From Bacteroidota bacterium (GTDB lineage Bacteria > Bacteroidota > Bacteroidia > Sphingobacteriales > Sphingobacteriaceae), in the NCBI GenBank assembly GCA_013286325.1, contig JABDFZ010000004.1, forward strand, positions 1 to 64,000: a DNA stretch of 64,000 nucleotides, given 5' to 3'. The position numbers were made by a program, and so were the translations under genes. Below, in pieces: positions 1 to 64,000 of this stretch. Under the pieces are notes generated by a model, which made no database searches, was not told the DNA's origin, and was given only the letters and a program-made list of their open reading frames with translations. Positions within the stretch are counted from its first letter, which is position 1. Each line of letters starts with the position of its first letter.

Positions 1-759
1 AACGGGCAGTTTCCAAAAAGCTATGATCAACTTATAAAACTGACCGGCATAGGCGAATATACAGCCTCCGCTATCTCTTCATTTTCATCGAACGAAGCCA
101 AAGCCGTTGTTGATGGAAATGTTTACAGGGTAATAGCCCGTTACTTTGGCATTACCGAGCCTATTAACAGCACCACAGGAAAAAAGATATTCCAGGAAAC
201 AGCAAACAATTTACTTAATAAGAAAAACCCCGGGTTACATAACCAGGCAATGATGGAATTTGGAGCGATGCTTTGCAAACCCAAAAATCCGTTATGTAAT
301 ATTTGTCCTGTACAATCTGGTTGTTATGCATTTGCACATAATGCTATAAACAGCTTGCCTGTTAAGTTAAATAAATTAAAAGTGCGTGAACGCTACTTTA
401 ATTATTTTTTAGTGACAGATGATCACAAAGTATTGGTAAATAAAAGAGGACAGGCCGATATATGGGCAAACATGTATGATCTGCCTTTAATTGAAACTGA
501 TACATTACTGCCTCCTGGCGAATTACTCTCTCAAACGAGCGTAACTGAATTTTTCGGTCCGGATATTATAATATCTGATATTTCAACTATTAAAAAACAT
601 ATCCTTACCCATCAGCGCTTATATGTGCGCTTAATAAAAGTGCAAAGCCAACCTCTTAAGTTACAAGAAAAATGGTTTTATACCCCGGTTGAAAATTTGG
701 AGAGTTTAGCTATCCCTAAAATCATTTTTATATTTTTAAAAAATATTTTTAATTTGTAA
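1..759 (+). CDS. mutY: A/G-specific adenine glycosylase MutY, 5' partial
   Basis: Base-excision repair glycosylase that removes adenine mispaired with 8-oxoguanine. The frame is open from base 1, so the ORF-track start at 250 is internal. The visible part begins in the helix-hairpin-helix region (LTGIGEYTASAI), continues to VVDGNVYRV, which holds the catalytic aspartate, and then to the [4Fe-4S] loop, where cysteines are spaced C-x6-C-x2-C-x5-C (CKPKNPLCNICPVQSGC). The C-terminal third is the NUDIX-like 8-oxoG recognition domain, ending in a Phe/Ile-rich tail. The N-terminus lies outside the window. ssb follows 27 bases downstream on the same strand. Confidence 0.95.
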   Translation, partial: NGQFPKSYDQLIKLTGIGEYTASAISSFSSNEAKAVVDGNVYRVIARYFGITEPINSTTGKKIFQETANNLLNKKNPGLHNQAMMEFGAMLCKPKNPLCNICPVQSGCYAFAHNAINSLPVKLNKLKVRERYFNYFLVTDDHKVLVNKRGQADIWANMYDLPLIETDTLLPPGELLSQTSVTEFFGPDIIISDISTIKKHILTHQRLYVRLIKVQSQPLKLQEKWFYTPVENLESLAIPKIIFIFLKNIFNL

Positions 760-786
760 TATATTTTTTGTTGCTTTACAATATAT

Positions 787-1200
787 ATGTCTGGCGTAAA
801 TAAAGTTATTTTAGTTGGCCATCTGGGTAAAGACCCTGAGGCCCGTAGTTTAGAAGGTGGTGTTTCAGTTGTAAGTTTTCCCTTAGCAACTTCCGAATCG
901 TTTAATAAAGATGGCCGCAAGATTGAGCAAACCGAGTGGCATAATATTGTTATGTGGCGTGGCCTTGCCGATGTGGCCGCTAAATTTTTAAAGAAAGGAA
1001 AGCTTGTTTATATTGAAGGCAAGTTGCGTACCCGCTCTTTCGAAGATAAAGAAGGAATAAAAAAATATACCACAGAGGTAGTTGCCGAGAACTTTACCCT
1101 GCTTGGCCGCAAGACCGATTTTGAAAACGATGGGGTACAAGACAAGCAAAACATAAAGACCGAAGAGAATACTGATATTGTTGGCGAACAGCCTTTTTAA
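787..1200 (+). CDS. ssb: Single-stranded DNA-binding protein
   Basis: 137-residue SSB with an N-terminal OB fold (SGVNKVILVGHLGKDPEAR, then TEWHNIVMWRGLADVAAKFLKKG and YIEGKLRTRSF) and a short acidic tail. The last residues are EQPF rather than the classic DDIPF, which keeps the acidic/PF character of the partner-binding tip. It coats ssDNA during replication, repair and recombination. It lies just behind mutY and is closed by a strong hairpin terminator. The start ATG is followed directly by the conserved SGVNKVILVG strand, so it is well supported. Confidence 0.95.
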   Translation: MSGVNKVILVGHLGKDPEARSLEGGVSVVSFPLATSESFNKDGRKIEQTEWHNIVMWRGLADVAAKFLKKGKLVYIEGKLRTRSFEDKEGIKKYTTEVVAENFTLLGRKTDFENDGVQDKQNIKTEENTDIVGEQPF

Positions 1201-1218
1201 ACCAATTATAAATCAAAA

Positions 1219-1256
1219 ATAAGCCTTCCTCCAAAAACAGGAAGGCTTATTTTTTG
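1219..1256. terminator. Bidirectional intrinsic terminator
   Basis: A perfect 12-bp stem (ATAAGCCTTCCT with AGGAAGGCTTAT) encloses an 8-base loop. It is followed by TTTTTTG on the plus strand and preceded by an A-run, so it should work both ways. It lies between convergent ssb (+) and the DUF4440-like gene (-). Confidence 0.9.
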
Positions 1257-1284
1257 ATAAACTATTTAAGCATATCGTACACGA

Positions 1285-1896
1285 TTAATGGTCATAACTA
1301 ACTATCCTGGTTATTTTCCATACCCCATCCTTCTTTTGCCAAACATGTACAAACTTAAATGTGCCGCATACCTGCTGGCCATTTTCAGTATGGCAAAAAG
1401 TATGTATACCTATTTCAACAGCGCCGTAATCCTTAATTGGGTAAACTTCAAGGCTGCCGGGTACAAGATCGCGCCGTATGTCTTTATTGTTTTCCATACT
1501 GCCCTTTAAACCATTTATTGATGCATCATAACCGGATAAACCGCCTTTATCGTGATAAAACTCAAGGCCTTTGTCAAATATTGCTTTTACGGGTTCAATA
1601 TTGTGTGCATTGTAGGCATTGAATAAAATGCTGTCCATATGCGCAATCTCTTTATAAAGCGGGCTTGTGCTTGCAGCGTCATTCTCAAATTTGGTATTTA
1701 CCATATAATCAAGCTCGCGTTCCAGTTTCCAGTCGCCATTTTGCTTGCGCCACTCGCGTGTAAATTTCGATTGTTCTACCAGCTGGTCTTTTTTACCTGC
1801 TACTATTACATAAAAACGCTGTATACCCAATTGCATCGCTTCATTATCATTTACAGCAAAAACTTGCAGGCTGCCTTTTTCAATATCTCTTCGCAT
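1285..1896 (-). CDS. DUF4440/SnoaL-like (NTF2-fold) protein, N-terminally truncated tandem domain
   Basis: The ORF holds about one and a half NTF2-like units. The C-terminal unit is complete (AHMDSILFNAYNAHNIEP to WKITRIVSYDH). The N-terminal unit has only its second half: RRDIEKGSLQVFAV parallels RRDLVPGSLEVYPI, and WKLERELDYM parallels WKITRIVSYDH. Upstream of the first ATG the frame stays open for 25 codons and reads KQHLFITTFAA, like a signal peptide, but the codon in start position is ATA. This suggests a former secreted two-domain protein that lost its start codon and about half a domain. Function unknown; it may be a pseudogene or use the internal ATG. Confidence 0.6.
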   Translation of the reverse strand: MRRDIEKGSLQVFAVNDNEAMQLGIQRFYVIVAGKKDQLVEQSKFTREWRKQNGDWKLERELDYMVNTKFENDAASTSPLYKEIAHMDSILFNAYNAHNIEPVKAIFDKGLEFYHDKGGLSGYDASINGLKGSMENNKDIRRDLVPGSLEVYPIKDYGAVEIGIHTFCHTENGQQVCGTFKFVHVWQKKDGVWKITRIVSYDH

Positions 1897-2031
1897 TACA
1901 GGTACCAGTTTGTCAGTTCGTCGGTAAAATTCATTGGCAGCAAAAGTAGTGATGAAAAGATGCTGTTTTATGTAAAATTTTGTTGGCTTTGAACTGAAAT
2001 ACAGGCATTAAGAAAAAAAATATGCTATTTA

Positions 2032-2063
2032 TTTCAATTTTTAGTAATAAAGAGATACTTTTG
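2032..2063 (+). promoter_or_regulatory. Bacteroidota-type promoter for HU gene
   Basis: TACTTTTG (2056-2063) fits the TAnnTTTG -7 box. TTTC at 2032-2035 sits 20 bases upstream, in place of the TTTG -33 box. It predicts a start near 2070, about 40 bases before the HU ATG. Confidence 0.6.
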
Positions 2064-2112
2064 CAACCCCAAATCAGTTAAGTAATTATATAAATTAAAA
2101 AGAAAAGCAGAT

Positions 2113-2406
2113 ATGACTAAGGCAGAAATAATAACTGAAATCTCGTCCAAGACAGGTATTGAGAAAGTTGACGTTCAGGAAACTGTTGAGGCGTTTTTTA
2201 AAGTAGTTAAATCCTCAATGATGGGTGGCGAAAACGTTTATGTGAGAGGTTTCGGAAGTTTTGTTGTGAAGAAAAGAGCTAAAAAAACAGCGCGTAATAT
2301 TTCAAAAAATACTGCCATAATCATCCCGGAACATTTCGTACCGAGCTTTAAACCAGCCAAAACTTTTGTTGACAAAGTTAGGACTGGTAACAAAATTACC
2401 AAATAA
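2113..2406 (+). CDS. HU/IHF-family DNA-binding protein
   Basis: 97-residue nucleoid protein. The start MTKAEIITEISSKTGI and the middle ENVYVRGFGSFVVKKRAKKTARN are classic HU: two helices, then beta strands leading into the DNA-clasping arm. The usual RNPxTG arm tip is replaced by ARNISKNTAIIIPEH, a form often seen in Bacteroidota. It bends and compacts DNA as a dimer. It has its own promoter and is followed after 11 bases by the TPR gene, so the two are probably co-transcribed. Confidence 0.95.
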   Translation: MTKAEIITEISSKTGIEKVDVQETVEAFFKVVKSSMMGGENVYVRGFGSFVVKKRAKKTARNISKNTAIIIPEHFVPSFKPAKTFVDKVRTGNKITK

Positions 2407-2417
2407 TTTACGGTAGC

Positions 2418-3293
2418 ATGCGTACAAAACAAATAGCTGTAGTTGTAATAGTTGTTGCTATTATGGGCTATTTGTATTCATTACCGGTAAAAGGGCTTAT
2501 AAAGCCAAAGGATGCTGATGGGCATGCAAATGCACCTGCTGCCCAACAAAAGCCCGTTGCTAATGTGAACGTAGCAATGGTATCAATAGCTGCTAAAAGT
2601 TCTATTGGCCCGGCGTTATCGGCACAGATCAGTGACCTTGAAGAGCAATTGAAAAAGGCTGCTAATGATGCCGATAAGCTTGTTTTGCAAAAGAAACTGG
2701 CAAAAGCGTGGGACGATGTAAATCAGCCTGCTCCGGCAGCATTTTACTACCGGGATATTGCCCTTAAGGAGAACAAGTTCGACAGTTGGTTAAATGCAGG
2801 CAGCCGTTTTAACGATGCCTTTAAATTAACACAAGACACACTTGTACAGCCATCGTTTGTGGTGAATGCAATTGAGTGTTATAAAAATGCTGTTAAACTG
2901 AACCAGGCCGATCTAAGCGCCAAAACCGGGTTAGGTGTTGCTTATGTAAACCAAACCAGCTTGGGTATGGCCGATCCGGATGGAGGTTCACCTATGCAGG
3001 GGATCATGTTACTGCTTGATGTAGTAAAGCAAGACCCTAATAACCGGAATGCAAATTTAAGCCTCGGCTTGTTTGCTATGAAAAGCGGCCAGTATGCAAA
3101 AGCTGTGCTAAGGTTTAAAACGGTGATAGCCCAGAAAGCTGAGGCTGAGCCGTATTTCTATCTTGCCGAAAGCTATAAACAACTTGGCCAGAAGAAAGAA
3201 GCTATTGAAGCTTACCAGAAATGTAAAGACATGATGGCTGACCAGGCTTTTGGACAGCGCATAGACGAATACATAAAGGAATTAAAGAATTAA
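2418..3293 (+). CDS. Membrane-anchored TPR protein
   Basis: 291 residues. Residues 5-25 form one N-terminal hydrophobic helix (signal anchor), followed by an Ala/Pro/Lys-rich linker with a short coiled coil (ISDLEEQLKKAANDADKLVLQKKL). The rest is tetratricopeptide-like helices, for example NANLSLGLFAMKSGQYAKAVLRFKTVI and PYFYLAESYKQLGQKKEAIEAYQKC. It probably acts as a periplasmic scaffold; the partner is unknown. The position between HU and the COX24-like and RNase G genes appears to be a common order in this family of bacteria (recall only). Confidence 0.8.
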   Translation: MRTKQIAVVVIVVAIMGYLYSLPVKGLIKPKDADGHANAPAAQQKPVANVNVAMVSIAAKSSIGPALSAQISDLEEQLKKAANDADKLVLQKKLAKAWDDVNQPAPAAFYYRDIALKENKFDSWLNAGSRFNDAFKLTQDTLVQPSFVVNAIECYKNAVKLNQADLSAKTGLGVAYVNQTSLGMADPDGGSPMQGIMLLLDVVKQDPNNRNANLSLGLFAMKSGQYAKAVLRFKTVIAQKAEAEPYFYLAESYKQLGQKKEAIEAYQKCKDMMADQAFGQRIDEYIKELKN

Positions 3294-3314
3294 TCACTAT
3301 TTAAAATTATTATT

Positions 3315-3404
3315 ATGCCCAGCGGTAAAAAACGTAAAAGACACAAAATGGCTACTCATAAACGTAAAAAACGTTTAAGAAAGAACAGACATAAGAAAAA
3401 ATAA
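3315..3404 (+). CDS. 29-aa AURKAIP1/COX24-domain basic protein (ribosomal type)
   Basis: Too short for the ORF track. The ATG at 3315 opens 29 codons, MPSGKKRKRHKMATHKRKKR then LRKNRHKKK, and ends at TAA. More than half of the residues are Lys, Arg or His. The KRKRHKMxxHKRKKRLRKNRHKKK pattern is the COX24/AURKAIP1 (DUF1713) signature. That family includes mitochondrial mS38 and mycobacterial bS22, both at the small ribosomal subunit, so a ribosome-bound role is inferred. It lies 21 bases after the TPR gene, probably in the HU operon, and upstream of the RNase G gene. Confidence 0.85.
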   Translation: MPSGKKRKRHKMATHKRKKRLRKNRHKKK

Positions 3405-3413
3405 GCTAATGTA

Positions 3414-3487
3414 AAGTCTTGAGTCTATAGCCTTAAGTCATAAGTCAAAAAGACTAAATCAGACTTAGGATTATATACTCAAGACTT
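3414..3487. repeat. Imperfect inverted repeat of AGTCTTGAGTC type
   Basis: AAGTCTTGAGT at 3414-3424 is exactly complementary to ACTCAAGACTT at 3477-3487. The space between is filled with AAGTC/GACTT variants (CTTAAGTCATAAGTC, AGACTTAGG) that extend the fold. There is no T-tract after the stem. It looks like a low-complexity dispersed intergenic repeat and may also act as a 3' stem for the upstream operon. Confidence 0.65.
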
Positions 3488-3560
3488 CGCATTAATACCC
3501 CAACTTATTTTCACTTGTTCAAATAACAGGCAAATTTGTTTTTTACCCACTTATTAACGT

Positions 3561-3577
3561 GCGGTTGTTTAAACCGC
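3561..3577 (+). promoter_or_regulatory. Stem-loop 20 bases upstream of the RNase G/E start
   Basis: GCGGTT and AACCGC pair around a five-base loop, ending 20 bases before the TTG start. It could be a 5'-UTR element; RNase E of enterobacteria autoregulates through 5'-UTR hairpins. The resemblance is positional only. Confidence 0.35.
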
Positions 3578-3597
3578 TTTAAGAAATGGAGTAGCAG

Positions 3598-5148
3598 TTG
3601 ATAAAAGAATTAATTATCGATTCATCCCCGAGCGGGACTACTATTGCATTATTACAGGACAAACAGCTTGTAGAGCTTCATAAAGAGCAAATCAGCAACA
3701 ATTATACTGTTGGTGATATTTACCTTGGTCGTATCAAAAAGATAATGCCCGGGTTAAATGCTGCTTTTGTTGATGTAGGCTACGAGAAAGATGCCTTTTT
3801 GCATTATCTTGATCTTGGCCCGCAGGTGCAAAGCCTGCTTAAGCTAACCAAGCAAGTACGTAGCGGGGGATATCAGTCAAAGCTTTTAGATAACTTTAAG
3901 CTGGAAGGCGATATTAATAAAGGGGGTAAGATCTCGGAATTATTATCAAAAAATCAGCTTATACCCGTACAGATAGCTAAGGAGCCAATTTCAACAAAAG
4001 GCCCCCGCTTAAGTTCAGATATATCTATAGCAGGACGATACGTAGTATTAGTGCCGTTTTCGGAGGTTATCTCTATCTCGAAAAAGATAAAGAGCAACAC
4101 CGAACGCAACCGCTTACGCAAAATTGTTGAGAGTATTAAACCAAAGCATTTTGGGGTGATCATCCGTACAGTTTCTGAAGGTAAGGGCGTTACTGAAATG
4201 CAAAAGGACCTGCTTGATTTAATATCAAAGTGGGAATCGTTTATTACGCGTTTACCCGCAATTGAGCCGGCGAAAAAAGCGCTTGGCGAAATTGACCGTA
4301 CATCAACTTTATTGCGCGATATATTAAACCCCGATTTTCAGCATATTTATGTGAATGATAACAGCATGCACGAAGAAGTACGCTCCTATGTTCATGAAAT
4401 ATCACCAGAGTTGGAAAGCATCGTAAAGTTTCATAAGAACAGCGTACCAATATTTGAGCACTATGGCGTTGATAAGCAGATAAAATCAGCTTTCGGCAAA
4501 ACCGTGAATCTCGCAGGCGGCGCCTACCTGGTTATTGAACATACCGAAGCGCTGCATGTTATTGATGTAAACAGCGGAAACCGTACGGCAAATAAGGAGA
4601 ACCAGGAAGAGAACGCCTTCCAGGTAAATAAAGAAGCAGCTAAAGAGATTGCCCGCCAATTACGTTTGCGTGATATGGGAGGGATTGTGGTTATCGACTT
4701 TATCGATATGCACAAACCTAATAACCGCAAAGACCTTTTTGATTATTTAAGGGCCGAAATGGCGCACGACAGGGCTAAGCATACTATTTTACCGCCAAGT
4801 AAATTCGGGCTGGTACAAATAACCCGTCAGCGTGTAAGGCCTGAGATGAACATTGTTACCAACGAAGTTTGCCCAACCTGTAATGGTACTGGTACAATAA
4901 GACCGACAATTTTATTGCTCGATGATATTGAAACCAACTTCAATTATATTTTGGTTGAGCAGAACGAGAAAAGTATTACACTCATTGTTCACCCTTATAT
5001 TGAAGCATACATTAAAAAAGGCTTTATAAACCGCCAGGTAAAATGGTTTTTAAAATACAACCAGTGGATAAAGGTTAAAAGCAACCCGGCTTACCAGATC
5101 ACTGAATTCCATTTTTTCTCAAGCAAAGACGAAGAGATTAAACTGTAG
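3598..5148 (+). CDS. rng: Ribonuclease G/E
   Basis: 516-residue endoribonuclease for rRNA processing and mRNA decay. An S1 RNA-binding domain (GDIYLGRIKKIMPGLNAAFVDVG) lies near residues 38-60. The two catalytic magnesium-binding aspartates sit in HVIDVNSGN and VVIDFIDM. The Zn-link CPTCNGTG is near residue 430. The length suits RNase G or a short RNase E without the scaffold tail. The chosen start is TTG at 3598, because IKELIIDSS is the usual N-terminal strand and no upstream ATG fits. A strong terminator follows. Confidence 0.95.
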   Translation: MIKELIIDSSPSGTTIALLQDKQLVELHKEQISNNYTVGDIYLGRIKKIMPGLNAAFVDVGYEKDAFLHYLDLGPQVQSLLKLTKQVRSGGYQSKLLDNFKLEGDINKGGKISELLSKNQLIPVQIAKEPISTKGPRLSSDISIAGRYVVLVPFSEVISISKKIKSNTERNRLRKIVESIKPKHFGVIIRTVSEGKGVTEMQKDLLDLISKWESFITRLPAIEPAKKALGEIDRTSTLLRDILNPDFQHIYVNDNSMHEEVRSYVHEISPELESIVKFHKNSVPIFEHYGVDKQIKSAFGKTVNLAGGAYLVIEHTEALHVIDVNSGNRTANKENQEENAFQVNKEAAKEIARQLRLRDMGGIVVIDFIDMHKPNNRKDLFDYLRAEMAHDRAKHTILPPSKFGLVQITRQRVRPEMNIVTNEVCPTCNGTGTIRPTILLLDDIETNFNYILVEQNEKSITLIVHPYIEAYIKKGFINRQVKWFLKYNQWIKVKSNPAYQITEFHFFSSKDEEIKL

Positions 5149-5166
5149 ATGTGTTAGTTTACAGAT

Positions 5167-5216
5167 AAAAACAAAAAGAGCAGAAGTTTTATGTAGCATC
5201 TGCTCTTTTTGTTTTT
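5167..5216. terminator. Strong intrinsic terminator after rng
   Basis: An 18-bp perfect stem (AAAAACAAAAAGAGCAGA with its complement) around a 14-base loop, with terminal T-rich arm GTTTTTT. It begins 19 bases after the rng stop. Confidence 0.9.
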
Positions 5217-5335
5217 TAAGATAAGCAGTGAATACATACAAAGTAACAGACAGTATATAATTACTAATTTTTTTAGTAAATTATTGGTAATAGTGCAACT
5301 AAATCCGCACATTTGCATATTAGCATATTTAAAAA

Positions 5336-6775
5336 TTGGCAAAAACAAAGATCGCATACTTCTGTCAGAGCTGTGGGTACGAGTCGGCAAAATGGCTGGG
5401 TAAATGTCCATCATGCTCACAATGGAATACTTTTGTTGAAGAAATTCTGGAAAAGCCGAATACTTCCATACCTAACTGGAAAACAGCCTCCACCACCCAG
5501 CAGCGGGCCAATAAACCTGTACAGGTTGCCGATATTACTTTTACTGATGAAGACAGGCTGCTTACCCCCGATGCAGAATTTAACAGGGTTCTGGGCGGAG
5601 GCATAGTTGCCGGATCATTAGTGTTGATAGGAGGTGAGCCAGGGATTGGGAAATCAACCCTGATGCTGCAACTGGCCTTGAACATGCCAAATTTAAAGGT
5701 GCTTTATGTATCGGGAGAGGAAAGCGAACGGCAGATAAAGATGCGGGCGGAGCGCTTGGTAGAAGTTGGCAGTAAACAGTTGGCAGTTGGCAGTCCGAAA
5801 ATGGATATTGGGAAAGGCTGTTTTATATTAACCGAGACATCAACCCAAAATATATTTAAACAAATAGAGCAACTGGAGCCTGATTTGGTAGTGATCGACT
5901 CTATCCAGACTTTGCATTCTGCACATATTGAATCAACACCGGGGAGCGTTTCGCAGGTTAGGGAGTGCACTGCAGAGATGCTGCGCTTTGCAAAGGAAAG
6001 CTCGACCCCTGTATTTTTGATCGGGCATATTACTAAGGACGGTATGATTGCCGGCCCTAAAATACTGGAACATATGGTGGATACCGTGCTGCAGTTTGAG
6101 GGCGACAGGCACCATGTTTACCGCATATTGCGTACTGTTAAAAACCGTTTCGGATCGTCATCAGAACTCGGTATTTATGAAATGCTTGGCGAGGGACTGC
6201 GGGAAGTATCAAACCCATCCGAAATATTGCTTTCTCAGCGGGATGAACCCTTAAGCGGCATTACCATCTCGGCCACTTTAGAGGGCATGAGGCCTATGTT
6301 GATTGAAACACAGGCGTTGGTGAGTATTTCGGCTTACGGTACACCACAACGCACCGCTACCGGCTTTGATACCCGGCGCATGAGCATGCTGCTGGCTGTA
6401 CTGGAAAAACGCTGTGGGTTTAAGTTAGGGGCTAAAGACGTATTTTTAAATATAACAGGCGGTATAAGGGTGGAAGACCCTGCTATTGACCTGGGTCTTG
6501 CCGCTGCTATTATTTCATCGCATGAGGACATTCCTATATCGTCCAAAACCTGCTTTGCAGGGGAGATTGGTTTATCAGGAGAGATCAGGGCTGTGAACAG
6601 GGTAGAACAGCGTATTGCAGAAGCACAAAAACTGGGCTTTGAACAAATCTTTATCTCTAAATACAACCTTCCATCAGCAGGGCAGGATAAAAAGAAGATG
6701 GACCTGTCGCGTTATAAGATTGATGTAAAACTTGTAAGCAATATCGACGAGGTATTTGGGTTGTTGTTTGGCTAA
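5336..6775 (+). CDS. radA: DNA repair protein RadA
   Basis: 479-residue branch-migration ATPase of recombinational repair. The order is: N-terminal C4 zinc finger (CQSCGYESAKWLGKCPSC), Walker A GGEPGIGKSTL near residue 100, Walker B LVVIDSIQTL, the RadA-specific KNRFGSSSELGIYEM motif, and a C-terminal Lon-protease-like domain (GGIRVEDPAIDLGLAAAI). The start is TTG at 5336, giving MAKTKIAYFCQSCG. It is slightly longer than usual because a short DNA repeat is inserted in frame after MRAERL (VEVGSKQLAVGSPK). That spot is a surface loop just past the P-loop region, so activity is probably kept. Confidence 0.95.
   Translation: MAKTKIAYFCQSCGYESAKWLGKCPSCSQWNTFVEEILEKPNTSIPNWKTASTTQQRANKPVQVADITFTDEDRLLTPDAEFNRVLGGGIVAGSLVLIGGEPGIGKSTLMLQLALNMPNLKVLYVSGEESERQIKMRAERLVEVGSKQLAVGSPKMDIGKGCFILTETSTQNIFKQIEQLEPDLVVIDSIQTLHSAHIESTPGSVSQVRECTAEMLRFAKESSTPVFLIGHITKDGMIAGPKILEHMVDTVLQFEGDRHHVYRILRTVKNRFGSSSELGIYEMLGEGLREVSNPSEILLSQRDEPLSGITISATLEGMRPMLIETQALVSISAYGTPQRTATGFDTRRMSMLLAVLEKRCGFKLGAKDVFLNITGGIRVEDPAIDLGLAAAIISSHEDIPISSKTCFAGEIGLSGEIRAVNRVEQRIAEAQKLGFEQIFISKYNLPSAGQDKKKMDLSRYKIDVKLVSNIDEVFGLLFG
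5765..5794 (+). repeat. GTTGGCAGT repeat inside radA
   Basis: Three copies of GTTGGCAGT occur within 30 bases, the last two overlapping with a 7-base period. The element is in frame and encodes VGSKQLAVGS. It has the look of a low-complexity intergenic repeat rather than radA sequence. Confidence 0.75.
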
Positions 6776-6839
6776 TTATCGCTAAAGAAAAATAACTCAA
6801 CTTTATTTTCAATAATTACTGAAAGTTTAAAAATATAAC

Positions 6840-6847
6840 TATATTTG
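6840..6847 (+). promoter_or_regulatory. TAnnTTTG promoter box before DCC gene
   Basis: TATATTTG matches the Bacteroidota -7 box about 98 bases upstream of the DCC-family ATG. No clear TTTG is seen at -33. Confidence 0.45.
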
Positions 6848-6944
6848 TATCGTAAATACAGAAACGCAAATTTGGCGTGTTCTGCACATCAGCCGTAAAA
6901 CGCTGATTATTTTTTAAACATATATTTCATTAATTACTGAAAAT

Positions 6945-7769
6945 ATGAAAACATTAGAAAATCACATGATATTGTTTGATGGTGAATGCCCTATGTGCAA
7001 AGCGTACACCCAGACATTTGTAAAAACCGGGATGCTGGAAAAGGACGGTAGGGCAGCTTACCAAAACGGTATGGATGCCGCTTGTCCGCTTATTGATAAG
7101 CAAAGAGCCGTTAATGAAATTGCTTTGGTGAACTTAAAAAATGGCGAAGTAACTTATGGCGTAAAAAGCATTTTTAAAATCATTGGCAATGCCTGCCCGG
7201 TATTTGCGCCATTGTTTGGTTTTAAGCCATTTATCTTGCTGATGAGCAAGCTTTATGCATTTATATCATACAACCGCAGGGTAATTATCCCCGCTGGGCA
7301 ACAAGGCGATGGTTTCACCTATCAACCCGAATTTAAAAAACATTATCGCATCGCTTACCTGTTATTCACTTGGTTCTTTACTGGTTATATACTAACTGCA
7401 TACGCGCATTTGTTAAGCCCTGTTGTACCCGCAGGTAATGCTTACCGCGAGTATATGATTTGTGGCGGCCAGATCATTTTTCAAGGCGCTATTATCAGCC
7501 TGTTTGCTAAAGGGAAACTATGGAACTATCTCGGTAATATGATGACCATTTCTTTCGGTGGCAGTCTATTACTTTTATTGCCTCTGGCGTTTAATCACTG
7601 GTTTTACCTGCAGCCTTTATTTTTCATTCTGTATTTTATAGCTGTTGCCGGGCTGATGTTTTTAGAGCATATCCGCAGAACAAAATTATTGCAACTGGGC
7701 TGGACGATGACCATAACCTGGGCATTATACAGAGTAATATTGCTGGTGTTGATATTGAAGTTTAGTTAA
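6945..7769 (+). CDS. DCC-family (DUF393) thiol-oxidoreductase-like membrane protein
   Basis: 274 residues. The N-terminus has the family signature LFDGECPMC (DxxCxxC), related to thioredoxin-fold redox proteins. The C-terminal half (from about residue 125) carries several hydrophobic helices, so the redox-like domain is joined to a membrane domain. The substrate is unknown. The next gene, a TIGR01777-type epimerase, follows after 20 bases, and the two probably form an operon. Confidence 0.8.
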   Translation: MKTLENHMILFDGECPMCKAYTQTFVKTGMLEKDGRAAYQNGMDAACPLIDKQRAVNEIALVNLKNGEVTYGVKSIFKIIGNACPVFAPLFGFKPFILLMSKLYAFISYNRRVIIPAGQQGDGFTYQPEFKKHYRIAYLLFTWFFTGYILTAYAHLLSPVVPAGNAYREYMICGGQIIFQGAIISLFAKGKLWNYLGNMMTISFGGSLLLLLPLAFNHWFYLQPLFFILYFIAVAGLMFLEHIRRTKLLQLGWTMTITWALYRVILLVLILKFS

Positions 7770-7789
7770 TTACAGGATCCCAAAAACTA

Positions 7790-8722
7790 ATGAACCAAGA
7801 CATGAAATATAAAAAAATAGTTCTTGCTGGTGGTAATGGTTACCTCGGCAACGTGCTGGCTAACTATTATAAAGATAAGACCGAAGAGATTGTGATATTA
7901 AGCAGGCGTGAAAAACAGACTGAACATAATATTAGGACGGTGACCTGGGATGGCAAAACCCGCGGCAAATGGACTGCGGAACTGGTGAATGCCGATATGC
8001 TGATAAACCTTTCCGGTAAAAATGTAAACTGCCGCTATACTGATAAAAACAAAGCGGAGATCATTGTATCAAGGGTATTGCCAACAGAATTATTAGGCAT
8101 AGTGATACAGGATCTGTATGAGCCGCCAAAGCTTTGGATCAACATAACATCAGCAACCATATACAGGCATGCAGAAGACCGTCCGCAGGATGAAGAAACG
8201 GGTGAAATTGGAAGCGGATTTTCTATAGATGTTTGCAATGCCTGGGAAACTGCTTTTAATAAATACGAAACTCCCAAAACTCGGAAAGTTACTTTACGAA
8301 TGGGCATTGTGCTTGGCAGGGAGGGTAGCGTTTTTCCGCGGTTACTTAACCTGGTAAAAATGGGAATAGGCGGAATGCAAGGCAATGGAGAACAATATGT
8401 ATCATGGGTGCATGAGCACGATGCAGCCCGCAGCACCGAGTGGTTTGCAGATAACCCGGAACTACAGGGTATATTTAATTGTACTGCTCCTATCCCCATA
8501 AAAAATGCGGAATTGATGCACATTATCCGCAAAGCTTATGGCACACCTATTGGCTTACCTGCACCTGAATGGCTACTGGAAATGGGTGCCATAATGATAG
8601 GTACCGAAACAGAATTGATATTAAAAAGCCGCTGGGTACTGCCAAAACGTTTGCTGGATAGTGGGTTTGAGTTCCGTTACAGGAATGCTGAAGATGCGGT
8701 GAAGGAAATACTTAAAAGATAA
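7790..8722 (+). CDS. TIGR01777-family NAD(P)-dependent epimerase/oxidoreductase
   Basis: 310-residue atypical short-chain dehydrogenase (SDR39U1 type). A Rossmann motif GGNGYLG lies near residue 15. LINLSGKNVNCRYT and the NITSATIYRHAED segment follow. The C-terminal DUF1731 region reads LPAPEWLLEMGAIMIGTETELILKSRWVLPKRLLDSGFEFRY, shown here only by its pattern PxWLLxxGxxxxxxxxELxLxSRxVLPKRLL. The substrate is not known for the family. Start at 7790, or at the second Met (7802), which would leave MKYKKIVLAGG. Confidence 0.85.
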   Translation: MNQDMKYKKIVLAGGNGYLGNVLANYYKDKTEEIVILSRREKQTEHNIRTVTWDGKTRGKWTAELVNADMLINLSGKNVNCRYTDKNKAEIIVSRVLPTELLGIVIQDLYEPPKLWINITSATIYRHAEDRPQDEETGEIGSGFSIDVCNAWETAFNKYETPKTRKVTLRMGIVLGREGSVFPRLLNLVKMGIGGMQGNGEQYVSWVHEHDAARSTEWFADNPELQGIFNCTAPIPIKNAELMHIIRKAYGTPIGLPAPEWLLEMGAIMIGTETELILKSRWVLPKRLLDSGFEFRYRNAEDAVKEILKR

Positions 8723-8859
8723 CTTCATTTGCATAAGAAAGCGGAAACAATCCTTAAGTGTCAGGAATATATTAAGTATCGTTAGCTGTAAATTTTTATT
8801 GTTTGTGTAAATTATATACTTTTATGCAGACTTTATCTATTTAAACAAAGGCAGCGGTG

Positions 8860-10245
8860 ATGGGTGATAAATTGAAGGAGATAGCTGATCTTAAGGAGAA
8901 ACTTGCTCAAGCAAAAAACCGGTATGATGCATTGGTTGAGCATGCTGCAGATGGTATATACATACTGGATCCTGATTACCGTTTCACCGAAGTAAATACT
9001 GGTATGTGCCTGATGCTGGGCTACACCCGCGAACAACTGCTAGGCAGGAAAATTAATGAGTTTCTTGATCCCGAACAGCTAAAGACCAACCCCATTGAAA
9101 CTGCTGCAACAGCTATGCATCAGGCAGTAGTAAAAGAGAGAAGATATATCAAAAAAGACGGATCGGTGCTTGATGTTGAAATAAATATCAGGATGTATGC
9201 CGATGAACGGTCGCTGGTTATTGCACGGGATATAAGCGCCCGGAAAAAGATGGAGGCCGAGCTACGGTTAGCGGAATTAAAATTCAGGACTATTGCCGAG
9301 CGCTCTATGGTGGGCATCTATATTGTACAGGATAGTCAATTGGTATATGTTAATCCCAGGTTTGCCGCGATTTTTGGATATCAACCCAAAGAAATGATCG
9401 ATACCCTTATAGCTATTGACTTGTTTCATGATGATTATAAGGAAATGGTTAAGGAGTGGGTACGATCCCGGCTGGAGGGAGAAATAGAAAGCGTACAATA
9501 TGAGGCTATGTGCCTGCGTAAAGATGGCAGCCTTATATGGGCCGAGTTTTATGGAAACAGGACGCTCATAGGGAATGTGCCGAGCATAATCGGCTCGATG
9601 ATTGACATTACCGACCGTAAAAAAGGAGAAGAGATATTACGGATGGCGGAAGCTAACTGGCAAACTATTTTAAATACAACTGATACTGCCTATGTTCTAT
9701 TTGATATCGACTTTAGAGCACTGGCCTTTAACCAAACAGCAGCTGCATTTATAAACACCTATCATCACCATGACCCGAAAGTGGGAGATGAGTTAATGAA
9801 TTATTTACCAAAGGAAAGGTATGCCCGTTTTAAAGAAATAGCTAAAAAAGCATTAGCAGGCGAGAGTACAAGCTATGAAACAAATTATCTCCATGTTAAT
9901 GGGAATGTTTTTTACTTTATCGTACGGTTGTTTCCGCTAACGGATACCCATGGAAAAATATTGGGCATGGTACTCGCTTTGGACGATATAACTGAGAGAA
10001 AAAATGATGAATACCGGCTTAGAGATGCTTACGACCGCATACAAACCCAACTTAGCCTGATAAAAGACGTAGCCTGGAAGCAATCGCACCTGATACGCAG
10101 TCCCCTGGCCAATTTAATAGGATTAGTGAGCCTATTGCAGGATGATCCCAATGAAGCCGGTGTTTTGGAACATATAAAAACAGAACTGGGCAGACTTGAC
10201 CGTATTATTATTGATATGGCTGGAGATGCAGCCATATCTACATAA
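8860..10245 (+). CDS. Multi-PAS sensor protein with HisKA-like end, no ATPase domain
   Basis: 461 residues with no membrane segment. A short coiled coil (LKEIADLKEKLAQAKNRYDAL) leads into three PAS/PAC domains, at about residues 25-140, 145-260 and 265-385. Each PAS is followed by a typical linker (ISARKKMEAEL, ITDRKKGEEIL, ITERKNDEYRL). The tail holds a histidine-kinase-like phosphoacceptor helix, WKQSHLIRSPLANLIGLVSLL, but the protein stops about 45 residues later with no HATPase domain. It may be a dimerising sensor, a phosphoacceptor used in trans, or a truncated kinase. The ATG at 8860 is preferred over the in-frame GTG at 8857. Confidence 0.8.
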   Translation: MGDKLKEIADLKEKLAQAKNRYDALVEHAADGIYILDPDYRFTEVNTGMCLMLGYTREQLLGRKINEFLDPEQLKTNPIETAATAMHQAVVKERRYIKKDGSVLDVEINIRMYADERSLVIARDISARKKMEAELRLAELKFRTIAERSMVGIYIVQDSQLVYVNPRFAAIFGYQPKEMIDTLIAIDLFHDDYKEMVKEWVRSRLEGEIESVQYEAMCLRKDGSLIWAEFYGNRTLIGNVPSIIGSMIDITDRKKGEEILRMAEANWQTILNTTDTAYVLFDIDFRALAFNQTAAAFINTYHHHDPKVGDELMNYLPKERYARFKEIAKKALAGESTSYETNYLHVNGNVFYFIVRLFPLTDTHGKILGMVLALDDITERKNDEYRLRDAYDRIQTQLSLIKDVAWKQSHLIRSPLANLIGLVSLLQDDPNEAGVLEHIKTELGRLDRIIIDMAGDAAIST

Positions 10246-10312
10246 TTTCATCATGCTAAATTAGGGTAAACACAGTACGCCAGCTAACAGCACAGAATGG
10301 TTTTAGAGCTTA

Positions 10313-11533
10313 TTAAAGTGTGACATTATCACAAGCTATTATCTGTACTGGTTCTGATTCTTTTGCCTCCGAGATATTTTTTTCTATCGATTCTTGTCTC
10401 CTGGTTAGTGTAATAAAGCTCATTCCAAGCGCGAGTAAGAGCAGTGGTACAGTCATCCATATCACCTCGTGGATGCCGTAATGGGCAATAACGAAACCTC
10501 CTAACAAGGTGCCAAGGGTAATCCCTGCATTAAAAAATGATGGCAGCAGGCTATTCACAAAGTCGAGAGCTGTATCGTGTATGCCGTTAATAATATGAAG
10601 GTTGGCTACCAAAAAACCGCCGGTATGTATAAAACCCCATACCGAAAGAATGGCCACCATTGGGTAAAACACGCCTCCGAATTTATAAGCCAGCAAATGC
10701 ATAATAACCAGTGCCAGCAAAAACACCCGGCTGGTTATCGGTATATTCTTGCTGAGCGCAATACCAGTGACCCAATTGCCTAATATGCCTGTGCCGCCAA
10801 AAACCAGCAGCATTACGCTTATTTGCGCACCGCTCATATGCGAAACTTTATTCATGTATTCGGCCAGGTAGCCATAGGTGGCAAACATGCCGGCCAGTAT
10901 TATGGTGGATGTTAATAGTTTGATCCATAACTGCAAGCTGCCCAATATTTTTACCTCGCTTTTAGGACTTGCCTGTTTTTCGTCGACCGGCATTGAGGGT
11001 ACAAAAAGTGCCAGCGCGCCAAAGGCTAGCAGGTTTATTAAGGCCGAGAGTATGAAAGATGCCCTCCAGTTAAACAGATCCGCCATATAGGTAATCAACG
11101 GTACGCCCAATACAGTGGCTATACTGAGACCTGCCATTACAATAGCAATGGCTTTTGGCGCATCTTTTGGGCCTGCCTGTTTTGAGGCAGTTGTCATGGA
11201 TACGGCCCAAAATACCGGGTGTAAAAACGCCGGTAAAATGCGGGCTATCATAAGCATAGTAAAGCTGGTAGCTGCTGCCGAAAGCAGGTTGGATATAACA
11301 AATATAGCCAGCACCATACACATAATGGTTTTGCGGTTCACCCTTGCGGTAAGCATATTGGTAAAGGGGCCTGCCACTGCTACGGTTAAGGCAAAGCCAC
11401 TTAACAGCCAGCCGGCAATATCAACTGAGACATGAAATTCCTTCACCAATGCCGGCAGGATCCCGATAACTCCAAACTCGGTTGTTATGATGCCAAATGC
11501 TCCGAGAGCCATAATATAGATAGACTTTTTCAT
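10313..11533 (-). CDS. MFS transporter, DHA1-type drug/sugar exporter
   Basis: 406 residues with about 12 membrane helices. The start IYIMALGAFGIITTEFGVIGILPAL and the segment VAVAGPFTNMLTARVNRKTIM, which sits where MFS motif A is expected, place it in the DHA1 group with YdhP/AraJ/NepI-like exporters. It lies downstream of the ArsR-family regulator on the same strand, 75 bases away, with its own palindrome in the gap. The pair looks like a regulator-controlled efflux unit; the substrate is unknown. Confidence 0.85.
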   Translation of the reverse strand: MKKSIYIMALGAFGIITTEFGVIGILPALVKEFHVSVDIAGWLLSGFALTVAVAGPFTNMLTARVNRKTIMCMVLAIFVISNLLSAAATSFTMLMIARILPAFLHPVFWAVSMTTASKQAGPKDAPKAIAIVMAGLSIATVLGVPLITYMADLFNWRASFILSALINLLAFGALALFVPSMPVDEKQASPKSEVKILGSLQLWIKLLTSTIILAGMFATYGYLAEYMNKVSHMSGAQISVMLLVFGGTGILGNWVTGIALSKNIPITSRVFLLALVIMHLLAYKFGGVFYPMVAILSVWGFIHTGGFLVANLHIINGIHDTALDFVNSLLPSFFNAGITLGTLLGGFVIAHYGIHEVIWMTVPLLLLALGMSFITLTRRQESIEKNISEAKESEPVQIIACDNVTL

Positions 11534-11542
11534 AGGTATTTA

Positions 11543-11570
11543 ATATTCAAATATTTAAATGTTTCAATAT
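11543..11570 (-). promoter_or_regulatory. Operator-like palindrome before MFS gene
   Basis: The two 14-base halves, ATATTCAAATATTT and AAATGTTTCAATAT, match as inverted repeats at 12 of 14 positions. It lies 10 bases upstream of the MFS ATG. The nine-base core AAATGTTTC recurs upstream of the ArsR gene (11963-11971), supporting one binding protein for both sites. Confidence 0.6.
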
Positions 11571-11608
11571 ATACAAGCAAAACAATGCTTCTCTTTTCTA
11601 AAAAGGAA

Positions 11609-11887
11609 CTAATCTTTTAATGTGTTCAAACTGGAAATATACTCGTCAAGTACTTGGTGGTTGAGTACATATTTAAGGTTGCGGCCTTCTTTTTGTGGCA
11701 ACAGCAATTCTGCATCAACCAATTGTTTCAGGTGATGCGAAATAGAAGGCTGTGTTAAATCGAGCAGGTCATTTACCTCTGCGCAATAGAGGCAGTCTTT
11801 CTTTTTTTTAAACTGTTGTAAAATAGCTATCCGGCTGGCATCGCTCAGCGCGCGGGATATTTTTTCTATTTTTTTGTTGTCCATCAT
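11609..11887 (-). CDS. ArsR/SmtB-family transcriptional regulator
   Basis: 92-residue winged-helix repressor. The recognition region LLDLTQPSISHHLKQLVDAELLLPQKEG aligns with the SQPKISRHL helix of ArsR. A CLYC pair precedes it, close to but not exactly on the ELCVCD metal site of ArsR, so metal or thiol sensing is possible but unproven. It probably represses itself and the downstream MFS exporter through the two AAATGTTTC sites. Confidence 0.88.
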   Translation of the reverse strand: MMDNKKIEKISRALSDASRIAILQQFKKKKDCLYCAEVNDLLDLTQPSISHHLKQLVDAELLLPQKEGRNLKYVLNHQVLDEYISSLNTLKD

Positions 11888-11931
11888 TCCAAAATCATCA
11901 CAATACTCAGGTCATGAGTTTTTTGTCAGGA

Positions 11932-11975
11932 CAAATATATGCACTAAAATATTAATACATCGAAATGTTTCTATT
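11932..11975 (-). promoter_or_regulatory. Promoter and operator of the ArsR-MFS unit
   Basis: On the minus strand TATATTTG (11939-11932) fits the -7 box. The -33 region falls on ACAT-CGAA-ATGT and the AAATGTTTC core shared with the MFS upstream site. A repressor bound here would cover the -33 region. Confidence 0.5.
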
Positions 11976-12078
11976 TGTTATGTAAAATAATAGAAATACA
12001 CCGCCAAAGCTTTAAAAAATGTTCGAATATTAACCGCTCAATTTCACACTTAAATGATATTTTTCGGGTTAAATTCCC

Positions 12079-12086
12079 TATTTTTG
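12079..12086 (+). promoter_or_regulatory. -7 box of the ileS operon
   Basis: TATTTTTG matches TAnnTTTG, with a T-rich stretch about 20 bases upstream. The predicted start near 12093 favours the ATG at 12118 over the TTG at 12100. Confidence 0.5.
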
Positions 12087-12117
12087 CAGCCTCTAAAATT
12101 TGAGGTGTAATTTACTG

Positions 12118-15100
12118 ATGTACAAAGAATATAAGCAATTAAACTTATCGCAGACAGGCAAGGATGTACTTGATTTCTGGAAGCAGAACAACATCTTTGA
12201 AAAAAGCATCAGCAGTCGCCCGGCCACAAACCCATATACGTTTTATGAGGGGCCGCCGTCTGCCAATGGTATGCCCGGCATTCACCATGTGATGGCGCGT
12301 GCCATAAAAGATATTTTTTGCCGTTACAAAACTTTAAAAGGTTACCAGGTAAAACGCAAAGGCGGCTGGGATACTCACGGCTTGCCTATTGAGCTGGCTG
12401 TTGAAAAAGCTTTAGGCATAACCAAAGACGATATTGGCAAAAAGATTTCGGTTAAGGATTATAACGATGCCTGCCGCAAAGAGGTAATGCGCTATACTGA
12501 TATCTGGAACGACCTTACCGAAAAAATGGGTTATTGGGTCGATCTGGAAAATCCGTATATCACCTACAAAAACGAATATATTGAGTCGCTTTGGTGGATA
12601 CTGAAGCAACTTTACGATAAGGACCTTTTATATAAAGGTTATACCGTACAACCTTATTCGCCAAAATCAGGTACGGGTTTGAGCTCGCATGAGCTTAATC
12701 AGCCGGGCACCTATAAAATGGTGAAGGATACGAGTATTACTGCCCAGTTTAAAGTTAAAAGAGATCAGGATTCGGAATTTTTATTTGAAAATATCAATAC
12801 CAGCCTTTACATATTAGCATGGACAACTACTCCATGGACGCTTCCTGCAAACTGTGCCCTGGCAGTTGGCGAGAAGATTGACTATGTAAAGATCAGCACT
12901 TTTAACCCTTATACTTATGAGCCGGTTACAGTAATACTGGCAAAAGACCTGGTGGGCAAGCATTTTAAAGCCGAAGGTGAGAATGCTTCGTTTGCTGACT
13001 ATAAGGGTGGAGACAAAATTATCCCCTGGCAATTAAAAGGTACTTATAAAGGCGTTGAGTTAGTAGGCTTGCATTATGAGCAATTAATGCCTTATGTAAC
13101 CAATGCCGACCTTGAAAAGAATGCATTCCGTGTTATACCTGCCGATTTTGTTACTACTGATGACGGTACCGGTATAGTACACACCGCTTCTGTTTTTGGC
13201 GCGGATGACTTCAGGGCCTGTAAAGAACAGGGCGTGCCATCGGTAATGGTGAAGGATGAATTTGGTAAGGATGTGCCTTTGGTAAATAAGCAGGGCCGTT
13301 TTGTTGATGAGGTAACCGATTTTGCAGGCCGTTACGTTAAGGAAGAATATTACAGCAAAGAAGAACGCGAAGTAGCTGATTTTAAGCCGACCGATGTATT
13401 GATATCGATAAAGCTTAAAACGGAGAACAAAGCCTTCGACGTAAAAAAATACGAACATAGCTACCCGCACTCGTGGCGGAGCGATGAGCCCATTTTATAT
13501 TACCCGCTCGATAGCTGGTTTATCCGTACCACCGCAGTAAAAGATAAACTGGTTGAGTTGAATAAAACGATCAACTGGAAACCGGAATCGACCGGGACAG
13601 GCCGTTTTGGCAACTGGCTGGAAAATTTGGTTGACTGGAACCTTTCGCGCTCGCGCTACTGGGGAACTCCGCTGCCAATATGGAGAGCGAATTGGGCTGA
13701 AGTCGGAAAAGATAAAATCGATTTATGTATCGGCAGTACTGAAGAATTGTTAAATGTTGGAGATGGATTTGAATCCCGTTATTTTCATTTAGAAAAAATC
13801 AGCGAAGATATTAAAAATCACACCGAAGATTTCTTTAATAAATACAATTCTTTTTTCGGTAACAATGACACATGGTCTTTTGGCGGTGATGCTGATAAGG
13901 CAGAGATTCCAGAGCAGATTTCGATTGAAGATTCTTTTAGACAGCAAATTATAACTGCTGCTGTAGCGAATAGATTTACGTTATTCGAGTTGCAAATGGT
14001 GCTCGGAAATATGTATCATTCGCAGACATTTGAAAAATTCGTTGATAAGTACTCTGATAAACTTGAAGAGTATTATTCAAACAATGAAGTTGACCTTCAT
14101 CGACCGTACGTTGATAATATCGTCATAATTAAACGTAAAGACGCTGATAGTCGGATTTTTTATTTCCGAGAGCCCGACCTGATTGACGTTTGGTTTGATA
14201 GCGGCGCCATGCCTTATGCACAGTGGCATTTTCCGTTCGAAAATAAGGAAGAATTTGAAAATGCGTATCCTGCCGATTTCATAGCCGAAGGCGTTGACCA
14301 AACCCGTGGCTGGTTCTTTACCCTGCATGCCATAGCAGTAATGCTTAGTGAAGTAAGCGATGAGGTAAAGGAGATAAATACTAAAGTTGGTAATAAAGGT
14401 GTAGCGTTTAAAAACGTAATATCGAATGGTTTGGTGCTGGATAAAAACGGCAACAAAATGTCGAAACGGCTCGGTAACGGGGTTGACCCTTTTGCTACCA
14501 TTGAGCAGTTTGGCGCTGATGCCGCCCGCTGGTATATGATAAGCAATGCCGCGCCATGGGATAATCTTAAATTTAATGTTGAGGGGATTGATGAGGTAAG
14601 GCGTAAATTCTTTGGTACGCTGTATAATACCTATACCTTTTTTGTGATGTATGCCAACATTGATAAGTTTACTTACAGTGAGGCAGAGATAGCTTTAAAG
14701 GACAGGCCGGAAATTGATCAGTGGATTATATCGTTACTAAATACTTTGAGTAAAGAGGTTGACGGTTTTTATGCCGACTTTGAACCTACCAAAGCTGCCC
14801 GCGCCATACAGGATTTTGTGGATGCGCATTTAAGCAACTGGTATGTAAGGTTAAGCCGCCGCCGTTTCTGGAAATCTGATAATTCGGATGATAAGCTGTC
14901 AGCTTATCAAACTTTATACACCTGTTTGATAAGTATTGCCAAGCTAATGTCGCCAATTGCGCCATTCTTTGCAGAACGTTTATATACCGATTTAAACAGT
15001 ATCACTAAAAAAGAACCATTTGAATCTGTCCACCTGGCCTATTTCCCGGAATATCATAACGAACTGGTAAACGCCAAACTGGAAGAACGGATGCAAATGG

Positions 15101-15807
15101 CACAGGATATATCATCATTGGTATTATCGCTGCGTAAAAAGGTAGGGATTAACGTAAGACAGCCTTTGAGCAAGATCTTATTGCCTATACTGGATAAAAG
15201 CTTTAAGCACCAGGTAGAGCAGATAAAAGACCTGGTCTTGTCTGAAACGAACATTAAGGGAATTGAATATATTACCGATACCGCAGGTTTTATTAAAAAG
15301 AAGATAAAACCAAATTTTAAAGCACTTGGCGCTAAGGTTGGTAAGGATATGAAAATAGTTGCCGAAGCTATTGGTAACCTAACGCAAGATGATATCGCTA
15401 AACTGGAAAATGATGGCGACTTATTGCTTCCAACACAACATTTAATAAATATTACCGATGTTGAAATTATAGCGGAAGACGTTCCCGGATGGCAGGTTGC
15501 AAATTTAGGAAAACTAACGGTGGCTTTAGATGTTACCATTACCAACGAACTGAAACAGGAAGGCATTTCACGCGAGCTTATCAATCGGATCCAGAACCTG
15601 CGTAAAGGGAAAGAATTTGAAGTAACCGATAAGATAAATGTAAGGATAGCTAATCATCAGTTTATTAGGGAAGCGGTAAATAATAATTTATCCTATATTT
15701 GCGCCGAAATTTTGGCCGTGAGTGTAGTGCTTGATAATGAGCTTAATGAAGGCGAATTAGTCGAGATTGACGGAAATGAAATTTTGATTTTTATTAGTAA
15801 AATTTAA
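12118..15807 (+). CDS. ileS: Isoleucyl-tRNA synthetase with extra insertion
   Basis: 1229-residue class I synthetase that charges tRNA-Ile and edits valine. Seen in order: the HIGH-equivalent PSANGMPGIHHVMAR, GWDTHGLP, the CP1 editing region (TTDDGTGIVHTASVFGADD), DLIDVWFDSGAMPYAQ, the KMSKS loop GNKMSKRLGNG, and the anticodon-binding C-terminus. Start ATG 12118 (MYKEYKQLNL); the ORF-track TTG at 12100 is too near the promoter. Between CIGSTEEL (residue ~544) and DLHRPYVDN (~659) lie about 114 residues, where I recall roughly 40 in relatives. This stretch is strikingly AT-rich. First gene of a three-gene operon with zero-base spacing. Confidence 0.95.
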   Translation: MYKEYKQLNLSQTGKDVLDFWKQNNIFEKSISSRPATNPYTFYEGPPSANGMPGIHHVMARAIKDIFCRYKTLKGYQVKRKGGWDTHGLPIELAVEKALGITKDDIGKKISVKDYNDACRKEVMRYTDIWNDLTEKMGYWVDLENPYITYKNEYIESLWWILKQLYDKDLLYKGYTVQPYSPKSGTGLSSHELNQPGTYKMVKDTSITAQFKVKRDQDSEFLFENINTSLYILAWTTTPWTLPANCALAVGEKIDYVKISTFNPYTYEPVTVILAKDLVGKHFKAEGENASFADYKGGDKIIPWQLKGTYKGVELVGLHYEQLMPYVTNADLEKNAFRVIPADFVTTDDGTGIVHTASVFGADDFRACKEQGVPSVMVKDEFGKDVPLVNKQGRFVDEVTDFAGRYVKEEYYSKEEREVADFKPTDVLISIKLKTENKAFDVKKYEHSYPHSWRSDEPILYYPLDSWFIRTTAVKDKLVELNKTINWKPESTGTGRFGNWLENLVDWNLSRSRYWGTPLPIWRANWAEVGKDKIDLCIGSTEELLNVGDGFESRYFHLEKISEDIKNHTEDFFNKYNSFFGNNDTWSFGGDADKAEIPEQISIEDSFRQQIITAAVANRFTLFELQMVLGNMYHSQTFEKFVDKYSDKLEEYYSNNEVDLHRPYVDNIVIIKRKDADSRIFYFREPDLIDVWFDSGAMPYAQWHFPFENKEEFENAYPADFIAEGVDQTRGWFFTLHAIAVMLSEVSDEVKEINTKVGNKGVAFKNVISNGLVLDKNGNKMSKRLGNGVDPFATIEQFGADAARWYMISNAAPWDNLKFNVEGIDEVRRKFFGTLYNTYTFFVMYANIDKFTYSEAEIALKDRPEIDQWIISLLNTLSKEVDGFYADFEPTKAARAIQDFVDAHLSNWYVRLSRRRFWKSDNSDDKLSAYQTLYTCLISIAKLMSPIAPFFAERLYTDLNSITKKEPFESVHLAYFPEYHNELVNAKLEERMQMAQDISSLVLSLRKKVGINVRQPLSKILLPILDKSFKHQVEQIKDLVLSETNIKGIEYITDTAGFIKKKIKPNFKALGAKVGKDMKIVAEAIGNLTQDDIAKLENDGDLLLPTQHLINITDVEIIAEDVPGWQVANLGKLTVALDVTITNELKQEGISRELINRIQNLRKGKEFEVTDKINVRIANHQFIREAVNNNLSYICAEILAVSVVLDNELNEGELVEIDGNEILIFISKI

Positions 15808-16191
15808 ATGAAACAAGAAACTGAAAAAACAAGGTACTCCGAAACAGACCTTCAGGAGTTTAAAACCCTTTTATTGGATAAACTGCGTAGTGCAAAAGAA
15901 GAACTTAGCGCACTTGCTACATCATTAAGTTCGCCAAATGCTAACGGTACTGATGATACCGCAGGTACTTATAAAACGCTGGAAGACGGATCGGCAACAC
16001 TGGAAAAAGAACAAATAAACCAGTTAGCTGCCCGTCAGAAAAAGTTTATTGAGCAGCTTGAGGCTGCATTGGTACGTATTGAAAATAAAACTTATGGCAT
16101 TTGCCGCGAAACAGGCAAACTGATACCTAAGGAGCGCCTGCGTGCAGTGCCGCATACTACCTTAAGCATGGAAGCAAAACTTAAGCAGTAA
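15808..16191 (+). CDS. TraR/DksA-family protein with degenerate zinc finger
   Basis: 127 residues. A coiled-coil hairpin (about residues 10-100) precedes the C-terminal finger region YGICRETGKLIPKERLRAVP, where DksA would read YGxCxxCGxxIxxxRLxAxP and later CxxC. Only the first cysteine remains; the others are T, M or missing, so zinc binding is unlikely. DksA proteins bind the RNA polymerase secondary channel with ppGpp. This one keeps the hairpin shape but its function is inferred. The ATG follows the ileS stop directly. Confidence 0.85.
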   Translation: MKQETEKTRYSETDLQEFKTLLLDKLRSAKEELSALATSLSSPNANGTDDTAGTYKTLEDGSATLEKEQINQLAARQKKFIEQLEAALVRIENKTYGICRETGKLIPKERLRAVPHTTLSMEAKLKQ

Positions 16192-16797
16192 ATGAAGGCA
16201 GCTTATTTAAAACCTTTTCTTGTAGCTGCATTTATTATCCTTATCGACCAGATAATAAAGACCTGGGTAAGGACACACATGGATTTTAACTCAGAAATTC
16301 ACTTCCTGGGCGAGCATGGAATGTTGCGTTACACAGAAAATAACGGCATGGCTTTTGGCTGGGAACTGGGCGGTAAAGTAGGGAAGCTGGTGTTAACGCT
16401 GTTTCGTATTCTTGCTGTTTGCGCCATTGGTTATGGCCTTGTTTACCTTATTAAACATAAATATCATCGCGGCCTTATTATGTGCGTAGCCTTGATATTT
16501 GCCGGTGCGCTGGGTAATATCATCGATTCAACTTTTTATGGGTTATTATACCAAAACGGACATCTATTTGAAGGTCGTGTGGTTGATATGTTTTACTTCC
16601 CTTTATTTAAAGGAACTTACCCATCGTGGGTGCCTGTTTGGCATGGGCAGCGGTTTGAATTTTTCGAACCTATATTTAACCTTGCCGATGCCTCTATATC
16701 CGTTGGCGTAATTGCTATACTGCTTTTCCAGAAACGTTACTTCAAGCATGAAGTACCCGAAGCAAGCAGCCCCAATAGCGAAATGGTGGAGGAGTAA
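16192..16797 (+). CDS. lspA: Lipoprotein signal peptidase (signal peptidase II)
   Basis: 201-residue inner-membrane aspartyl protease that cleaves prolipoproteins before the lipidated cysteine. Four hydrophobic helices are visible. The catalytic aspartates are in GALGNIIDSTFYG and FNLADASISVG, and NNGMAFG and GRVVDMFYF are further family motifs. It is somewhat longer than the E. coli form (about 164) because of extra residues before and after the NIIDS helix. Its ATG abuts the stop of the DksA-like gene. Several substrates with lipoboxes lie in this window. Confidence 0.95.
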   Translation: MKAAYLKPFLVAAFIILIDQIIKTWVRTHMDFNSEIHFLGEHGMLRYTENNGMAFGWELGGKVGKLVLTLFRILAVCAIGYGLVYLIKHKYHRGLIMCVALIFAGALGNIIDSTFYGLLYQNGHLFEGRVVDMFYFPLFKGTYPSWVPVWHGQRFEFFEPIFNLADASISVGVIAILLFQKRYFKHEVPEASSPNSEMVEE

Positions 16798-16815
16798 AAT
16801 CCGGCATTTAAGAAA

Positions 16816-16850
16816 TTAAGATACAAGAGCCGGGAACCAGGAAAATAAGA
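16816..16850 (+). repeat. Dispersed repeat, CAAGAGCCGGGAACCAGGA type, copy 1
   Basis: ATTAAGATACAAGAGCCGGG and the following AACCAGGA closely match the copy at 59381-59417, which reads ATTAAGAATCAAGAGCCGAG then AACCAGGA. Both sit just after a coding region. Confidence 0.65.
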
Positions 16851-16881
16851 GTTACATCTTATCCCTGATTCCCGGCTTTTA
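16828..16881. terminator. Hairpin terminator between lspA and the Cache/P-loop gene
   Basis: AGCCGGGAA (16828-16836) pairs with TTCCCGGCT (16869-16877), with further pairing of CAGG/CCTG and AATAAGA/TCTTAT inward. TTTT follows. The genes are convergent, so it probably serves both. Confidence 0.7.
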
Positions 16882-16900
16882 ATTTTGCTTCGTTTATAAC

Positions 16901-19900
16901 TTACTGCGCTTTCGGGCTACTACCCTGGAAAAGGGAGACGACCTTTAAAATAGCCGGAACTCCCGCACCAATTGCTGTTACATAAGTAATTATCTTGGTA
17001 TAGGCTTCCTGTTGCGATGCTATCAGGAAAACAAGGATAGCCAATACAGCTATAATCAGCGGTATCTTTAGGCTGCCCCAATTACCATTATCCTTAACCT
17101 GGTCTTTTATTCGGTTTGCCTCAGCGTTGCCTATAGCGGTAAGTATAAAATTACGGAAACCTTTGTTAAATAACATCAGCGTCCCTTTTGGTTTTATGAT
17201 GAGGCCCTTGCACATTAGCATGCTCAGGTTATAATCATCATACGGGTTTACCAACCCATCTTCAGCTAAATCATATAACAAAAACTTTTCTTCCTTGGTA
17301 AGCGATTGCCATATATAAGTATAAAAATAGTGCGAGGTTATTTGGAGCTTAAAAATCAGCGAATCGCTTATTTCCCCCAATTCTTTGTCTTCCGGATGCA
17401 GGTTTTCCAATGTCATTTTCTGCATATTGTTTAGATAATGCGAGTACTGGGTTTCTTCCATAACAGTGCGGCGCAATTCATTATCATCATTGGCGTTTTT
17501 AAATTGCAGTGGTTCAACCACAATGCGGAAGTGCCCCAAAAGTACGTGCCAGCGTTCCAGCTCGCTTTCTTGTGTCTCTTTGCCCTGTTGATCATTATAC
17601 GAATCGAGGAAAGTAATAGGGTGAACGGTTGATACAATGATCACCTTGCTTCTCCCTTTCTGCATCAGTGACTCAAGCAGATCGAGTTTTATACTGTTGG
17701 TTTTGTCGTCTTTAATATTGTATTCAAAATGATTAATAATGATAAGGGAATAGCAGTCTCTAAGTGCCTCTTCCTTGCAGGCTTTCCAGTCTGGGTCATT
17801 TGCACCTGCCTCGGGCGATATCAGGATCATATCGGCAATAAAAACATTATTATCCGATGGCTCTTTTTCATTATAGATCAGCAGCTCCCTGTTATTTCCC
17901 AGTAGCCTTTTTGATTTAAACGCATCGAACTTTTTCTCCCATAATTCGGGCTGGTTTTTTTTCTGTAAAAGAAGCAGCTCTTTTTCTTCCCGGTCGGTCA
18001 GTTTGTTCCGCTTTAGTACCTTTTTTAATTTGTTCAACTTGCCTGAGCCGGGAGAGCCCAGGATAAAAAGCAGCGAATTCAGCTTGTTATCATGCAAAAG
18101 CTTTTCATCCATGTTTTCCCATCCGTGTTTCGATGGCAGGTTAAGTGCAAACAGTTTCCTGATAATATTATGGATAACATAATAAAACCCGATAATGGGT
18201 ATGCTAAGCACCAGCCAGAAAATTATAGCAGGATAATCACTAATAATGAGCGATATCAGACTAAAATTATATCCTGCCTTTTTATAATTACAGATGGTAT
18301 AAAAGCTGCGGTTTTGTGCATGGGTAAGGCTGCTGAAAACAACCTCATTATTCACCGACCGCGAATTTAAATTGCCATTCTTTAACGATATACTGTTTTT
18401 ATAAAATTTAACAGCGCTTAATACTTTTATGGTAAAGTAATCCTCCTTTGTGTATTTACATGTATCGTTCAGTTGTGTTCCAATCCCGCTCTTGCCGTTA
18501 ATTACAGGAAGTATTTTATTTACATATATGCCATCGTAATAAACACCGCTTGTGTACAATTGTCCTTTTTGAATGCTATCAAGCCGCGGTTTTGTGATGC
18601 TTCCTGGAGGCATCTTTTGTGTTAGCGAACTTGCAAAAGTTAGTTGGCTATCTCGGGTAATTAAATTTTGCTCGTAGTTAAAAGAATAAATAAAAAAGAA
18701 AACCACAGGGATCCCGCTGGTAACAATTAACCGGGTTGTTGCCATTAGCGCGAAACTATTGGTGTAGCTCCAGTTAAGTGCATGCCTGCTTTTGTAGTCT
18801 ATTAATTTATCAAGCAGATAAGTGCCTGCCTTACAGGATAAAAAACCTGCTGCTGCTGCCAGGAACTCGAATGACAGCAGGAGCCAGAAGTTTTCATGAT
18901 CGAGCGTTTTCCATGCGAAGTAATCAATAAGGTTTACAAATATGCATAGCCACTTTACAGCAATCATCTTATACCTGTAATTATTAGGCGCTCTTTCCTT
19001 GTACTTAGCGGCAAAAATACTGTTTAAAAATATGGAGATAAACGTGACAGAAAAAAGCAGGATATAAATATAACAGAGAAAAGAGCTAAACTGGAAAAAA
19101 ATAATAAGCAGTATAATGAGCGTTCCATTCGAAATTATGGCCAGGTTATATTCCCTGTGAGATGTTGTTTTAGGGCCGATCCAGGAGGTATCAAAAAACT
19201 GTTTCTTGAAAAAAGAACGTTTGGACGAGGCAAGAAAAACCACCAGAAACTGGATTAACTGGAAAGTAAGCAGATAAATAAGCATGGATACGGTAAAGGA
19301 ATAATCCTCAATATCGCGGGTATCGTTATAGTTGGTATCCTCAAATATTACCAAAAAATAAGGTAATCCCGACAGCGGTTTTATCTTTATTTTATATTGT
19401 TTGCCAAAATAGTCGGCAGTAAAATTTGTGTCCGATTTTGCTTCAAGGCAGCTTACCAGCATGCTGCTGTCGGCAAACTCTTTCTTGAGGTTTTCATTCA
19501 AATTACGATCAGGGTGATAGTGATACAGTACATCTCCATCTTCATTAATAACAGCAAATTGGTAACCATCTGGCATTATTACACTATCCAGGCTTTTGGC
19601 AGTAAATGTCATCGCTGCTATGGTAAAATTGCCTTTTAAAGCCTTTTTAGCAATTACAGATGTAAAGGCACCCGTGGTTCTGGATACCACCTGATCGAGA
19701 TAAAATTCAAACTTGCCTTTGCTATTGGGCCTATTGGTAACAATATTCTTAAAATAATCCCTTTCGCTAAAGTTGGCATGCAAGGCGTTAACACTATCGG
19801 TAGTCCAGTTATTTCTTTCCATCCCGGTTGAATCGAGCCAATAAACCTGTTTTACACTCATGTTCGGAGCCTCTTTTCTAAGTAGTGCGTCGCACGATAC

Positions 19901-21052
19901 ATCTTTTATACCCTGCGCATATTTTATATGGTTACTTCCCAGGTTGATTATATCAGTTTTTTCTGTTTTATAAACTAGGTCGTATTGTGAAAGCTGCCGG
20001 TACGCATTATCAATCTCAAGTGCAAATGCAGCATCTATTCTATTGGCCAGTTTATTTACCGATTTTGAAAGCTGCCCATACTCGGTCCTGAAAGCATATA
20101 TAATAAACACGAAAAATAACAGCGACATAAGTAACATGGATACCAGGATGCTTGAAACACCATCAACTACCGTTAGCTTATCCTTGCTACCCATCTGGTA
20201 TAACTTTAACCAGGGAAGTGAAACTATAGTAATAACTGTTGCTGTTAAAAGTACGACCATTGTCCATAAAGGCAATTGGCTTTTCTCTTTCTGATAGTTT
20301 TTAGCCGAAACCAACCCAACTATCAGCCATTCATTATTAACATCAACCCTTACAGGCTGCGAAAACGCCTTGTAATCCCTGCCGCCAATAGTAAGCGACC
20401 GTACGCCAGGGCTTGTTACCTTGTTTTTAACTTCCAGCAGCGAGTCTCTTATTTTATAGTTTAAACCGGAAGGAAATGTTTCATAAACCTCTCTTTGGCT
20501 GTTATTAAAAACCACATAATTATCAAAAGTATCGCCTGCCAGCAGGGGCTTAATAAACTGATCGAAACGATAACGGATGCCAATAGATATTGAATCTGTT
20601 TCTTTTACCCCTTTTATTAAGTTACTTACTGTTAAGGTAAATTGTTGCGAATTGGAATCCGCATTAATGATAGTAGTAACAGGGCTATCGCCCCTGACAA
20701 TAGCATTTTTTTGCTTTGCAGGCACAATTTGGATACGTAGTAGTGTAAAATCCTTTTGCGAATATTGAGTGATATAATCGTTTAGCCGTTTTAAACTATC
20801 GCTATAAATTTTTAAGTTATCTTGATTTTTAGGGTAGGCTAATAAAAGGTTTTTAATAAGAGAAATACTGTTATCAATTTTAAAATGGATGTTATTGTCA
20901 ATAATCTGAAGGCACCTGAACCTGCGTTCCTGAACAGTTTTTTCATTATTAGGCACATAGATAAAAAAGTAGGAAGCACCTAAAAAGATCAGGATAAGTA
21001 ATGTGCCAAAAACTGCCATCTGGTTTTTTATTGCTGAGAAAAGTTTTGACAT
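16901..21052 (-). CDS. Large Cache-domain membrane receptor with P-loop-like cytoplasmic domain
   Basis: 1383 residues, not recognised as a named family. TM1 at ~15-33. First extracytoplasmic sensor region ~34-255. TMs at ~262-282 and ~300-322. A second region resembling dCache at ~325-570 (SERDYFKNIV, then YQFAVINEDGDVLYHYHPD). Then about six more hydrophobic helices to ~970. A cytoplasmic region has a Walker-A-like loop LGSPGSGKLNKL near 992-1005 (K followed by L, not S/T) and a hydrophobic strand SLIIINHFEYN near 1107 in Walker B position. Two C-terminal TMs follow. It suggests a ligand sensor coupled to an NTPase-like module. It stands alone on its strand; lepB is divergent. Confidence 0.75.
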   Translation of the reverse strand: MSKLFSAIKNQMAVFGTLLILIFLGASYFFIYVPNNEKTVQERRFRCLQIIDNNIHFKIDNSISLIKNLLLAYPKNQDNLKIYSDSLKRLNDYITQYSQKDFTLLRIQIVPAKQKNAIVRGDSPVTTIINADSNSQQFTLTVSNLIKGVKETDSISIGIRYRFDQFIKPLLAGDTFDNYVVFNNSQREVYETFPSGLNYKIRDSLLEVKNKVTSPGVRSLTIGGRDYKAFSQPVRVDVNNEWLIVGLVSAKNYQKEKSQLPLWTMVVLLTATVITIVSLPWLKLYQMGSKDKLTVVDGVSSILVSMLLMSLLFFVFIIYAFRTEYGQLSKSVNKLANRIDAAFALEIDNAYRQLSQYDLVYKTEKTDIINLGSNHIKYAQGIKDVSCDALLRKEAPNMSVKQVYWLDSTGMERNNWTTDSVNALHANFSERDYFKNIVTNRPNSKGKFEFYLDQVVSRTTGAFTSVIAKKALKGNFTIAAMTFTAKSLDSVIMPDGYQFAVINEDGDVLYHYHPDRNLNENLKKEFADSSMLVSCLEAKSDTNFTADYFGKQYKIKIKPLSGLPYFLVIFEDTNYNDTRDIEDYSFTVSMLIYLLTFQLIQFLVVFLASSKRSFFKKQFFDTSWIGPKTTSHREYNLAIISNGTLIILLIIFFQFSSFLCYIYILLFSVTFISIFLNSIFAAKYKERAPNNYRYKMIAVKWLCIFVNLIDYFAWKTLDHENFWLLLSFEFLAAAAGFLSCKAGTYLLDKLIDYKSRHALNWSYTNSFALMATTRLIVTSGIPVVFFFIYSFNYEQNLITRDSQLTFASSLTQKMPPGSITKPRLDSIQKGQLYTSGVYYDGIYVNKILPVINGKSGIGTQLNDTCKYTKEDYFTIKVLSAVKFYKNSISLKNGNLNSRSVNNEVVFSSLTHAQNRSFYTICNYKKAGYNFSLISLIISDYPAIIFWLVLSIPIIGFYYVIHNIIRKLFALNLPSKHGWENMDEKLLHDNKLNSLLFILGSPGSGKLNKLKKVLKRNKLTDREEKELLLLQKKNQPELWEKKFDAFKSKRLLGNNRELLIYNEKEPSDNNVFIADMILISPEAGANDPDWKACKEEALRDCYSLIIINHFEYNIKDDKTNSIKLDLLESLMQKGRSKVIIVSTVHPITFLDSYNDQQGKETQESELERWHVLLGHFRIVVEPLQFKNANDDNELRRTVMEETQYSHYLNNMQKMTLENLHPEDKELGEISDSLIFKLQITSHYFYTYIWQSLTKEEKFLLYDLAEDGLVNPYDDYNLSMLMCKGLIIKPKGTLMLFNKGFRNFILTAIGNAEANRIKDQVKDNGNWGSLKIPLIIAVLAILVFLIASQQEAYTKIITYVTAIGAGVPAILKVVSLFQGSSPKAQ

Positions 21053-21343
21053 GTTTTTGGCTTTTAAGATGTGTATTGGGTTTAGTTAGCTACGGCCTTT
21101 CGGTATTTAAGGCAGTTACTGGCTTAAATACCGATATAAAATCACAATTGATAAAAACCGGTTGACTAAATGGTGCTGGTTTTCAATAATTTAAATAAAA
21201 TTAATTTATTGCGATGATATAGTCAACCGTAGTTTTACGCAATTTTAGCAGTTGAAATTGCGTAAATAATGAATAAGTTTAATTATTTGCCGGTGTAACA
21301 AAAGATCATTCCGATAGTCAAAACTTTCATCAAAACCTGCGTT
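21053..21343. promoter_or_regulatory. Divergent intergenic region with three long inverted repeats
   Basis: The 291-base gap between the Cache/P-loop gene and lepB holds three dyads. (1) 21101-21133: CGGTATTTAAG and CTTAAATACCG, with inner CAG/CTG. (2) 21159-21168 CGGTTGACTA with 21220-21229 TAGTCAACCG. (3) 21234-21266: TTTACGCAATTT and AAATTGCGTAAA around a nine-base spacer. None has a proper T-tract, so operators or RNA structures are more likely than terminators. Confidence 0.75.
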
Positions 21344-22453
21344 ATGAAATGGAAACTTCCTTTTAGAAAGAAAACCGACAGTAATAAGCCCAAAAAATCA
21401 AAGACCCGCGAGTGGGTGGATGCCATACTATTTGCTGTAATTGCATCAACTATCATCAGGGGTTTACTATTTTCTGCCTATGCCATCCCTTCCGGCTCGA
21501 TGGAAGGTACGCTGCTTACAGGCGATTATTTGTTTGTTAGCAAGATCAGCTATGGGCCGAGGATGCCTTTCACACCGGTTTCGGTTCCTTTTTTGGAATC
21601 CACCGTTACTAAATATAATATTAAAACCTATTGGGATGGCATTAAGCTGCCCTACTTTCGTTTACCCGGCCTGGCCGAAATAAAGAAAGGCGATATTGTT
21701 GTTTTTAATAAACCGGATGAAGCCGACCCATCGTACAATAAACCTGTAGATGTAAGGACAAACTTAATTAAACGCTGCCAGGCAACCCCCGGCGACCTAC
21801 TCACCATAGTAAATGCGCAGGTATATATTAACGGCAAAGCGATGCCTAATGCTGAGAAATCGCAAACATCATATACCGTAGTTACGGATGGCACCAGTAT
21901 TAATCCGCAGGTATTTCAGGACATGAACATTGAAATGCTTTCGCAAAGTGATGCCAATACCTACGAAATGATCATTCCCAAAGCTTACCTGGCTACATTT
22001 AAAAGCTTCTCTAACATAAAAAGTGTGACACCTTTTATAGCTCCCGCAGGGAAATATGACCCCTCGGTATTTCCACATAACGAAAAATTTAAATGGAACC
22101 AGGACAACTTTGGTCCGCTTGTTATGCCAAAAAGAGGGATGACTATCCCACTTAATGATTCTACAATGGCTCTATACCGCCGGGCAATTGAACTTTACGA
22201 GAACAACAAAGTAGAAATAAACGGAAAAGATGTATTGATTAACGGTAAAAAGGCCGACAATTATACCTTTAAAATGAATTACTACTGGATGATGGGCGAC
22301 AACAGGCATAACTCGCTCGACTCCCGTTTCTGGGGATATGTTCCGGAAGACCATGTGGTTGGTAAAGCCATGATAACCTGGATGAGCATTGATTCGACAG
22401 GCACCTTTTTCGATAAGATCAGGTGGAGCCGGATCTTTAAACCAATCAATTAA
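21344..22453 (+). CDS. lepB: Signal peptidase I
   Basis: 369-residue inner-membrane serine/lysine protease that removes signal peptides from exported proteins. One N-terminal TM (AILFAVIASTIIRGLLFSAYAI) is followed by the catalytic serine box AIPSGSMEGTLLTGDYLFVSK, quoted here as IPSGSMEGTL. The general-base lysine lies in LIKRCQATPGD. The C-terminal box is MMGDNRHNSLDSRFWGYVP. The length reflects a large inserted region (about residues 150-290) that is common in Bacteroidota LepB. A 16-bp terminator follows. Confidence 0.95.
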   Translation: MKWKLPFRKKTDSNKPKKSKTREWVDAILFAVIASTIIRGLLFSAYAIPSGSMEGTLLTGDYLFVSKISYGPRMPFTPVSVPFLESTVTKYNIKTYWDGIKLPYFRLPGLAEIKKGDIVVFNKPDEADPSYNKPVDVRTNLIKRCQATPGDLLTIVNAQVYINGKAMPNAEKSQTSYTVVTDGTSINPQVFQDMNIEMLSQSDANTYEMIIPKAYLATFKSFSNIKSVTPFIAPAGKYDPSVFPHNEKFKWNQDNFGPLVMPKRGMTIPLNDSTMALYRRAIELYENNKVEINGKDVLINGKKADNYTFKMNYYWMMGDNRHNSLDSRFWGYVPEDHVVGKAMITWMSIDSTGTFFDKIRWSRIFKPIN

Positions 22454-22458
22454 TTTAA

Positions 22459-22499
22459 AAGTGCGAAAGAAAAAATTGATTGATTTTTCTTTCGCACTT
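22459..22499. terminator. Bidirectional terminator after lepB
   Basis: A perfect 16-bp stem (AAGTGCGAAAGAAAAA with its complement) with a nine-base loop lies between convergent lepB and the DUF4142 gene. The arms themselves carry the A and T runs. Confidence 0.85.
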
Positions 22500-22504
22500 C
22501 TCCG

Positions 22505-23083
22505 CTATTTCAAACTCTCTTTTATTGCATTAATAGCATCCAGATGCTCCTGCAATATGGGTAGTGTTTTCTTTGCAAAGCTTTTTACATCAGGATCAAG
22601 GCATTTCTTCGAGGCGGTTTCAAAAACTTTGATATCGTTTTTATGGTCTTCTATCATATTGTTGATATAGGCTTTATCAAAGTCTTTTCCTGACTTTTTG
22701 GATAACTTACCAATTGTTTTCTGCTCATCTGCACCGGGGATTGCCGGAATTGAAATATTTTTGGTTACCGCCAGGGCCTTAATCTCATCGTTTATTATGG
22801 AATGATCTTTTATCATCATTGTCCCAAAATTCTTAACCTGTTTGCTGATGCCCTTTTTTTGTGCAAGCTTACCCAGTTCAACTTCGGCCATACTGCCGCT
22901 GGCGGCTTCAACTGTAAATTGAGCATCAACCTTCTCAACCCCAATACTTAGTTTTGTGGTTGTGTCTTTTATGGCATTTATACTGTCGGCCCGGGCAGTA
23001 CTATCGTTCTTTGTATTGCTTTGGCATGCATTAAATATTAATACACCCAGTATAGCCACTACCAATACACTTAGTCTCTTCAT
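22505..23083 (-). CDS. DUF4142 lipoprotein
   Basis: 192 residues from the preferred ATG at 23083 (MKRLSVLVVAILGVLIFNAC); the 26 extra N-terminal residues in the ORF track precede a clear lipoprotein signal with cysteine at residue 20. The mature part is a DUF4142 helical bundle (EVELGKLAQKKG, VKNFGTMMIKDHSIINDEI, YINNMIEDHKNDIKVFETA). The fold resembles ferritin-like four-helix bundles. Function unknown; the family is common in soil bacteria. A DHSI/HxxH-like pattern in the bundle is conserved in the family. Confidence 0.88.
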   Translation of the reverse strand: MKRLSVLVVAILGVLIFNACQSNTKNDSTARADSINAIKDTTTKLSIGVEKVDAQFTVEAASGSMAEVELGKLAQKKGISKQVKNFGTMMIKDHSIINDEIKALAVTKNISIPAIPGADEQKTIGKLSKKSGKDFDKAYINNMIEDHKNDIKVFETASKKCLDPDVKSFAKKTLPILQEHLDAINAIKESLK

Positions 23084-23175
23084 TTTATCAGAGCTTGATT
23101 TTGTTAAGTAACAACGTATTTTCGGTTTAGTTTCTGTAAGGGTGATAGTTATATGCCGCAAAATAATTTTAATAA

Positions 23176-23206
23176 ATTGCGTTAGCTTAAAGTTTTATTA
23201 TTTTTG
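23176..23206 (+). promoter_or_regulatory. Promoter of gcvH operon
   Basis: ATTG (23176-23179), 19 bases, then TATTTTTG (23199-23206) fit TTTG-N19-TAnnTTTG with one mismatch. The predicted start is about 15 bases before the gcvH ATG. Confidence 0.6.
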
Positions 23207-23226
23207 ACGCTATAAATCAAAATAAT

Positions 23227-23607
23227 ATGGAGTTTCCGGCAGGATTAAAGTATACTAAAGACCACGAGTGGATCAGAGTTGAAGGTAATAACGCCTTTAT
23301 AGGTATTACCGAGTTTGCACAGCGCGAATTAGGCGATATTGTTTATATTGATATTACCGAATTGGGAAAAGAAGTTTCCAAAGACGAAGTTTTTGGTACT
23401 GTTGAGGCGGTTAAAACCGTATCAGACCTTTTTATGCCGGTTACCGGAACAGTTACTGAGGTTAATAAGGCACTGGATAAACAGCCTGAGCTGGTAAATT
23501 CTGACCCTTATGGCGAAGGCTGGATGGTTAAAGTTACTTTAACTGATGCTTCAGCTGTTGAAGATCTATTGTCGGCGGATAGTTATAAATCGCTGATTGG
23601 CGTTTAA
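23227..23607 (+). CDS. gcvH: Glycine cleavage system H protein
   Basis: 126-residue lipoyl carrier that shuttles the aminomethyl group between the P, T and L proteins. The lipoylated lysine is in [15 protein letters not shown] near residue 63. [12 protein letters not shown] at the start and [11 protein letters not shown] at the end are family hallmarks. The other gcv genes are not nearby. The stop TAA overlaps the ATG of the VanZ-like gene by one base. Confidence 0.96.
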
Positions 23608-24005
23608 TGAAAGCAATTTTTAAATATTACGGGCCCGCTATATTGTGGGCCTTATTTATTTTTATAATGTGCAGTATTAAGATAAGCAATAACTTATCCG
23701 ACTCGCCATTATTCTTTCCGGGCTTTGATAAGATAGTACATAGTGGATTTTTTCTGGTAATGACAGCTTTTATTTCATATGGCGTTATCAGGCAACAATC
23801 ACCGCGCACTTTATCGTATAAAGCATTGTTACTGATCACTATTATTGTTATTGCATACGGCGGACTTATCGAGCTGTTGCAATACTATATCTTCACCTGG
23901 CGAAGTGGCGACTGGAATGATCTTTTTGCTGATATTACAGGTGCATTAATGGGAGCTTTTAGTATTATGTTAACAGTTAAAGCAACGGGTTATGCTAAAA
24001 AATAA
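23607..24005 (+). CDS. VanZ-like family membrane protein
   Basis: 132 residues with four hydrophobic helices. FPGFDKIVHSGFFLVM and IELLQYYIFTWRSGDWNDLFADITGALMG carry the VanZ pattern (DKxxHxxxF, E-QxxxxxRxxDxxDxxxNxxG). Function unknown apart from the teicoplanin-resistance link of the founder. Coupled to gcvH by a one-base TAATG overlap. Confidence 0.85.
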   Translation: MKAIFKYYGPAILWALFIFIMCSIKISNNLSDSPLFFPGFDKIVHSGFFLVMTAFISYGVIRQQSPRTLSYKALLLITIIVIAYGGLIELLQYYIFTWRSGDWNDLFADITGALMGAFSIMLTVKATGYAKK

Positions 24006-24138
24006 ATTTATACTCTTAGGATTAGCAGCAATGCTTGCCCTGTCATCCTGCGGAATTTTCCATAAAGATTGCGGCTGCCCCAAATTTGGGATGATAAAAC
24101 AGAGCACAGCAGCAAATAAAACTCATTTAATATGCTGA
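23992..24138 (+). CDS. 48-aa small lipoprotein
   Basis: Not in the ORF track. The ATG at 23992 lies inside the last codons of the VanZ-like gene (14-base overlap), typical of translational coupling. MLKNKFILLGLAAMLALSSC is a lipoprotein signal with lipobox LSSC. The mature peptide is only about 29 residues and holds DCGCPKFG, a short Cys-rich motif I have seen in other small Bacteroidota lipoproteins (recall only). Function unknown. Confidence 0.75.
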   Translation: MLKNKFILLGLAAMLALSSCGIFHKDCGCPKFGMIKQSTAANKTHLIC

Positions 24139-24160
24139 TTGTAAAATTCATCTCTTCTTA

Positions 24161-24192
24161 TTTGGATTTAATTTAAATAAGCAATACATTTG
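24161..24192 (+). promoter_or_regulatory. Promoter of feoAB
   Basis: TTTG (24161-24164), 20 bases, TACATTTG (24185-24192): an exact match to the Bacteroidota promoter consensus, 22 bases before the feoA ATG. Confidence 0.75.
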
Positions 24193-24213
24193 ACCTAAGT
24201 TTTAAATAAGGAT

Positions 24214-24429
24214 ATGACGCTTTCAGAACTTGAACCAGGTGAATTTGGTATTGTAAAGGAGTTTACTGACCTTGAAATGTCGGTAAAATTGATGGAAATG
24301 GGATGTTTACCCGGTGAACCGGTTACCGTTTCGCGCCGGGCGCCGCTTGGTGATCCAATTGCTATTCAAGTATCTGGTTACCAGTTAAGCCTGCGAAAAT
24401 TTGAAGCTTCTACTATTATTCTGCAGTAA
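24214..24429 (+). CDS. feoA: Ferrous iron transport protein A
   Basis: 71-residue SH3-like protein that assists FeoB. TLSELEPGEFGIVKEF, MEMGCLPGEPVTVSRRAPLGDPIAIQVSGYQLSLRKFEA (typical LMEMGCLPG and RRAPLGDP motifs) cover the domain. It is 11 bases upstream of feoB and shares its promoter. Confidence 0.93.
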   Translation: MTLSELEPGEFGIVKEFTDLEMSVKLMEMGCLPGEPVTVSRRAPLGDPIAIQVSGYQLSLRKFEASTIILQ

Positions 24430-24440
24430 CACCGTTACAA

Positions 24441-26555
24441 TTGAAAGCCGATATAAGAGTTGCACTTGTAGGAAACCCCAACACCGGTAAATCAACTCTT
24501 TTTAATACATTAACCGGTTTAAATCAAAAAATAGGAAACTTTCCGGGGGTTACGGTTGATAAAAAAACCGGATACAGCCAACTGCCCGATGGGCGTACTG
24601 CCGAGATCATCGACCTTCCTGGTACTTATAGCCTTTATCCCAAAAGTAAAGATGAGTCCATTGTATTCTCTGTACTGGCGGATAAATCAAATCCGCATCG
24701 CCCCGATCTGGTTGTTGTAATAATTGATGCAACTAATCTTAAAAGGAATTTGCTGCTTTATACCCAGGTTGCCGACCTGAAGATCCCTGTTATTGTTGCC
24801 CTCAACATGATGGACATGTCGAAAAAGGCAGGGATAACAATTGATATCGATCTGTTTGCAAAAAAACTGGGCGTGCCTGTAGTTCCTATTTCTGCAAGGA
24901 AGGTTGAAGGGATTGATAAATTAAAGTCGGTAATAAGCTTTGCCAATAAAATTGCCCTGCAGGAACCATCTATTGACGTAAATGCAATAGCCCCGCAGCT
25001 GATAAACCAGATAAGCGAAGAATTAAAGCTTGATAATCCGTATTATGCCCTGCAGCTTGCCCATCAGCATGAGACTATAAAGTTTATTTCGCCTGCTGAA
25101 AGTGACCGTATTGAAGAGCTTGAAAAGGAGTTTTCTTTTCATTCGCAAAAGGCACAGGCTACGGAAACTATTGCCCGGTATAATTTTATAAACGACCTGC
25201 TATATGATACTGTAAAGGTACCCGAAACAGCAAAGGACGAAACACTAAGCAATAAAATTGATAAGGTACTTACCCACAAGGTGTTTGGCTTTATTATTTT
25301 TTTAGCCGTGTTGCTGTTTATGTTCCAGTCTATCTTCTCATGGTCGGCTTACCCAATGGAACTGATTGCCGATTTGTTTGTATGGGTACAAAACTCCCTT
25401 CATCATATTTTACCGGCCGGCCCATTAACCGGATTGCTTGTTGATGGCGTTATAGGCGGTTTAAGCGGCGTGATGGTATTTATCCCGCAGATAGCTATAC
25501 TTTTTGCCTTTATCTCTATATTGGAAGATACAGGCTATATGTCGCGGGTTACGTTTATGATGGATAAGCTGATGCGTAAGGTTGGCCTTAACGGTAAATC
25601 GGTAGTTCCCCTTATTGGTGGTTTTGCCTGTGCAGTACCTTCAATTATGAGTACGCGCACCATTGAAAACTGGAAAAGCCGCATGATCACCATTATGGTT
25701 ACGCCATTGGTTACCTGTTCGGCCCGCTTGCCAATTTATGTGCTGCTGATAGGCTTGGTTGTACCTAACCGAAATGTATGGTGGCTGTTTAATTTACAGG
25801 GACTTGCCCTTACGGGGATGTATATATTCAGCTTGATATCGGCAATAATCGTTGCTTTTGTATTTAAGCTGATATTGAAAAGCCGCGAACGCGGTTATTT
25901 TATTATGGAATTGCCCGTTTACCGTATGCCAAGATGGAACAATGTGGCTTATAGCATGTATGACCGTGCAAAAACGTTTGTTTTCCAGGCAGGAAAGGTC
26001 ATTATTGCCGTATCAGTAATATTATGGGTGCTGGCGTCATACGGCCCGGGTGACCGTTTTGCTAAGATCGAGCAAAAATATAAACAACCTCAATATTCAA
26101 AACAGCTTAGTCCTGATGAATTAAGCAAAGCAATAGGTTCGGAAAAACTTGAAAATTCGTATGCCGGTGTATTGGGGCATGTAATAGAGCCTGTAATAAA
26201 ACCTTTGGGGTTCGACTGGAAAATAGGCATCGCCCTGATCACTTCCTTTGCTGCCCGCGAAGTTTTTGTGGGTACAATGGCAACCATTTACAGTGTTGAT
26301 GGTAATGCCGAAAAAATAGAATCGGTACAGAAAAAAATGGGCTCGGCTAAGAACCCTGAAACAGGGCAGCCCGTATTTTCATTGGCGGTTGCCTTCTCGC
26401 TCATGATTTTTTATGCATTTGCTATGCAATGTGCCAGCACCGTTGCCGTAGTTTACCGCGAAACCAAAAACTGGCGCTGGCCAGCCGTGCAATTTGCTTA
26501 TATGACCGTACTGGCCTATGCTGCAAGTTTTGTAGCATATCATTTGTTAAAGTAG
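24441..26555 (+). CDS. feoB: Ferrous iron transporter FeoB
   Basis: 704-residue Fe(II) permease of the inner membrane. The N-terminal G domain has G1 GNPNTGKSTLFN, G3 DLPGTYSLYP and G4 NMMD. A helical linker (residues ~165-260) precedes the membrane domain with the paired Gate motifs (GFACAVPSIMSTRTI and FAAREVFVGTM) and late helices with AMQCASTVAVVYRET. The start is TTG at 24441, giving MKADIRVALVGNPN. FeoC is absent, as usual in this phylum. A terminator follows immediately. Confidence 0.95.
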   Translation: MKADIRVALVGNPNTGKSTLFNTLTGLNQKIGNFPGVTVDKKTGYSQLPDGRTAEIIDLPGTYSLYPKSKDESIVFSVLADKSNPHRPDLVVVIIDATNLKRNLLLYTQVADLKIPVIVALNMMDMSKKAGITIDIDLFAKKLGVPVVPISARKVEGIDKLKSVISFANKIALQEPSIDVNAIAPQLINQISEELKLDNPYYALQLAHQHETIKFISPAESDRIEELEKEFSFHSQKAQATETIARYNFINDLLYDTVKVPETAKDETLSNKIDKVLTHKVFGFIIFLAVLLFMFQSIFSWSAYPMELIADLFVWVQNSLHHILPAGPLTGLLVDGVIGGLSGVMVFIPQIAILFAFISILEDTGYMSRVTFMMDKLMRKVGLNGKSVVPLIGGFACAVPSIMSTRTIENWKSRMITIMVTPLVTCSARLPIYVLLIGLVVPNRNVWWLFNLQGLALTGMYIFSLISAIIVAFVFKLILKSRERGYFIMELPVYRMPRWNNVAYSMYDRAKTFVFQAGKVIIAVSVILWVLASYGPGDRFAKIEQKYKQPQYSKQLSPDELSKAIGSEKLENSYAGVLGHVIEPVIKPLGFDWKIGIALITSFAAREVFVGTMATIYSVDGNAEKIESVQKKMGSAKNPETGQPVFSLAVAFSLMIFYAFAMQCASTVAVVYRETKNWRWPAVQFAYMTVLAYAASFVAYHLLK

Positions 26556-26556
26556 C

Positions 26557-26589
26557 TGAAAGCTAAAAGTCGAAAGCTTTCATTTTTTT
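26557..26589 (+). terminator. Intrinsic terminator after feoB
   Basis: TGAAAGCT (26557-26564) pairs with AGCTTTCA (26575-26582) around a 10-base loop, followed by seven T residues. It begins right after the feoB stop. Confidence 0.8.
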
Positions 26590-26772
26590 GAGTTCTAAAA
26601 TAAAACCATCCAATATTTTTCTTAGAAGTTAAACGCGTTAAAAAAAGTGCTTTTTTTGAGTGGTTTACGCATAAAAAGTAAATAAACACGTTGTTTTATT
26701 CACAAATTATTCTGTAGATTTAAAAGCGGTTAATCTGCGATTAATATAAAACCTTAAAACAATACCTATTCT

Positions 26773-27045
26773 ATGTTTCTTTTTCTCCGGACTCACAACT
26801 TAAAAACAGTAAATAGATCAATAAAAATTTTCCCTGTAATTATTAACGCTAAAACTATTTGCACCCCGGCTAAGGTTTATTCAATGCTATTAAACGAAGA
26901 AGATTTTATTAAACAGGACAATCAAAGAGATGGATATAAAATAACAGGGGTAACCGCTATACCAGCTATGCCGCCAAACGGCTACCACCTGTCTGACTTA
27001 TACCAGCAACCCGGTTTTAAATACATGCTTGCCTTAAGCGTATAA
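26773..27045 (+). CDS. Hypothetical 90-aa protein, doubtful
   Basis: No family recognised. The N-terminus (MFLFLRTHNLKTVNRSIKIF) is basic and moderately hydrophobic but not a clean signal peptide. The second half (LNEEDFIKQDNQRDGYKITGV, PPNGYHLSDLYQQPGF) looks like real protein. It precedes the GG-leader peptide gene by 101 bases on the same strand. It could be a small accessory protein of that patch or a chance ORF in an otherwise empty stretch (26590-27146). Confidence 0.35.
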   Translation: MFLFLRTHNLKTVNRSIKIFPVIINAKTICTPAKVYSMLLNEEDFIKQDNQRDGYKITGVTAIPAMPPNGYHLSDLYQQPGFKYMLALSV

Positions 27046-27048
27046 AGA

Positions 27049-27062
27049 TACTTTGCAAAGTA
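27049..27062. promoter_or_regulatory. Perfect 14-bp palindrome upstream of GG-leader peptide
   Basis: TACTTTGCAAAGTA is fully self-complementary. A related half-site, GGCAAAGTTAC, lies at 27114-27124, nearer the peptide ATG. A possible operator. Confidence 0.45.
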
Positions 27063-27146
27063 AAGGAGCATACACTTTAACAATATATGCCGTTTTGAAG
27101 CCGGGGCGTGTCTGGCAAAGTTACTTAATAAATAAAACTAATTGTT

Positions 27147-27374
27147 ATGAAAAAGTTTAACCAGCTTAGCAGAGCTGAAATGAAAAATGTTTCGGGTGGT
27201 AATTTAAAAGCTTGTACGCTTACGTGTCACGTAATGAGGTCTCCGCCGACCCCTGAATTTCCAGATGGAACATATACTAATGTTACTACTGTTGTACCAG
27301 ATTGTACCGATGCGACAGAATCAATGTACTGTTTACGTGATCAAGTTCTATCATGTAGTTGCTCTACTATGTAA
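27147..27374 (+). CDS. Double-glycine leader peptide precursor, Cys-rich
   Basis: 75 residues. The leader MKKFNQLSRAEMKNVSGG has the LSxxEMKxVxGG form of Bacteroidota GG-type (bacteriocin-like) leaders, which C39 peptidase-transporters cut after GG. The core of 57 residues, from NLKACTLTC, has six cysteines (two early, two in the middle, SCSCS at the end), an even number that allows three disulfides. No C39 transporter, lanthipeptide synthase or radical SAM enzyme lies in the window. The product may be a secreted peptide exported by a system elsewhere. Downstream is a hairpin and the MG2/plug gene. Confidence 0.8.
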   Translation: MKKFNQLSRAEMKNVSGGNLKACTLTCHVMRSPPTPEFPDGTYTNVTTVVPDCTDATESMYCLRDQVLSCSCSTM

Positions 27375-27388
27375 ATATATTAGAGTGC

Positions 27389-27424
27389 ATTACTTAAGTT
27401 GGGCAACAGTCTAACTTAAGTAAT
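27389..27424 (+). terminator. Hairpin between peptide gene and MG2/plug gene
   Basis: ATTACTTAAGTT and AACTTAAGTAAT form a perfect 12-bp stem with a 12-base loop. No T-tract follows at once (TACTCCG). It could be a leaky terminator or an RNA-stabilising 3' stem for the peptide message. Confidence 0.6.
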
Positions 27425-27465
27425 TACTCCGATCAATATTATCTCAATTACTATATTTTTTTTGA

Positions 27466-29898
27466 ATGAAGAGGACAATTTTAGGGCTAATGATGGTTGT
27501 ATTGTTAACGGGTTTGGCCGAACCATCGGCTTATGCACAAACCATTAACGAGAGTGTGAAAAATATTACCACTAAGTTAAACAGTTATACTGCCGCCTAC
27601 TCTACCGAAAAAGTTTACCTTCAATTCGATAAACCCTATTATGCAGCAGGCGATACCATTTATTTTAAGGCGTATGTTACACTTAGCACACAGCACAAAC
27701 TCTCAGCCTTAAGCGGGGTAGTAAACATTGATTTAATAAACCCGGCAAACAAGATCAGCCGGTCCATAAAATTGCCGGTTATAGCGGGTGTAGCCTGGGG
27801 CGACTTTGCATTGGCAGATACGCTAAAAGGCGGCAGCTACAGGATAAGGGCCTATACTAACTGGATGCGCAATGAAGGCGAAAACTCATTTTTTGAACAT
27901 ATTATACCTGTAGGGACTACAACGACTCAAAGTATCCCCGAAAACGGGGAACGCAGTAATAAAACAATAGTAAAAACCACCTCAAAAAAGCCGGATGTGC
28001 AGTTTTTGCCGGAAGGCGGAAGTTTAGTAATTGGCAACTATTCAAAAATTGCCTTTAAAGCAGTAAATCCCGATGGCCAGGGAACAGATATAAAAGGTAC
28101 AGTTACCGATGATATCGGAACAGAAGTCTGCACATTTGCTTCAACCCACCTGGGCATGGGGGCATTTAACCTGGTACCGCAGGCAGGTAAAATCTATAAA
28201 GCCAATATTACTTATGCAGACGGAACGACTAATACAACAGAACTGCCAAAGGCTGCTAATACAGGCTATACCATCAATTTAAATAATACCAATCCAGATA
28301 CCATCAGGTTACGGATCTCGGCAGGAAGCGAAAGTACTCTTGATAAATTAACCCTTGTTGCCCAATCAGGCGGGATCATTTACTATGCAGCAGAAAGCAC
28401 ATCAGGGAATAAATTCTTTACGGCAGTAATACCAAAAAACAAATTCCCAACGGGAATAGCCCAGTTCACGCTGTTTAATGAAAAAGGCGAGCCGCTAAAC
28501 GAACGCCTGGTGTTTATTAATAATAACGATGAGCTAAAGCTAACCGTTCAGTCAAGGGGCAGCTATGCAACAAGACAAAAGGTAAAGTTAGAACTTTATG
28601 CAAAAGATAAAAATGCTAAACCGGTAACTGGGAGCTTTTCGATAGCGGTAGTTGACGAAACAAAAGTGCCGATAGATGAACAAAACGAAAATACCATACT
28701 TTCAGACCTGTTGCTAACCTCAGACCTAAGAGGGAATATAGAAAGCCCCAATTATTATTTTACCAATATCACTGATAAAACCAATGCTGACCTTGACCTG
28801 CTGATGCTTACACAGGGTTACCGCAGGTTTGAATGGAAACAAATACTGAATAACACTGACCAGGCAATGCTATATCAGCCTGAAAAGTCATTGACCATAT
28901 CTGGTAAAATAACAAAAAACGGTAAGCCGGTGCCTAACGGGAAGATAACACTGTTTACCACCTCCGGTGGAGCTTTTTTGTTAGATACATTATCAGATGC
29001 AAACGGCAGGTTCGTTTTCCGGGACTTGCAGTTTGGTGACAGTACAAAGTTTGTAGTACAATCGAAGGTAACAAAAGGCCAGGATAATATAGTGCTTGAG
29101 CTTGACACAATAATGCCGCCTACAGTGACCGCCGGAAACTTGGGTATAGGCAAGACAGCAGTCAGCTCAACGGATATGGCTACTTATTTGCAAAACCAGG
29201 AACAACTCTTCAGAGAACAACTTAAATACGGCATTAATAAGAATTCATTAGTATTAAAGGAAGTAATAATAAAAGGGCAAAAGGAGAAAATTATACCACA
29301 TTCACAAAACCTGAACGGAGCAGGGAATGCAGATATAGTTTTTACAGAAAAAGATATAGATAAAATGATCGGCGGCAATCTGGAAGCCGCTTTGCGTGGT
29401 GCAACACACCTGCGGTTTAGAAATGGAGCTCCAGAAGGTATGGCAATAGTGGTAGATGGCACCTTTGTCGACGCTGACGTCTTTGATACTTTACATCCGG
29501 ATGATATCGAGGGTATAGAAATAATAACTGGTCCGCACTACGGCGCCATATATGGTTCGAGGATGGCGGGTGGTGGTATAATTATAACAACCAGAAAAGC
29601 CCGCAAAGCAAATAATTACTACCGCTATGCACCCGGTGTTGTAACCTATATGCCAAAAGGCTATTACAAAGCGCGTGAGTTTTACTCACCACAATACGAT
29701 AATCCAAAAACCAATCAGAAAATGGCCGACCTGCGCAGTACCATTTACTGGCAACCTAATATAATAACAGATAAAGACGGCAAAGCATCCATTGAATATT
29801 TTAATGCTGATGGCAAAGGGACATACCGCGTAGTAATAGAAGGCATTGATACCGATGGTAATTTAGGCAGACAGGTGTACAGGTATAAGGTGGAATAA
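27466..29898 (+). CDS. MG2-like/TonB-plug surface protein
   Basis: 810 residues with a signal peptide (LLTGLAEPSAYAQ). The N-terminal part has an alpha-2-macroglobulin MG2-like strand set (EKVYLQFDKPYYAAGDTIYFKAYV), followed by further beta-sandwich domains. A TonB-receptor plug-like domain lies at about 635-730 (GNLEAALRGATHLRF, GMAIVVDGTFVD, DDIEGIEIITGPHYGAIYGSRMAGGGIIITT). There is no beta-barrel; the protein ends with another macroglobulin-like piece (DGKASIEYFNADGKGTYRVVIEGI). The family is common in Sphingobacteriaceae and function is unclear. It may handle or bind the adjacent leader peptide, which is only inference from position. Confidence 0.8.
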   Translation: MKRTILGLMMVVLLTGLAEPSAYAQTINESVKNITTKLNSYTAAYSTEKVYLQFDKPYYAAGDTIYFKAYVTLSTQHKLSALSGVVNIDLINPANKISRSIKLPVIAGVAWGDFALADTLKGGSYRIRAYTNWMRNEGENSFFEHIIPVGTTTTQSIPENGERSNKTIVKTTSKKPDVQFLPEGGSLVIGNYSKIAFKAVNPDGQGTDIKGTVTDDIGTEVCTFASTHLGMGAFNLVPQAGKIYKANITYADGTTNTTELPKAANTGYTINLNNTNPDTIRLRISAGSESTLDKLTLVAQSGGIIYYAAESTSGNKFFTAVIPKNKFPTGIAQFTLFNEKGEPLNERLVFINNNDELKLTVQSRGSYATRQKVKLELYAKDKNAKPVTGSFSIAVVDETKVPIDEQNENTILSDLLLTSDLRGNIESPNYYFTNITDKTNADLDLLMLTQGYRRFEWKQILNNTDQAMLYQPEKSLTISGKITKNGKPVPNGKITLFTTSGGAFLLDTLSDANGRFVFRDLQFGDSTKFVVQSKVTKGQDNIVLELDTIMPPTVTAGNLGIGKTAVSSTDMATYLQNQEQLFREQLKYGINKNSLVLKEVIIKGQKEKIIPHSQNLNGAGNADIVFTEKDIDKMIGGNLEAALRGATHLRFRNGAPEGMAIVVDGTFVDADVFDTLHPDDIEGIEIITGPHYGAIYGSRMAGGGIIITTRKARKANNYYRYAPGVVTYMPKGYYKAREFYSPQYDNPKTNQKMADLRSTIYWQPNIITDKDGKASIEYFNADGKGTYRVVIEGIDTDGNLGRQVYRYKVE

Positions 29899-29934
29899 AA
29901 CCTTTCGCCTTTTGCCTTTCAGCTTTTACCTTTT
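29899..29934 (+). repeat. Low-complexity CCTTTCGCCTTTTGCCTTTC repeat
   Basis: Degenerate tandem units CCTTTcgCCTTTtgCCTTTcagCTTTTacCTTTT lie right after the MG2/plug stop. Such pyrimidine repeats are typical non-coding filler in these genomes. Confidence 0.5.
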
Positions 29935-29937
29935 TAC

Positions 29938-29945
29938 TATCTTTG
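29938..29945 (+). promoter_or_regulatory. -7 box of the SprT-like gene
   Basis: TATCTTTG fits TAnnTTTG and predicts a start near 29951, only about 10 bases before the TTG start codon at 29960. Confidence 0.5.
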
Positions 29946-29959
29946 CGACGAGGTAAAAA

Positions 29960-30571
29960 TTGGATAAAGTTAAAATTCTTGAAACGTATCTTCCGCCTGA
30001 TGCTGCCCCGCTGATCGGCAGGTGGATTGACTACTTTAAATGCGAATTTAAAATTTCGCGAAACCGCAACACTAAATTTGGCGATTACCGGCCTCCGCAT
30101 TTGGGCAAAGGACACCGGATTTCTGTTAATTTTGATTTAAATCCTTATGCATTCCTGGTAACCACCGTGCATGAGTTTGCACACCTGCATACCTGGAACG
30201 AGCATAAGCATAAAGCTAAACCGCATGGTACTGAATGGAAGCTGAACTTTAAAAAAATGATGCAGCCTTTTTTCGAAAAGGATATTTTCCCTGCCGATGT
30301 TAAGCATGCCATTATTGGGTATTTAAATAATCCGGCGGCCTCCAGCTGTTCTGATCTAACCTTGTACCGGTCGCTGAGGAAATACGACACCCCGAAAGAA
30401 TCGATATTAACAGTTGAAAAGCTGCCGGTAAAAGCGTTATTTAAATTAAAGGATGGCCGTATTTTCCGTAAAGAAGAAAAATTGCGTAAGCGATATAAAT
30501 GTATTGAGGTTAGCTCCCGCCGTACTTACCTTTTTAGTCCGGTAGCTGAAGTGGAGCTTATTGAAAATTAG
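29960..30571 (+). CDS. SprT-like zinc metalloprotease-fold protein
   Basis: 203 residues. The zinc site HEFAHLHTW (HExxH) near residue 74 is followed by the downstream His in KPHGTEWKLNF, the SprT pattern. Relatives include SprT and the eukaryotic DNA-protein crosslink protease Spartan, but activity for the bacterial form is unproven. The start is TTG (MDKVKILETYLP). The next gene, an HD hydrolase, follows after 8 bases. Confidence 0.85.
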   Translation: MDKVKILETYLPPDAAPLIGRWIDYFKCEFKISRNRNTKFGDYRPPHLGKGHRISVNFDLNPYAFLVTTVHEFAHLHTWNEHKHKAKPHGTEWKLNFKKMMQPFFEKDIFPADVKHAIIGYLNNPAASSCSDLTLYRSLRKYDTPKESILTVEKLPVKALFKLKDGRIFRKEEKLRKRYKCIEVSSRRTYLFSPVAEVELIEN

Positions 30572-30579
30572 GAGATATT

Positions 30580-31233
30580 ATGGATCATTCAGTACTAATA
30601 GATAAGACGGTAACTTTTGTAAGTGACACGCTAAAAAATGCCGAAGGCGGGCACGACTGGTGGCATATCCATCGCGTTTGGAACAACGCAAAACTTATTG
30701 CAAAAACTGAACAGGCCAACTTACTGGTTGTTGAACTTGGTGCCCTTTTGCATGATATAGCCGACAGTAAATTTCATAATGGTGATGAAGAAATAGGGCC
30801 TAAAGTGGCGGGAGAATTTCTGCAAAGTATGAATGTTGATGAAGAAACCGTTCATCATGTACAGCAGATTATAAGGTATATTTCATTTAAGTCCGGCTTT
30901 GATAAATCAGCCTTTAACTCTATCGAACTTGATATTGTACAGGATGCTGATCGGCTGGATGCAATTGGGGCTATAGGTGTGGCCCGGGCATTCAACTATG
31001 GAGGTTTTAAGGGACGGGAAATTTATAACCCGGAGATTAAACCCAACCTGAACATGACCAAGGCTGAATACAAAAATTCAACTGCGCCTACCATTAATCA
31101 CTTTTACGAAAAGCTTTTGCTGCTTAAAAATAAAATGAATACTGCAACAGGAAAGAAATTGGCGGAAGAGCGGCACCTATTTATGGAGGCGTACCTGGAA
31201 CAGTTTTATAAGGAATGTGGCATATACAGTTAA
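30580..31233 (+). CDS. HD-domain phosphohydrolase
   Basis: 217 residues of the YedJ type. Metal ligands are visible in GGHDWWHIHRVWNNA (first His), LGALLHDIADSKFHNGD (the HD pair) and IVQDADRLDAIGAIGVARAF (late Asp). These proteins hydrolyse phosphate esters of nucleotides; the substrate is not predicted. It sits between the SprT-like and Fur-family genes on the same strand, with 28 bases to Fur. Confidence 0.9.
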   Translation: MDHSVLIDKTVTFVSDTLKNAEGGHDWWHIHRVWNNAKLIAKTEQANLLVVELGALLHDIADSKFHNGDEEIGPKVAGEFLQSMNVDEETVHHVQQIIRYISFKSGFDKSAFNSIELDIVQDADRLDAIGAIGVARAFNYGGFKGREIYNPEIKPNLNMTKAEYKNSTAPTINHFYEKLLLLKNKMNTATGKKLAEERHLFMEAYLEQFYKECGIYS

Positions 31234-31261
31234 AGCAAAAGCCTAAATTTGTCGCAGTTTA

Positions 31262-31690
31262 ATGAGAACAGGTATGAATCGACAGATAGAAAAAAGGCTG
31301 GCAGATAAAAAGATCAATCCAACAGCTATGCGTATGCTGGTTCTCGACCTGCTTTTAAAGCAAAATTCTGCTATCAGCTTAAGTGATATTGAAAAAGGCT
31401 TATTACCAGCCGACCGGATTACCATATACCGTACACTAAAGACATTTGAAGTAAAAGGCCTGATCCACATAATTGATGATGGGACAGGATCACCAAAATA
31501 TGCCCTATGCCTGGAAGAATGTGATGTAAATGAGCATCATGATATGCATGTTCATTTTAATTGCATTTTATGTAAGGAAACATTTTGCCTTCCTGATTCT
31601 AAAATTCCTGAAATTTTTCTCCCCTCCAATTTTTCTTCAATAGAAATGAACCTTGTTGTTAAGGGCATTTGTGATAAATGCGCTGACTAA
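31262..31690 (+). CDS. Fur-family metalloregulator
   Basis: 142 residues. The winged-helix part (INPTAMRMLVLDLLLKQNSAISLSDIEKGL, ADRITIYRTLKTFEVKGLIH) carries the RxTxYRxL recognition helix. The metal region HHDMHVHFNCILCKETFCLPD and the C-terminal GICDKC provide two CxxC pairs for structural zinc, plus a His-rich sensor site. It may sense iron or zinc. The start could also be Met5 (31274). It lies upstream of a porin whose promoter carries palindromes. Confidence 0.9.
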   Translation: MRTGMNRQIEKRLADKKINPTAMRMLVLDLLLKQNSAISLSDIEKGLLPADRITIYRTLKTFEVKGLIHIIDDGTGSPKYALCLEECDVNEHHDMHVHFNCILCKETFCLPDSKIPEIFLPSNFSSIEMNLVVKGICDKCAD

Positions 31691-31778
31691 TGCAATTCCA
31701 TTGCACTGGTTTAATCCTTTATTTTGTGCCACAGTAAAAAAAATGAGCATCAGTAATTTAAATAGGATTTTATTTTTC

Positions 31779-31822
31779 AATAAATTTAGACTTGTCTAAA
31801 TTTATTATTAGATTTGCTTAAA
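31779..31822 (+). promoter_or_regulatory. Tandem metalloregulator-like operator over the porin promoter
   Basis: A 28-base perfect palindrome, AATAAATTTAGAC-TT-GTCTAAATTTATT (31779-31806), is followed directly by a weaker copy ATTAGATTTGCTTAAA (31807-31822), 12 of 16 matching TTTAGACTTGTCTAAA. The -7 box TAGATTTG (31809-31816) lies in the second copy and the -33 position (31785-31788) in the first. The form resembles DtxR/MntR-type boxes more than a Fur box. Confidence 0.75.
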
Positions 31823-31892
31823 TTCCAATGAATGATTTAATAAGGTGTTAATACCGGCTTTAAACTAAAAATATAACTTCGCATTTTTTAAT

Positions 31893-33203
31893 ATGAAAAA
31901 ACACATACCACTACTTATACCACTGCTTTCGGTTATAAAAATAGCCTGCGCCCAGGATACTTTGAAACAGGAGCGTTTTAGCTTTCACTTTCAGCAAACT
32001 ATTATAACACAATTTAAACCTGCTTTTAGTGCAGATTATAGCGGACTTAACAGCTTGTCGACCCAAAAAGAAACACAAAGTTCTATTACTTCTACATTTT
32101 TTGGTGCAGCCCGGTTATGGAAAGGCGCTGAGGCCTATTTTAATCCCGAGATCTCAGGTGGTTCGGGCTTGAGTAAGACTTTAGGGGTCGCAGGCTTCCC
32201 GAATGGTGAAACATTCAGGGTAGGGGCTGCTGAACCTAAGATTTATATTGCCAGGTTATATTTTAAACAAAACTTTGAATGGGGTGCGGAGAAAGATACC
32301 ATCGAAGGAGATGCTAACCAATTAGCCGGGTTAAAAAGTAAACGGTATTTCTCCATAGCGGTAGGAAAGTTTGGCATGGCAGATTTTTTTGATAACAATG
32401 CCTTCAGCCACGACCCTCGTTCGCAATTCATGAACTGGGCTTTAATGGATAATGCCGCCTGGGATTACCCGGCAAACACCCGCGGTTACGTGATAGGCAG
32501 CACTATCGAATTAGGACAGCCAACCTGGGCACTTCGTTTCGCTTTTACCATGGTTACCACCCAGGCTAATGAATCGGTATGGGACGCAAAAATTGGTAAA
32601 GCCAACACACAAACTCTCGAATTTGAAAAACGATATATGATAAAGGGTAATAAGGGTACACTCCGTTTGCTTGCATTCCGCAACAATGGCAAATTTGGTG
32701 ATTATAACCTCGCCGTAGCACAAAACCCGACAGCGCCTAATGTAGATACTACTCACGCTTACGGTCGCCACAAATATGGTTTTGGCATTAATGCTGAACA
32801 GTATCTAACCAAAGATTTTGGTGTATTTGCCAAAGCCAGCTACAACGATGGGCATACGGAAACCTGGTTCTTTACAGAAATTGACCGCTCAGTAACTTTT
32901 GGCGGAGTATTAAAAGGTAATTCGTGGAAACGTAATGACGATGAAGCCGGATTAGCATTTATTGGCAATGGATTATCAGCGCCTCATCGTAATTACCTTG
33001 CGGCTGGTGGTTATGGCTTTTTAATAGGCGATGGCAAGTTAAATTATGCACCCGAAATGATTGCCGAGCTGTACTATAAGATTAATGCTTATCAAAAGAA
33101 GTTTTTTATCACGCCCGATTACCAGTTTATCCTGAACCCGGCATATAATAAAGACCGTGGGCCGGTTAACGTGTTTTCGGTAAGGGCACATGTGGAGTTT
33201 TGA
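31893..33203 (+). CDS. Outer-membrane porin, carbohydrate-porin (OprB-like) type
   Basis: 436 residues with a signal peptide (residues 1-20, ending IACAQ) and a beta-barrel of alternating strands that ends in aromatic F (VRAHVEF), the usual outer-membrane assembly signal. LWKGAEAYFNPEISGGSGLS, AVGKFGMADFFDNNAFSHDPR and QFMNWALMDNAAWDYPANTRGY are typical of the carbohydrate porin group. The promoter carries the tandem metal-type palindromes, so it may be controlled by iron or manganese and could admit metal complexes. That is inference. Confidence 0.82.
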   Translation: MKKHIPLLIPLLSVIKIACAQDTLKQERFSFHFQQTIITQFKPAFSADYSGLNSLSTQKETQSSITSTFFGAARLWKGAEAYFNPEISGGSGLSKTLGVAGFPNGETFRVGAAEPKIYIARLYFKQNFEWGAEKDTIEGDANQLAGLKSKRYFSIAVGKFGMADFFDNNAFSHDPRSQFMNWALMDNAAWDYPANTRGYVIGSTIELGQPTWALRFAFTMVTTQANESVWDAKIGKANTQTLEFEKRYMIKGNKGTLRLLAFRNNGKFGDYNLAVAQNPTAPNVDTTHAYGRHKYGFGINAEQYLTKDFGVFAKASYNDGHTETWFFTEIDRSVTFGGVLKGNSWKRNDDEAGLAFIGNGLSAPHRNYLAAGGYGFLIGDGKLNYAPEMIAELYYKINAYQKKFFITPDYQFILNPAYNKDRGPVNVFSVRAHVEF

Positions 33204-33281
33204 ACACACTTTGCATGATAGAAGGATGCTCATGATACAAGCGGAATCAATCTACTTCGTTGCTTATTAGGACAAAAACCG

Positions 33282-33320
33282 GAGAGAAAGAGTTTTAAAT
33301 TAATCCTTTCTCTCTTTCTT
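33282..33320. terminator. Hairpin terminator before yceI-like gene
   Basis: GAGAGAAAG (33282-33290) pairs with CTTTCTCTC (33306-33314), then TTTCTT. It lies about 80 bases after the porin stop. Confidence 0.55.
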
Positions 33321-33382
33321 CAATCCAATATAAAAATTAATTTCGCTCGTAAGCATTCTAAATAAACTACGTTAGTTATCCG

Positions 33383-33913
33383 ATGAAGAAATTTTTGCTC
33401 CCCATAATATTAATTATATTAACAACCACTGCTTTTACTTATATAAATAGCACTGTTACCCGCTCTGCAATTACCTTTAAAACCAGGAACATGGGCATTG
33501 GTGTTGATGGCACCATTGGTGGCTTGCAGGCTGATGTTCATTTTAACCCTGCTGATGTAACCAATAGTACCATTGAGGCTTCGGTTGATGCCAATACCAT
33601 TAACACAGATAACTCAAGCCGGGACGAACATTTAAGAAGTGAGGATTTTTTTGATGTGGCACATTATCCTAAGCTCATCTTAAAGTCAGTTTCTTTTAAA
33701 CATGGCAACGGCAATAATTATACAGGCAGGTTTAACCTCACCATAAAAGGTAAAACCAAACTGGTTGAAATTCCATTTACTTATACACAATCAAATAATA
33801 CAGGTGCATTTAAAGGCAGCTTTAAACTAAACCGCAGAGACTACGGAGTTGGCAGCAGCAGTTTGGTCCTCGCTGATGAGGTTACCGTTAATATTGATGC
33901 GGCTGTAAATTAA
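33383..33913 (+). CDS. YceI-family periplasmic lipocalin-like protein
   Basis: 176 residues with a signal-anchor start (FLLPIILIILTTTAFTYINS). The domain has the YceI pattern: FKTRNMGIGVDGTIGGLQADVHFNP, SRDEHLRSEDFFDVAHYPKLILKS, and NRRDYGVG near the end. The fold binds long isoprenoid or lipid molecules. Its stop overlaps the stop of the convergent MFS gene by four bases. Confidence 0.92.
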   Translation: MKKFLLPIILIILTTTAFTYINSTVTRSAITFKTRNMGIGVDGTIGGLQADVHFNPADVTNSTIEASVDANTINTDNSSRDEHLRSEDFFDVAHYPKLILKSVSFKHGNGNNYTGRFNLTIKGKTKLVEIPFTYTQSNNTGAFKGSFKLNRRDYGVGSSSLVLADEVTVNIDAAVN

Positions 33914-35430
33914 GCCTTCCTGGGGCTAAAAATTATAAAGCTAATTATAGCCAGCACCCAAACACCCATACCACCATACAGCATCACCCAGCCAAAACCA
34001 TGTATAAGGGCGGCATGAACAGTAGCTCCCGAAGGATCAAGAGCAGAAAGTTCAGGCAGAACTTGTTTTAAGGACGCAAAGTTCCCGGTGGCTATTTTTT
34101 CTCCTAAAGAATGGAGCTTGGCTGTATCTACAGATTTTGGCAAAGCTTTCTTTAAGTAGAACAGAATCCCCTGCAGCAAAATAAACCCCATCAATGCAAT
34201 ATTAATGGCCAGGGTAATTAAGCGGGCACTAATGTCAATGCCGGAAGCCATGCCTGCACGGGAACTCTGTACCGAGCCGGTAGCTGTATTAGTTACCGGC
34301 GTATTGGTCAGCCCCAGCCCAATACCTGCCAATAGGGAGCCGGGTAGCATTGTAAGCCAACTGGCATCATCAGCATTGCTTCCTAATTTCATCAGGAAGA
34401 ACCCCAGGCCAATTGTGAACAAGCCCAAAGGGATAACGAAACGTGGCTGATACCGTAACGAAAGACGCTCTGCCAAAGGTGGAACCACCAGGGTGGGAAG
34501 TGTATAGGCCAAAAGAGATAATCCGGCAACCACTACACCATAACCAAGGCCGTTTTGAAAATAAATCGGTAAATAAATAATGAACGGCCAAAAACTAAAA
34601 TTCATGCCAATGGAACCCATTATAGCCCCTGAAAGATTGCGCACCCTGAAGACAGAAAAGTCGAACATAGGATGGGCATGAGTCTTTTCCACAAATAGAA
34701 AAATAATGAAGCTTATTGCTGCTGCAACAATTATGCTGATGGCGGTGATACTTGTAAAGCCAAGTTCTGGCCCTTGCGTAATAAAATACGTTAACCCAAA
34801 AACAGATAGAGAAAGCGTAATTATGCCCACAATATCCAACTTTTTGGCCTGTGGGTCGCTTGACTCTTCCACGCCTCTAAATGCAAGGATTAATGTAATG
34901 AGTGTTAACGGAACAAAGGCCAGGAAAACCCATTGCCAGTTTAATACTGCTACAATAAGGCCGGCAATAATTGGGCCAAAGCCCAGACCGATACCAACCA
35001 CCACCCCCCACATAGCAAATGCTTTGCTACGCTCCCGTCCTTCCTGAAACTGATGCGAAAGAATAGCTATGGCGCAAGTCAGCATTGCGCCTCCAGCCAT
35101 ACCTTGCAGAAACCGGCCTATGATGAGTACGGACGTACTTTGTGCCAGCCCGCAAAGTAAGGATGTGATCCCAAACAAGGCCAGATTGATGATAAAAATG
35201 CGCTTGCGGCCATACCGGTCAGCCAATGTACCGGTAGCCATCAAAACGGTAGTGCAAGCTATGGTATAAGCGTTCATGATCCATTGCATGCTCTTGAAAT
35301 CATCGTGCAATACCTTTTCAAGAGTGGACAGGATTACCGGAACACTTGAAATTTCGAGGCCGAACATTAGCGAAGCCAGGCATACAGCAGCTAATGCTGC
35401 TTTGTTTTTTTTAACTGGAGAAATTGTCAT
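33910..35430 (-). CDS. MFS transporter, DHA2 (EmrB/QacA-like)
   Basis: 506 residues with about 14 helices. The start LAALCLASLMFGLEISSVPVILSTL-like region (here AAVCLASLMFGLEISSV), motif A GTLADRYGRKRIF and motif C-like GLGFGPIIAGLI mark the DHA2 drug-efflux family. It is divergent from an HxlR regulator, 118 bases apart, which probably controls it. Convergent and overlapping with the yceI-like gene. Confidence 0.9.
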   Translation of the reverse strand: MTISPVKKNKAALAAVCLASLMFGLEISSVPVILSTLEKVLHDDFKSMQWIMNAYTIACTTVLMATGTLADRYGRKRIFIINLALFGITSLLCGLAQSTSVLIIGRFLQGMAGGAMLTCAIAILSHQFQEGRERSKAFAMWGVVVGIGLGFGPIIAGLIVAVLNWQWVFLAFVPLTLITLILAFRGVEESSDPQAKKLDIVGIITLSLSVFGLTYFITQGPELGFTSITAISIIVAAAISFIIFLFVEKTHAHPMFDFSVFRVRNLSGAIMGSIGMNFSFWPFIIYLPIYFQNGLGYGVVVAGLSLLAYTLPTLVVPPLAERLSLRYQPRFVIPLGLFTIGLGFFLMKLGSNADDASWLTMLPGSLLAGIGLGLTNTPVTNTATGSVQSSRAGMASGIDISARLITLAINIALMGFILLQGILFYLKKALPKSVDTAKLHSLGEKIATGNFASLKQVLPELSALDPSGATVHAALIHGFGWVMLYGGMGVWVLAIISFIIFSPRKA

Positions 35431-35504
35431 TGGTAATTATAATTTAAAATGATTCTGAACTGACTTAAGTCGATTTTATTAATTTTAATTTACCAAATAT
35501 GTAG

Positions 35505-35539
35505 ACCTTAAAAGGTGCTTACAAGTAGTTTAAAGGAGG
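35505..35539 (+). promoter_or_regulatory. HxlR operator candidate and a strong ribosome-binding site
   Basis: ACCTT-AA-AAGGT (35505-35516) is an inverted repeat in the MFS/hxlR divergent gap; ACTTAAGT (35463-35470) is another small palindrome. AAAGGAGG (35532-35539) is a full Shine-Dalgarno match nine bases before the HxlR ATG, unusual in Bacteroidota. Confidence 0.5.
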
Positions 35540-35548
35540 ATACTAAGT

Positions 35549-35923
35549 ATGGAAAATAATACTAACGATGATCATCAACTGGTTATAAAACCGGAAAATG
35601 ATTTTTTTTTAGAAGATAACTGTCCCATGACAAATGCATTAAACATTATGGGTGGAAAATGGAAACTTCTGCTTTTAACCAAGATAAGGGAAGAGTGCCC
35701 TGCAAGGTTTGGTGAATTGAGGAGAAGGATGCGGTTTATTACCCAGGCTACGTTAACTACACAGCTACGGGAACTTGAACGCGACGGAATTATCTCGAGA
35801 AAAGTTTATGCAGAAGCGCCGCCAAAAGTGGAATACAAGCTTACGGAACTGGGCAAAACACTTATCCCCCTTATGGATGCCTTGTCTGAATGGAGCAATA
35901 CTTATTGTAAAATGAAAAATTAA
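35549..35923 (+). CDS. HxlR-family transcriptional regulator
   Basis: 124 residues. CPMTNALNIMGGKWKLLLLTKI, the winged helix RFGELRRRMRFITQATLTTQLRELERDGIISRKVY, and PPKVEYKLTELGKTL match the HxlR pattern, including the conserved N-terminal cysteine (residue 24) often used for redox or electrophile sensing. It likely regulates the divergent MFS efflux pump. Confidence 0.93.
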   Translation: MENNTNDDHQLVIKPENDFFLEDNCPMTNALNIMGGKWKLLLLTKIREECPARFGELRRRMRFITQATLTTQLRELERDGIISRKVYAEAPPKVEYKLTELGKTLIPLMDALSEWSNTYCKMKN

Positions 35924-36007
35924 TTTTTGCACAGGAGCATGGCAAGTTCCTGACGACTATTTTTAACAATTTAATAACTAACCTCTAATCTTCAGTCTCT
36001 GATCACT

Positions 36008-36025
36008 AATCGTATATTTACGATT
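36008..36025. promoter_or_regulatory. Palindrome abutting the sensor-kinase start
   Basis: AATCGTA-TATT-TACGATT sits directly against the ATG at 36026. It could be an operator or a 5' hairpin; upstream text (CTAACCTCTAATC...) is low complexity. Confidence 0.35.
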
Positions 36026-37090
36026 ATGAAACTCCGGATACTTGTATTAATTAACGCTGCGGCTGTAGCTATAACCCTTGCCGCAGTAAACTATTATTTT
36101 CAGCATAGCTGGTATTATGTGGCCTTAACCTTTTTTGTTACCATTATTACCAGTTTTTTTGTTTTCTATTACCTGATAGAAAAATATGTTTATTCCAAGA
36201 TAAAGCTTATCTATAAGCTCATTCACAACCTGAAACTGGGCCGTGATCTGCGCGATGCGCTGGGGGAGCATGTTAGCGCCGATCCTATTAATGATGTGGA
36301 AACTGAGGTGAAGGAATGGGCAAAGGAAAAGAAAAGCGAAATTGACGAGCTGCGCAAACAGGAAAAATTTCGGCGCGACTTTTTGTCGAACATTTCACAC
36401 GAATTTAAAACCCCGCTTTTTGCCATCCAGGGATATATTGAAGCCTTGCTTGATGATGATTTTGATGATAAAGAAATGGCACGGCAGTTTTTGGAAAAAG
36501 CATCGAAGAATGTGGACAGGCTGAGTTACCTGATAACAGACCTGGATGAGATATCAAAGCTGGAATCGGGTGAAATTCCAATTAATCTTACCCGTTTTAA
36601 GATAAATGACCTGATAAAAGAGGTTTTTGAATCGCTGGAGCTTAAAGCCCGACAGCATAACATTAAATTAATATTCAAACAAAAATACGATGAACCGATA
36701 CTGGTAAATGCCGACCGCGAAAAAATAAGACAGGTGCTGGTAAACCTAATTGATAACTCGTTTAAATATGGAAATGAGGAGGGAAATACCTCTGTAAGTT
36801 TGTTCGAATTGCACGATCAGGTGCTGGTTGAGGTTACTGATGACGGCATTGGAATTGAAGAAAAATACCTGCCGCGCTTGTTTGAGCGCTTTTTTAGGAC
36901 TGATTCCAGCCGTTCGCGCCAAATAGGTGGATCGGGCCTTGGGCTTGCTATTGTAAAGCATATAATTGAGGCCCATGAACAAACTATTAATGTGCGTAGT
37001 ACCGAAGGTTTAGGGTCCACTTTTGGCTTCACGCTTCAAAAATCCAAGCAGACTTTACATTTGCCTAACATACCTGTTCTGAAAAATTAA
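36026..37090 (+). CDS. Sensor histidine kinase, PhoR-like
   Basis: 354 residues. Two TMs (about 7-25 and 29-50) with almost no periplasmic loop, then a linker, HisKA (SNISHEFKTPLFAIQGYIEALL, phospho-His ~125), and HATPase_c with N box NLIDNSFKYG, G1 DDGIGI and G2 GSGLGLAIV. The lack of a sensor domain and the position before a PhoU-like and a Pit gene fit PhoR-type phosphate sensing. No response regulator of the OmpR/PhoB type is adjacent. Confidence 0.9.
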   Translation: MKLRILVLINAAAVAITLAAVNYYFQHSWYYVALTFFVTIITSFFVFYYLIEKYVYSKIKLIYKLIHNLKLGRDLRDALGEHVSADPINDVETEVKEWAKEKKSEIDELRKQEKFRRDFLSNISHEFKTPLFAIQGYIEALLDDDFDDKEMARQFLEKASKNVDRLSYLITDLDEISKLESGEIPINLTRFKINDLIKEVFESLELKARQHNIKLIFKQKYDEPILVNADREKIRQVLVNLIDNSFKYGNEEGNTSVSLFELHDQVLVEVTDDGIGIEEKYLPRLFERFFRTDSSRSRQIGGSGLGLAIVKHIIEAHEQTINVRSTEGLGSTFGFTLQKSKQTLHLPNIPVLKN

Positions 37091-37120
37091 CATTAACTTA
37101 ACATTGCAAAGTTACCTTTG
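37087..37120 (+). promoter_or_regulatory. Pho-box-like repeat and promoter of DUF47-pit
   Basis: TTAACA (37087-37092) and TTAACA (37098-37103) are spaced exactly 11 bases apart, with TTAACT (37093-37098) between. The -7 box TACCTTTG (37113-37120) follows. The 11-base period resembles PhoB/PhoP boxes. The first repeat overlaps the kinase stop codon. Confidence 0.55.
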
Positions 37121-37138
37121 CGCAAATCCCCATAAAAA

Positions 37139-37789
37139 ATGTCATTAAACAGCATCTTTCAATATTTCGTACCAAAAGATAAAAAGATATTTTTTCCGCT
37201 ATTTGAGCAGGCAGCAAGCAATGTTGTAGCAATGGCCACAATTTTGGTTGAAACGGTAAATTCAAATAATCCGACTACCCGCGATGAGCTTTTTAAACAG
37301 ATTGATAAGTTAGAAAATAAAGGCGATGAAATAACCCACCAGGTATACCTGGAGTTGGGCAAAAACTTTATAACACCATTCGACCGAGAGGATATCCATG
37401 CACTTGCATCGGCAATTGACGATGTTGCCGATTATATACAAGGGGCGGCAAACCGCATGAACCTGTATCGTATTGATGATTATAACGAGCATATTCGCAA
37501 GCTATCAGAACTTACTTTGCAGGCAAGCATAGATTTGGAGAAAGCGGTAAGAGAATTAAAGGATCTTAAAAACGTACGTAACATAGCCGACTCGTGCATC
37601 AGGATAAACAGTGTGGAGAATCAGGCCGATTATGTTTTTGACCGTGCCGTTGCCGATCTTTTCCTGTATGAGAAGGATGCTATCCGTCTTATTAAATATA
37701 AAGAGATATTATCAGCGCTCGAAACAGCTACTGATATGTGCGAAGACGCAGCCGATGTTATGGAATCAATTTTAGTTAAAAACGCTTAA
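37139..37789 (+). CDS. PhoU-like DUF47 phosphate transport regulator
   Basis: 216 residues, all helical. PKDKKIFFPLFEQAASNVVAMA, KLENKGDEITHQVYLELGKNFITPFDREDIHALASAIDDVADYI and AADVMESILVKNA match DUF47 (PhoU-like) partners of Pit transporters. The conserved ExxxD motifs bind multinuclear metal clusters in relatives. Six bases separate it from pit, so the two are one operon. Confidence 0.93.
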   Translation: MSLNSIFQYFVPKDKKIFFPLFEQAASNVVAMATILVETVNSNNPTTRDELFKQIDKLENKGDEITHQVYLELGKNFITPFDREDIHALASAIDDVADYIQGAANRMNLYRIDDYNEHIRKLSELTLQASIDLEKAVRELKDLKNVRNIADSCIRINSVENQADYVFDRAVADLFLYEKDAIRLIKYKEILSALETATDMCEDAADVMESILVKNA

Positions 37790-37795
37790 GCCCTG

Positions 37796-38809
37796 ATGGT
37801 TACACCTGTACTTATTATTGTTGTTTGCCTTGCGCTGATCTTCGACTATACCAATGGTTTTCACGATGCTGCAAACTCCATAGCTACCATTGTATCAACT
37901 AAGGTATTAACGCCATTTCAGGCAGTTATGTGGGCCGCTTTTTTTAATTTCCTGGTTTACTTTTTTGTAAAAGAACATAAAGTTGCCAACACGGTAGCAA
38001 AAATTGTGCAGGAGCACTTTATTACCATGAATGTAATACTGGCAGGCTTAATTGCAGCCATCACCTGGAATTTAATTACTTGGTGGTTTGGTATACCCTC
38101 AAGCTCATCACATACACTTATTGGTGGTTTCGCGGGTGCAGGTATTACTAACGCCTTGTATATGGGCGTTAACGGACTAAGTGCGGTAAACATGCACTAT
38201 ATACTTACCATTTTAGCATATATTGTTTTGGCCCCGGTAATTGGCCTGGTAGTGGCCTATATAGTCACGGTTATTATATTACACATCTGTAAAAATGCAC
38301 GACCGGCAGTAGCAGAGCGATGGTTTAAACGGCTGCAGTTAGTTTCATCGGCTGCCTTAAGCTTTGCACATGGGGGTAACGATGCTCAAAAAGTAATGGG
38401 TATTTTGTATGTAGCCGTATTTACATCCCACATTATAAAATCGGGCGACCCTATACCACATTGGATTCCCCTGGCATGTTATTCAGCCATTGCCCTTGGT
38501 ACAATGTCGGGCGGATGGAGAATAGTAAAAACTATGGGTTCAAAAATCACCAAGATAACTCCCCTTGAAGGTGTAAGCGCTGAAACCGCAGGTGCTTTAA
38601 CATTATTTTTCACACAGCAATTCGGTATCCCGGTTTCAACTACACATACCATTACAGGCTCAATTATAGGCGTTGGCTTAACCAAACGTTTATCAGCAGT
38701 GCGTTGGGGCCTAACTATTAATATTATTTGGGCATGGGTAATAACCATCCCGATATCAGCACTTATTGCAGCCGGAGTGTTTGCTATATTAAGAGTTTTT
38801 GTTAAATAA
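37796..38809 (+). CDS. pit: Inorganic phosphate transporter, PiT family
   Basis: 337-residue inner-membrane transporter for metal phosphate with about 10 helices. The PiT signatures GFHDAANSIATIVSTKVL near residue 20 and LSFAHGGNDAQKVMG near 190 are both clear, and GIPVSTTHTITGSIIGVG is a third family motif. It is paired with DUF47 and lies behind a PhoR-like kinase. Confidence 0.94.
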   Translation: MVTPVLIIVVCLALIFDYTNGFHDAANSIATIVSTKVLTPFQAVMWAAFFNFLVYFFVKEHKVANTVAKIVQEHFITMNVILAGLIAAITWNLITWWFGIPSSSSHTLIGGFAGAGITNALYMGVNGLSAVNMHYILTILAYIVLAPVIGLVVAYIVTVIILHICKNARPAVAERWFKRLQLVSSAALSFAHGGNDAQKVMGILYVAVFTSHIIKSGDPIPHWIPLACYSAIALGTMSGGWRIVKTMGSKITKITPLEGVSAETAGALTLFFTQQFGIPVSTTHTITGSIIGVGLTKRLSAVRWGLTINIIWAWVITIPISALIAAGVFAILRVFVK

Positions 38810-38865
38810 TTTATTTACTTTGGCATCGATAAATTAATCGTTTAACTACCTTAAAACTACTTGTG

Positions 38866-39591
38866 ATGAAAAAAGCATTATTACTGATCCCCGCCTTAAT
38901 CTTAACTTTTACATTATCCAGTTACGATACCCCAAGCCATACAGCTAAAGCCGGCCCCATTCAACTTATACCATCATCGTTAGATATGGGCAATGCTTTG
39001 AAACAGGCTTTACAGATAGGTACTGCTAAAAGTTCCGACCAGCTTTCAGCTGTCAACGGCTATTTTGGCAATGCCGCCGTAAAAATACTTTTCCCACCCC
39101 AGGCCCAAAAAGCCGAAAAAACATTACGTAGCATTGGTTTAGGTAAGTTGTGCGATAAGGTTATCCTTTCGCTAAACCGCGCTGCAGAAGATGCTGCTAA
39201 ACAGGCAAAACCAATATTCATCAGCGCTATTAAACACATGACATTGCAGGATGTAACCAACATTTTGCTAGGCAGTCAGGATGCTGCTACACAATATTTT
39301 AAAAGGACAACTACAGATCAGTTAACCGTTACCTTTAAACCAATTGTAAAAGGTAGTTTAGATAAGGTTAACGCGACAAAATATTATGGGCAGGCTGCCG
39401 ATGAGTATAACAAAATTCCGTTTGTAAGTAAAATGAATCCGGATATAGATGCTTACGTAACCCAAAAAGCAATTGACGGTTTATTCTACGAAATAGCTTT
39501 GGAAGAGCTCAATATCCGAAAAAACATTGGCGCACGCAGCACACCATTGCTGCAAAAAGTATTCGCTTTCGCCGATAAGAATAAGAAATAA
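38866..39591 (+). CDS. DUF4197 secreted protein
   Basis: 241 residues from the ATG at 38866 (an in-frame GTG precedes it). MKKALLLIPALILTFTLSSY is a signal peptide. The mature part is helical: SLDMGNALKQALQIG, YFGNAAVKILFPPQAQKAEKTLRSIGLG, AAKQAKPIFISAIKHMTLQDV. This is the DUF4197 pattern. Function unknown. No partners. Confidence 0.88.
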   Translation: MKKALLLIPALILTFTLSSYDTPSHTAKAGPIQLIPSSLDMGNALKQALQIGTAKSSDQLSAVNGYFGNAAVKILFPPQAQKAEKTLRSIGLGKLCDKVILSLNRAAEDAAKQAKPIFISAIKHMTLQDVTNILLGSQDAATQYFKRTTTDQLTVTFKPIVKGSLDKVNATKYYGQAADEYNKIPFVSKMNPDIDAYVTQKAIDGLFYEIALEELNIRKNIGARSTPLLQKVFAFADKNKK

Positions 39592-39699
39592 TTCGCATCA
39601 TGTTATTGCGGGTACAGTACAGCTGTTGCGAACCTGTATTTCTACATTGTAAGCATGTTCCAAATGTTTCAGGAGTATTTAAGCAATAAAAACCATCCT

Positions 39700-39800
39700 G
39701 TCATTCTGAACGAAGTGAAGAATCTTCTACACTTGATAGGCGACCATGTTTATCAGCGTTTCTTTCGCATTTAGAAGATCCTTCACTTCGTTCAGGATGA
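39700..39800. repeat. REP-like inverted repeat, GTCATTCTGAACGAAGTGAA type
   Basis: TCATTCTGAACGAAGTGAAG and the next nine bases (39701-39729) are the inverted copy of 39772-39800 at 27 of 29 positions, with a 42-base spacer. The sequence resembles a very common Bacteroidota intergenic palindrome (recall). A related element is at 60531-60640. Confidence 0.8.
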
Positions 39801-39826
39801 TAAAGAGTAAAGGTTGAAGGAAATTT

Positions 39827-41146
39827 TTATTGAAATTTAATGCGGATAGTAATCTTTTCAGGTTGTCCGGTAGAGTTGCCCGTCCAATCAGGGCCATTGT
39901 CAATAAGGTCAATAGCTTTTTGATCAGTTAAGGCGCTTAAGCCTTTGGTAACTTTAATTTCATCGATATTGCCATTGTGGTCGACCATAAAGGATAACTT
40001 TACAACCCCTTTTTTACCATCAGGCGATTTTGCATTTTCCTTTAAATATTTTCTAAAGCTGCTCCATCCATCTCTTGGCCTTGCATTTATAACATCGGCT
40101 TCATCTTTTTTGGAACCATATCCTACAACCACAACCTCACTAAGCGAGCTACTATTAGGCTCAAGTGCTATTGTTTTTAACGAATCGTGGCTGTTTGCAG
40201 TTACCTCTCGTGTTTTATAGCCTATATATGCAATCACCAGTTTGTTTTGCTTGCCACTATCGGCATTCAATTTAAACTTTCCATCAGCATCAGTAACCGC
40301 TCCTTTAGTTGTACCAGCTATTTTAATCATTACGCCAGGCAGAGGTAATCCATCGTTCCTGGCAATAACCCTGCCTATTATTAAATTTCTTAATGCAGGA
40401 TTAGTTATATTATTTAGATTAGTAATCCCCCGCGCTTCATTAACCATTACACCGGATACTTTGGCAGTTAGCAACCTGTTAATGCTTGTGTCCTTTTTTA
40501 TCGGTGTGCTTTTTAGTATATCAATTTTTGGTGCAGCTTTTTTTTCTGCCGATGTCATTCCCATTACTACCATTTCATTCAATGGGGTAGTATCCTTTTC
40601 TTTGATGTGTACCTCTTTTAATTTAACATCTGCGCTGGCTAATTCATTGGTAACAGCCTTATCCGGAACAACAATAAGTGCAACATCAGCCTGCCTTAAA
40701 ACGGCCCTTTTAGGTGGATGTTTTGGAAGTGGTGTTGCTGCAATAGCTTCTTTCTTAGCCTTCTGCAGGGTATCGGCAGGTGCAGCCGGGGCTGTTTTTG
40801 CTTCGGGTTTAACTACTGCTGCTACAATTTTATCATGTTCGGGCTTGTGCTGCATATTTAGCCACAAGCCACCCGCAATAAATAAAACCAGAATAGATGC
40901 CGCAATAGATAATGTTTTCCAGGGGATTATGCGTCTTTCCTTTTTAGTTACCCTTTGCTGCAGGCGACTACCAAGCTCATCTAATGGCGTTTGCTGGTCA
41001 TTTTTGACTTGCTGATATCCTTCCAATGCATCCATCAAGAAGGGATCATCCTGCGCACGCCTTTCCAACTGGTGCATAGCCCGGGTATCAAGTTCCCCAT
41101 TCAGGTACTTCCTTATTAATACTATGTCAGTCTCCCTTTTACTCAC
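39827..41146 (-). CDS. Anti-sigma-like protein fused to CarboxypepD_reg and TonB C-terminal domains
   Basis: 439 residues. A short helical cytoplasmic part (IVLIRKYLNGELDTRAMHQLERRAQDDPFLMDALEGY) resembles the sigma-binding end of anti-sigma factors. A TM lies near 77-98. A Pro/Ala/Lys-rich periplasmic linker, a carboxypeptidase-regulatory beta domain (GRVIARNDGLPLPGVMIKIAGT), and a TonB C-terminal domain (GKKGVVKLSFMVDHNGNIDEIKVTKGLSALTDQKAIDLI, last strand IRIKFQ) follow. ECF sigma is translated first with 8-base overlap. It may couple an outer-membrane signal to the sigma factor without a FecR-type intermediate. Confidence 0.82.
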   Translation of the reverse strand: MSKRETDIVLIRKYLNGELDTRAMHQLERRAQDDPFLMDALEGYQQVKNDQQTPLDELGSRLQQRVTKKERRIIPWKTLSIAASILVLFIAGGLWLNMQHKPEHDKIVAAVVKPEAKTAPAAPADTLQKAKKEAIAATPLPKHPPKRAVLRQADVALIVVPDKAVTNELASADVKLKEVHIKEKDTTPLNEMVVMGMTSAEKKAAPKIDILKSTPIKKDTSINRLLTAKVSGVMVNEARGITNLNNITNPALRNLIIGRVIARNDGLPLPGVMIKIAGTTKGAVTDADGKFKLNADSGKQNKLVIAYIGYKTREVTANSHDSLKTIALEPNSSSLSEVVVVGYGSKKDEADVINARPRDGWSSFRKYLKENAKSPDGKKGVVKLSFMVDHNGNIDEIKVTKGLSALTDQKAIDLIDNGPDWTGNSTGQPEKITIRIKFQ

Positions 41147-41708
41147 TACCTTTCTCCAGGCAAATTTTTAGTTTCCTTTTGCCATTTTGTATATAACTTT
41201 TAACCTCGTTCAGTGTAAAGCCTGTAAGCTCTGTTATTTCTTTATAGCACTTTTCATTTAAATAAAACAGGCTGATACTTTGTTTTTGTGTATCAGGTAA
41301 TTTATCTATACACTTTTCCAATGCCTGCATTGCAGCTTCACGGTTATTATCATCAGGATGCAAAATGGGGGTAAATTCCATAAAATCATCCAAACTAACT
41401 GTCTCCATTTTTTTACCTGAACGCAATTGCATTAAGCAATAATTACGGCTAAGTACATATAACCAGGCACGGAACTGTTTGATCTCGTGCTGCTTAACTT
41501 TTGTTATGAGCTCTTCGAATATTCCCATAACGGCATCCTTCGCTTGCTCTTCATCTTTGAGATATTTTAAACAAACGCCATAAACCAAAGGCATTTGTTT
41601 TTCATACAATTTGCCCAAAACCACCAGGTCGCCATTTTGGCGATAGCTGGTTAGCAGTTTATCATCGTCTGCATCAGTTGGTTTAATTGGTTTATAAAAA
41701 AAGCTCAT
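41139..41708 (-). CDS. ECF-type RNA polymerase sigma-70 factor
   Basis: 189 residues. Region 2 (LYEKQMPLVYGVCLKYLKDEEQAKDAVMGIFEELITKV, with FRAWLYVLSRNYCLMQLR) and region 4 (ALEKCIDKLPDTQKQSISLFYLNEKCYKEITELTGFTLNEVKSYIQNGKRKL) are complete. Its last codons overlap the anti-sigma/TonB gene. It probably directs a surface or transport regulon. Confidence 0.93.
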   Translation of the reverse strand: MSFFYKPIKPTDADDDKLLTSYRQNGDLVVLGKLYEKQMPLVYGVCLKYLKDEEQAKDAVMGIFEELITKVKQHEIKQFRAWLYVLSRNYCLMQLRSGKKMETVSLDDFMEFTPILHPDDNNREAAMQALEKCIDKLPDTQKQSISLFYLNEKCYKEITELTGFTLNEVKSYIQNGKRKLKICLEKGSE

Positions 41709-42133
41709 TACGGGATGGCTAAAATAATTTTTTTAAATGGCTTATGGAAATGTGCCTATTACCGGCCTTTCTACCCTTACCCTTTTGCTTTAAATAAAAT
41801 TGAAAACTGTAACCTGAGCAGATACCTGTAAAATCTTTTTGAACCCAAATTGAGGAATTGCGCATAGTCGCCACACCCTGCGCCAAATTTTCCCCATTGT
41901 CATTTTTTCACTTATCGCTATCCTTGGGGTTTATTAACCATCACCAAAATTATTTTTCTGAAACAAGAAAATAGCTGTAAGTTAACCCTGATAACAACGT
42001 GGCATAACTATTGCCTTATTCCTGGTAGTTGTGTTTTTTATTATTACGGTAACGCCATTATTACAAACAAATAATAGGCAAAACGTTAATAGTTTAAAAC
42101 ACTATATTAGCAATTGAATTTAAACTTTTGGTT
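41709..42133. other. Gap without a recognised gene
   Basis: 425 bases between the divergent ECF sigma and the first response regulator. I see no ORF of note, no tRNA-like fold and no strong hairpin. It should hold both promoters, but no exact TAnnTTTG match was found for either. Confidence 0.5.
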
Positions 42134-42541
42134 ATGTGCAAACTTGTAGTAATTGATGACAATCCTACGGATCACTATATTATGCAAAGGTTACTGCATA
42201 ATAATTACAACTGCCAACAAGCTACCTACACCTTTGATGGCAGATTAGTTTTAGATTACCTGGAAGAAAACAAAGACAACGGCACCATGCCTGATGTTAT
42301 ATTTTTAGACCTTGACATGCCACAGTTAACCGGCTGGGAATTTTTAGATAAGCTGGAAACTTTTAACGCTGATGCTAAAAAGAATGTAAGGGTCCATATC
42401 ATGAGCTCATCCATACGTACCGCTGACGTTTTTCAATCGAAGAAATATGCCTGCGTTAACTCATTCATGACAAAGCCACTATCGCGCGACCTTGTTAACC
42501 AGGTGTGCGAACAGGCAAACCCAATGAAAAATACAGCCTGA
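42134..42541 (+). CDS. Single-domain response regulator (CheY-like), copy 1
   Basis: 135 residues from the ATG at 42134 (the ORF-track TTG adds two residues). Receiver fold: acidic pocket VVIDDNPTDH, phospho-Asp in VIFLDLDMPQLTGWEFLD, switch Ser in IMSSSI and Lys in FMTKPL. No output domain. It resembles Bacteroidota orphan regulators and the second copy at 47774. Confidence 0.9.
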   Translation: MCKLVVIDDNPTDHYIMQRLLHNNYNCQQATYTFDGRLVLDYLEENKDNGTMPDVIFLDLDMPQLTGWEFLDKLETFNADAKKNVRVHIMSSSIRTADVFQSKKYACVNSFMTKPLSRDLVNQVCEQANPMKNTA

Positions 42542-42693
42542 AGATGTAGAGATATAAGAATGTGCAACCGGGCAAATGAATGATTGTATTCTCAATACAT
42601 TATATCCATTCCTTGCCTCTGTATATCCACGCTGCAGCACATTTCAATACCTCTGCACATTTATAACATTATTAGCTTATTTTTACCGCTATA

Positions 42694-43467
42694 ATGTCAG
42701 TCCGTAATAAACTATACTTTGCTTCTGATTTTCACCTGGGTACAGGTACTTATGCAGCCTGCCGTGAACGCGAAGCCCGCCTGGTACGCTGGCTCGAAAT
42801 GATAAAAGCAGATGCCGCCGAAGTTTTTTTAATGGGCGATGTTTTCGATTTTTGGTTTGAGTATAAAACTGTTGTGCCCAAAGGCTATCTCCGCTTTTTA
42901 GGAAAACTTACAGAATTGGCTGACGCAGGTGTAAAGCTCTGGCTTTTTAAAGGCAACCATGATATGTGGATGTTCAGTTATTTTGAGCAGGAGCTTGGTG
43001 CAACTATCATAAGCGATGAACTGGAGATTGAACGTAACGGAAAAAAATTCTACCTTCATCACGGAGATGGGCTTGGTCCTGGCGATACATTTTATAAAAT
43101 TTTAAAGCGAATATTCAGAAGTAGTCTGTGCCAATGGCTATTTGCGCGCATTCATCCAAATCTGGGTGTGGGGATAGCCAATTACTGGTCGAAAAATAGC
43201 AGGATTTCCAACGAGAAAAAAGAAAACCACAAGCCTGGTGAACAGGAATGGCTGGTTATTTTTTGCAATGAACTATTGAAAACACATTTTTATGATTATC
43301 TGATCTTTGGTCACCGCCATTTGCCGCTGGATATTCAGTTGAATGATAAAAGCCGTTATATCAACCTCGGCGAATGGGTAAACTATAATACCTATGCCGT
43401 TTTCGACGGTGAAAAGCTGGAACTGAAATATTTTGAGAAAGAGGAAGACCAGACCGGAGAAAAATAA
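42694..43467 (+). CDS. lpxH: UDP-2,3-diacylglucosamine hydrolase
   Basis: 257-residue calcineurin-like phosphoesterase of lipid A synthesis that makes lipid X from UDP-diacylglucosamine. The metal motifs are all seen: SDFHLG, GDVFDFWFE, KGNHDMWM, HHGDGLGPGD and FGHRHLPL. Monocistronic; ComM follows. Confidence 0.92.
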   Translation: MSVRNKLYFASDFHLGTGTYAACREREARLVRWLEMIKADAAEVFLMGDVFDFWFEYKTVVPKGYLRFLGKLTELADAGVKLWLFKGNHDMWMFSYFEQELGATIISDELEIERNGKKFYLHHGDGLGPGDTFYKILKRIFRSSLCQWLFARIHPNLGVGIANYWSKNSRISNEKKENHKPGEQEWLVIFCNELLKTHFYDYLIFGHRHLPLDIQLNDKSRYINLGEWVNYNTYAVFDGEKLELKYFEKEEDQTGEK

Positions 43468-43539
43468 AGAATATGATTATACATCTCTTTACCCCTCAAT
43501 AAAATTCTATAAATTACGCTGTGAATAAACTTTGTCAAC

Positions 43540-45078
43540 GTGTTAGTTAAAACTTTTGGGAGTGCAGTTTATGGGATTGAAGCTATCACCATAACAGTTG
43601 AGGTAAACATATTAGCTGGTACCAAATATTTTGTTGTCGGTTTGGCTGATACCGCTATTAAGGAAAGCTATTTTCGTATCGAATCGGCATTGAAAAGCTG
43701 CAATTTCCGCATGCCTCGCCAACAAGTTGTGGTTAATATGGCACCTGCGGATATCCGGAAAGAAGGATCTGCGTATGATCTAACCATTGCTATGGGCGTA
43801 TTGGCAGCTTCCGGGCAGGTTGAAAATGAAAATCTCGAAAAATACCTGATAATGGGTGAGCTTTCGCTTGATGGAAGTCTGCAGCCCATAAAAGGCGCTT
43901 TGCCAATTGCCATACAGGCACGTAAAGAAGGTTATAAAGGCTTTATCCTGCCAAAACAAAATGCCCGTGAGGCAGCCATTGTAAATGACCTTGCGGTATA
44001 TGGAGTTGAAAACATAAAGGAGGTAGTTGCCTTTTTTAACGGTGAAACCCAGCTAACGGCGGAAGTAGTAAATACCCGCGACGAATTTTTTAAAAGTCTT
44101 ACCAGTTATGATAGTGATTTTAGCGAAGTCCGGGGACAGGAAAACATTAAGCGCGCATTGGAAATTGCAGCTGCTGGCGGGCATAATGTGATATTGATAG
44201 GTCCGCCAGGTGCTGGCAAAACCATGCTGGCCCGCAGGCTGCCATCTATTTTGCCACCGTTAAGCTTATACGAATCATTAGAAACCACAAAGATTCACTC
44301 GGTTGCAGGTAAGCTGTCAGCAGCCGATGCCTTAGTAACAACACGCCCGTTCCGTTCCCCGCATCATACCATTAGCGATGTTGCCCTTGTGGGCGGTGGT
44401 AGTAACCCACAGCCCGGTGAAATATCATTGGCCCATAATGGTGTTTTATTTTTAGATGAATTACCCGAATTTAAACGTAGTGCCCTTGAAGTAATGCGTC
44501 AACCCCTTGAAGAACGCAGGGTAACAATTTCAAGAGCCAAATTCACCGTTGATTATCCGAGTTCATTTATGTTGGTGGCCAGTATGAACCCTTGCCCCTG
44601 CGGATATTTTAATCATCCTGAGAAGGAATGCATCTGTCCACCTGGAACTGTACAAAAATATTTAAGTAAAATTTCTGGTCCGTTGCTTGACAGGATTGAC
44701 CTCCATGTGGAAGTAACCCCGGTTAATTTTAATGAATTAGCATCAGACCGCCTTGCTGAAAAAAGCGAATTTATCCGCGAACGGGTTATTAAAGCCCGCG
44801 ATATACAGGCCCATCGCTTTGGTAACAAACCCGACCTGCATGCTAATGCGCAAATGAGCCCCCAGATGGTACGCGACATCTGCAAAATAAACACGGCAGG
44901 CCAAACCTTGCTTAAAAAAGCAATGGAAAAACTTGGCCTTTCGGCAAGGGCCTACGACAGGATACTAAAAGTATCCCGCACTATTGCCGACCTAGCCGGA
45001 GCGGAAGAAATACAGCTTGAGCATTTGGCAGAAGCTATACATTTCAGAAGCCTTGATAGAGAAGGGTGGGCAAGATAA
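43540..45078 (+). CDS. comM: YifB/ComM-family Mg-chelatase-like AAA+ ATPase
   Basis: 512 residues. An N-terminal Lon-like domain ([39 protein letters not shown]) is followed by AAA+ with Walker [23 protein letters not shown], Walker [23 protein letters not shown], and sensor region MNPCPCGYF. ComM helps branch migration during natural transformation. The start is GTG at 43540 ([12 protein letters not shown]). Confidence 0.93.
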
Positions 45079-45267
45079 TAAAAAGTTTACTACGGGAATA
45101 TCTTTTTACAGGTGTAATATTAGCGGCTTTATTTTGTCATAGTAATATGCCTGGTTGTTCTTAAAGCTAAGCTCTATCAGGTGGGATACATCTCTTTTTA
45201 AAAGAGGAGGGAAGGATTATGGCATAAGGCCATATTGGACTTTTGAAGTTATATCTAATTTATTGAC

Positions 45268-46782
45268 ATGAAAAAAACCTTTATTCTATTTTCAGTCGCA
45301 TTTTTTATCGCATATCATATTTTTGCCCAAACAGCAGTCTCATCGAACAATAACCCTGTAACAAAGAGCCGGATACTTCACGCTGATTCTTCGGTTGTTA
45401 CCAAACACCAGGTTACTATAAAAGGCAAATCCATCCCGTATACGGCCACAGCGGGCAGCATCCCCGTATGGGATGAAGATGGACGCCCTATAGCAGGCAT
45501 TTTTTATACCTATTTTGAACGCAATGATATAACCGACAGATCAACCCGTCCGTTAGTGATTTCCTTTAATGGAGGCCCTGGTTCGCCTTCTGCGTGGATG
45601 GAGATCGGTTATACCGGCCCAAGTGTGGTTAATGTTGATAATGAAGGATATCCAATTCAACCTTATGGGGTGAGCGAAAATAAAAACTCTATCCTTGATG
45701 TTGCTGATATCGTATACGTCGATCCAGTAAATACAGGTTATTCCAGAATTGTGGATAAGGGTACATCAGGGTCAAAATTCTTTGGTGTAAATGAGGATAT
45801 AAAATACCTGGCTGCATGGATAAATACTTTTGTAACCTGCAAAAACAGGTGGGCTTCGCCTAAGTTTTTGATTGGTGAAAGTTATGGTACCAACCGGGTA
45901 TCGGGACTGGCCCTGGAGCTTCAGAATGCGCAGGGGATGTTTTTAAACGGTGTAGTGCTGGTATCAACAACCGATCTCGGAATTGAACGCGATGGCCCTG
46001 TACTGGCAGCTTTAAAACTTCCTTATTTCGCCGCTACGGCCTGGTATCATGGTATGCTTGCACCAGATCTTCAAAAAAAGGATCTGTTAACATTGTTACC
46101 TGAGGTGGAAGATTTTACGCTAAACCATTTAATACCGGCGTTTTGCAGGGGAGGTTTTATTGATGATGCCGAAAAGAATGAGTTAGCGGCGAAAATTGCA
46201 CGTTACAGCGGACTTCCGGAGAAGCTTGTATTACAAAACAACCTGGATGTTCCGCGAGACCTGTTTCGGAAGGCTCTATTGCGCGATAAAGGCTATACTA
46301 TTGGCAGGCTCGATTCCCGTTATAAAGGAATTGACCGGCAGGTGGGTGGTGATAGCCCGGAGTACCCGGCTGAGGCAATGGCTTGGGTGCATGCTTTTAC
46401 ACCGGCAATTAATATTTACCTAAGGGATGAGCTAAACTATAAAACCGATCTTAGATATAATATGTTTGGTGATGTATCGCCCTGGAATGATAACAATGAC
46501 CATACAGGCGAAAATCTGCGTCAAGCCATTGCACAAAATCCATATCTTCACTTGTTTATACAATCAGGGTATTTTGATGGCTCCTGCGATTATTTTGATG
46601 CCAAATACACCCTATGGCAGCTTGACCCCAGCGGCAGGCTAAAGGACCGGCTAAAATGGAAAGGTTACAAAAGCGGGCATATGATGTATATGCGAAAAAA
46701 TGACCTTGTTCTCGCTACAGACGACCTGAGGAAGTTTATACAGGAATCAGTGCCCAGGCCAGGTGAGCCTGCTAAATATTAA
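45268..46782 (+). CDS. S10-family serine carboxypeptidase
   Basis: 504 residues with a signal peptide (FSVAFFIAYHIFAQ). Oxyanion motif SFNGGPGSPSAWMEIG, nucleophile LIGESYGTNR, and a C-terminal Asp region (SGYFDGSCDYFD) and catalytic His region (YKSGHMMYM). It removes C-terminal residues from peptides, in the periplasm or outside the cell. It stands alone. Confidence 0.9.
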   Translation: MKKTFILFSVAFFIAYHIFAQTAVSSNNNPVTKSRILHADSSVVTKHQVTIKGKSIPYTATAGSIPVWDEDGRPIAGIFYTYFERNDITDRSTRPLVISFNGGPGSPSAWMEIGYTGPSVVNVDNEGYPIQPYGVSENKNSILDVADIVYVDPVNTGYSRIVDKGTSGSKFFGVNEDIKYLAAWINTFVTCKNRWASPKFLIGESYGTNRVSGLALELQNAQGMFLNGVVLVSTTDLGIERDGPVLAALKLPYFAATAWYHGMLAPDLQKKDLLTLLPEVEDFTLNHLIPAFCRGGFIDDAEKNELAAKIARYSGLPEKLVLQNNLDVPRDLFRKALLRDKGYTIGRLDSRYKGIDRQVGGDSPEYPAEAMAWVHAFTPAINIYLRDELNYKTDLRYNMFGDVSPWNDNNDHTGENLRQAIAQNPYLHLFIQSGYFDGSCDYFDAKYTLWQLDPSGRLKDRLKWKGYKSGHMMYMRKNDLVLATDDLRKFIQESVPRPGEPAKY

Positions 46783-46838
46783 CGCGGTTAGTAACAACCA
46801 GAGATTAATAATCCAGGTTGATACCAAAAAACAATTTT

Positions 46839-47237
46839 ATGACCATCATCGATAAGCTTGCCTGGATTGAAATAAAGGACTATGCTATTCTATCCACAAA
46901 ATCTTTTGGAAAGGATACCTTTTATATTCCGGGAGGAAAACGGGAAGCGGGCGAAACAGATATGGAAGCGCTCTGCCGGGAAATTAAAGAAGAACTCACG
47001 GTTGATCTCGATAAATCCAGTGTTAAATACTTCGGCACGTTTCAAGCACCTGCGCACGGACAACCGGAAGGTGTTGAAGTACGGATGACCTGCTATACCG
47101 CAACCTACCAAGGGCAAATCAGCGCCAGCGCAGAAATAGCGGAGGTTAGCTGGCTCAATTACTCGGCCATTGAAACAGTGTCGGCAGTTGACAAAATTAT
47201 TTTTAATCATTTAAAGGAAATTGGCTGGCTAAAATAA
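46839..47237 (+). CDS. NUDIX hydrolase
   Basis: 132 residues from the ATG at 46839 (the TTG at 46818 is unlikely). The Nudix box GGKREAGETDMEALCREIKEELTVDL matches Gx5Ex7REuxEExGu apart from the last G. Hydrolyses nucleoside diphosphate compounds; substrate unknown. LAWIEIKDYAILSTKSFG is the usual N-terminal strand. Confidence 0.92.
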   Translation: MTIIDKLAWIEIKDYAILSTKSFGKDTFYIPGGKREAGETDMEALCREIKEELTVDLDKSSVKYFGTFQAPAHGQPEGVEVRMTCYTATYQGQISASAEIAEVSWLNYSAIETVSAVDKIIFNHLKEIGWLK

Positions 47238-47324
47238 ACCTGAACACTACTCAATCCCCTATAAAATTATTTGATTATCTGGAGGTGAATACTTATTTTA
47301 GATTTCCTTAAACCTTATTATCAC

Positions 47325-47510
47325 ATGGAAAAATTCACACAAGTCCAAAAGCTGATCGCTTCAATGGAGACAGACATCGACAAATTTTATAATAAAAGTA
47401 ACTCAGCAGCCGGAACACGGGTTCGCAAAGGTATGCAGGACCTGAAAAATCTTGCGCAGTCCGTTCGATCAGAAATTCTTGAAATAAAAACTGCATCGGG
47501 CAAGGGGTAA
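47325..47510 (+). CDS. Histone H1-like Hc1-type protein
   Basis: 61 residues. MEKFTQVQKLIASMETDIDKFYNKSNSAAGTRVRKGMQDLKNLAQ is the family pattern: a helical pair with a GTRVRK turn. Known from recall as the Bacteroidota 'histone H1' family; a DNA or chromosome role is assumed. It lacks a Lys-rich tail. Confidence 0.85.
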   Translation: MEKFTQVQKLIASMETDIDKFYNKSNSAAGTRVRKGMQDLKNLAQSVRSEILEIKTASGKG

Positions 47511-47773
47511 AAATAATAAAGCCTTGATACATAATTCTTTTGCATAAGGGCGGTCCTGGATCTCCAATCCAACCGTTCTGACCGACTATTCCTAAAAGTT
47601 GTATAGTTTTGTAATCAGTTTACGGCTATTAATGATGCAAGTAAACTGTATTGCAGTTATTAATATTCTCTTTTTATAGATTAGATGTAATTAATTGACG
47701 ATCAGTTAATTATTGGAATGCGTTTTGTGCATTATATACTCCCCTCCCTAATTCCACACCTAACTATAAAGAG

Positions 47774-48187
47774 ATGACAAATTTTTTGATGATAGACGAC
47801 AACCCGGTTGAACATCTTATTATGCAAAAGATGTTTGATAAGTTCCATTTATTTCCCGGTGCTTCACATAGCTTGAATGCCAAAGCGAGTATGAATTTTT
47901 TTGAACAATATTGTACATCGGTAAAAATACTGCCTGATGTTATCTTCCTCGACCTCAATATGCCGGGCTTTAATGGCTGGGATTTTTTGGATGGATTCCA
48001 AAGGATTTATAAACAAATAAAAAAGCAGATAGACATATATATTATTTCTTCCTCAATAGATCCAAAAGACAAGATACTTACCGATAAATATGATTTTGTG
48101 AAAGCATTTATTTGTAAACCTGTAAAATTGGAAACTTTACTTAATTTGTATTCTTTATACCAGTTCAACAGGAGGGCTGCCGGTTAA
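47774..48187 (+). CDS. Single-domain response regulator (CheY-like), copy 2
   Basis: 137 residues with LMIDDNPVEHLIMQKMF, phospho-Asp VIFLDLNMPGFNGWDFLD, switch IISSSI and FICKPV. It is a paralogue of the 42134 gene with the same motif spacing. No partner kinase is adjacent. Confidence 0.9.
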   Translation: MTNFLMIDDNPVEHLIMQKMFDKFHLFPGASHSLNAKASMNFFEQYCTSVKILPDVIFLDLNMPGFNGWDFLDGFQRIYKQIKKQIDIYIISSSIDPKDKILTDKYDFVKAFICKPVKLETLLNLYSLYQFNRRAAG

Positions 48188-48281
48188 CCTTTAGGTTATC
48201 TAAATTAATGTAACGTATCCGGCTTGCATTGTGTATTAAATTTTAAGGCGGCTTTATAAATAAACAACTCTTATCTAAAAT

Positions 48282-48692
48282 ATGAAAACTAAGTTATCGG
48301 TTTTTTTAATAACTATCATAGGTCTCAGTATGCTTATCTCATCATGCAAAAAGGGGGGCGGTAATTCAAATATGCAATTGTTACAGATTAACTCACAGAA
48401 CAACGGTAAGACCATTGCTGTTTCAAAAGGTCAGTCATTAAGATTAACCCTGAAGAACCCAGGCGATGGTGGTTACAGTTTTGATACACCGCAGTATAAT
48501 TCATCGGTATTAAGCCTTACCGGACATACACATAGTTCAGGGGCATCAAGTGCGGTTGGTGGTTTTGGAGATGATGCCTGGGAGTTTAAAGCCTTAAAAA
48601 CCGGCGAATCCACATTGGTTATAACCGCTACCCGGCCATTCGATAAAAATAACCCCGTTGTTATGTTTTCTGGTAAGGTTACCGCTAACTAA
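48282..48692 (+). CDS. Chagasin-like (I42 family) protease-inhibitor lipoprotein
   Basis: 136 residues. A lipoprotein signal ends at LMISSC-like LISSCKKGG. The chagasin motifs appear as NPGDGGYSF (in place of NPTTGY), GFGDDAWEFKALKTGESTL (GxxG/WxF loop) and TATRPF (in place of RPW). These loops insert into papain-type cysteine proteases. The target is not known; a role in guarding against host or self proteases is inferred. Confidence 0.82.
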   Translation: MKTKLSVFLITIIGLSMLISSCKKGGGNSNMQLLQINSQNNGKTIAVSKGQSLRLTLKNPGDGGYSFDTPQYNSSVLSLTGHTHSSGASSAVGGFGDDAWEFKALKTGESTLVITATRPFDKNNPVVMFSGKVTAN

Positions 48693-48845
48693 TTGTGTCT
48701 TAATTTTTCCTTTCCACTGATTGTAAGGATAAATGGTTCAATGTCATCAATGCTAAATTTTAGCACCCAGGTGTGTTTTGAAACTAATAGGTAAATTATT
48801 TGTTTTTGTTAAACAGAATACATAGTTTCACACAGCACTTGCCCT

Positions 48846-49223
48846 ATGACTGACCAGAACAAGAAGATTATTATTTTCGATGATGATGAGGACATCCTTT
48901 CTATCTGTAGTTTTATTCTGGAGGAGCAGGGATGGCAAGTAAATGCATACACTGATTGCAATAATATAATTGAAAAGGTCTCGGGTATTTTACCCGATGT
49001 AATATTGATGGATAACTGGATACCTGATGACGGAGGTATAATTGCGACACAAAAACTCAAAAACAACGAAGCTCTGAAAAATATTCCGGTCATTTACTTT
49101 TCAGCTAATAGCGATATTGAGCTGCTTGCTACCCATGCAGGGGCAGAATCATACCTTGCTAAACCATTTGATCTGGAAGAGTTGGAGCGTGTTATAAATA
49201 AGGTGTTGCTATCAGGTAATTAA
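48846..49223 (+). CDS. Single-domain response regulator, copy 3
   Basis: 125 residues: IIFDDDEDILSICSFIL, phospho-Asp ILMDNWIPDDGG, switch IYFSANSD and LAKPFDLEEL. It is closer to the DivK/Spo0F type than to the two GW-FLD copies. No kinase adjacent. Confidence 0.9.
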   Translation: MTDQNKKIIIFDDDEDILSICSFILEEQGWQVNAYTDCNNIIEKVSGILPDVILMDNWIPDDGGIIATQKLKNNEALKNIPVIYFSANSDIELLATHAGAESYLAKPFDLEELERVINKVLLSGN

Positions 49224-49242
49224 TAAAAACAACCTCAATAAA

Positions 49243-49282
49243 TAAAAAAAGCTCTCCGCATATAAACGGAGAGCTTTTTTTA
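49243..49282. terminator. Bidirectional terminator
   Basis: A 16-bp perfect stem (TAAAAAAAGCTCTCCG with its complement) around CATATAAA. It lies between convergent response regulator and OMP genes. Confidence 0.92.
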
Positions 49283-49298
49283 TTAGGATCAGTATGGA

Positions 49299-52229
49299 TT
49301 AATCGCCGCCTGGAAAACCACCACCCCTGTTGCCTCCGCCATCACCACCTCTTCTAAATCCGCGGGAAGGGTCGCCATTTTGCGTTGGGGCCTTTCCGGC
49401 AAATTTTTGCAAACGAAGGGTAAATGTTAGCAAGTAATAACGTGCCAGCCTGTTAACCTGGGTTTGTGTAACTGCGCTTGCCGATGTTGTTGACGAGAAG
49501 CCTGTATTTTCGTTAAACAAATCGAATGCCGATAAACGTATGGTACCTCTGTGGTCTTTCATAAACCTGCGTTCAACATAAAGATTCAACAGGTTAGGAT
49601 TTGTTACTTTTATAGTAGGGGCATATCCATAATTAATAGCCTTGGTGAAATCATAACTAAATGTCCAGTCGCCAAAATAATTCTTTCCTGTTAAGCCCGA
49701 ATTCCAGGTCCTCACATTTGCGCTGGCATTGGTAATGTCATTTTGGATGGAATTGCTAGTATGATTTATAGCATAATTCGTTAATATTTGCGCATCAATA
49801 TGATCGGTAATATCAACCCGGAAAGCTACCTGAGGGGTAAACTGCAAGTTTTTAGCAATGTTTTTCTCTGTGGTTTCTTCAAAAGTATTGGCATCTATAT
49901 TACTTAAAAAACCAACGTTGTTGTTAAAGGTGGCAGTACCGCTAAAGCTTAAGGTATACTTACGGTTTTGCCATGGTTTTGAATAAGTAAAACGGCCCTG
50001 CATACTATAAAACCCATCTGCATTGGCATATCTTGTTAAAATAGTGTTATCAAACCTCCTATTGGGTGTATAAATTGCTGGATAAGTTATAGTATTGGTA
50101 ACCACCTCGTTTTGTATTGACTGGTAGGTTAAACCTATAAAAAACACATCGCCGCTAGCTATATTAAAGTTATTATACCTTACACTGAAATTATTAGTAA
50201 ATTGTGGTTTCAGATCAGGATTTCCTTCAACCGGGTATAACGCGTTTGAGAAATCGGTAACGGGCTGCAGTTGCGTAAAACTTGGCTGACTGCTAGACCC
50301 ATTGTAGTTGATGCTAAGCCCTTTGGTTCGTGAAAAGTTGTAGACAAACCTTGCAGCAGGAATAACATTGAATGTTGAAACGTGGGTGGTAAGCCCGGTA
50401 ACCGGCGAATAACCATCCAATACCGCAGGCTGTACACCAACACCTACAGTGTAGTTATATTTTTTTTCAATGAAGCGGTAGTTTAACCCAACCTTGTTGG
50501 TTGTAAAATTGTAATTGTAACGGGTGCTTAATGCACTATCATTTCTGAAAGACAAACTTTGCGGATCAAACAGGGTATCCGTTACCTTATCATTATTGGT
50601 ATTCGAACGGTTAAAGGCATAGTTTAACTCCAGGTAGGAGAGTTTACCCAACGGCTCCATGTATGAAAAATTTATCCCGTAGCTTGTTGTGCGGCTATCG
50701 GTTGTAATAATCTGGTTAGTCGGAGCTGTTGGCGCACCAGCTGTGTAAACATATATCGGGTTTTGGTAAGAATTGCTTTTGCCTGAACTGAACGTAGCGT
50801 TGATGCTCAGGTTACGGCGATGACCAAGCCTGCGGTTATACAAAGCAGTAAACCCGTAATTCGGTGCCTGAGAATCGCCAATTGTGGTTGATGTATAAGC
50901 CGAGTTTTGAGCGGCATTTTTCCTGGTTATGGTGTTGGTTTCGAACTCATTGGTATTTACACCAGCATACGAAAAAGTGGGGGTGACTTTTAAATAATTA
51001 ACTGTATCAGGCTTATACTCCATATTCCAGGTAAAGCGGTGATTTATGTTCTGATCGGTTTCGTTGGTATTTTGATTCTGATTTGATGGATTATTTGATG
51101 ATGTGTTTTGCTGCAGGATCTTGCTAATAGTATTTGTAGTGTTATCAGCAAAGCTATAACTACCATAAACCGAAAGGCTTTTGCCCCATTGGTCGCGGAA
51201 GTTTGCACCAATTGAATGTGCATCGGTGATCCCGTTAGCAGTAGTAGTAAGGCTACCAGTATTGCCACCGCCGCCTCTGCCTGCGTTACCCCGGCCGCCC
51301 CCGCCCCCAAAGCCGCCGCCACCTCCACCACCACCGCCGCCTCCGGCGCTGTTAAAAGAGAAAGTATTTACATTGGTGTTATTTATGCTACCCAAAACCG
51401 CAATTTGCTGATTGCCATTAAAGTTAAAAGCGTTTAACGAGGCTATATACCGGTTTTTATCGGGGATGCCCTGGCTTTTCGGAAGTGCATCTTCGCCATC
51501 TCCTACTGTGCCCTGACCAAAATAACCGTAGTTTTTATCTTTCCTGATGGTAATGTTCATTATTTTATCAGGCTCTCCGGTTTTAACTCCGGTGAGGTTG
51601 GCCTGATCGCCATAATCATCAATCATCTGGATATTTTCAACCACATCAGCCGGGAGGTTTTTAGTAGCGCTTTGTACATCGCCACCCATAAAGTCTTTAC
51701 CGTTTATACGTACTTTGGTAACTTGTTTGCCCTGAGTAGTAATATTTCCGTTTATATCAACATCCACACCAGGAAGCTTTTTTATCAGGTCTTCTACCGG
51801 TGCATTTTCGCGTACTTTATAGGCACTGGCCTGATATTGAACAGTATCTTCTTTTATAGTTACCGGTACAACGCCCACAATGGTAACCTCGTTAAGCATT
51901 TTCGACTCTGTTTTTAAAATGATGGTACCCAGGTCAGCAGCTGTATTGGTATTATCTAAAGTATAATGTTTCCTGAGCGCCTGATAGCCAATAGAAGTTA
52001 CAGTGATTGTTAATTTGGTACCCTTAATGCCCTGGAAAACAAATTTCCCATTAATATCAGCTACAGATATGGTGCTGTCGCCTTTATCTGATATTAATTT
52101 AATGTTAGCTGATGGAACGGATAGTTTGGTTGAATCTATAACAGTTCCGTGTACTTCCCTTCCGCTTTGAGCGTATGAATAAGTAATTGTTAAAAAGGTA
52201 ATGGTTAGTGCAAATAATAAAGATTTCAT
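49299..52229 (-). CDS. TonB-plug outer-membrane beta-barrel protein with Gly-rich segments
   Basis: 976 residues from the ATG at 52229 (MKSLLFALTITFLTITYSYAQ is the signal peptide; the ORF-track start adds 22 residues). CarboxypepD_reg domain (GREVHGTVIDSTKLSVP, FVFQGIKGTKLTITVTSIGYQAL), plug (ENAPVEDLIKKLPGVDVDING, VTKVRINGKDFMGGD, YGDQANLTGVKTGEPDKIMNI), then an OMP_b-brl_3-type barrel. A run of 11 glycines and a GGGGGRGN tract sit at about residues 302-330. The tail is Gly/Arg-rich and ends GGFPGGD rather than in an aromatic residue. Ligand unknown. Confidence 0.9.
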   Translation of the reverse strand: MKSLLFALTITFLTITYSYAQSGREVHGTVIDSTKLSVPSANIKLISDKGDSTISVADINGKFVFQGIKGTKLTITVTSIGYQALRKHYTLDNTNTAADLGTIILKTESKMLNEVTIVGVVPVTIKEDTVQYQASAYKVRENAPVEDLIKKLPGVDVDINGNITTQGKQVTKVRINGKDFMGGDVQSATKNLPADVVENIQMIDDYGDQANLTGVKTGEPDKIMNITIRKDKNYGYFGQGTVGDGEDALPKSQGIPDKNRYIASLNAFNFNGNQQIAVLGSINNTNVNTFSFNSAGGGGGGGGGGGFGGGGGRGNAGRGGGGNTGSLTTTANGITDAHSIGANFRDQWGKSLSVYGSYSFADNTTNTISKILQQNTSSNNPSNQNQNTNETDQNINHRFTWNMEYKPDTVNYLKVTPTFSYAGVNTNEFETNTITRKNAAQNSAYTSTTIGDSQAPNYGFTALYNRRLGHRRNLSINATFSSGKSNSYQNPIYVYTAGAPTAPTNQIITTDSRTTSYGINFSYMEPLGKLSYLELNYAFNRSNTNNDKVTDTLFDPQSLSFRNDSALSTRYNYNFTTNKVGLNYRFIEKKYNYTVGVGVQPAVLDGYSPVTGLTTHVSTFNVIPAARFVYNFSRTKGLSINYNGSSSQPSFTQLQPVTDFSNALYPVEGNPDLKPQFTNNFSVRYNNFNIASGDVFFIGLTYQSIQNEVVTNTITYPAIYTPNRRFDNTILTRYANADGFYSMQGRFTYSKPWQNRKYTLSFSGTATFNNNVGFLSNIDANTFEETTEKNIAKNLQFTPQVAFRVDITDHIDAQILTNYAINHTSNSIQNDITNASANVRTWNSGLTGKNYFGDWTFSYDFTKAINYGYAPTIKVTNPNLLNLYVERRFMKDHRGTIRLSAFDLFNENTGFSSTTSASAVTQTQVNRLARYYLLTFTLRLQKFAGKAPTQNGDPSRGFRRGGDGGGNRGGGFPGGD

Positions 52230-52346
52230 TTTGTTTTTAATGTACATCTGGGGCCACATAATATCATAAGACATTATTCGGGTGCAAATGTTCAATTAAA
52301 ATCGCTAATTAACTAAAAATCATAGTATTGTTACATATGAAATGTA

Positions 52347-52375
52347 AAAAGCCCCCTGATTTACAGGGAGCTTTT
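52347..52375 (-). terminator. Terminator after collagen-like gene
   Basis: Hairpin on the minus strand (AAAAGCTCCCTG / CAGGGGGCTTTT with one mismatch) followed by T residues, 36 bases after the collagen-like stop. Confidence 0.75.
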
Positions 52376-52410
52376 ATTATTTGGTGAATATGAACTATTT
52401 AAATATTCGC

Positions 52411-53352
52411 TTAGTTAACCGGTAAATGCAATGCTGCTGCTACTTCGTTATAATTTTTAACGTTAAGATGCGGGTTAGCTGCATTTATGGTAGTAATTGC
52501 AGTTCCAGGAATTACAACAACCCTGAAATCTATTCCGCTTGTTTGCGTAAAGTTAGCTTTAAGGTCAATATATCCTACTCCGTAATCAGAGAAATCTATT
52601 GTGTTACCGCCTTCTGAGTATGGTAAAGCAAACCATCCGGATGTTGAACCTGTGTTTCTTAAATAAACTAAAACAGTTCCCGAATCAACTATATTCTGTG
52701 TAATTGCAGGTACAGCAAATTTGGTTAAGCCTGCTACAACAACGCCTTTATTTACTAATAAATAATTTTGAACGTTAGCATTTCCCGGATCGCCCTTATC
52801 GCCTTTTGGTCCTTGTGCACCTGTAGCACCTGTTGCGCCAGTAGCTCCTGCCGGCCCTTGTGCACCAGTAGCACCTGTCGCTCCGGCAGCGCCTGTTGCA
52901 CCCGTAGCACCTGTTGCGCCAGCTGCACCTGTATCACCCTTTGGTCCTTGTGCACCAGTAGCGCCTGTAGCACCAGTAGCTCCTATCGGCCCTTGCGGTC
53001 CGGTTGGTCCCTGTGCACCAGTTGCTCCTGTAGCGCCGGTGGCACCTGTTGCCCCAGCTGCTCCGGTTGCGCCCGTAGCACCGGCTGGACCTTGTGCACC
53101 CGTTGCGCCCTGTGCGCCAGCTGCTCCCGTATCACCTTTTGGTCCCTGAGGTCCTACTGGCCCTCCGGCTGGTCCTGCCGGCCCTTGTGGTCCTGCTGCA
53201 CCGGTTGCACCTGTAGCACCCTGAGCGCCTGTGGCACCTTGAGCGCCCGTGGCACCTGCTGGTCCTGCTGTTTTATCTTTCTTACACGCTGTTATGCTAA
53301 AAAGGCATATAAATAAAATTGGTAATAAAAGTCTAAGTGGTTTCATATTCAA
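52411..53352 (-). CDS. Collagen-like lipoprotein (Gly-X-Y repeats)
   Basis: 313 residues. A lipoprotein signal with LFSITACKK lipobox is followed by about 55 G-X-Y triplets (residues ~30-200), mostly [12 protein letters not shown] and GPKGD. The C-terminal globular part (about 110 residues: [36 protein letters not shown]) is not recognised. Gly-X-Y lipoproteins can form triple helices at the cell surface. The repeat DNA is GC-rich and nearly tandem, so copy number may vary. The plus-strand ORFs over it are shadows. Met3 (53346) is an equal start. Confidence 0.88.
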
Positions 53353-53559
53353 GTATGATTTTTGTTTGTTAAGACCTCTTTCTACGTAATTATTTTAATT
53401 AGGTTACAATTGTTGTTAGAAGAACAAAAATTTCCTGACATGTTATTAAATTAAGTATGAGGGATTTGCACAGTAGAGGCCAACAATTGTTTAAAAATTA
53501 TCTTATAATGGGGTAACAAAGTGGCATGGTTTTCGTTAAAAATAAAAAAACATTAACCT

Positions 53560-53829
53560 ATGGCTAATATTAATATTTCACTGCACTCAAAAGTGCACAA
53601 ATGGATCGATGCGATCGGTTTCCGGCTTAATGGGTCACAAACCAACCATAAAGATAACGTAACTACCAATCATTACTTTTTTGAAACCTTCAACTTTTTT
53701 GAAAAAGCAAAAAATAATGATCTTAAAAATTCGAAATTTTTATGCTTTGATGCTTATGGAGAGAAGATAAATGTAAGGTCGCTCCTTGATTTGCAGACTG
53801 CTTTTTTCGAAAATATCAGTCAGTTGTAG
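53560..53829 (+). CDS. Hypothetical 89-aa protein
   Basis: No family recognised. The protein is hydrophilic, with an N-terminal INISLHSKVHKWIDAIGFRLNG and aromatic-rich YFFETFNFFEKAKNN. No signal or TM. It is followed by a clear terminator, which supports expression. Its short length and isolated position allow no function. Confidence 0.6.
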   Translation: MANINISLHSKVHKWIDAIGFRLNGSQTNHKDNVTTNHYFFETFNFFEKAKNNDLKNSKFLCFDAYGEKINVRSLLDLQTAFFENISQL

Positions 53830-53904
53830 TTTTTTGTGGTCAAAGGTTAATGATAAATAGTCAGTTCATGCCACTTTATAAGTGGTAGCCAATCATATAT
53901 AAAT

Positions 53905-53940
53905 AAAAAGTCCCGCTTTGTTTTACAGGCGGGACTTTTT
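53905..53940. terminator. Bidirectional terminator
   Basis: A 12-bp perfect stem (AAAAAGTCCCGC / GCGGGACTTTTT) around a 12-base loop, with TTTTTTT. It lies between convergent genes. Confidence 0.9.
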
Positions 53941-53957
53941 TTATGATTCAAGTTTTT

Positions 53958-56603
53958 TTATTCGGACAGGTCGACTTTTGGCCAGCAATTTAAATACTGA
54001 TCCATATCGCCTTTTGCAGGGGTATCATTAGTTAATCCGCGACCGCCTGCAGCACCGGGTACATTTACTATTGGCCTTGTTGGATTCAAGGCTTCTTTTA
54101 TGCGTAAATGCAGATCGACATAATGAGCTGTTGTAATAGCATCGCCACCTTTTGGCAATTTTGCATCAATAGCTTTTAATTCGGCACGTACCATTGGCCT
54201 GATATCAGACAGGGCTATATTGATCGGCGTTAAACCAAAATTAGCCATAGCCGCGGCCGATACGCCGGGTATACCTCTGAAGTCGTCGTTTAAAAGGTTC
54301 TTTAAATCTTCAATATAACCGCGTTGCAGGTTACGCTTAAATGCATCAGGTCTTCCTGCGGTAAATATGCCTCCACGCAAGTCTGTAAATAAATCAGCTA
54401 CTGTGTAAGCATTACCGCCGTTACGGGTTTCATTATCATACATCCTTGACAGGCGCGACGGCGAAAGCACATTGCCTAAAGTGTTAACCTGTACATTTTT
54501 TATACGGTTTATCATTACACCATTATCAAACTTGCTCAGCTCTTCGCTATTTATCAACCATAAAGGTGTGGTAAATAACTCTTTGTTGAAGAATGACACC
54601 GCATCGCGCTGTAAACCCTTCGCAACAAAATCATAAACCGGACCTTTTTGATCATAAGTTTTGAAATTTTCGTTCATGCCGCCAATGTTAGTTGCAACAT
54701 GGCCCATGTAACGGCTAAACTGTGTTAAAACCTCGCCGTAAATATCCTGTAAGTCGCTGTAATCCTCACCTTTTTGATAGGTCCATTTTTCAACGTTTGG
54801 TAAAATGCGTTTCAGGTTTGCAATGCCATAAGTACTTGCCTTCATGGCGTTATCGCCCAAATCTTCGTTCTGTAAGCGTGGATCGATGCTTGTACCCTGG
54901 CGGCCATAATAATAAAGCGGATTACCGGCTCTTTCTTTTGTCCATTCGTCTAATATTTCTTTCTCCTGATGAGCAGTTTTGTTACCCGGAAACCAGGTAT
55001 AACCCCATTTTATTGCCCATAAATCATACTCGCCAATTTGCGGATACAGATGGGTAACACCATCGCCTGGCTGTGCTATATAATTAAATCGGGCATAATC
55101 CATAATTGATGGAGCAGTACCATGTTTATCAGTAAACGATTTCGAGCGTAATGAGTCAACGGGGTAAGCATAGCTCGAACCAAAGTTATGCGGCAAGCCA
55201 AGGGTATGGCCAATTTCGTGTGATGAAACAAAGCGGATCAATTCGCCCATTTGTTCGTCAGTAAATTTAGCACTACGTGCAGCTGGGTTTACTGCGGCCG
55301 TTTGAACGAAATACCAATCGCGCAGTAGCTGCATAACGTTATGATACCAGCCTACATGGCTTTCCAGTATTTCACCCGTGCGGGGGTCTGATACATGCGG
55401 CCCGTAAGCATTTTCAACATCTGATGCAAAATACCTTACTACCGTATAACGGGCATCCTCTGTGCTAAAATCAGGATCTTCCTTTGGTGTTGGGGCTGCT
55501 TTGCCCACAATGGCATTTTTAAAACCGGCTGCCTCAAAAGCCTTTTGCCAGTCATTTATACCTGCAATTAAATAAGGCACCCATTTTTTGGGTGTTGCCG
55601 GGTCGATATAAAAAACTATCTGTTTTTTGGGTTCAACCAGTTCGCCTCTTGCATAGGCAGCTTCATCTTTTGGTTCAAGTTTCCACCTGTGGATATATGC
55701 AGTTACTTCCGCCTTTTGAGCATCGGTTCCATAATCAGTTTGCCTTTGGCCGAAAAAACCAACTCTATCGTCGCTTAAACGCGCCTTCATAGGTGTTTTC
55801 GGCAATAATAGCATGGAAGTATGTAATTCGAACGTTACGGCTGCATTGGTATTATCAGTTGGAGATTCAGTCGAACGGTAAGTTTTTAACACATGGGTTT
55901 CAGTATTGATAGGGAAGCTTTTTATGGTATCGATATACGACCTGGAGTTATCTACCCCCGAAACTTTATATGCTTTCTTTAATTGATCGGATATACCTAT
56001 TGCAGCAATATCGCCATTGTAAAAGTCAGTTACATCAATTACTACACCTGTAGTGTCTTTATTATATGCCTTTATGTCGAACGAGGCCAGCACAACATCC
56101 AAATTGGAGTTTTTTACAGACTTGTACATATCACTGGTGCTATCCGCCCTTAACGAATAACTTGGCACCCGGATAAACACTTGTTTATCATGACGCTGCC
56201 ATTTCCAAACCTGATCGTTTTGCGATTCGCCGCCGTATTGCTGAAAAGGGACCTTTATATCGGCAGGTGTTTTGGCTAAACGTGTAACTACAAGCATTTC
56301 ACGGTTCAATAACGAATCCGGAATCTCGTAATAATATTTGCCATCAACTTTATAAGTATTAAAAAGCCCTTTATCAACCTTTGTTTTTGACGGGATAAGA
56401 TCGCTGAATTTTTTAATTCCTTCTTTTTTGGAGGGGCTGATAGTTGCTGAAGCAGTTGAGGTACCGCCTGGAGCAGTAGTTGTCTTAAGGGTTACCGTTT
56501 GTGCAGAAGTTACCTCTTTTTTGGTTTTGCACGAACCTGCAATAACAGCGATAGCAATAGCTGTTGTGCATAAGTAAGAATTTACTTTTAATGGTTTAGT
56601 CAT
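53958..56603 (-). CDS. Zinc-dependent metalloprotease (DUF5117/DUF5118 type), lipoprotein
   Basis: 881 residues from the ATG at 56603 (MTKPLKVNSYLCTTAIAIAV, lipobox IAGSC; the ORF-track start adds nine residues). After a Ser/Lys linker come DUF5118/DUF5117-like regions, then the metzincin-like site HEIGHTLGLPHNFGSS (HExxHxxGLxHN) near residue 500. SIMDYARFNYIAQPGD is a Met-turn-like follow-up. Common in Bacteroidota, and substrates are unknown. It stands alone on its strand. Confidence 0.88.
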   Translation of the reverse strand: MTKPLKVNSYLCTTAIAIAVIAGSCKTKKEVTSAQTVTLKTTTAPGGTSTASATISPSKKEGIKKFSDLIPSKTKVDKGLFNTYKVDGKYYYEIPDSLLNREMLVVTRLAKTPADIKVPFQQYGGESQNDQVWKWQRHDKQVFIRVPSYSLRADSTSDMYKSVKNSNLDVVLASFDIKAYNKDTTGVVIDVTDFYNGDIAAIGISDQLKKAYKVSGVDNSRSYIDTIKSFPINTETHVLKTYRSTESPTDNTNAAVTFELHTSMLLLPKTPMKARLSDDRVGFFGQRQTDYGTDAQKAEVTAYIHRWKLEPKDEAAYARGELVEPKKQIVFYIDPATPKKWVPYLIAGINDWQKAFEAAGFKNAIVGKAAPTPKEDPDFSTEDARYTVVRYFASDVENAYGPHVSDPRTGEILESHVGWYHNVMQLLRDWYFVQTAAVNPAARSAKFTDEQMGELIRFVSSHEIGHTLGLPHNFGSSYAYPVDSLRSKSFTDKHGTAPSIMDYARFNYIAQPGDGVTHLYPQIGEYDLWAIKWGYTWFPGNKTAHQEKEILDEWTKERAGNPLYYYGRQGTSIDPRLQNEDLGDNAMKASTYGIANLKRILPNVEKWTYQKGEDYSDLQDIYGEVLTQFSRYMGHVATNIGGMNENFKTYDQKGPVYDFVAKGLQRDAVSFFNKELFTTPLWLINSEELSKFDNGVMINRIKNVQVNTLGNVLSPSRLSRMYDNETRNGGNAYTVADLFTDLRGGIFTAGRPDAFKRNLQRGYIEDLKNLLNDDFRGIPGVSAAAMANFGLTPINIALSDIRPMVRAELKAIDAKLPKGGDAITTAHYVDLHLRIKEALNPTRPIVNVPGAAGGRGLTNDTPAKGDMDQYLNCWPKVDLSE

Positions 56604-56755
56604 ATATCTATAGCAATAATTAATGATCAAGGTTAAACTGTAAACTTATGTAAAATACAACCTATTTAATAATAGCAACATTTTTGTTACAATTATTAAT
56701 GCAAAATCACCCTTTTAGGGGGATAGTGAAGATTTTATAGGATAGGATATCCGGG

Positions 56756-58045
56756 TTAAATACGCCGTTTTAAGGTAAGGATCACATTGTCCTTTTTGTT
56801 GTCGTGATACACTTCGAGCAACAGGCTACGATCGTTTTGCGATTTAAAAATGGTATCTATCTGCTCAAGCGACATTTTTGCAACTGGTTTTAAATTAATA
56901 GCCAGTATCTCATCATCCTTTTCCAGTCCAATTTCATCAGCAGGCGATCCGGGCTCAACCCGACTTACTATTATACGGTCGAGATTTTCCCCGGCACCGT
57001 AATATTCCAAACCGCTCATATCATGCTCAAAAGGCATTTTAAAATTTATGGCAGGTTTTAAATACATGGCGCTGTCAGGATAATCAATTATAACATCAAA
57101 ACGCTTCAATATGCCGATACCCATGTTGCCGTCGCGCTTTACCATTAATGTTGTAAACTGGTCGCCTTCCGGAAATGAGGTGATCACATTTTTTATTTTA
57201 AACCGCCCAATCTCAAATTCCTTTACCCTGCTTAAAAAACCACTCACAGGGCCCGTTAGCCCTACGCCAAGATTAGCAGCAATAAATTTCTCAGGGAGGC
57301 CATGGCTTTTTATTATGTTTTCGAGCGATAGTGAGTGCCCTGCGCCAAGATCAACCACCAGCTTATCATTTGTTTTAGAGCCGTCGGGAAAAGTTACTTT
57401 GGTTTCAATGTAAGGTTTCCTGTCTTCAATACTCATGGGGATCCGGTTCCCCTTTCTGAAAAGCTTGATATCACGGGGCCTTGAAACGGATAAGGTACTG
57501 TCGGAAAAATCAATTTTAACTGCCAGGTTATTAAAAAATTCATACCCAAGCAAGCCATGGATGGGAATGCCCGCATAGTTGGAAAGGCCAAAATGATCTG
57601 TTTTTAATATTGCCGCAGCAACATCATAACTCATCAGGCCCGGGATATCGATATTTAAAGCCGAAGTAGCATAGGCCTCATAGGCGTCACCTTCGCCAAT
57701 GCCGTTTATTTTTAAAGTACGTTTGTTAACAATATTAATGGAGTCGACCAGTTTAGGATCGGTTATCAGCATCAGGCCTACGCCGGTATCTAAAATAAAA
57801 TTAAAGGGGCCTTTATTATTTATCTTTAGCTCAATAATCATCATATCCCTTATCATGCGAAAAGGAATAGTTACACGTTTCTTATTATTTTTCAGATCAA
57901 AATATTGTGCATTTGCAGCCAAATTGCAGCAGCACAATAATGTTAAAAGCACAATAACACGAAGGTGTTTAGTGGTATGGAATAGCCTAATCAAACGTTT
58001 ATATTTGGTTAATAAATATACATAATAATCACATAAAATAAACAT
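56756..58045 (-). CDS. Retropepsin-like aspartyl protease with C-terminal PDZ
   Basis: 429 residues in the ORF track. Two aspartyl-protease half-domains: FILDTGVGLM (DTG) and LVVDLGAGHS (DLG). A PDZ domain follows at the C-terminus (IIVSRVEPGSPADEIGLEKDDEILAIN). The signal peptide HLRVIVLLTLLCCCNLAANAQ begins only after 28 basic/aromatic residues, so a TTG at 57994 (17 codons in) is a plausible start: it yields a normal signal length and frees the 58 kb promoter region. Envelope protease, role unknown. Confidence 0.85.
   Translation of the reverse strand: MFILCDYYVYLLTKYKRLIRLFHTTKHLRVIVLLTLLCCCNLAANAQYFDLKNNKKRVTIPFRMIRDMMIIELKINNKGPFNFILDTGVGLMLITDPKLVDSINIVNKRTLKINGIGEGDAYEAYATSALNIDIPGLMSYDVAAAILKTDHFGLSNYAGIPIHGLLGYEFFNNLAVKIDFSDSTLSVSRPRDIKLFRKGNRIPMSIEDRKPYIETKVTFPDGSKTNDKLVVDLGAGHSLSLENIIKSHGLPEKFIAANLGVGLTGPVSGFLSRVKEFEIGRFKIKNVITSFPEGDQFTTLMVKRDGNMGIGILKRFDVIIDYPDSAMYLKPAINFKMPFEHDMSGLEYYGAGENLDRIIVSRVEPGSPADEIGLEKDDEILAINLKPVAKMSLEQIDTIFKSQNDRSLLLEVYHDNKKDNVILTLKRRI
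58000..58019. promoter_or_regulatory. Overlapping divergent promoter boxes
   Basis: Plus-strand TATATTTG (58000-58007) suits dacB. Minus-strand TATATTTA (58019-58012), one mismatch, suits the aspartyl protease if it starts at the TTG at 57994. Confidence 0.5.
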
Positions 58046-58047
58046 TA

Positions 58048-59373
58048 ATGCAACAAAAAGTCTATGCAGTAATAACGGTCATTTTTGTTCTTTTTTTATC
58101 TTTTGATGGGGCCACCGCCGGAAAGATACGGAAAAGGAAGATAAAAAAACTATTTAAACATTCGCAAATAATGAATGACCACTTTACCGGCTTTGCGTTG
58201 TATGACCTGGATAATAAAAAAATGGTTTATGAACTAAACAGCGATAAATATTTCACCCCTGCTTCAAACACAAAGCTGTTTACTTTTTATACCTGCCTTA
58301 GAATGCTGGGCGATTCGGTGCCTGCACTTAGATATGTAACCCGTAACGATTCTCTGATCTTTTGGGGCACAGGCGACCCATCATTTCTGCATAGCGATTT
58401 GAAAGGGATCAACGGATTAAACTTTCTGAAAAACAGCGGCAAGAAATTATTTTTCTCGCCTGAAAATTATAACAGTACTTTTTTTGGTGCAGGTTGGGCC
58501 TGGGACGATTATAACGATTACTACCAGGCCGAAATAACGGCGTTACCTATTGAAGATAATGTAGCCGTTTTGTATGCTGATAAAAACGACTCCTTACAGA
58601 TAAAACCGTCGCTTTTAAAAATGTATTTGAAATGCGATACGGGTTACAAACCCGACGGATACAAAGTAAAGCGCGATTTTGCGAGCAATACCTTTGTTTA
58701 TCCGTTTATGGCGCTGCCAAAAAACTTCAGACAGGAAATTCCATGGAAAACAAGCACTGTATTAACCGCAGCATTGTTGCAGGACACATTAAAAGCACCG
58801 TTATTCATAATAAATTTACCTATGCCTACTGATGCCCGGACTGTATATAATACCAATGCCGACTCGGTTTACAAACGCATGTTACTGCCAAGCGACAACT
58901 TTATTGCCGAACAACTTTTACTGGTTTGCTCATCAACAAAATTTAAGACGCTTAACGCCGATTCGGTGATCAATTATTCAAAAGCACATTTTTTAAATGA
59001 TCTGCCGGATACCGCGCGATGGGTTGATGGCTCGGGGCTGTCCCGTTACAATCTGTTTACTCCACGAAGCATTGTGACACTTCTGTGCAAAATTTTAGAT
59101 GAGGTAAAGAATGAAGAATTAGTTCACAACCTGATGCCGGCAGGAGGCATGACAGGAAGCATTAGAAGAATTTATAAAACCGATAACGGGAAGCCGTTTG
59201 TCTGGGCAAAAACCGGGTCGATGTCAAATGTCTATAATCAAAGCGGTTATATTATAACCAAAAAAGGAAAACGCCTGGCCTTTTCGTTTATGAACAATAA
59301 CTTCACAAGGCCGGTTACCGAGGTAAGGGATGAAATGGTAAGGATAGTTACCTTTATACACGATAATTATTAG
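58048..59373 (+). CDS. dacB: D-Ala-D-Ala carboxypeptidase/endopeptidase (PBP4 class)
   Basis: 441-residue class C penicillin-binding protein that trims peptidoglycan stems and cross-links. Signal peptide residues 1-24 or so. Active-site motifs: PASNTKLFTF (SxxK, serine nucleophile), WVDGSGLSRYNLF (second motif region) and AKTGSMSN (KTG). The length fits PBP4 (about 450). It shares a 2-base spacer with the divergent aspartyl protease in the ORF-track start. Confidence 0.93.
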   Translation: MQQKVYAVITVIFVLFLSFDGATAGKIRKRKIKKLFKHSQIMNDHFTGFALYDLDNKKMVYELNSDKYFTPASNTKLFTFYTCLRMLGDSVPALRYVTRNDSLIFWGTGDPSFLHSDLKGINGLNFLKNSGKKLFFSPENYNSTFFGAGWAWDDYNDYYQAEITALPIEDNVAVLYADKNDSLQIKPSLLKMYLKCDTGYKPDGYKVKRDFASNTFVYPFMALPKNFRQEIPWKTSTVLTAALLQDTLKAPLFIINLPMPTDARTVYNTNADSVYKRMLLPSDNFIAEQLLLVCSSTKFKTLNADSVINYSKAHFLNDLPDTARWVDGSGLSRYNLFTPRSIVTLLCKILDEVKNEELVHNLMPAGGMTGSIRRIYKTDNGKPFVWAKTGSMSNVYNQSGYIITKKGKRLAFSFMNNNFTRPVTEVRDEMVRIVTFIHDNY

Positions 59374-59380
59374 TGCGGAT

Positions 59381-59417
59381 TAAGAATCAAGAGCCGAGAA
59401 CCAGGATTCAAGAAAGA
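59381..59417 (+). repeat. Dispersed repeat, CAAGAGCCGAGAACCAGGA type, copy 2
   Basis: TAAGAATCAAGAGCCGAGAA and CCAGGATTCAAGAAAG are the second copy of the 16816-16850 sequence, again just after a stop codon. Confidence 0.65.
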
Positions 59418-59445
59418 AAGTGAAACCCTTATTAAAGTAAATAAC

Positions 59446-60459
59446 TTAATCAAATTTCTTTAAATTTCCCTTGAGCTGCGGGTTTTGTGCAGGTAGTGTG
59501 GTTACTTCCTTCAACACCTCGGTTTGCTGAACATGCACGGCATAATCTGCGGGTTCAATATGGCTACCAATAGCTTCGGCATAAACCTGTGTAAATTCCG
59601 CACCTATATAAAGTATGGCCGACGTGTAATAGATCCAAACCAAAATAACAATAATAGATCCCGCTGCCCCGTAAGCAGAACCCTGCGCGGTGTACTGGAT
59701 GTATAAACTAATGAGGTATTGGCCGAGCATAAAAAGCAACGCGGTAAAAAACGCACCTGTACGCACATCTTTCCACCTAATTTTTACATCGGGCAAAAAC
59801 TTAAATATTATCCCGAACAAAACGGTAATAACAATAAGTGTAATGCCCATATTCACCCCTTTTAACAGCAAGCCGGTTATGGCCGGCCAAAAATGCTCAA
59901 TCCTTTTGCCAAGGGCATCAATAATAAAGTTTACCAATAGCGATGCCAATAGCAAAAATCCGAGGCTTATGATCAGCGAAAATGAAAGGAACCTGTTCTG
60001 GATCAGCTTAAGCCATCCTTTTTTGGGTTTGGCCTTCACCCGCCAGATCATGTTTAGCGAATCCTGTATTTCAACGAATATACTGCTGGCGCCAATAAGT
60101 AATATGGCTATGCCTGTAACGGCGGCTGCACCTGATTTGCCGGAAAGCTGGAGCTTTTTTAAAGCATCCTGAATCTGTATAGCTGCCTGCGGGCCAACAT
60201 AATGTGCAATTTGCGGGTATAATGTATTTGCAGCAACATCATTCCTTAAAAATATGTCTGCAAGAGAAATGACTATTATAAGTAAGGGCGCTATTGAAAA
60301 TACTGTATAATAAGCTAATGAAGCGCTTAATTTCAGGCCGTTATCATTAATAAAGCCCATAAAGGTAGCCACCATTATCTTCCAGATTTGCTTAAGGTAG
60401 TTTAAGCTAAAAACTTTCATGCTATTTTTAAATATCGCCTCTTTAAAATGGATCTTCAC
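59446..60459 (-). CDS. YihY/BrkB-family inner-membrane protein
   Basis: 337 residues with about six TMs. The family start NGLKLSASLAYYTVFSIAPLLIIVISL and the end YGAAGSIIVILVWIYYTSAILYIGAEFTQVYAEA are clear. Formerly called RNase BN by error; function is unsettled. The tail of about 35 residues after the last TM is hydrophilic. Alternative start at Met14. Confidence 0.9.
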   Translation of the reverse strand: MKIHFKEAIFKNSMKVFSLNYLKQIWKIMVATFMGFINDNGLKLSASLAYYTVFSIAPLLIIVISLADIFLRNDVAANTLYPQIAHYVGPQAAIQIQDALKKLQLSGKSGAAAVTGIAILLIGASSIFVEIQDSLNMIWRVKAKPKKGWLKLIQNRFLSFSLIISLGFLLLASLLVNFIIDALGKRIEHFWPAITGLLLKGVNMGITLIVITVLFGIIFKFLPDVKIRWKDVRTGAFFTALLFMLGQYLISLYIQYTAQGSAYGAAGSIIVILVWIYYTSAILYIGAEFTQVYAEAIGSHIEPADYAVHVQQTEVLKEVTTLPAQNPQLKGNLKKFD

Positions 60460-60530
60460 AAAATGATATTAATGTTTATATAAATCGAACCTGTTTAGCG
60501 ATTAAAATTCCCGAAGAACTAAAAAAATAC

Positions 60531-60640
60531 TGTCATTTCGAACGAGGAACGAGGAGAAATCTTCTGCAATATAAAGGTCCGCTACTTGCATGGCGTCAAT
60601 ATTAGTTGTAGAAGATTTCTCTCTGTCGTTCGAAATGACA
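60531..60640. repeat. REP-like inverted repeat, TGTCATTTCGAACGAGGAAC type
   Basis: TGTCATTTCGAACGAGGAAC... (60531-60565) pairs with 60610-60640 (AGAAGATTTCTC...GTTCGAAATGACA), apart from a four-base length difference. Related in plan (GTCAT...GAACGA...GAAATCTTCT) to the element at 39700-39800. Confidence 0.8.
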
Positions 60641-60753
60641 TTCGCGTTGTTTTTTGGTTAAAGTTTATCTTTTAATAGTTCAATCGCTAAACACATTAAA
60701 TCAATAATAATCAATCAGCTAAAATGTTTGGATTCATTTTTATAAATAGCTTA

Positions 60754-61440
60754 TTAAATAGCATTGAACGGAATATCAAGCAGGGGGTAATTTGACCATC
60801 CGTTAAAATCATAATGCCACCATTCGCTCGATATTACTTTAAAACCATGTGCCTGCATTACGCTTTTTAGTAATTCGCGGTTGGTGATTTTCTGCTGAGG
60901 CAAATCGGGATAATTGGCGCCAGCTTTCCTGCTGAAGCTATCAAAACCTGTAGGCATATCAAGTTCTTTGCCTGTTTTAAGGTCTATCAGGCTCAGGTCA
61001 ATGGCGCAACCCCTGTTATGTTTGGAGCCTTTCTTCGGATCGGCAACAAAATTGGTATCAGGGGTTTCTTTATAAAACTTTACTGTAACTGAATAGGGGC
61101 GATAGGCATCGTATATTTTTAAGCCAAGTCCGCGTGTTTTCAAATCAGCTTCTACATCTTTTAAGGCAAGCACAACCGGCAGCCTTGCAAACGCACGGGC
61201 CTGCTGATACATTTTACGATGCATAAAATTATTGGCCGTTGCATATCTTATATCTAAAGCAATCCCGGGGATAAGCTTATTGATCTCCACCAGTTTTTTA
61301 TTTGGATCAGTTTTTGCCTGTTGCAAGTATTGCTGATAGTCTTCAACATGTAAAGCAGCGCTGTAATCCTGCGCATGTATAATAGCTGTACAAAACAGCA
61401 TTACAGCAACGAAGCCTGATTTAATGAACCGGTTACTCAT
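60754..61440 (-). CDS. D-Ala-D-Ala dipeptidase (VanX/DdpX, M15D)
   Basis: 228 residues with a signal peptide (FVAVMLFCTAIIHAQ). Zinc motifs SKHNRGCAIDLSLID (SxHxxGxAxD) near residue 140 and SEWWHYDF (ExxWH-like, EWWH) near 205 are both present. It cleaves D-Ala-D-Ala, here in the periplasm. Its start codon overlaps the stop of the DUF3857 gene (ATGA), so it is translationally coupled. Confidence 0.92.
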   Translation of the reverse strand: MSNRFIKSGFVAVMLFCTAIIHAQDYSAALHVEDYQQYLQQAKTDPNKKLVEINKLIPGIALDIRYATANNFMHRKMYQQARAFARLPVVLALKDVEADLKTRGLGLKIYDAYRPYSVTVKFYKETPDTNFVADPKKGSKHNRGCAIDLSLIDLKTGKELDMPTGFDSFSRKAGANYPDLPQQKITNRELLKSVMQAHGFKVISSEWWHYDFNGWSNYPLLDIPFNAI

Positions 61441-64000
61441 TTCATTGCAAATTCTTTATTATCGGCATCTACCATTTTTTTGAAGAAGGTATTGAATTCA
61501 GCAGCCCTGCTTGCAGGGACAACCTCTTTTTTTAATTTAAAAGTCCGCGTTACCGATAACTTATTACCTATTTGTTTTGGAATAATACTGTATTCAATTA
61601 TATCGTTCTTAAGTATTACAGGAACAACTGCTTCAACCATTTTTTTGCCAGGTCCCAGATTTATATTAATAGTCTCTGTTTCATTATCAAGATAAAACAT
61701 CTGGCTTAAATCAATATTTGAGTACCTGGGAAGCGTGATCTGCAGATCTCCTGCTGATATTTTGCTCGACCATGGAAGCGTAAAAATGGATATACCCCCA
61801 ATGGTTTTTAAATAGTTCTTTAATTCATAACCCAGATCCATGTAAACGGTGTCGGTTGAATTTTTAGGTTCAATGTTCCTGTATTTTAATTTTGAGATCT
61901 CATTATCAGCATCAATGCTTGATATGGCTTCCTTCATACCCTTCAGTTGATCTTTAGTTGAAAGGCTACCTAACGATTCGCGCATTGACCCTGCAAGGGC
62001 TGCAGTTTTATAGCTTTTTTCGTCGATAACCATATCCTTTTCCTTAAAGCCTACGGTTGTGTTTCTTTTAATGTTATTTGCTTTGCGGGTAGCTGGATCG
62101 AGGTATTTAATACCGCTTATGTTTTCATCGCCGATGTCGAGCAGTGTTGAATTTAACGCGCTGTTATACAAGCTGCCAAAAGGCAGATATTGAGAGGTAA
62201 GCTCAATATAATAGTCGCGGTTATTTAATGAAACTTTTGCCATGCAGTGGTTAAAATCGATGCTTGGCAGCGGCATAGTGAGCACACCATTATCATGCGT
62301 TTTTACCAATACCAGCTGAGCCGGGATACCTGCCTCTTTACACATGGTAACAAACAAGGTAGAAACATCCTTACAATCGCCAATACGGGTATTAATAACA
62401 TCGGCAGGGTTTTGCGGTATTAACCCGCTCTGCCTGAATGAAACTTCGCTGTATGATATGTTTTTGGTAATGTAATTATAGATCTTTTCAACCTTTTGGA
62501 TAGGTGTAAGTGTAGGCTGCCCGTTAAACAGATCGTGCACAACCTCTTTAACCTCGTAATTGGTTCTTGCCTTTGCCGATGCAAGGTCATTATACCAATC
62601 GGAAATAAATTTCCAGTCCGGTATAGATGTCAGGTACAATATATTGGCAATATCGTCGAGCGGCGGCATTTTATCTTCATATTGCAGGCTCTCTTGTTTA
62701 TCTTTCTCCCATACATACAGGTCAAATTCGTCAGCTGTGGTTTTTACCGGTTGGATGGGGGTTTGAGAAAATTTATAATTGAATTTTTGATTTTTGCTGA
62801 TAAGCAGCGAATACTTAGTCTTTACAAAAGGCCGTCCGCTTGAAAAATAGTAAGAATCCCAGAAATACCCGGACAGCTTACCCTGCGAATAACTTTTTGT
62901 TTTATACTTTATGTTTATTACATCCCCAACCTCAAGATTGGTGAACACCAAATTATTGTCGTTGGTTTCGGCAGGGACTTTACTGCCATTCGCTTTAATA
63001 ACCTCGGCTGTTTCAATTAACAGGTCTTCCCATTTATCATAATCAATAGCATACTCTTTCCAGCCCTCAATCCCTTTTTGATTAAGAATTTTTACGGTTA
63101 TGAATGTTTTCTGTTCCGATCCTCCCTGGGCATAAACAACTTTTTGCACCTCCTCATTTAGTGTTACTGCATTATCATCCGGATAGTCAGCAGCCTTTGG
63201 CGCATTTTTAATTATAGCATCAACATCAGGGTCTTTAAAGTATGAAAAAACATCTTTTTTATCCTGCAGTTTGCGTAACGCTTTTATCGATTCATAATCA
63301 TTTTGGTATAGGTTGAGGCTTTGCTGGTAATATTGAATGGCTTTGTCCTTATGGTTGCTCATCTCATTTATTTTCCCGAGCGAAGCAAAATAAGTGCTTA
63401 TGGTGGGAGCAATTTTTATACAATTTAAATAGCATTCAGCGCTTTTATCATATTGCTGCAAATTATAATATTGCAAACCCAAATTTGAATAAATACCTGA
63501 TGCATAAGGTTTATTCTTAATCTCGTCCTTTAAAATATTTATGCCCGACTCTGCATCCCCGGCAGCCAGGTAAGCATCAGAAAGTTCTTTTGATACACTG
63601 TAATTATCATTACTGTCTACATACTTTTTCAGTACATCAAGCGCCTTTGGATTTTTTCTTATTTGTTTTTCAATGGCGTATTTCAACCCACAGAAATCCT
63701 TGTTGTCAGGATATTTCAGATAGGCTTCTTCGCCCAGCTTTATAACCTCATCCTGGTTTTTATTTTTTCCGGCTATATTTATTTTACTTGCGTAAATAAA
63801 TTCACCAAGCCCAGCAGGCATTTGTTTCTCTATCTGTTTTATTACATCTGCTGCTTTATCATATTCTTTTTGCGAGTCATATTCCTGATATTTCCATATC
63901 AGTGCATCTGTAAGTGTAGGGTCGATATTTTTAATGGTTTCCTTTATGGTTTCAGAGCCTGTACGGTTATTCTCACTGTTAAATACATTGTATAACAATA
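61437..64000 (-). CDS. TPR-DUF3857-transglutaminase-like protein, 5' partial
   Basis: At least 853 residues; the frame runs off the window edge (the ORF-track first codon is TTG inside the frame, not a proven start). TPR-like repeats fill about residues 1-245 (GIYSNLGLQYYNLQQYDKSAECYLNCIKI). DUF3857 follows (KVVYAQGGSEQKTFITVKILNQKGIEGW). The transglutaminase core has TRIGDCKDVSTLFVTMCKEAGIPAQLVLV (Cys), HCMAKVSL (His). The C-terminal part is a beta-rich DUF2569-like tail. Role unknown; such genes often neighbour exported protease or cell-wall enzymes. Confidence 0.85.
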   Translation of the reverse strand, partial: LLYNVFNSENNRTGSETIKETIKNIDPTLTDALIWKYQEYDSQKEYDKAADVIKQIEKQMPAGLGEFIYASKINIAGKNKNQDEVIKLGEEAYLKYPDNKDFCGLKYAIEKQIRKNPKALDVLKKYVDSNDNYSVSKELSDAYLAAGDAESGINILKDEIKNKPYASGIYSNLGLQYYNLQQYDKSAECYLNCIKIAPTISTYFASLGKINEMSNHKDKAIQYYQQSLNLYQNDYESIKALRKLQDKKDVFSYFKDPDVDAIIKNAPKAADYPDDNAVTLNEEVQKVVYAQGGSEQKTFITVKILNQKGIEGWKEYAIDYDKWEDLLIETAEVIKANGSKVPAETNDNNLVFTNLEVGDVINIKYKTKSYSQGKLSGYFWDSYYFSSGRPFVKTKYSLLISKNQKFNYKFSQTPIQPVKTTADEFDLYVWEKDKQESLQYEDKMPPLDDIANILYLTSIPDWKFISDWYNDLASAKARTNYEVKEVVHDLFNGQPTLTPIQKVEKIYNYITKNISYSEVSFRQSGLIPQNPADVINTRIGDCKDVSTLFVTMCKEAGIPAQLVLVKTHDNGVLTMPLPSIDFNHCMAKVSLNNRDYYIELTSQYLPFGSLYNSALNSTLLDIGDENISGIKYLDPATRKANNIKRNTTVGFKEKDMVIDEKSYKTAALAGSMRESLGSLSTKDQLKGMKEAISSIDADNEISKLKYRNIEPKNSTDTVYMDLGYELKNYLKTIGGISIFTLPWSSKISAGDLQITLPRYSNIDLSQMFYLDNETETININLGPGKKMVEAVVPVILKNDIIEYSIIPKQIGNKLSVTRTFKLKKEVVPASRAAEFNTFFKKMVDADNKEFAMK

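What the first reader, a model, noticed from the sequence alone, without database searches (positions are those of the whole stretch)
27147..29898. GG-leader Cys-rich peptide, hairpin, and MG2/TonB-plug protein
The 75-aa precursor ends its leader in VSGG and has six cysteines in the core. A perfect 12-bp hairpin separates it from a large secreted protein with macroglobulin and plug-like domains. A precursor followed by a leaky stem and a large surface protein is the layout expected if the peptide is made in excess and then handled at the surface. No export ABC protein is in view.
Basis: partly seen in the sequence, partly recalled or inferred. Interest (0 to 1): 0.65.

Follow-up and report, generated by a model that had tools for sequence, protein, structure and literature searches.

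The report
Exported cysteine-rich peptide with RNA leader
This soil bacterium (Mucilaginibacter) carries a gene for a small exported cysteine-rich peptide next to a large surface protein; both are a displaced piece of a recognisable peptide-export gene cluster, and the peptide genes of this genus share a conserved folded RNA leader that matched no family in Rfam.

Summary
A 75-aa GG-leader precursor with six core cysteines (27147-27374), a perfect 12-bp hairpin (27389-27424) and an 810-aa secreted MG2/plug protein (27466-29898) are all present. The genome (a 61%-complete Mucilaginibacter MAG) has C39 exporters elsewhere. The pairing is real: in other Mucilaginibacter and one Pedobacter, a GG peptide directly precedes an MG2/plug gene at seven further loci, and the closest relatives (56-67% identical) often sit inside clusters of C39-like/VKOR/thioredoxin oxidase, GG peptides, thioredoxin-like or MG2/plug partners, C39-ABC and HlyD. 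The window locus is a displaced, partly decayed piece of such a cluster: the last ~60 codons of a VKOR gene survive just upstream, the pair sits between feoB and sprT (neighbours in most relatives), and an ABC-HlyD-MG2 remainder lies on another contig. Stem-loops recur after these peptide genes (65% versus 22% of control gaps). Beyond the finding, an ~86-nt conserved, covarying, pseudoknotted RNA leader (window 27042-27127) precedes most of these peptide genes; it has no Rfam match and occurs in 22 of 301 family genomes, six copies in this one. What the peptide does, and whether this copy is active, is not shown.

The parts
26866..27045 (+). C-terminal remnant (~60 codons) of a C39-like/VKOR/thioredoxin disulfide-oxidase gene; the catalytic part is lost
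   Evidence: tblastn of the translated stretch to VKOR genes of export clusters, 55% identity, E 3e-15; alignment to seven VKOR C-termini
27042..27127 (+). Conserved structured 5' RNA leader: palindrome 27049-27062, stem P2 27068-27072/27086-27090, pseudoknot 27091-27094/27105-27108, stem P3 27100-27103/27113-27116
   Evidence: Alignment A5; covariation; model R1 match 69.8 bits; later matches; no Rfam match
27147..27374 (+). 75-aa precursor: 18-aa GG leader (27147-27200) and 57-aa core with Cys pattern C-x3-C ... C ... C ... C-x-C
27389..27424 (+). 12-bp perfect stem-loop between peptide and partner gene
   Evidence: z -6.7; recurrent after GG-peptide genes; single copy in the genome
27466..29898 (+). 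810-aa exported MG2 / CarboxypepD_reg / SusC-type plug protein without a barrel; predicted macroglobulin-like domain chain

Best explanation
The locus is a displaced piece of a Mucilaginibacter export cluster for disulfide-rich GG-leader peptides. The precursor is transcribed behind a conserved pseudoknotted 5' RNA leader and followed by a stem-loop that probably favours peptide mRNA over read-through into the partner gene. A C39-ABC/HlyD exporter encoded elsewhere in the genome would cut after VSGG and export the 57-aa core. In complete clusters a membrane oxidase, made of a C39-like domain without the catalytic Cys plus VKOR plus a thioredoxin domain, would oxidise the cysteines; here only its last ~60 codons remain, so oxidation would have to come from another source. 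The downstream MG2/plug protein occupies the slot usually held by a thioredoxin-like protein and most likely binds or handles the peptide in the periplasm or at the outer membrane. Shown: gene content, pairing, decay, displacement, stem-loop enrichment, RNA covariation. Inferred: cleavage, export, oxidation, regulation, partner function, and that this copy is still active.
For: GG-leader paralogues and C39 ABC genes in the same genome. VKOR remnant directly upstream. Clusters VKOR - GG peptide - thioredoxin-like or MG2/plug - C39-ABC - HlyD in relatives. Closest MG2/plug relatives (56-67%) lie in such clusters in several genomes: G004, G048, G111, G152, and G160 (VKOR only); others of similar identity do not. 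M. phenanthrenivorans BJC16-A38 keeps VKOR - peptide with a similar core (leader out of frame in that assembly) - stem-loop - MG2/plug (58%) - GG - ABC - HlyD. Seven further direct GG to MG2/plug pairs among 229 MG2 gene entries; 6 of 73 loci versus 0.04 expected under an assumed density of 10 peptides per 5 Mb. Own contig C25 holds ABC (cut by contig end) - HlyD - MG2/plug, the order seen at the 3' end of relatives' clusters. feoB and sprT are neighbours without this pair in most relatives. Stem-loops of 9 bp or more after 65% of GG genes versus 22% of controls, P 3e-8. C39-like domain of VKOR proteins lacks the D-C-G catalytic motif.
Against: MG2/plug proteins are a large family, mostly not near GG peptides (7 pairs in 229 gene entries), including 904-907-aa copies beside a 178-aa ORF of the size of the dCTP-deaminase-like genes scanned in L204 and L210. 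Most GG peptides have another partner or none. VKOR is a remnant here and no intact VKOR gene was found in this 61%-complete genome, so the local copy may be non-functional. The core resembles only a few other peptides. The peptide model has low confidence (pLDDT 62).
Confidence: 0.66

Rival explanations
1. Bacteriocin and immunity or resistance pair: the core is an antibacterial peptide, and the downstream protein (MG2/plug here, thioredoxin-like elsewhere) protects the producer or is a decoy receptor.
For: Conserved leaders with variable cores, several peptides per genome, some decayed copies; peptide-then-partner gene order; plug domain related to SusC receptors.
Against: Partners are large enzyme-like or macroglobulin-like proteins rather than small variable immunity proteins; some peptides have no partner or another GG peptide next. 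No activity data.
Confidence: 0.2
2. Dead remnant: the pair is a decaying fragment left after a cluster was broken up, and the peptide is not exported or oxidised today.
For: VKOR gene reduced to its C-terminal end; exporter not local; no VKOR found in the genome; several related peptides are frameshifted or lack a start codon.
Against: Peptide and MG2/plug frames are intact; stem-loop and RNA leader are intact; exporters present elsewhere. The genome is only 61% complete.
Confidence: 0.2
3. Chance neighbourhood: the MG2/plug gene is an ordinary envelope gene that happens to follow a GG peptide.
For: The family is large and usually not linked to GG peptides.
Against: Seven further direct pairs, and placement inside VKOR/C39 clusters far above expectation; several of the closest relatives lie in clusters.
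Confidence: 0.06
4. The conserved 86-nt element is not an RNA regulator but a single-strand DNA or recombination site that marks the edge of shuffling peptide cassettes.
For: It sits at the 5' edge of peptide modules whose downstream partners differ; its 5' end is palindromic with a variable centre.
Against: The end of the element lies about 20 nt before the start codon in the window and at a similar spacing elsewhere; two covarying stems plus a pseudoknot; no recombinase noted beside it.
Confidence: 0.15

Closest known systems
NCBIfam TIGR04149 (GG_sam_targ_CFB) and NF047798 (leader_Chryseo) precursor families
   Same: Same type of Bacteroidota leader ending in GG
   Different: Scores below both cut-offs; the clusters seen here carry VKOR and thioredoxin-like genes; the genome's rSAM-like/C39 locus is separate
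Bacteroidota graspetide loci (PMC8939145)
   Same: GG precursors with C39-ABC, HlyD-type protein and TonB-receptor-related proteins
   Different: Cores here are Cys-rich; an MvdD pre-ATP-grasp hit was seen only beside the Cys-free 59-aa GG peptide of L141; a similar gene order recurs in L168, which was not scanned
VKOR/DsbA-type disulfide oxidases
   Same: VKOR domain and thioredoxin-type domain with CxxC
   Different: Carries an N-terminal C39-like domain without the catalytic Cys; the one VKOR phylogeny paper checked (PMC4555120) mentions no such fusion; other literature was not read
Bacterial alpha-2-macroglobulin and SusC/RagA plug
   Same: MG-type domains in the predicted fold, and a plug domain
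   Different: No thioester motif in the sequence and no beta-barrel; plug placed near the C-terminus
Known structured RNAs in Rfam 15
   Same: Conserved, covarying 5' leader, riboswitch-like in architecture
   Different: No family matched in the stretches searched

Membership tests
GG-leader peptide exported by a C39 ABC transporter | Leader ending in GG after a short amphipathic motif | tested here: met
   LSRAEMKNVSGG
GG-leader peptide exported by a C39 ABC transporter | C39-ABC exporter available | tested here: met
   In the genome, not in the window; a related ABC with HlyD beside MG2/plug on C25, its N-terminal part cut off by the contig end
GG-leader peptide exported by a C39 ABC transporter | Cleavage at GG and secretion | not testable with these tools
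   needs mass spectrometry
TIGR04149 / NF047798 | Score above curated cut-off | tested here: not met
   20 vs 25 and 19.6 vs 23.5 bits
Bacteriocin | Antibacterial activity and an immunity function | not testable with these tools
   no assay
Alpha-2-macroglobulin | MG-type domain chain | tested here: met
   Pfam MG2; predicted fold matches A2M and complement proteins, low TM-scores
Alpha-2-macroglobulin | Thioester (CxEQ-type) domain | tested here: not met
   Absent from the 810-aa sequence by reading
TonB-dependent receptor SusC/RagA | Plug domain | tested here: met
   Family profile matches SusC chains at 2e-12; Pfam just under cut-off
TonB-dependent receptor SusC/RagA | 22-strand barrel | tested here: not met
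   About 100 aa follow the plug, predicted as a small beta domain
Rfam RNA family | Match to a curated covariance model | tested here: not met

The most novel reading that the evidence does not exclude
The 5' element is a new pseudoknotted cis-regulatory RNA that governs a dispersed set of exported cysteine-rich peptides in Mucilaginibacter, and MG2/plug proteins are dedicated partners of some of these peptides.
Probability: 0.5. Interest if true: 0.76.

Novelty: new variant of a known kind. Interest (0 to 1): 0.6.

Why it matters
If right, a whole class of disulfide-rich secreted peptides in common soil Bacteroidota shares one export route, a C39-like/VKOR oxidase and one folded RNA leader. 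That gives direct handles for testing what these peptides do, what ligand or condition the RNA senses, and why a barrel-less plug fused to macroglobulin domains travels with them.

Tried and rejected
Adjacency test with a loose regular expression for GG leaders gave mostly false hits; replaced by a leader HMM. The peptide alone as query finds few relatives (6 of 100 genomes), because cores are variable. Dispersed-repeat origin of the hairpin: rejected, single copy in the genome (the pattern scan missed even the known copy, so it is not used). Rho-independent terminator with T-run: not found. Rfam families: none. Alternative AAAGU/ACUUU pairing in the RNA leader: looked nearly invariant by eye on the alignment, so it was not pursued or counted. 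Single-sequence folding of the window leader is not significant (z -0.31), so the RNA claim rests on covariation only. Peptide structure prediction: low confidence, not used. Literature searches found no paper on the VKOR/C39 fusion or on MG2/plug proteins, and none on these clusters was noticed in the hits; only three papers were opened, for term searches.

Full report
Observation. The peptide has an 18-aa leader ending in VSGG and a 57-aa core with six cysteines. The stem-loop is strongly non-random. The 810-aa protein carries MG2, a CarboxypepD_reg-like stretch and a SusC-type plug and ends in a predicted beta domain instead of a barrel. The predicted fold resembles the macroglobulin-domain chains of A2M and complement proteins, with low global TM-scores.

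Where it comes from. The genome is a MAG, 61% complete. It has other GG-leader cysteine-rich peptides and C39 ABC genes.

The export clusters. Around C39-ABC genes of relatives the recurring order is an oxidase (C39-like domain, VKOR, thioredoxin domain), one or more GG peptides each often followed by a thioredoxin-like protein or an MG2/plug protein, then C39-ABC and HlyD. The C39-like domain of the oxidase lacks the D-C-G motif of the active peptidase while the ABC proteins keep it. The closest relatives of the window's MG2/plug protein, 56-67% identical, lie in such clusters in several genomes; others of 57-63% identity do not. In 73 loci from named genomes, 4 of the 8 best and 6 of 65 others have cluster genes within 10 kb. 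A GG peptide directly precedes an MG2/plug gene at seven further loci.

The window locus is a broken-off piece. The short ORF upstream of the peptide is the C-terminal end of a VKOR-type gene. In M. phenanthrenivorans the same order survives whole, with a core of similar cysteine pattern whose leader is out of frame in that assembly, followed by a stem-loop and the MG2/plug gene. On contig C25 of the own genome an ABC gene cut by the contig end is followed by HlyD and an MG2/plug gene. In most relatives feoB and sprT are neighbours with other or no genes between them, so this interval takes insertions.

The stem-loop. Across fetched loci, perfect stems of 9 bp or more occur in the first 80 nt after 65% of 46 GG genes and after 22% of 474 other same-strand gaps (P 3e-8). 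Many are not followed by T-runs. This fits a processing or partial-termination role; no expression data were available.

The RNA leader. Aligning sequences upstream of GG start codons showed a conserved element. On 33 copies, two stems and a pseudoknot are formed in 94.1% of cells, with two-sided changes in 7 of 14 pairs and 0 of 500 shuffles reaching the covariation score; RNAalifold predicts the two nested stems independently. The structure was derived from these same sequences, and related sequences are counted separately, so the shuffle counts are not probabilities. A model built from it was searched in 301 family genomes: 22 have it, 21 of them Mucilaginibacter, and the own genome has six copies, each lying just before a GG peptide place found (one interrupted by a stop). 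A check on 24 aligned matches gave 94.0% of cells paired, though several of those rows repeat or overlap sequences in the building alignment, so it is only partly independent. Of 25 copies inspected, 21 precede an intact GG ORF, three a degraded one and one none. No Rfam family matched.

Mechanism. The best-supported reading is export and cleavage by C39-ABC/HlyD, oxidation by the VKOR protein in complete clusters, and binding or handling by the partner. The first two follow from established roles of those families; the partner's role is inference from position and domain content. Whether this displaced copy still works is open.

Noticed in passing
window 26556-29959 and loci L325-L348: The feoB-sprT interval holds different inserted ORFs (242 to 378 aa) in several relatives and none in others: an insertion hotspot.
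   Followed up: partly
L040 (own genome C12) 4701-14764: Three radical-SAM-like ORFs (by sequence look) around a C39-ABC gene: a separate peptide-maturation locus.
   Followed up: no
L038 (own genome C107) 6423-12142: Four consecutive ~290-aa ORFs with similar N-termini upstream of a C39-ABC gene.
   Followed up: no
L204, L210, L231, L238, L240, L250: A 178-aa ORF beside MG2/plug genes; a dCTP-deaminase-like domain was found in the two scanned (L204, L210), suggesting a second, conserved setting for this family.
   Followed up: partly
L350, L351, L352, L208: RNA leader present while the GG peptide is frameshifted or has lost its start codon: rapid turnover of peptide genes.
   Followed up: partly
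L256 8438-8752: Gap between GG peptide and MG2 gene contains a fragment that reads like the C-terminus of another MG2/plug protein.
   Followed up: no
L141, L168: Cys-free GG peptide (59 aa) followed by ORFs of 329 and 344 aa (L141) or 321 and 344 aa (L168) and then C39-ABC and HlyD; the 329-aa ORF of L141 has an MvdD pre-ATP-grasp domain, so these look like graspetide loci; L168 was not scanned.
   Followed up: partly
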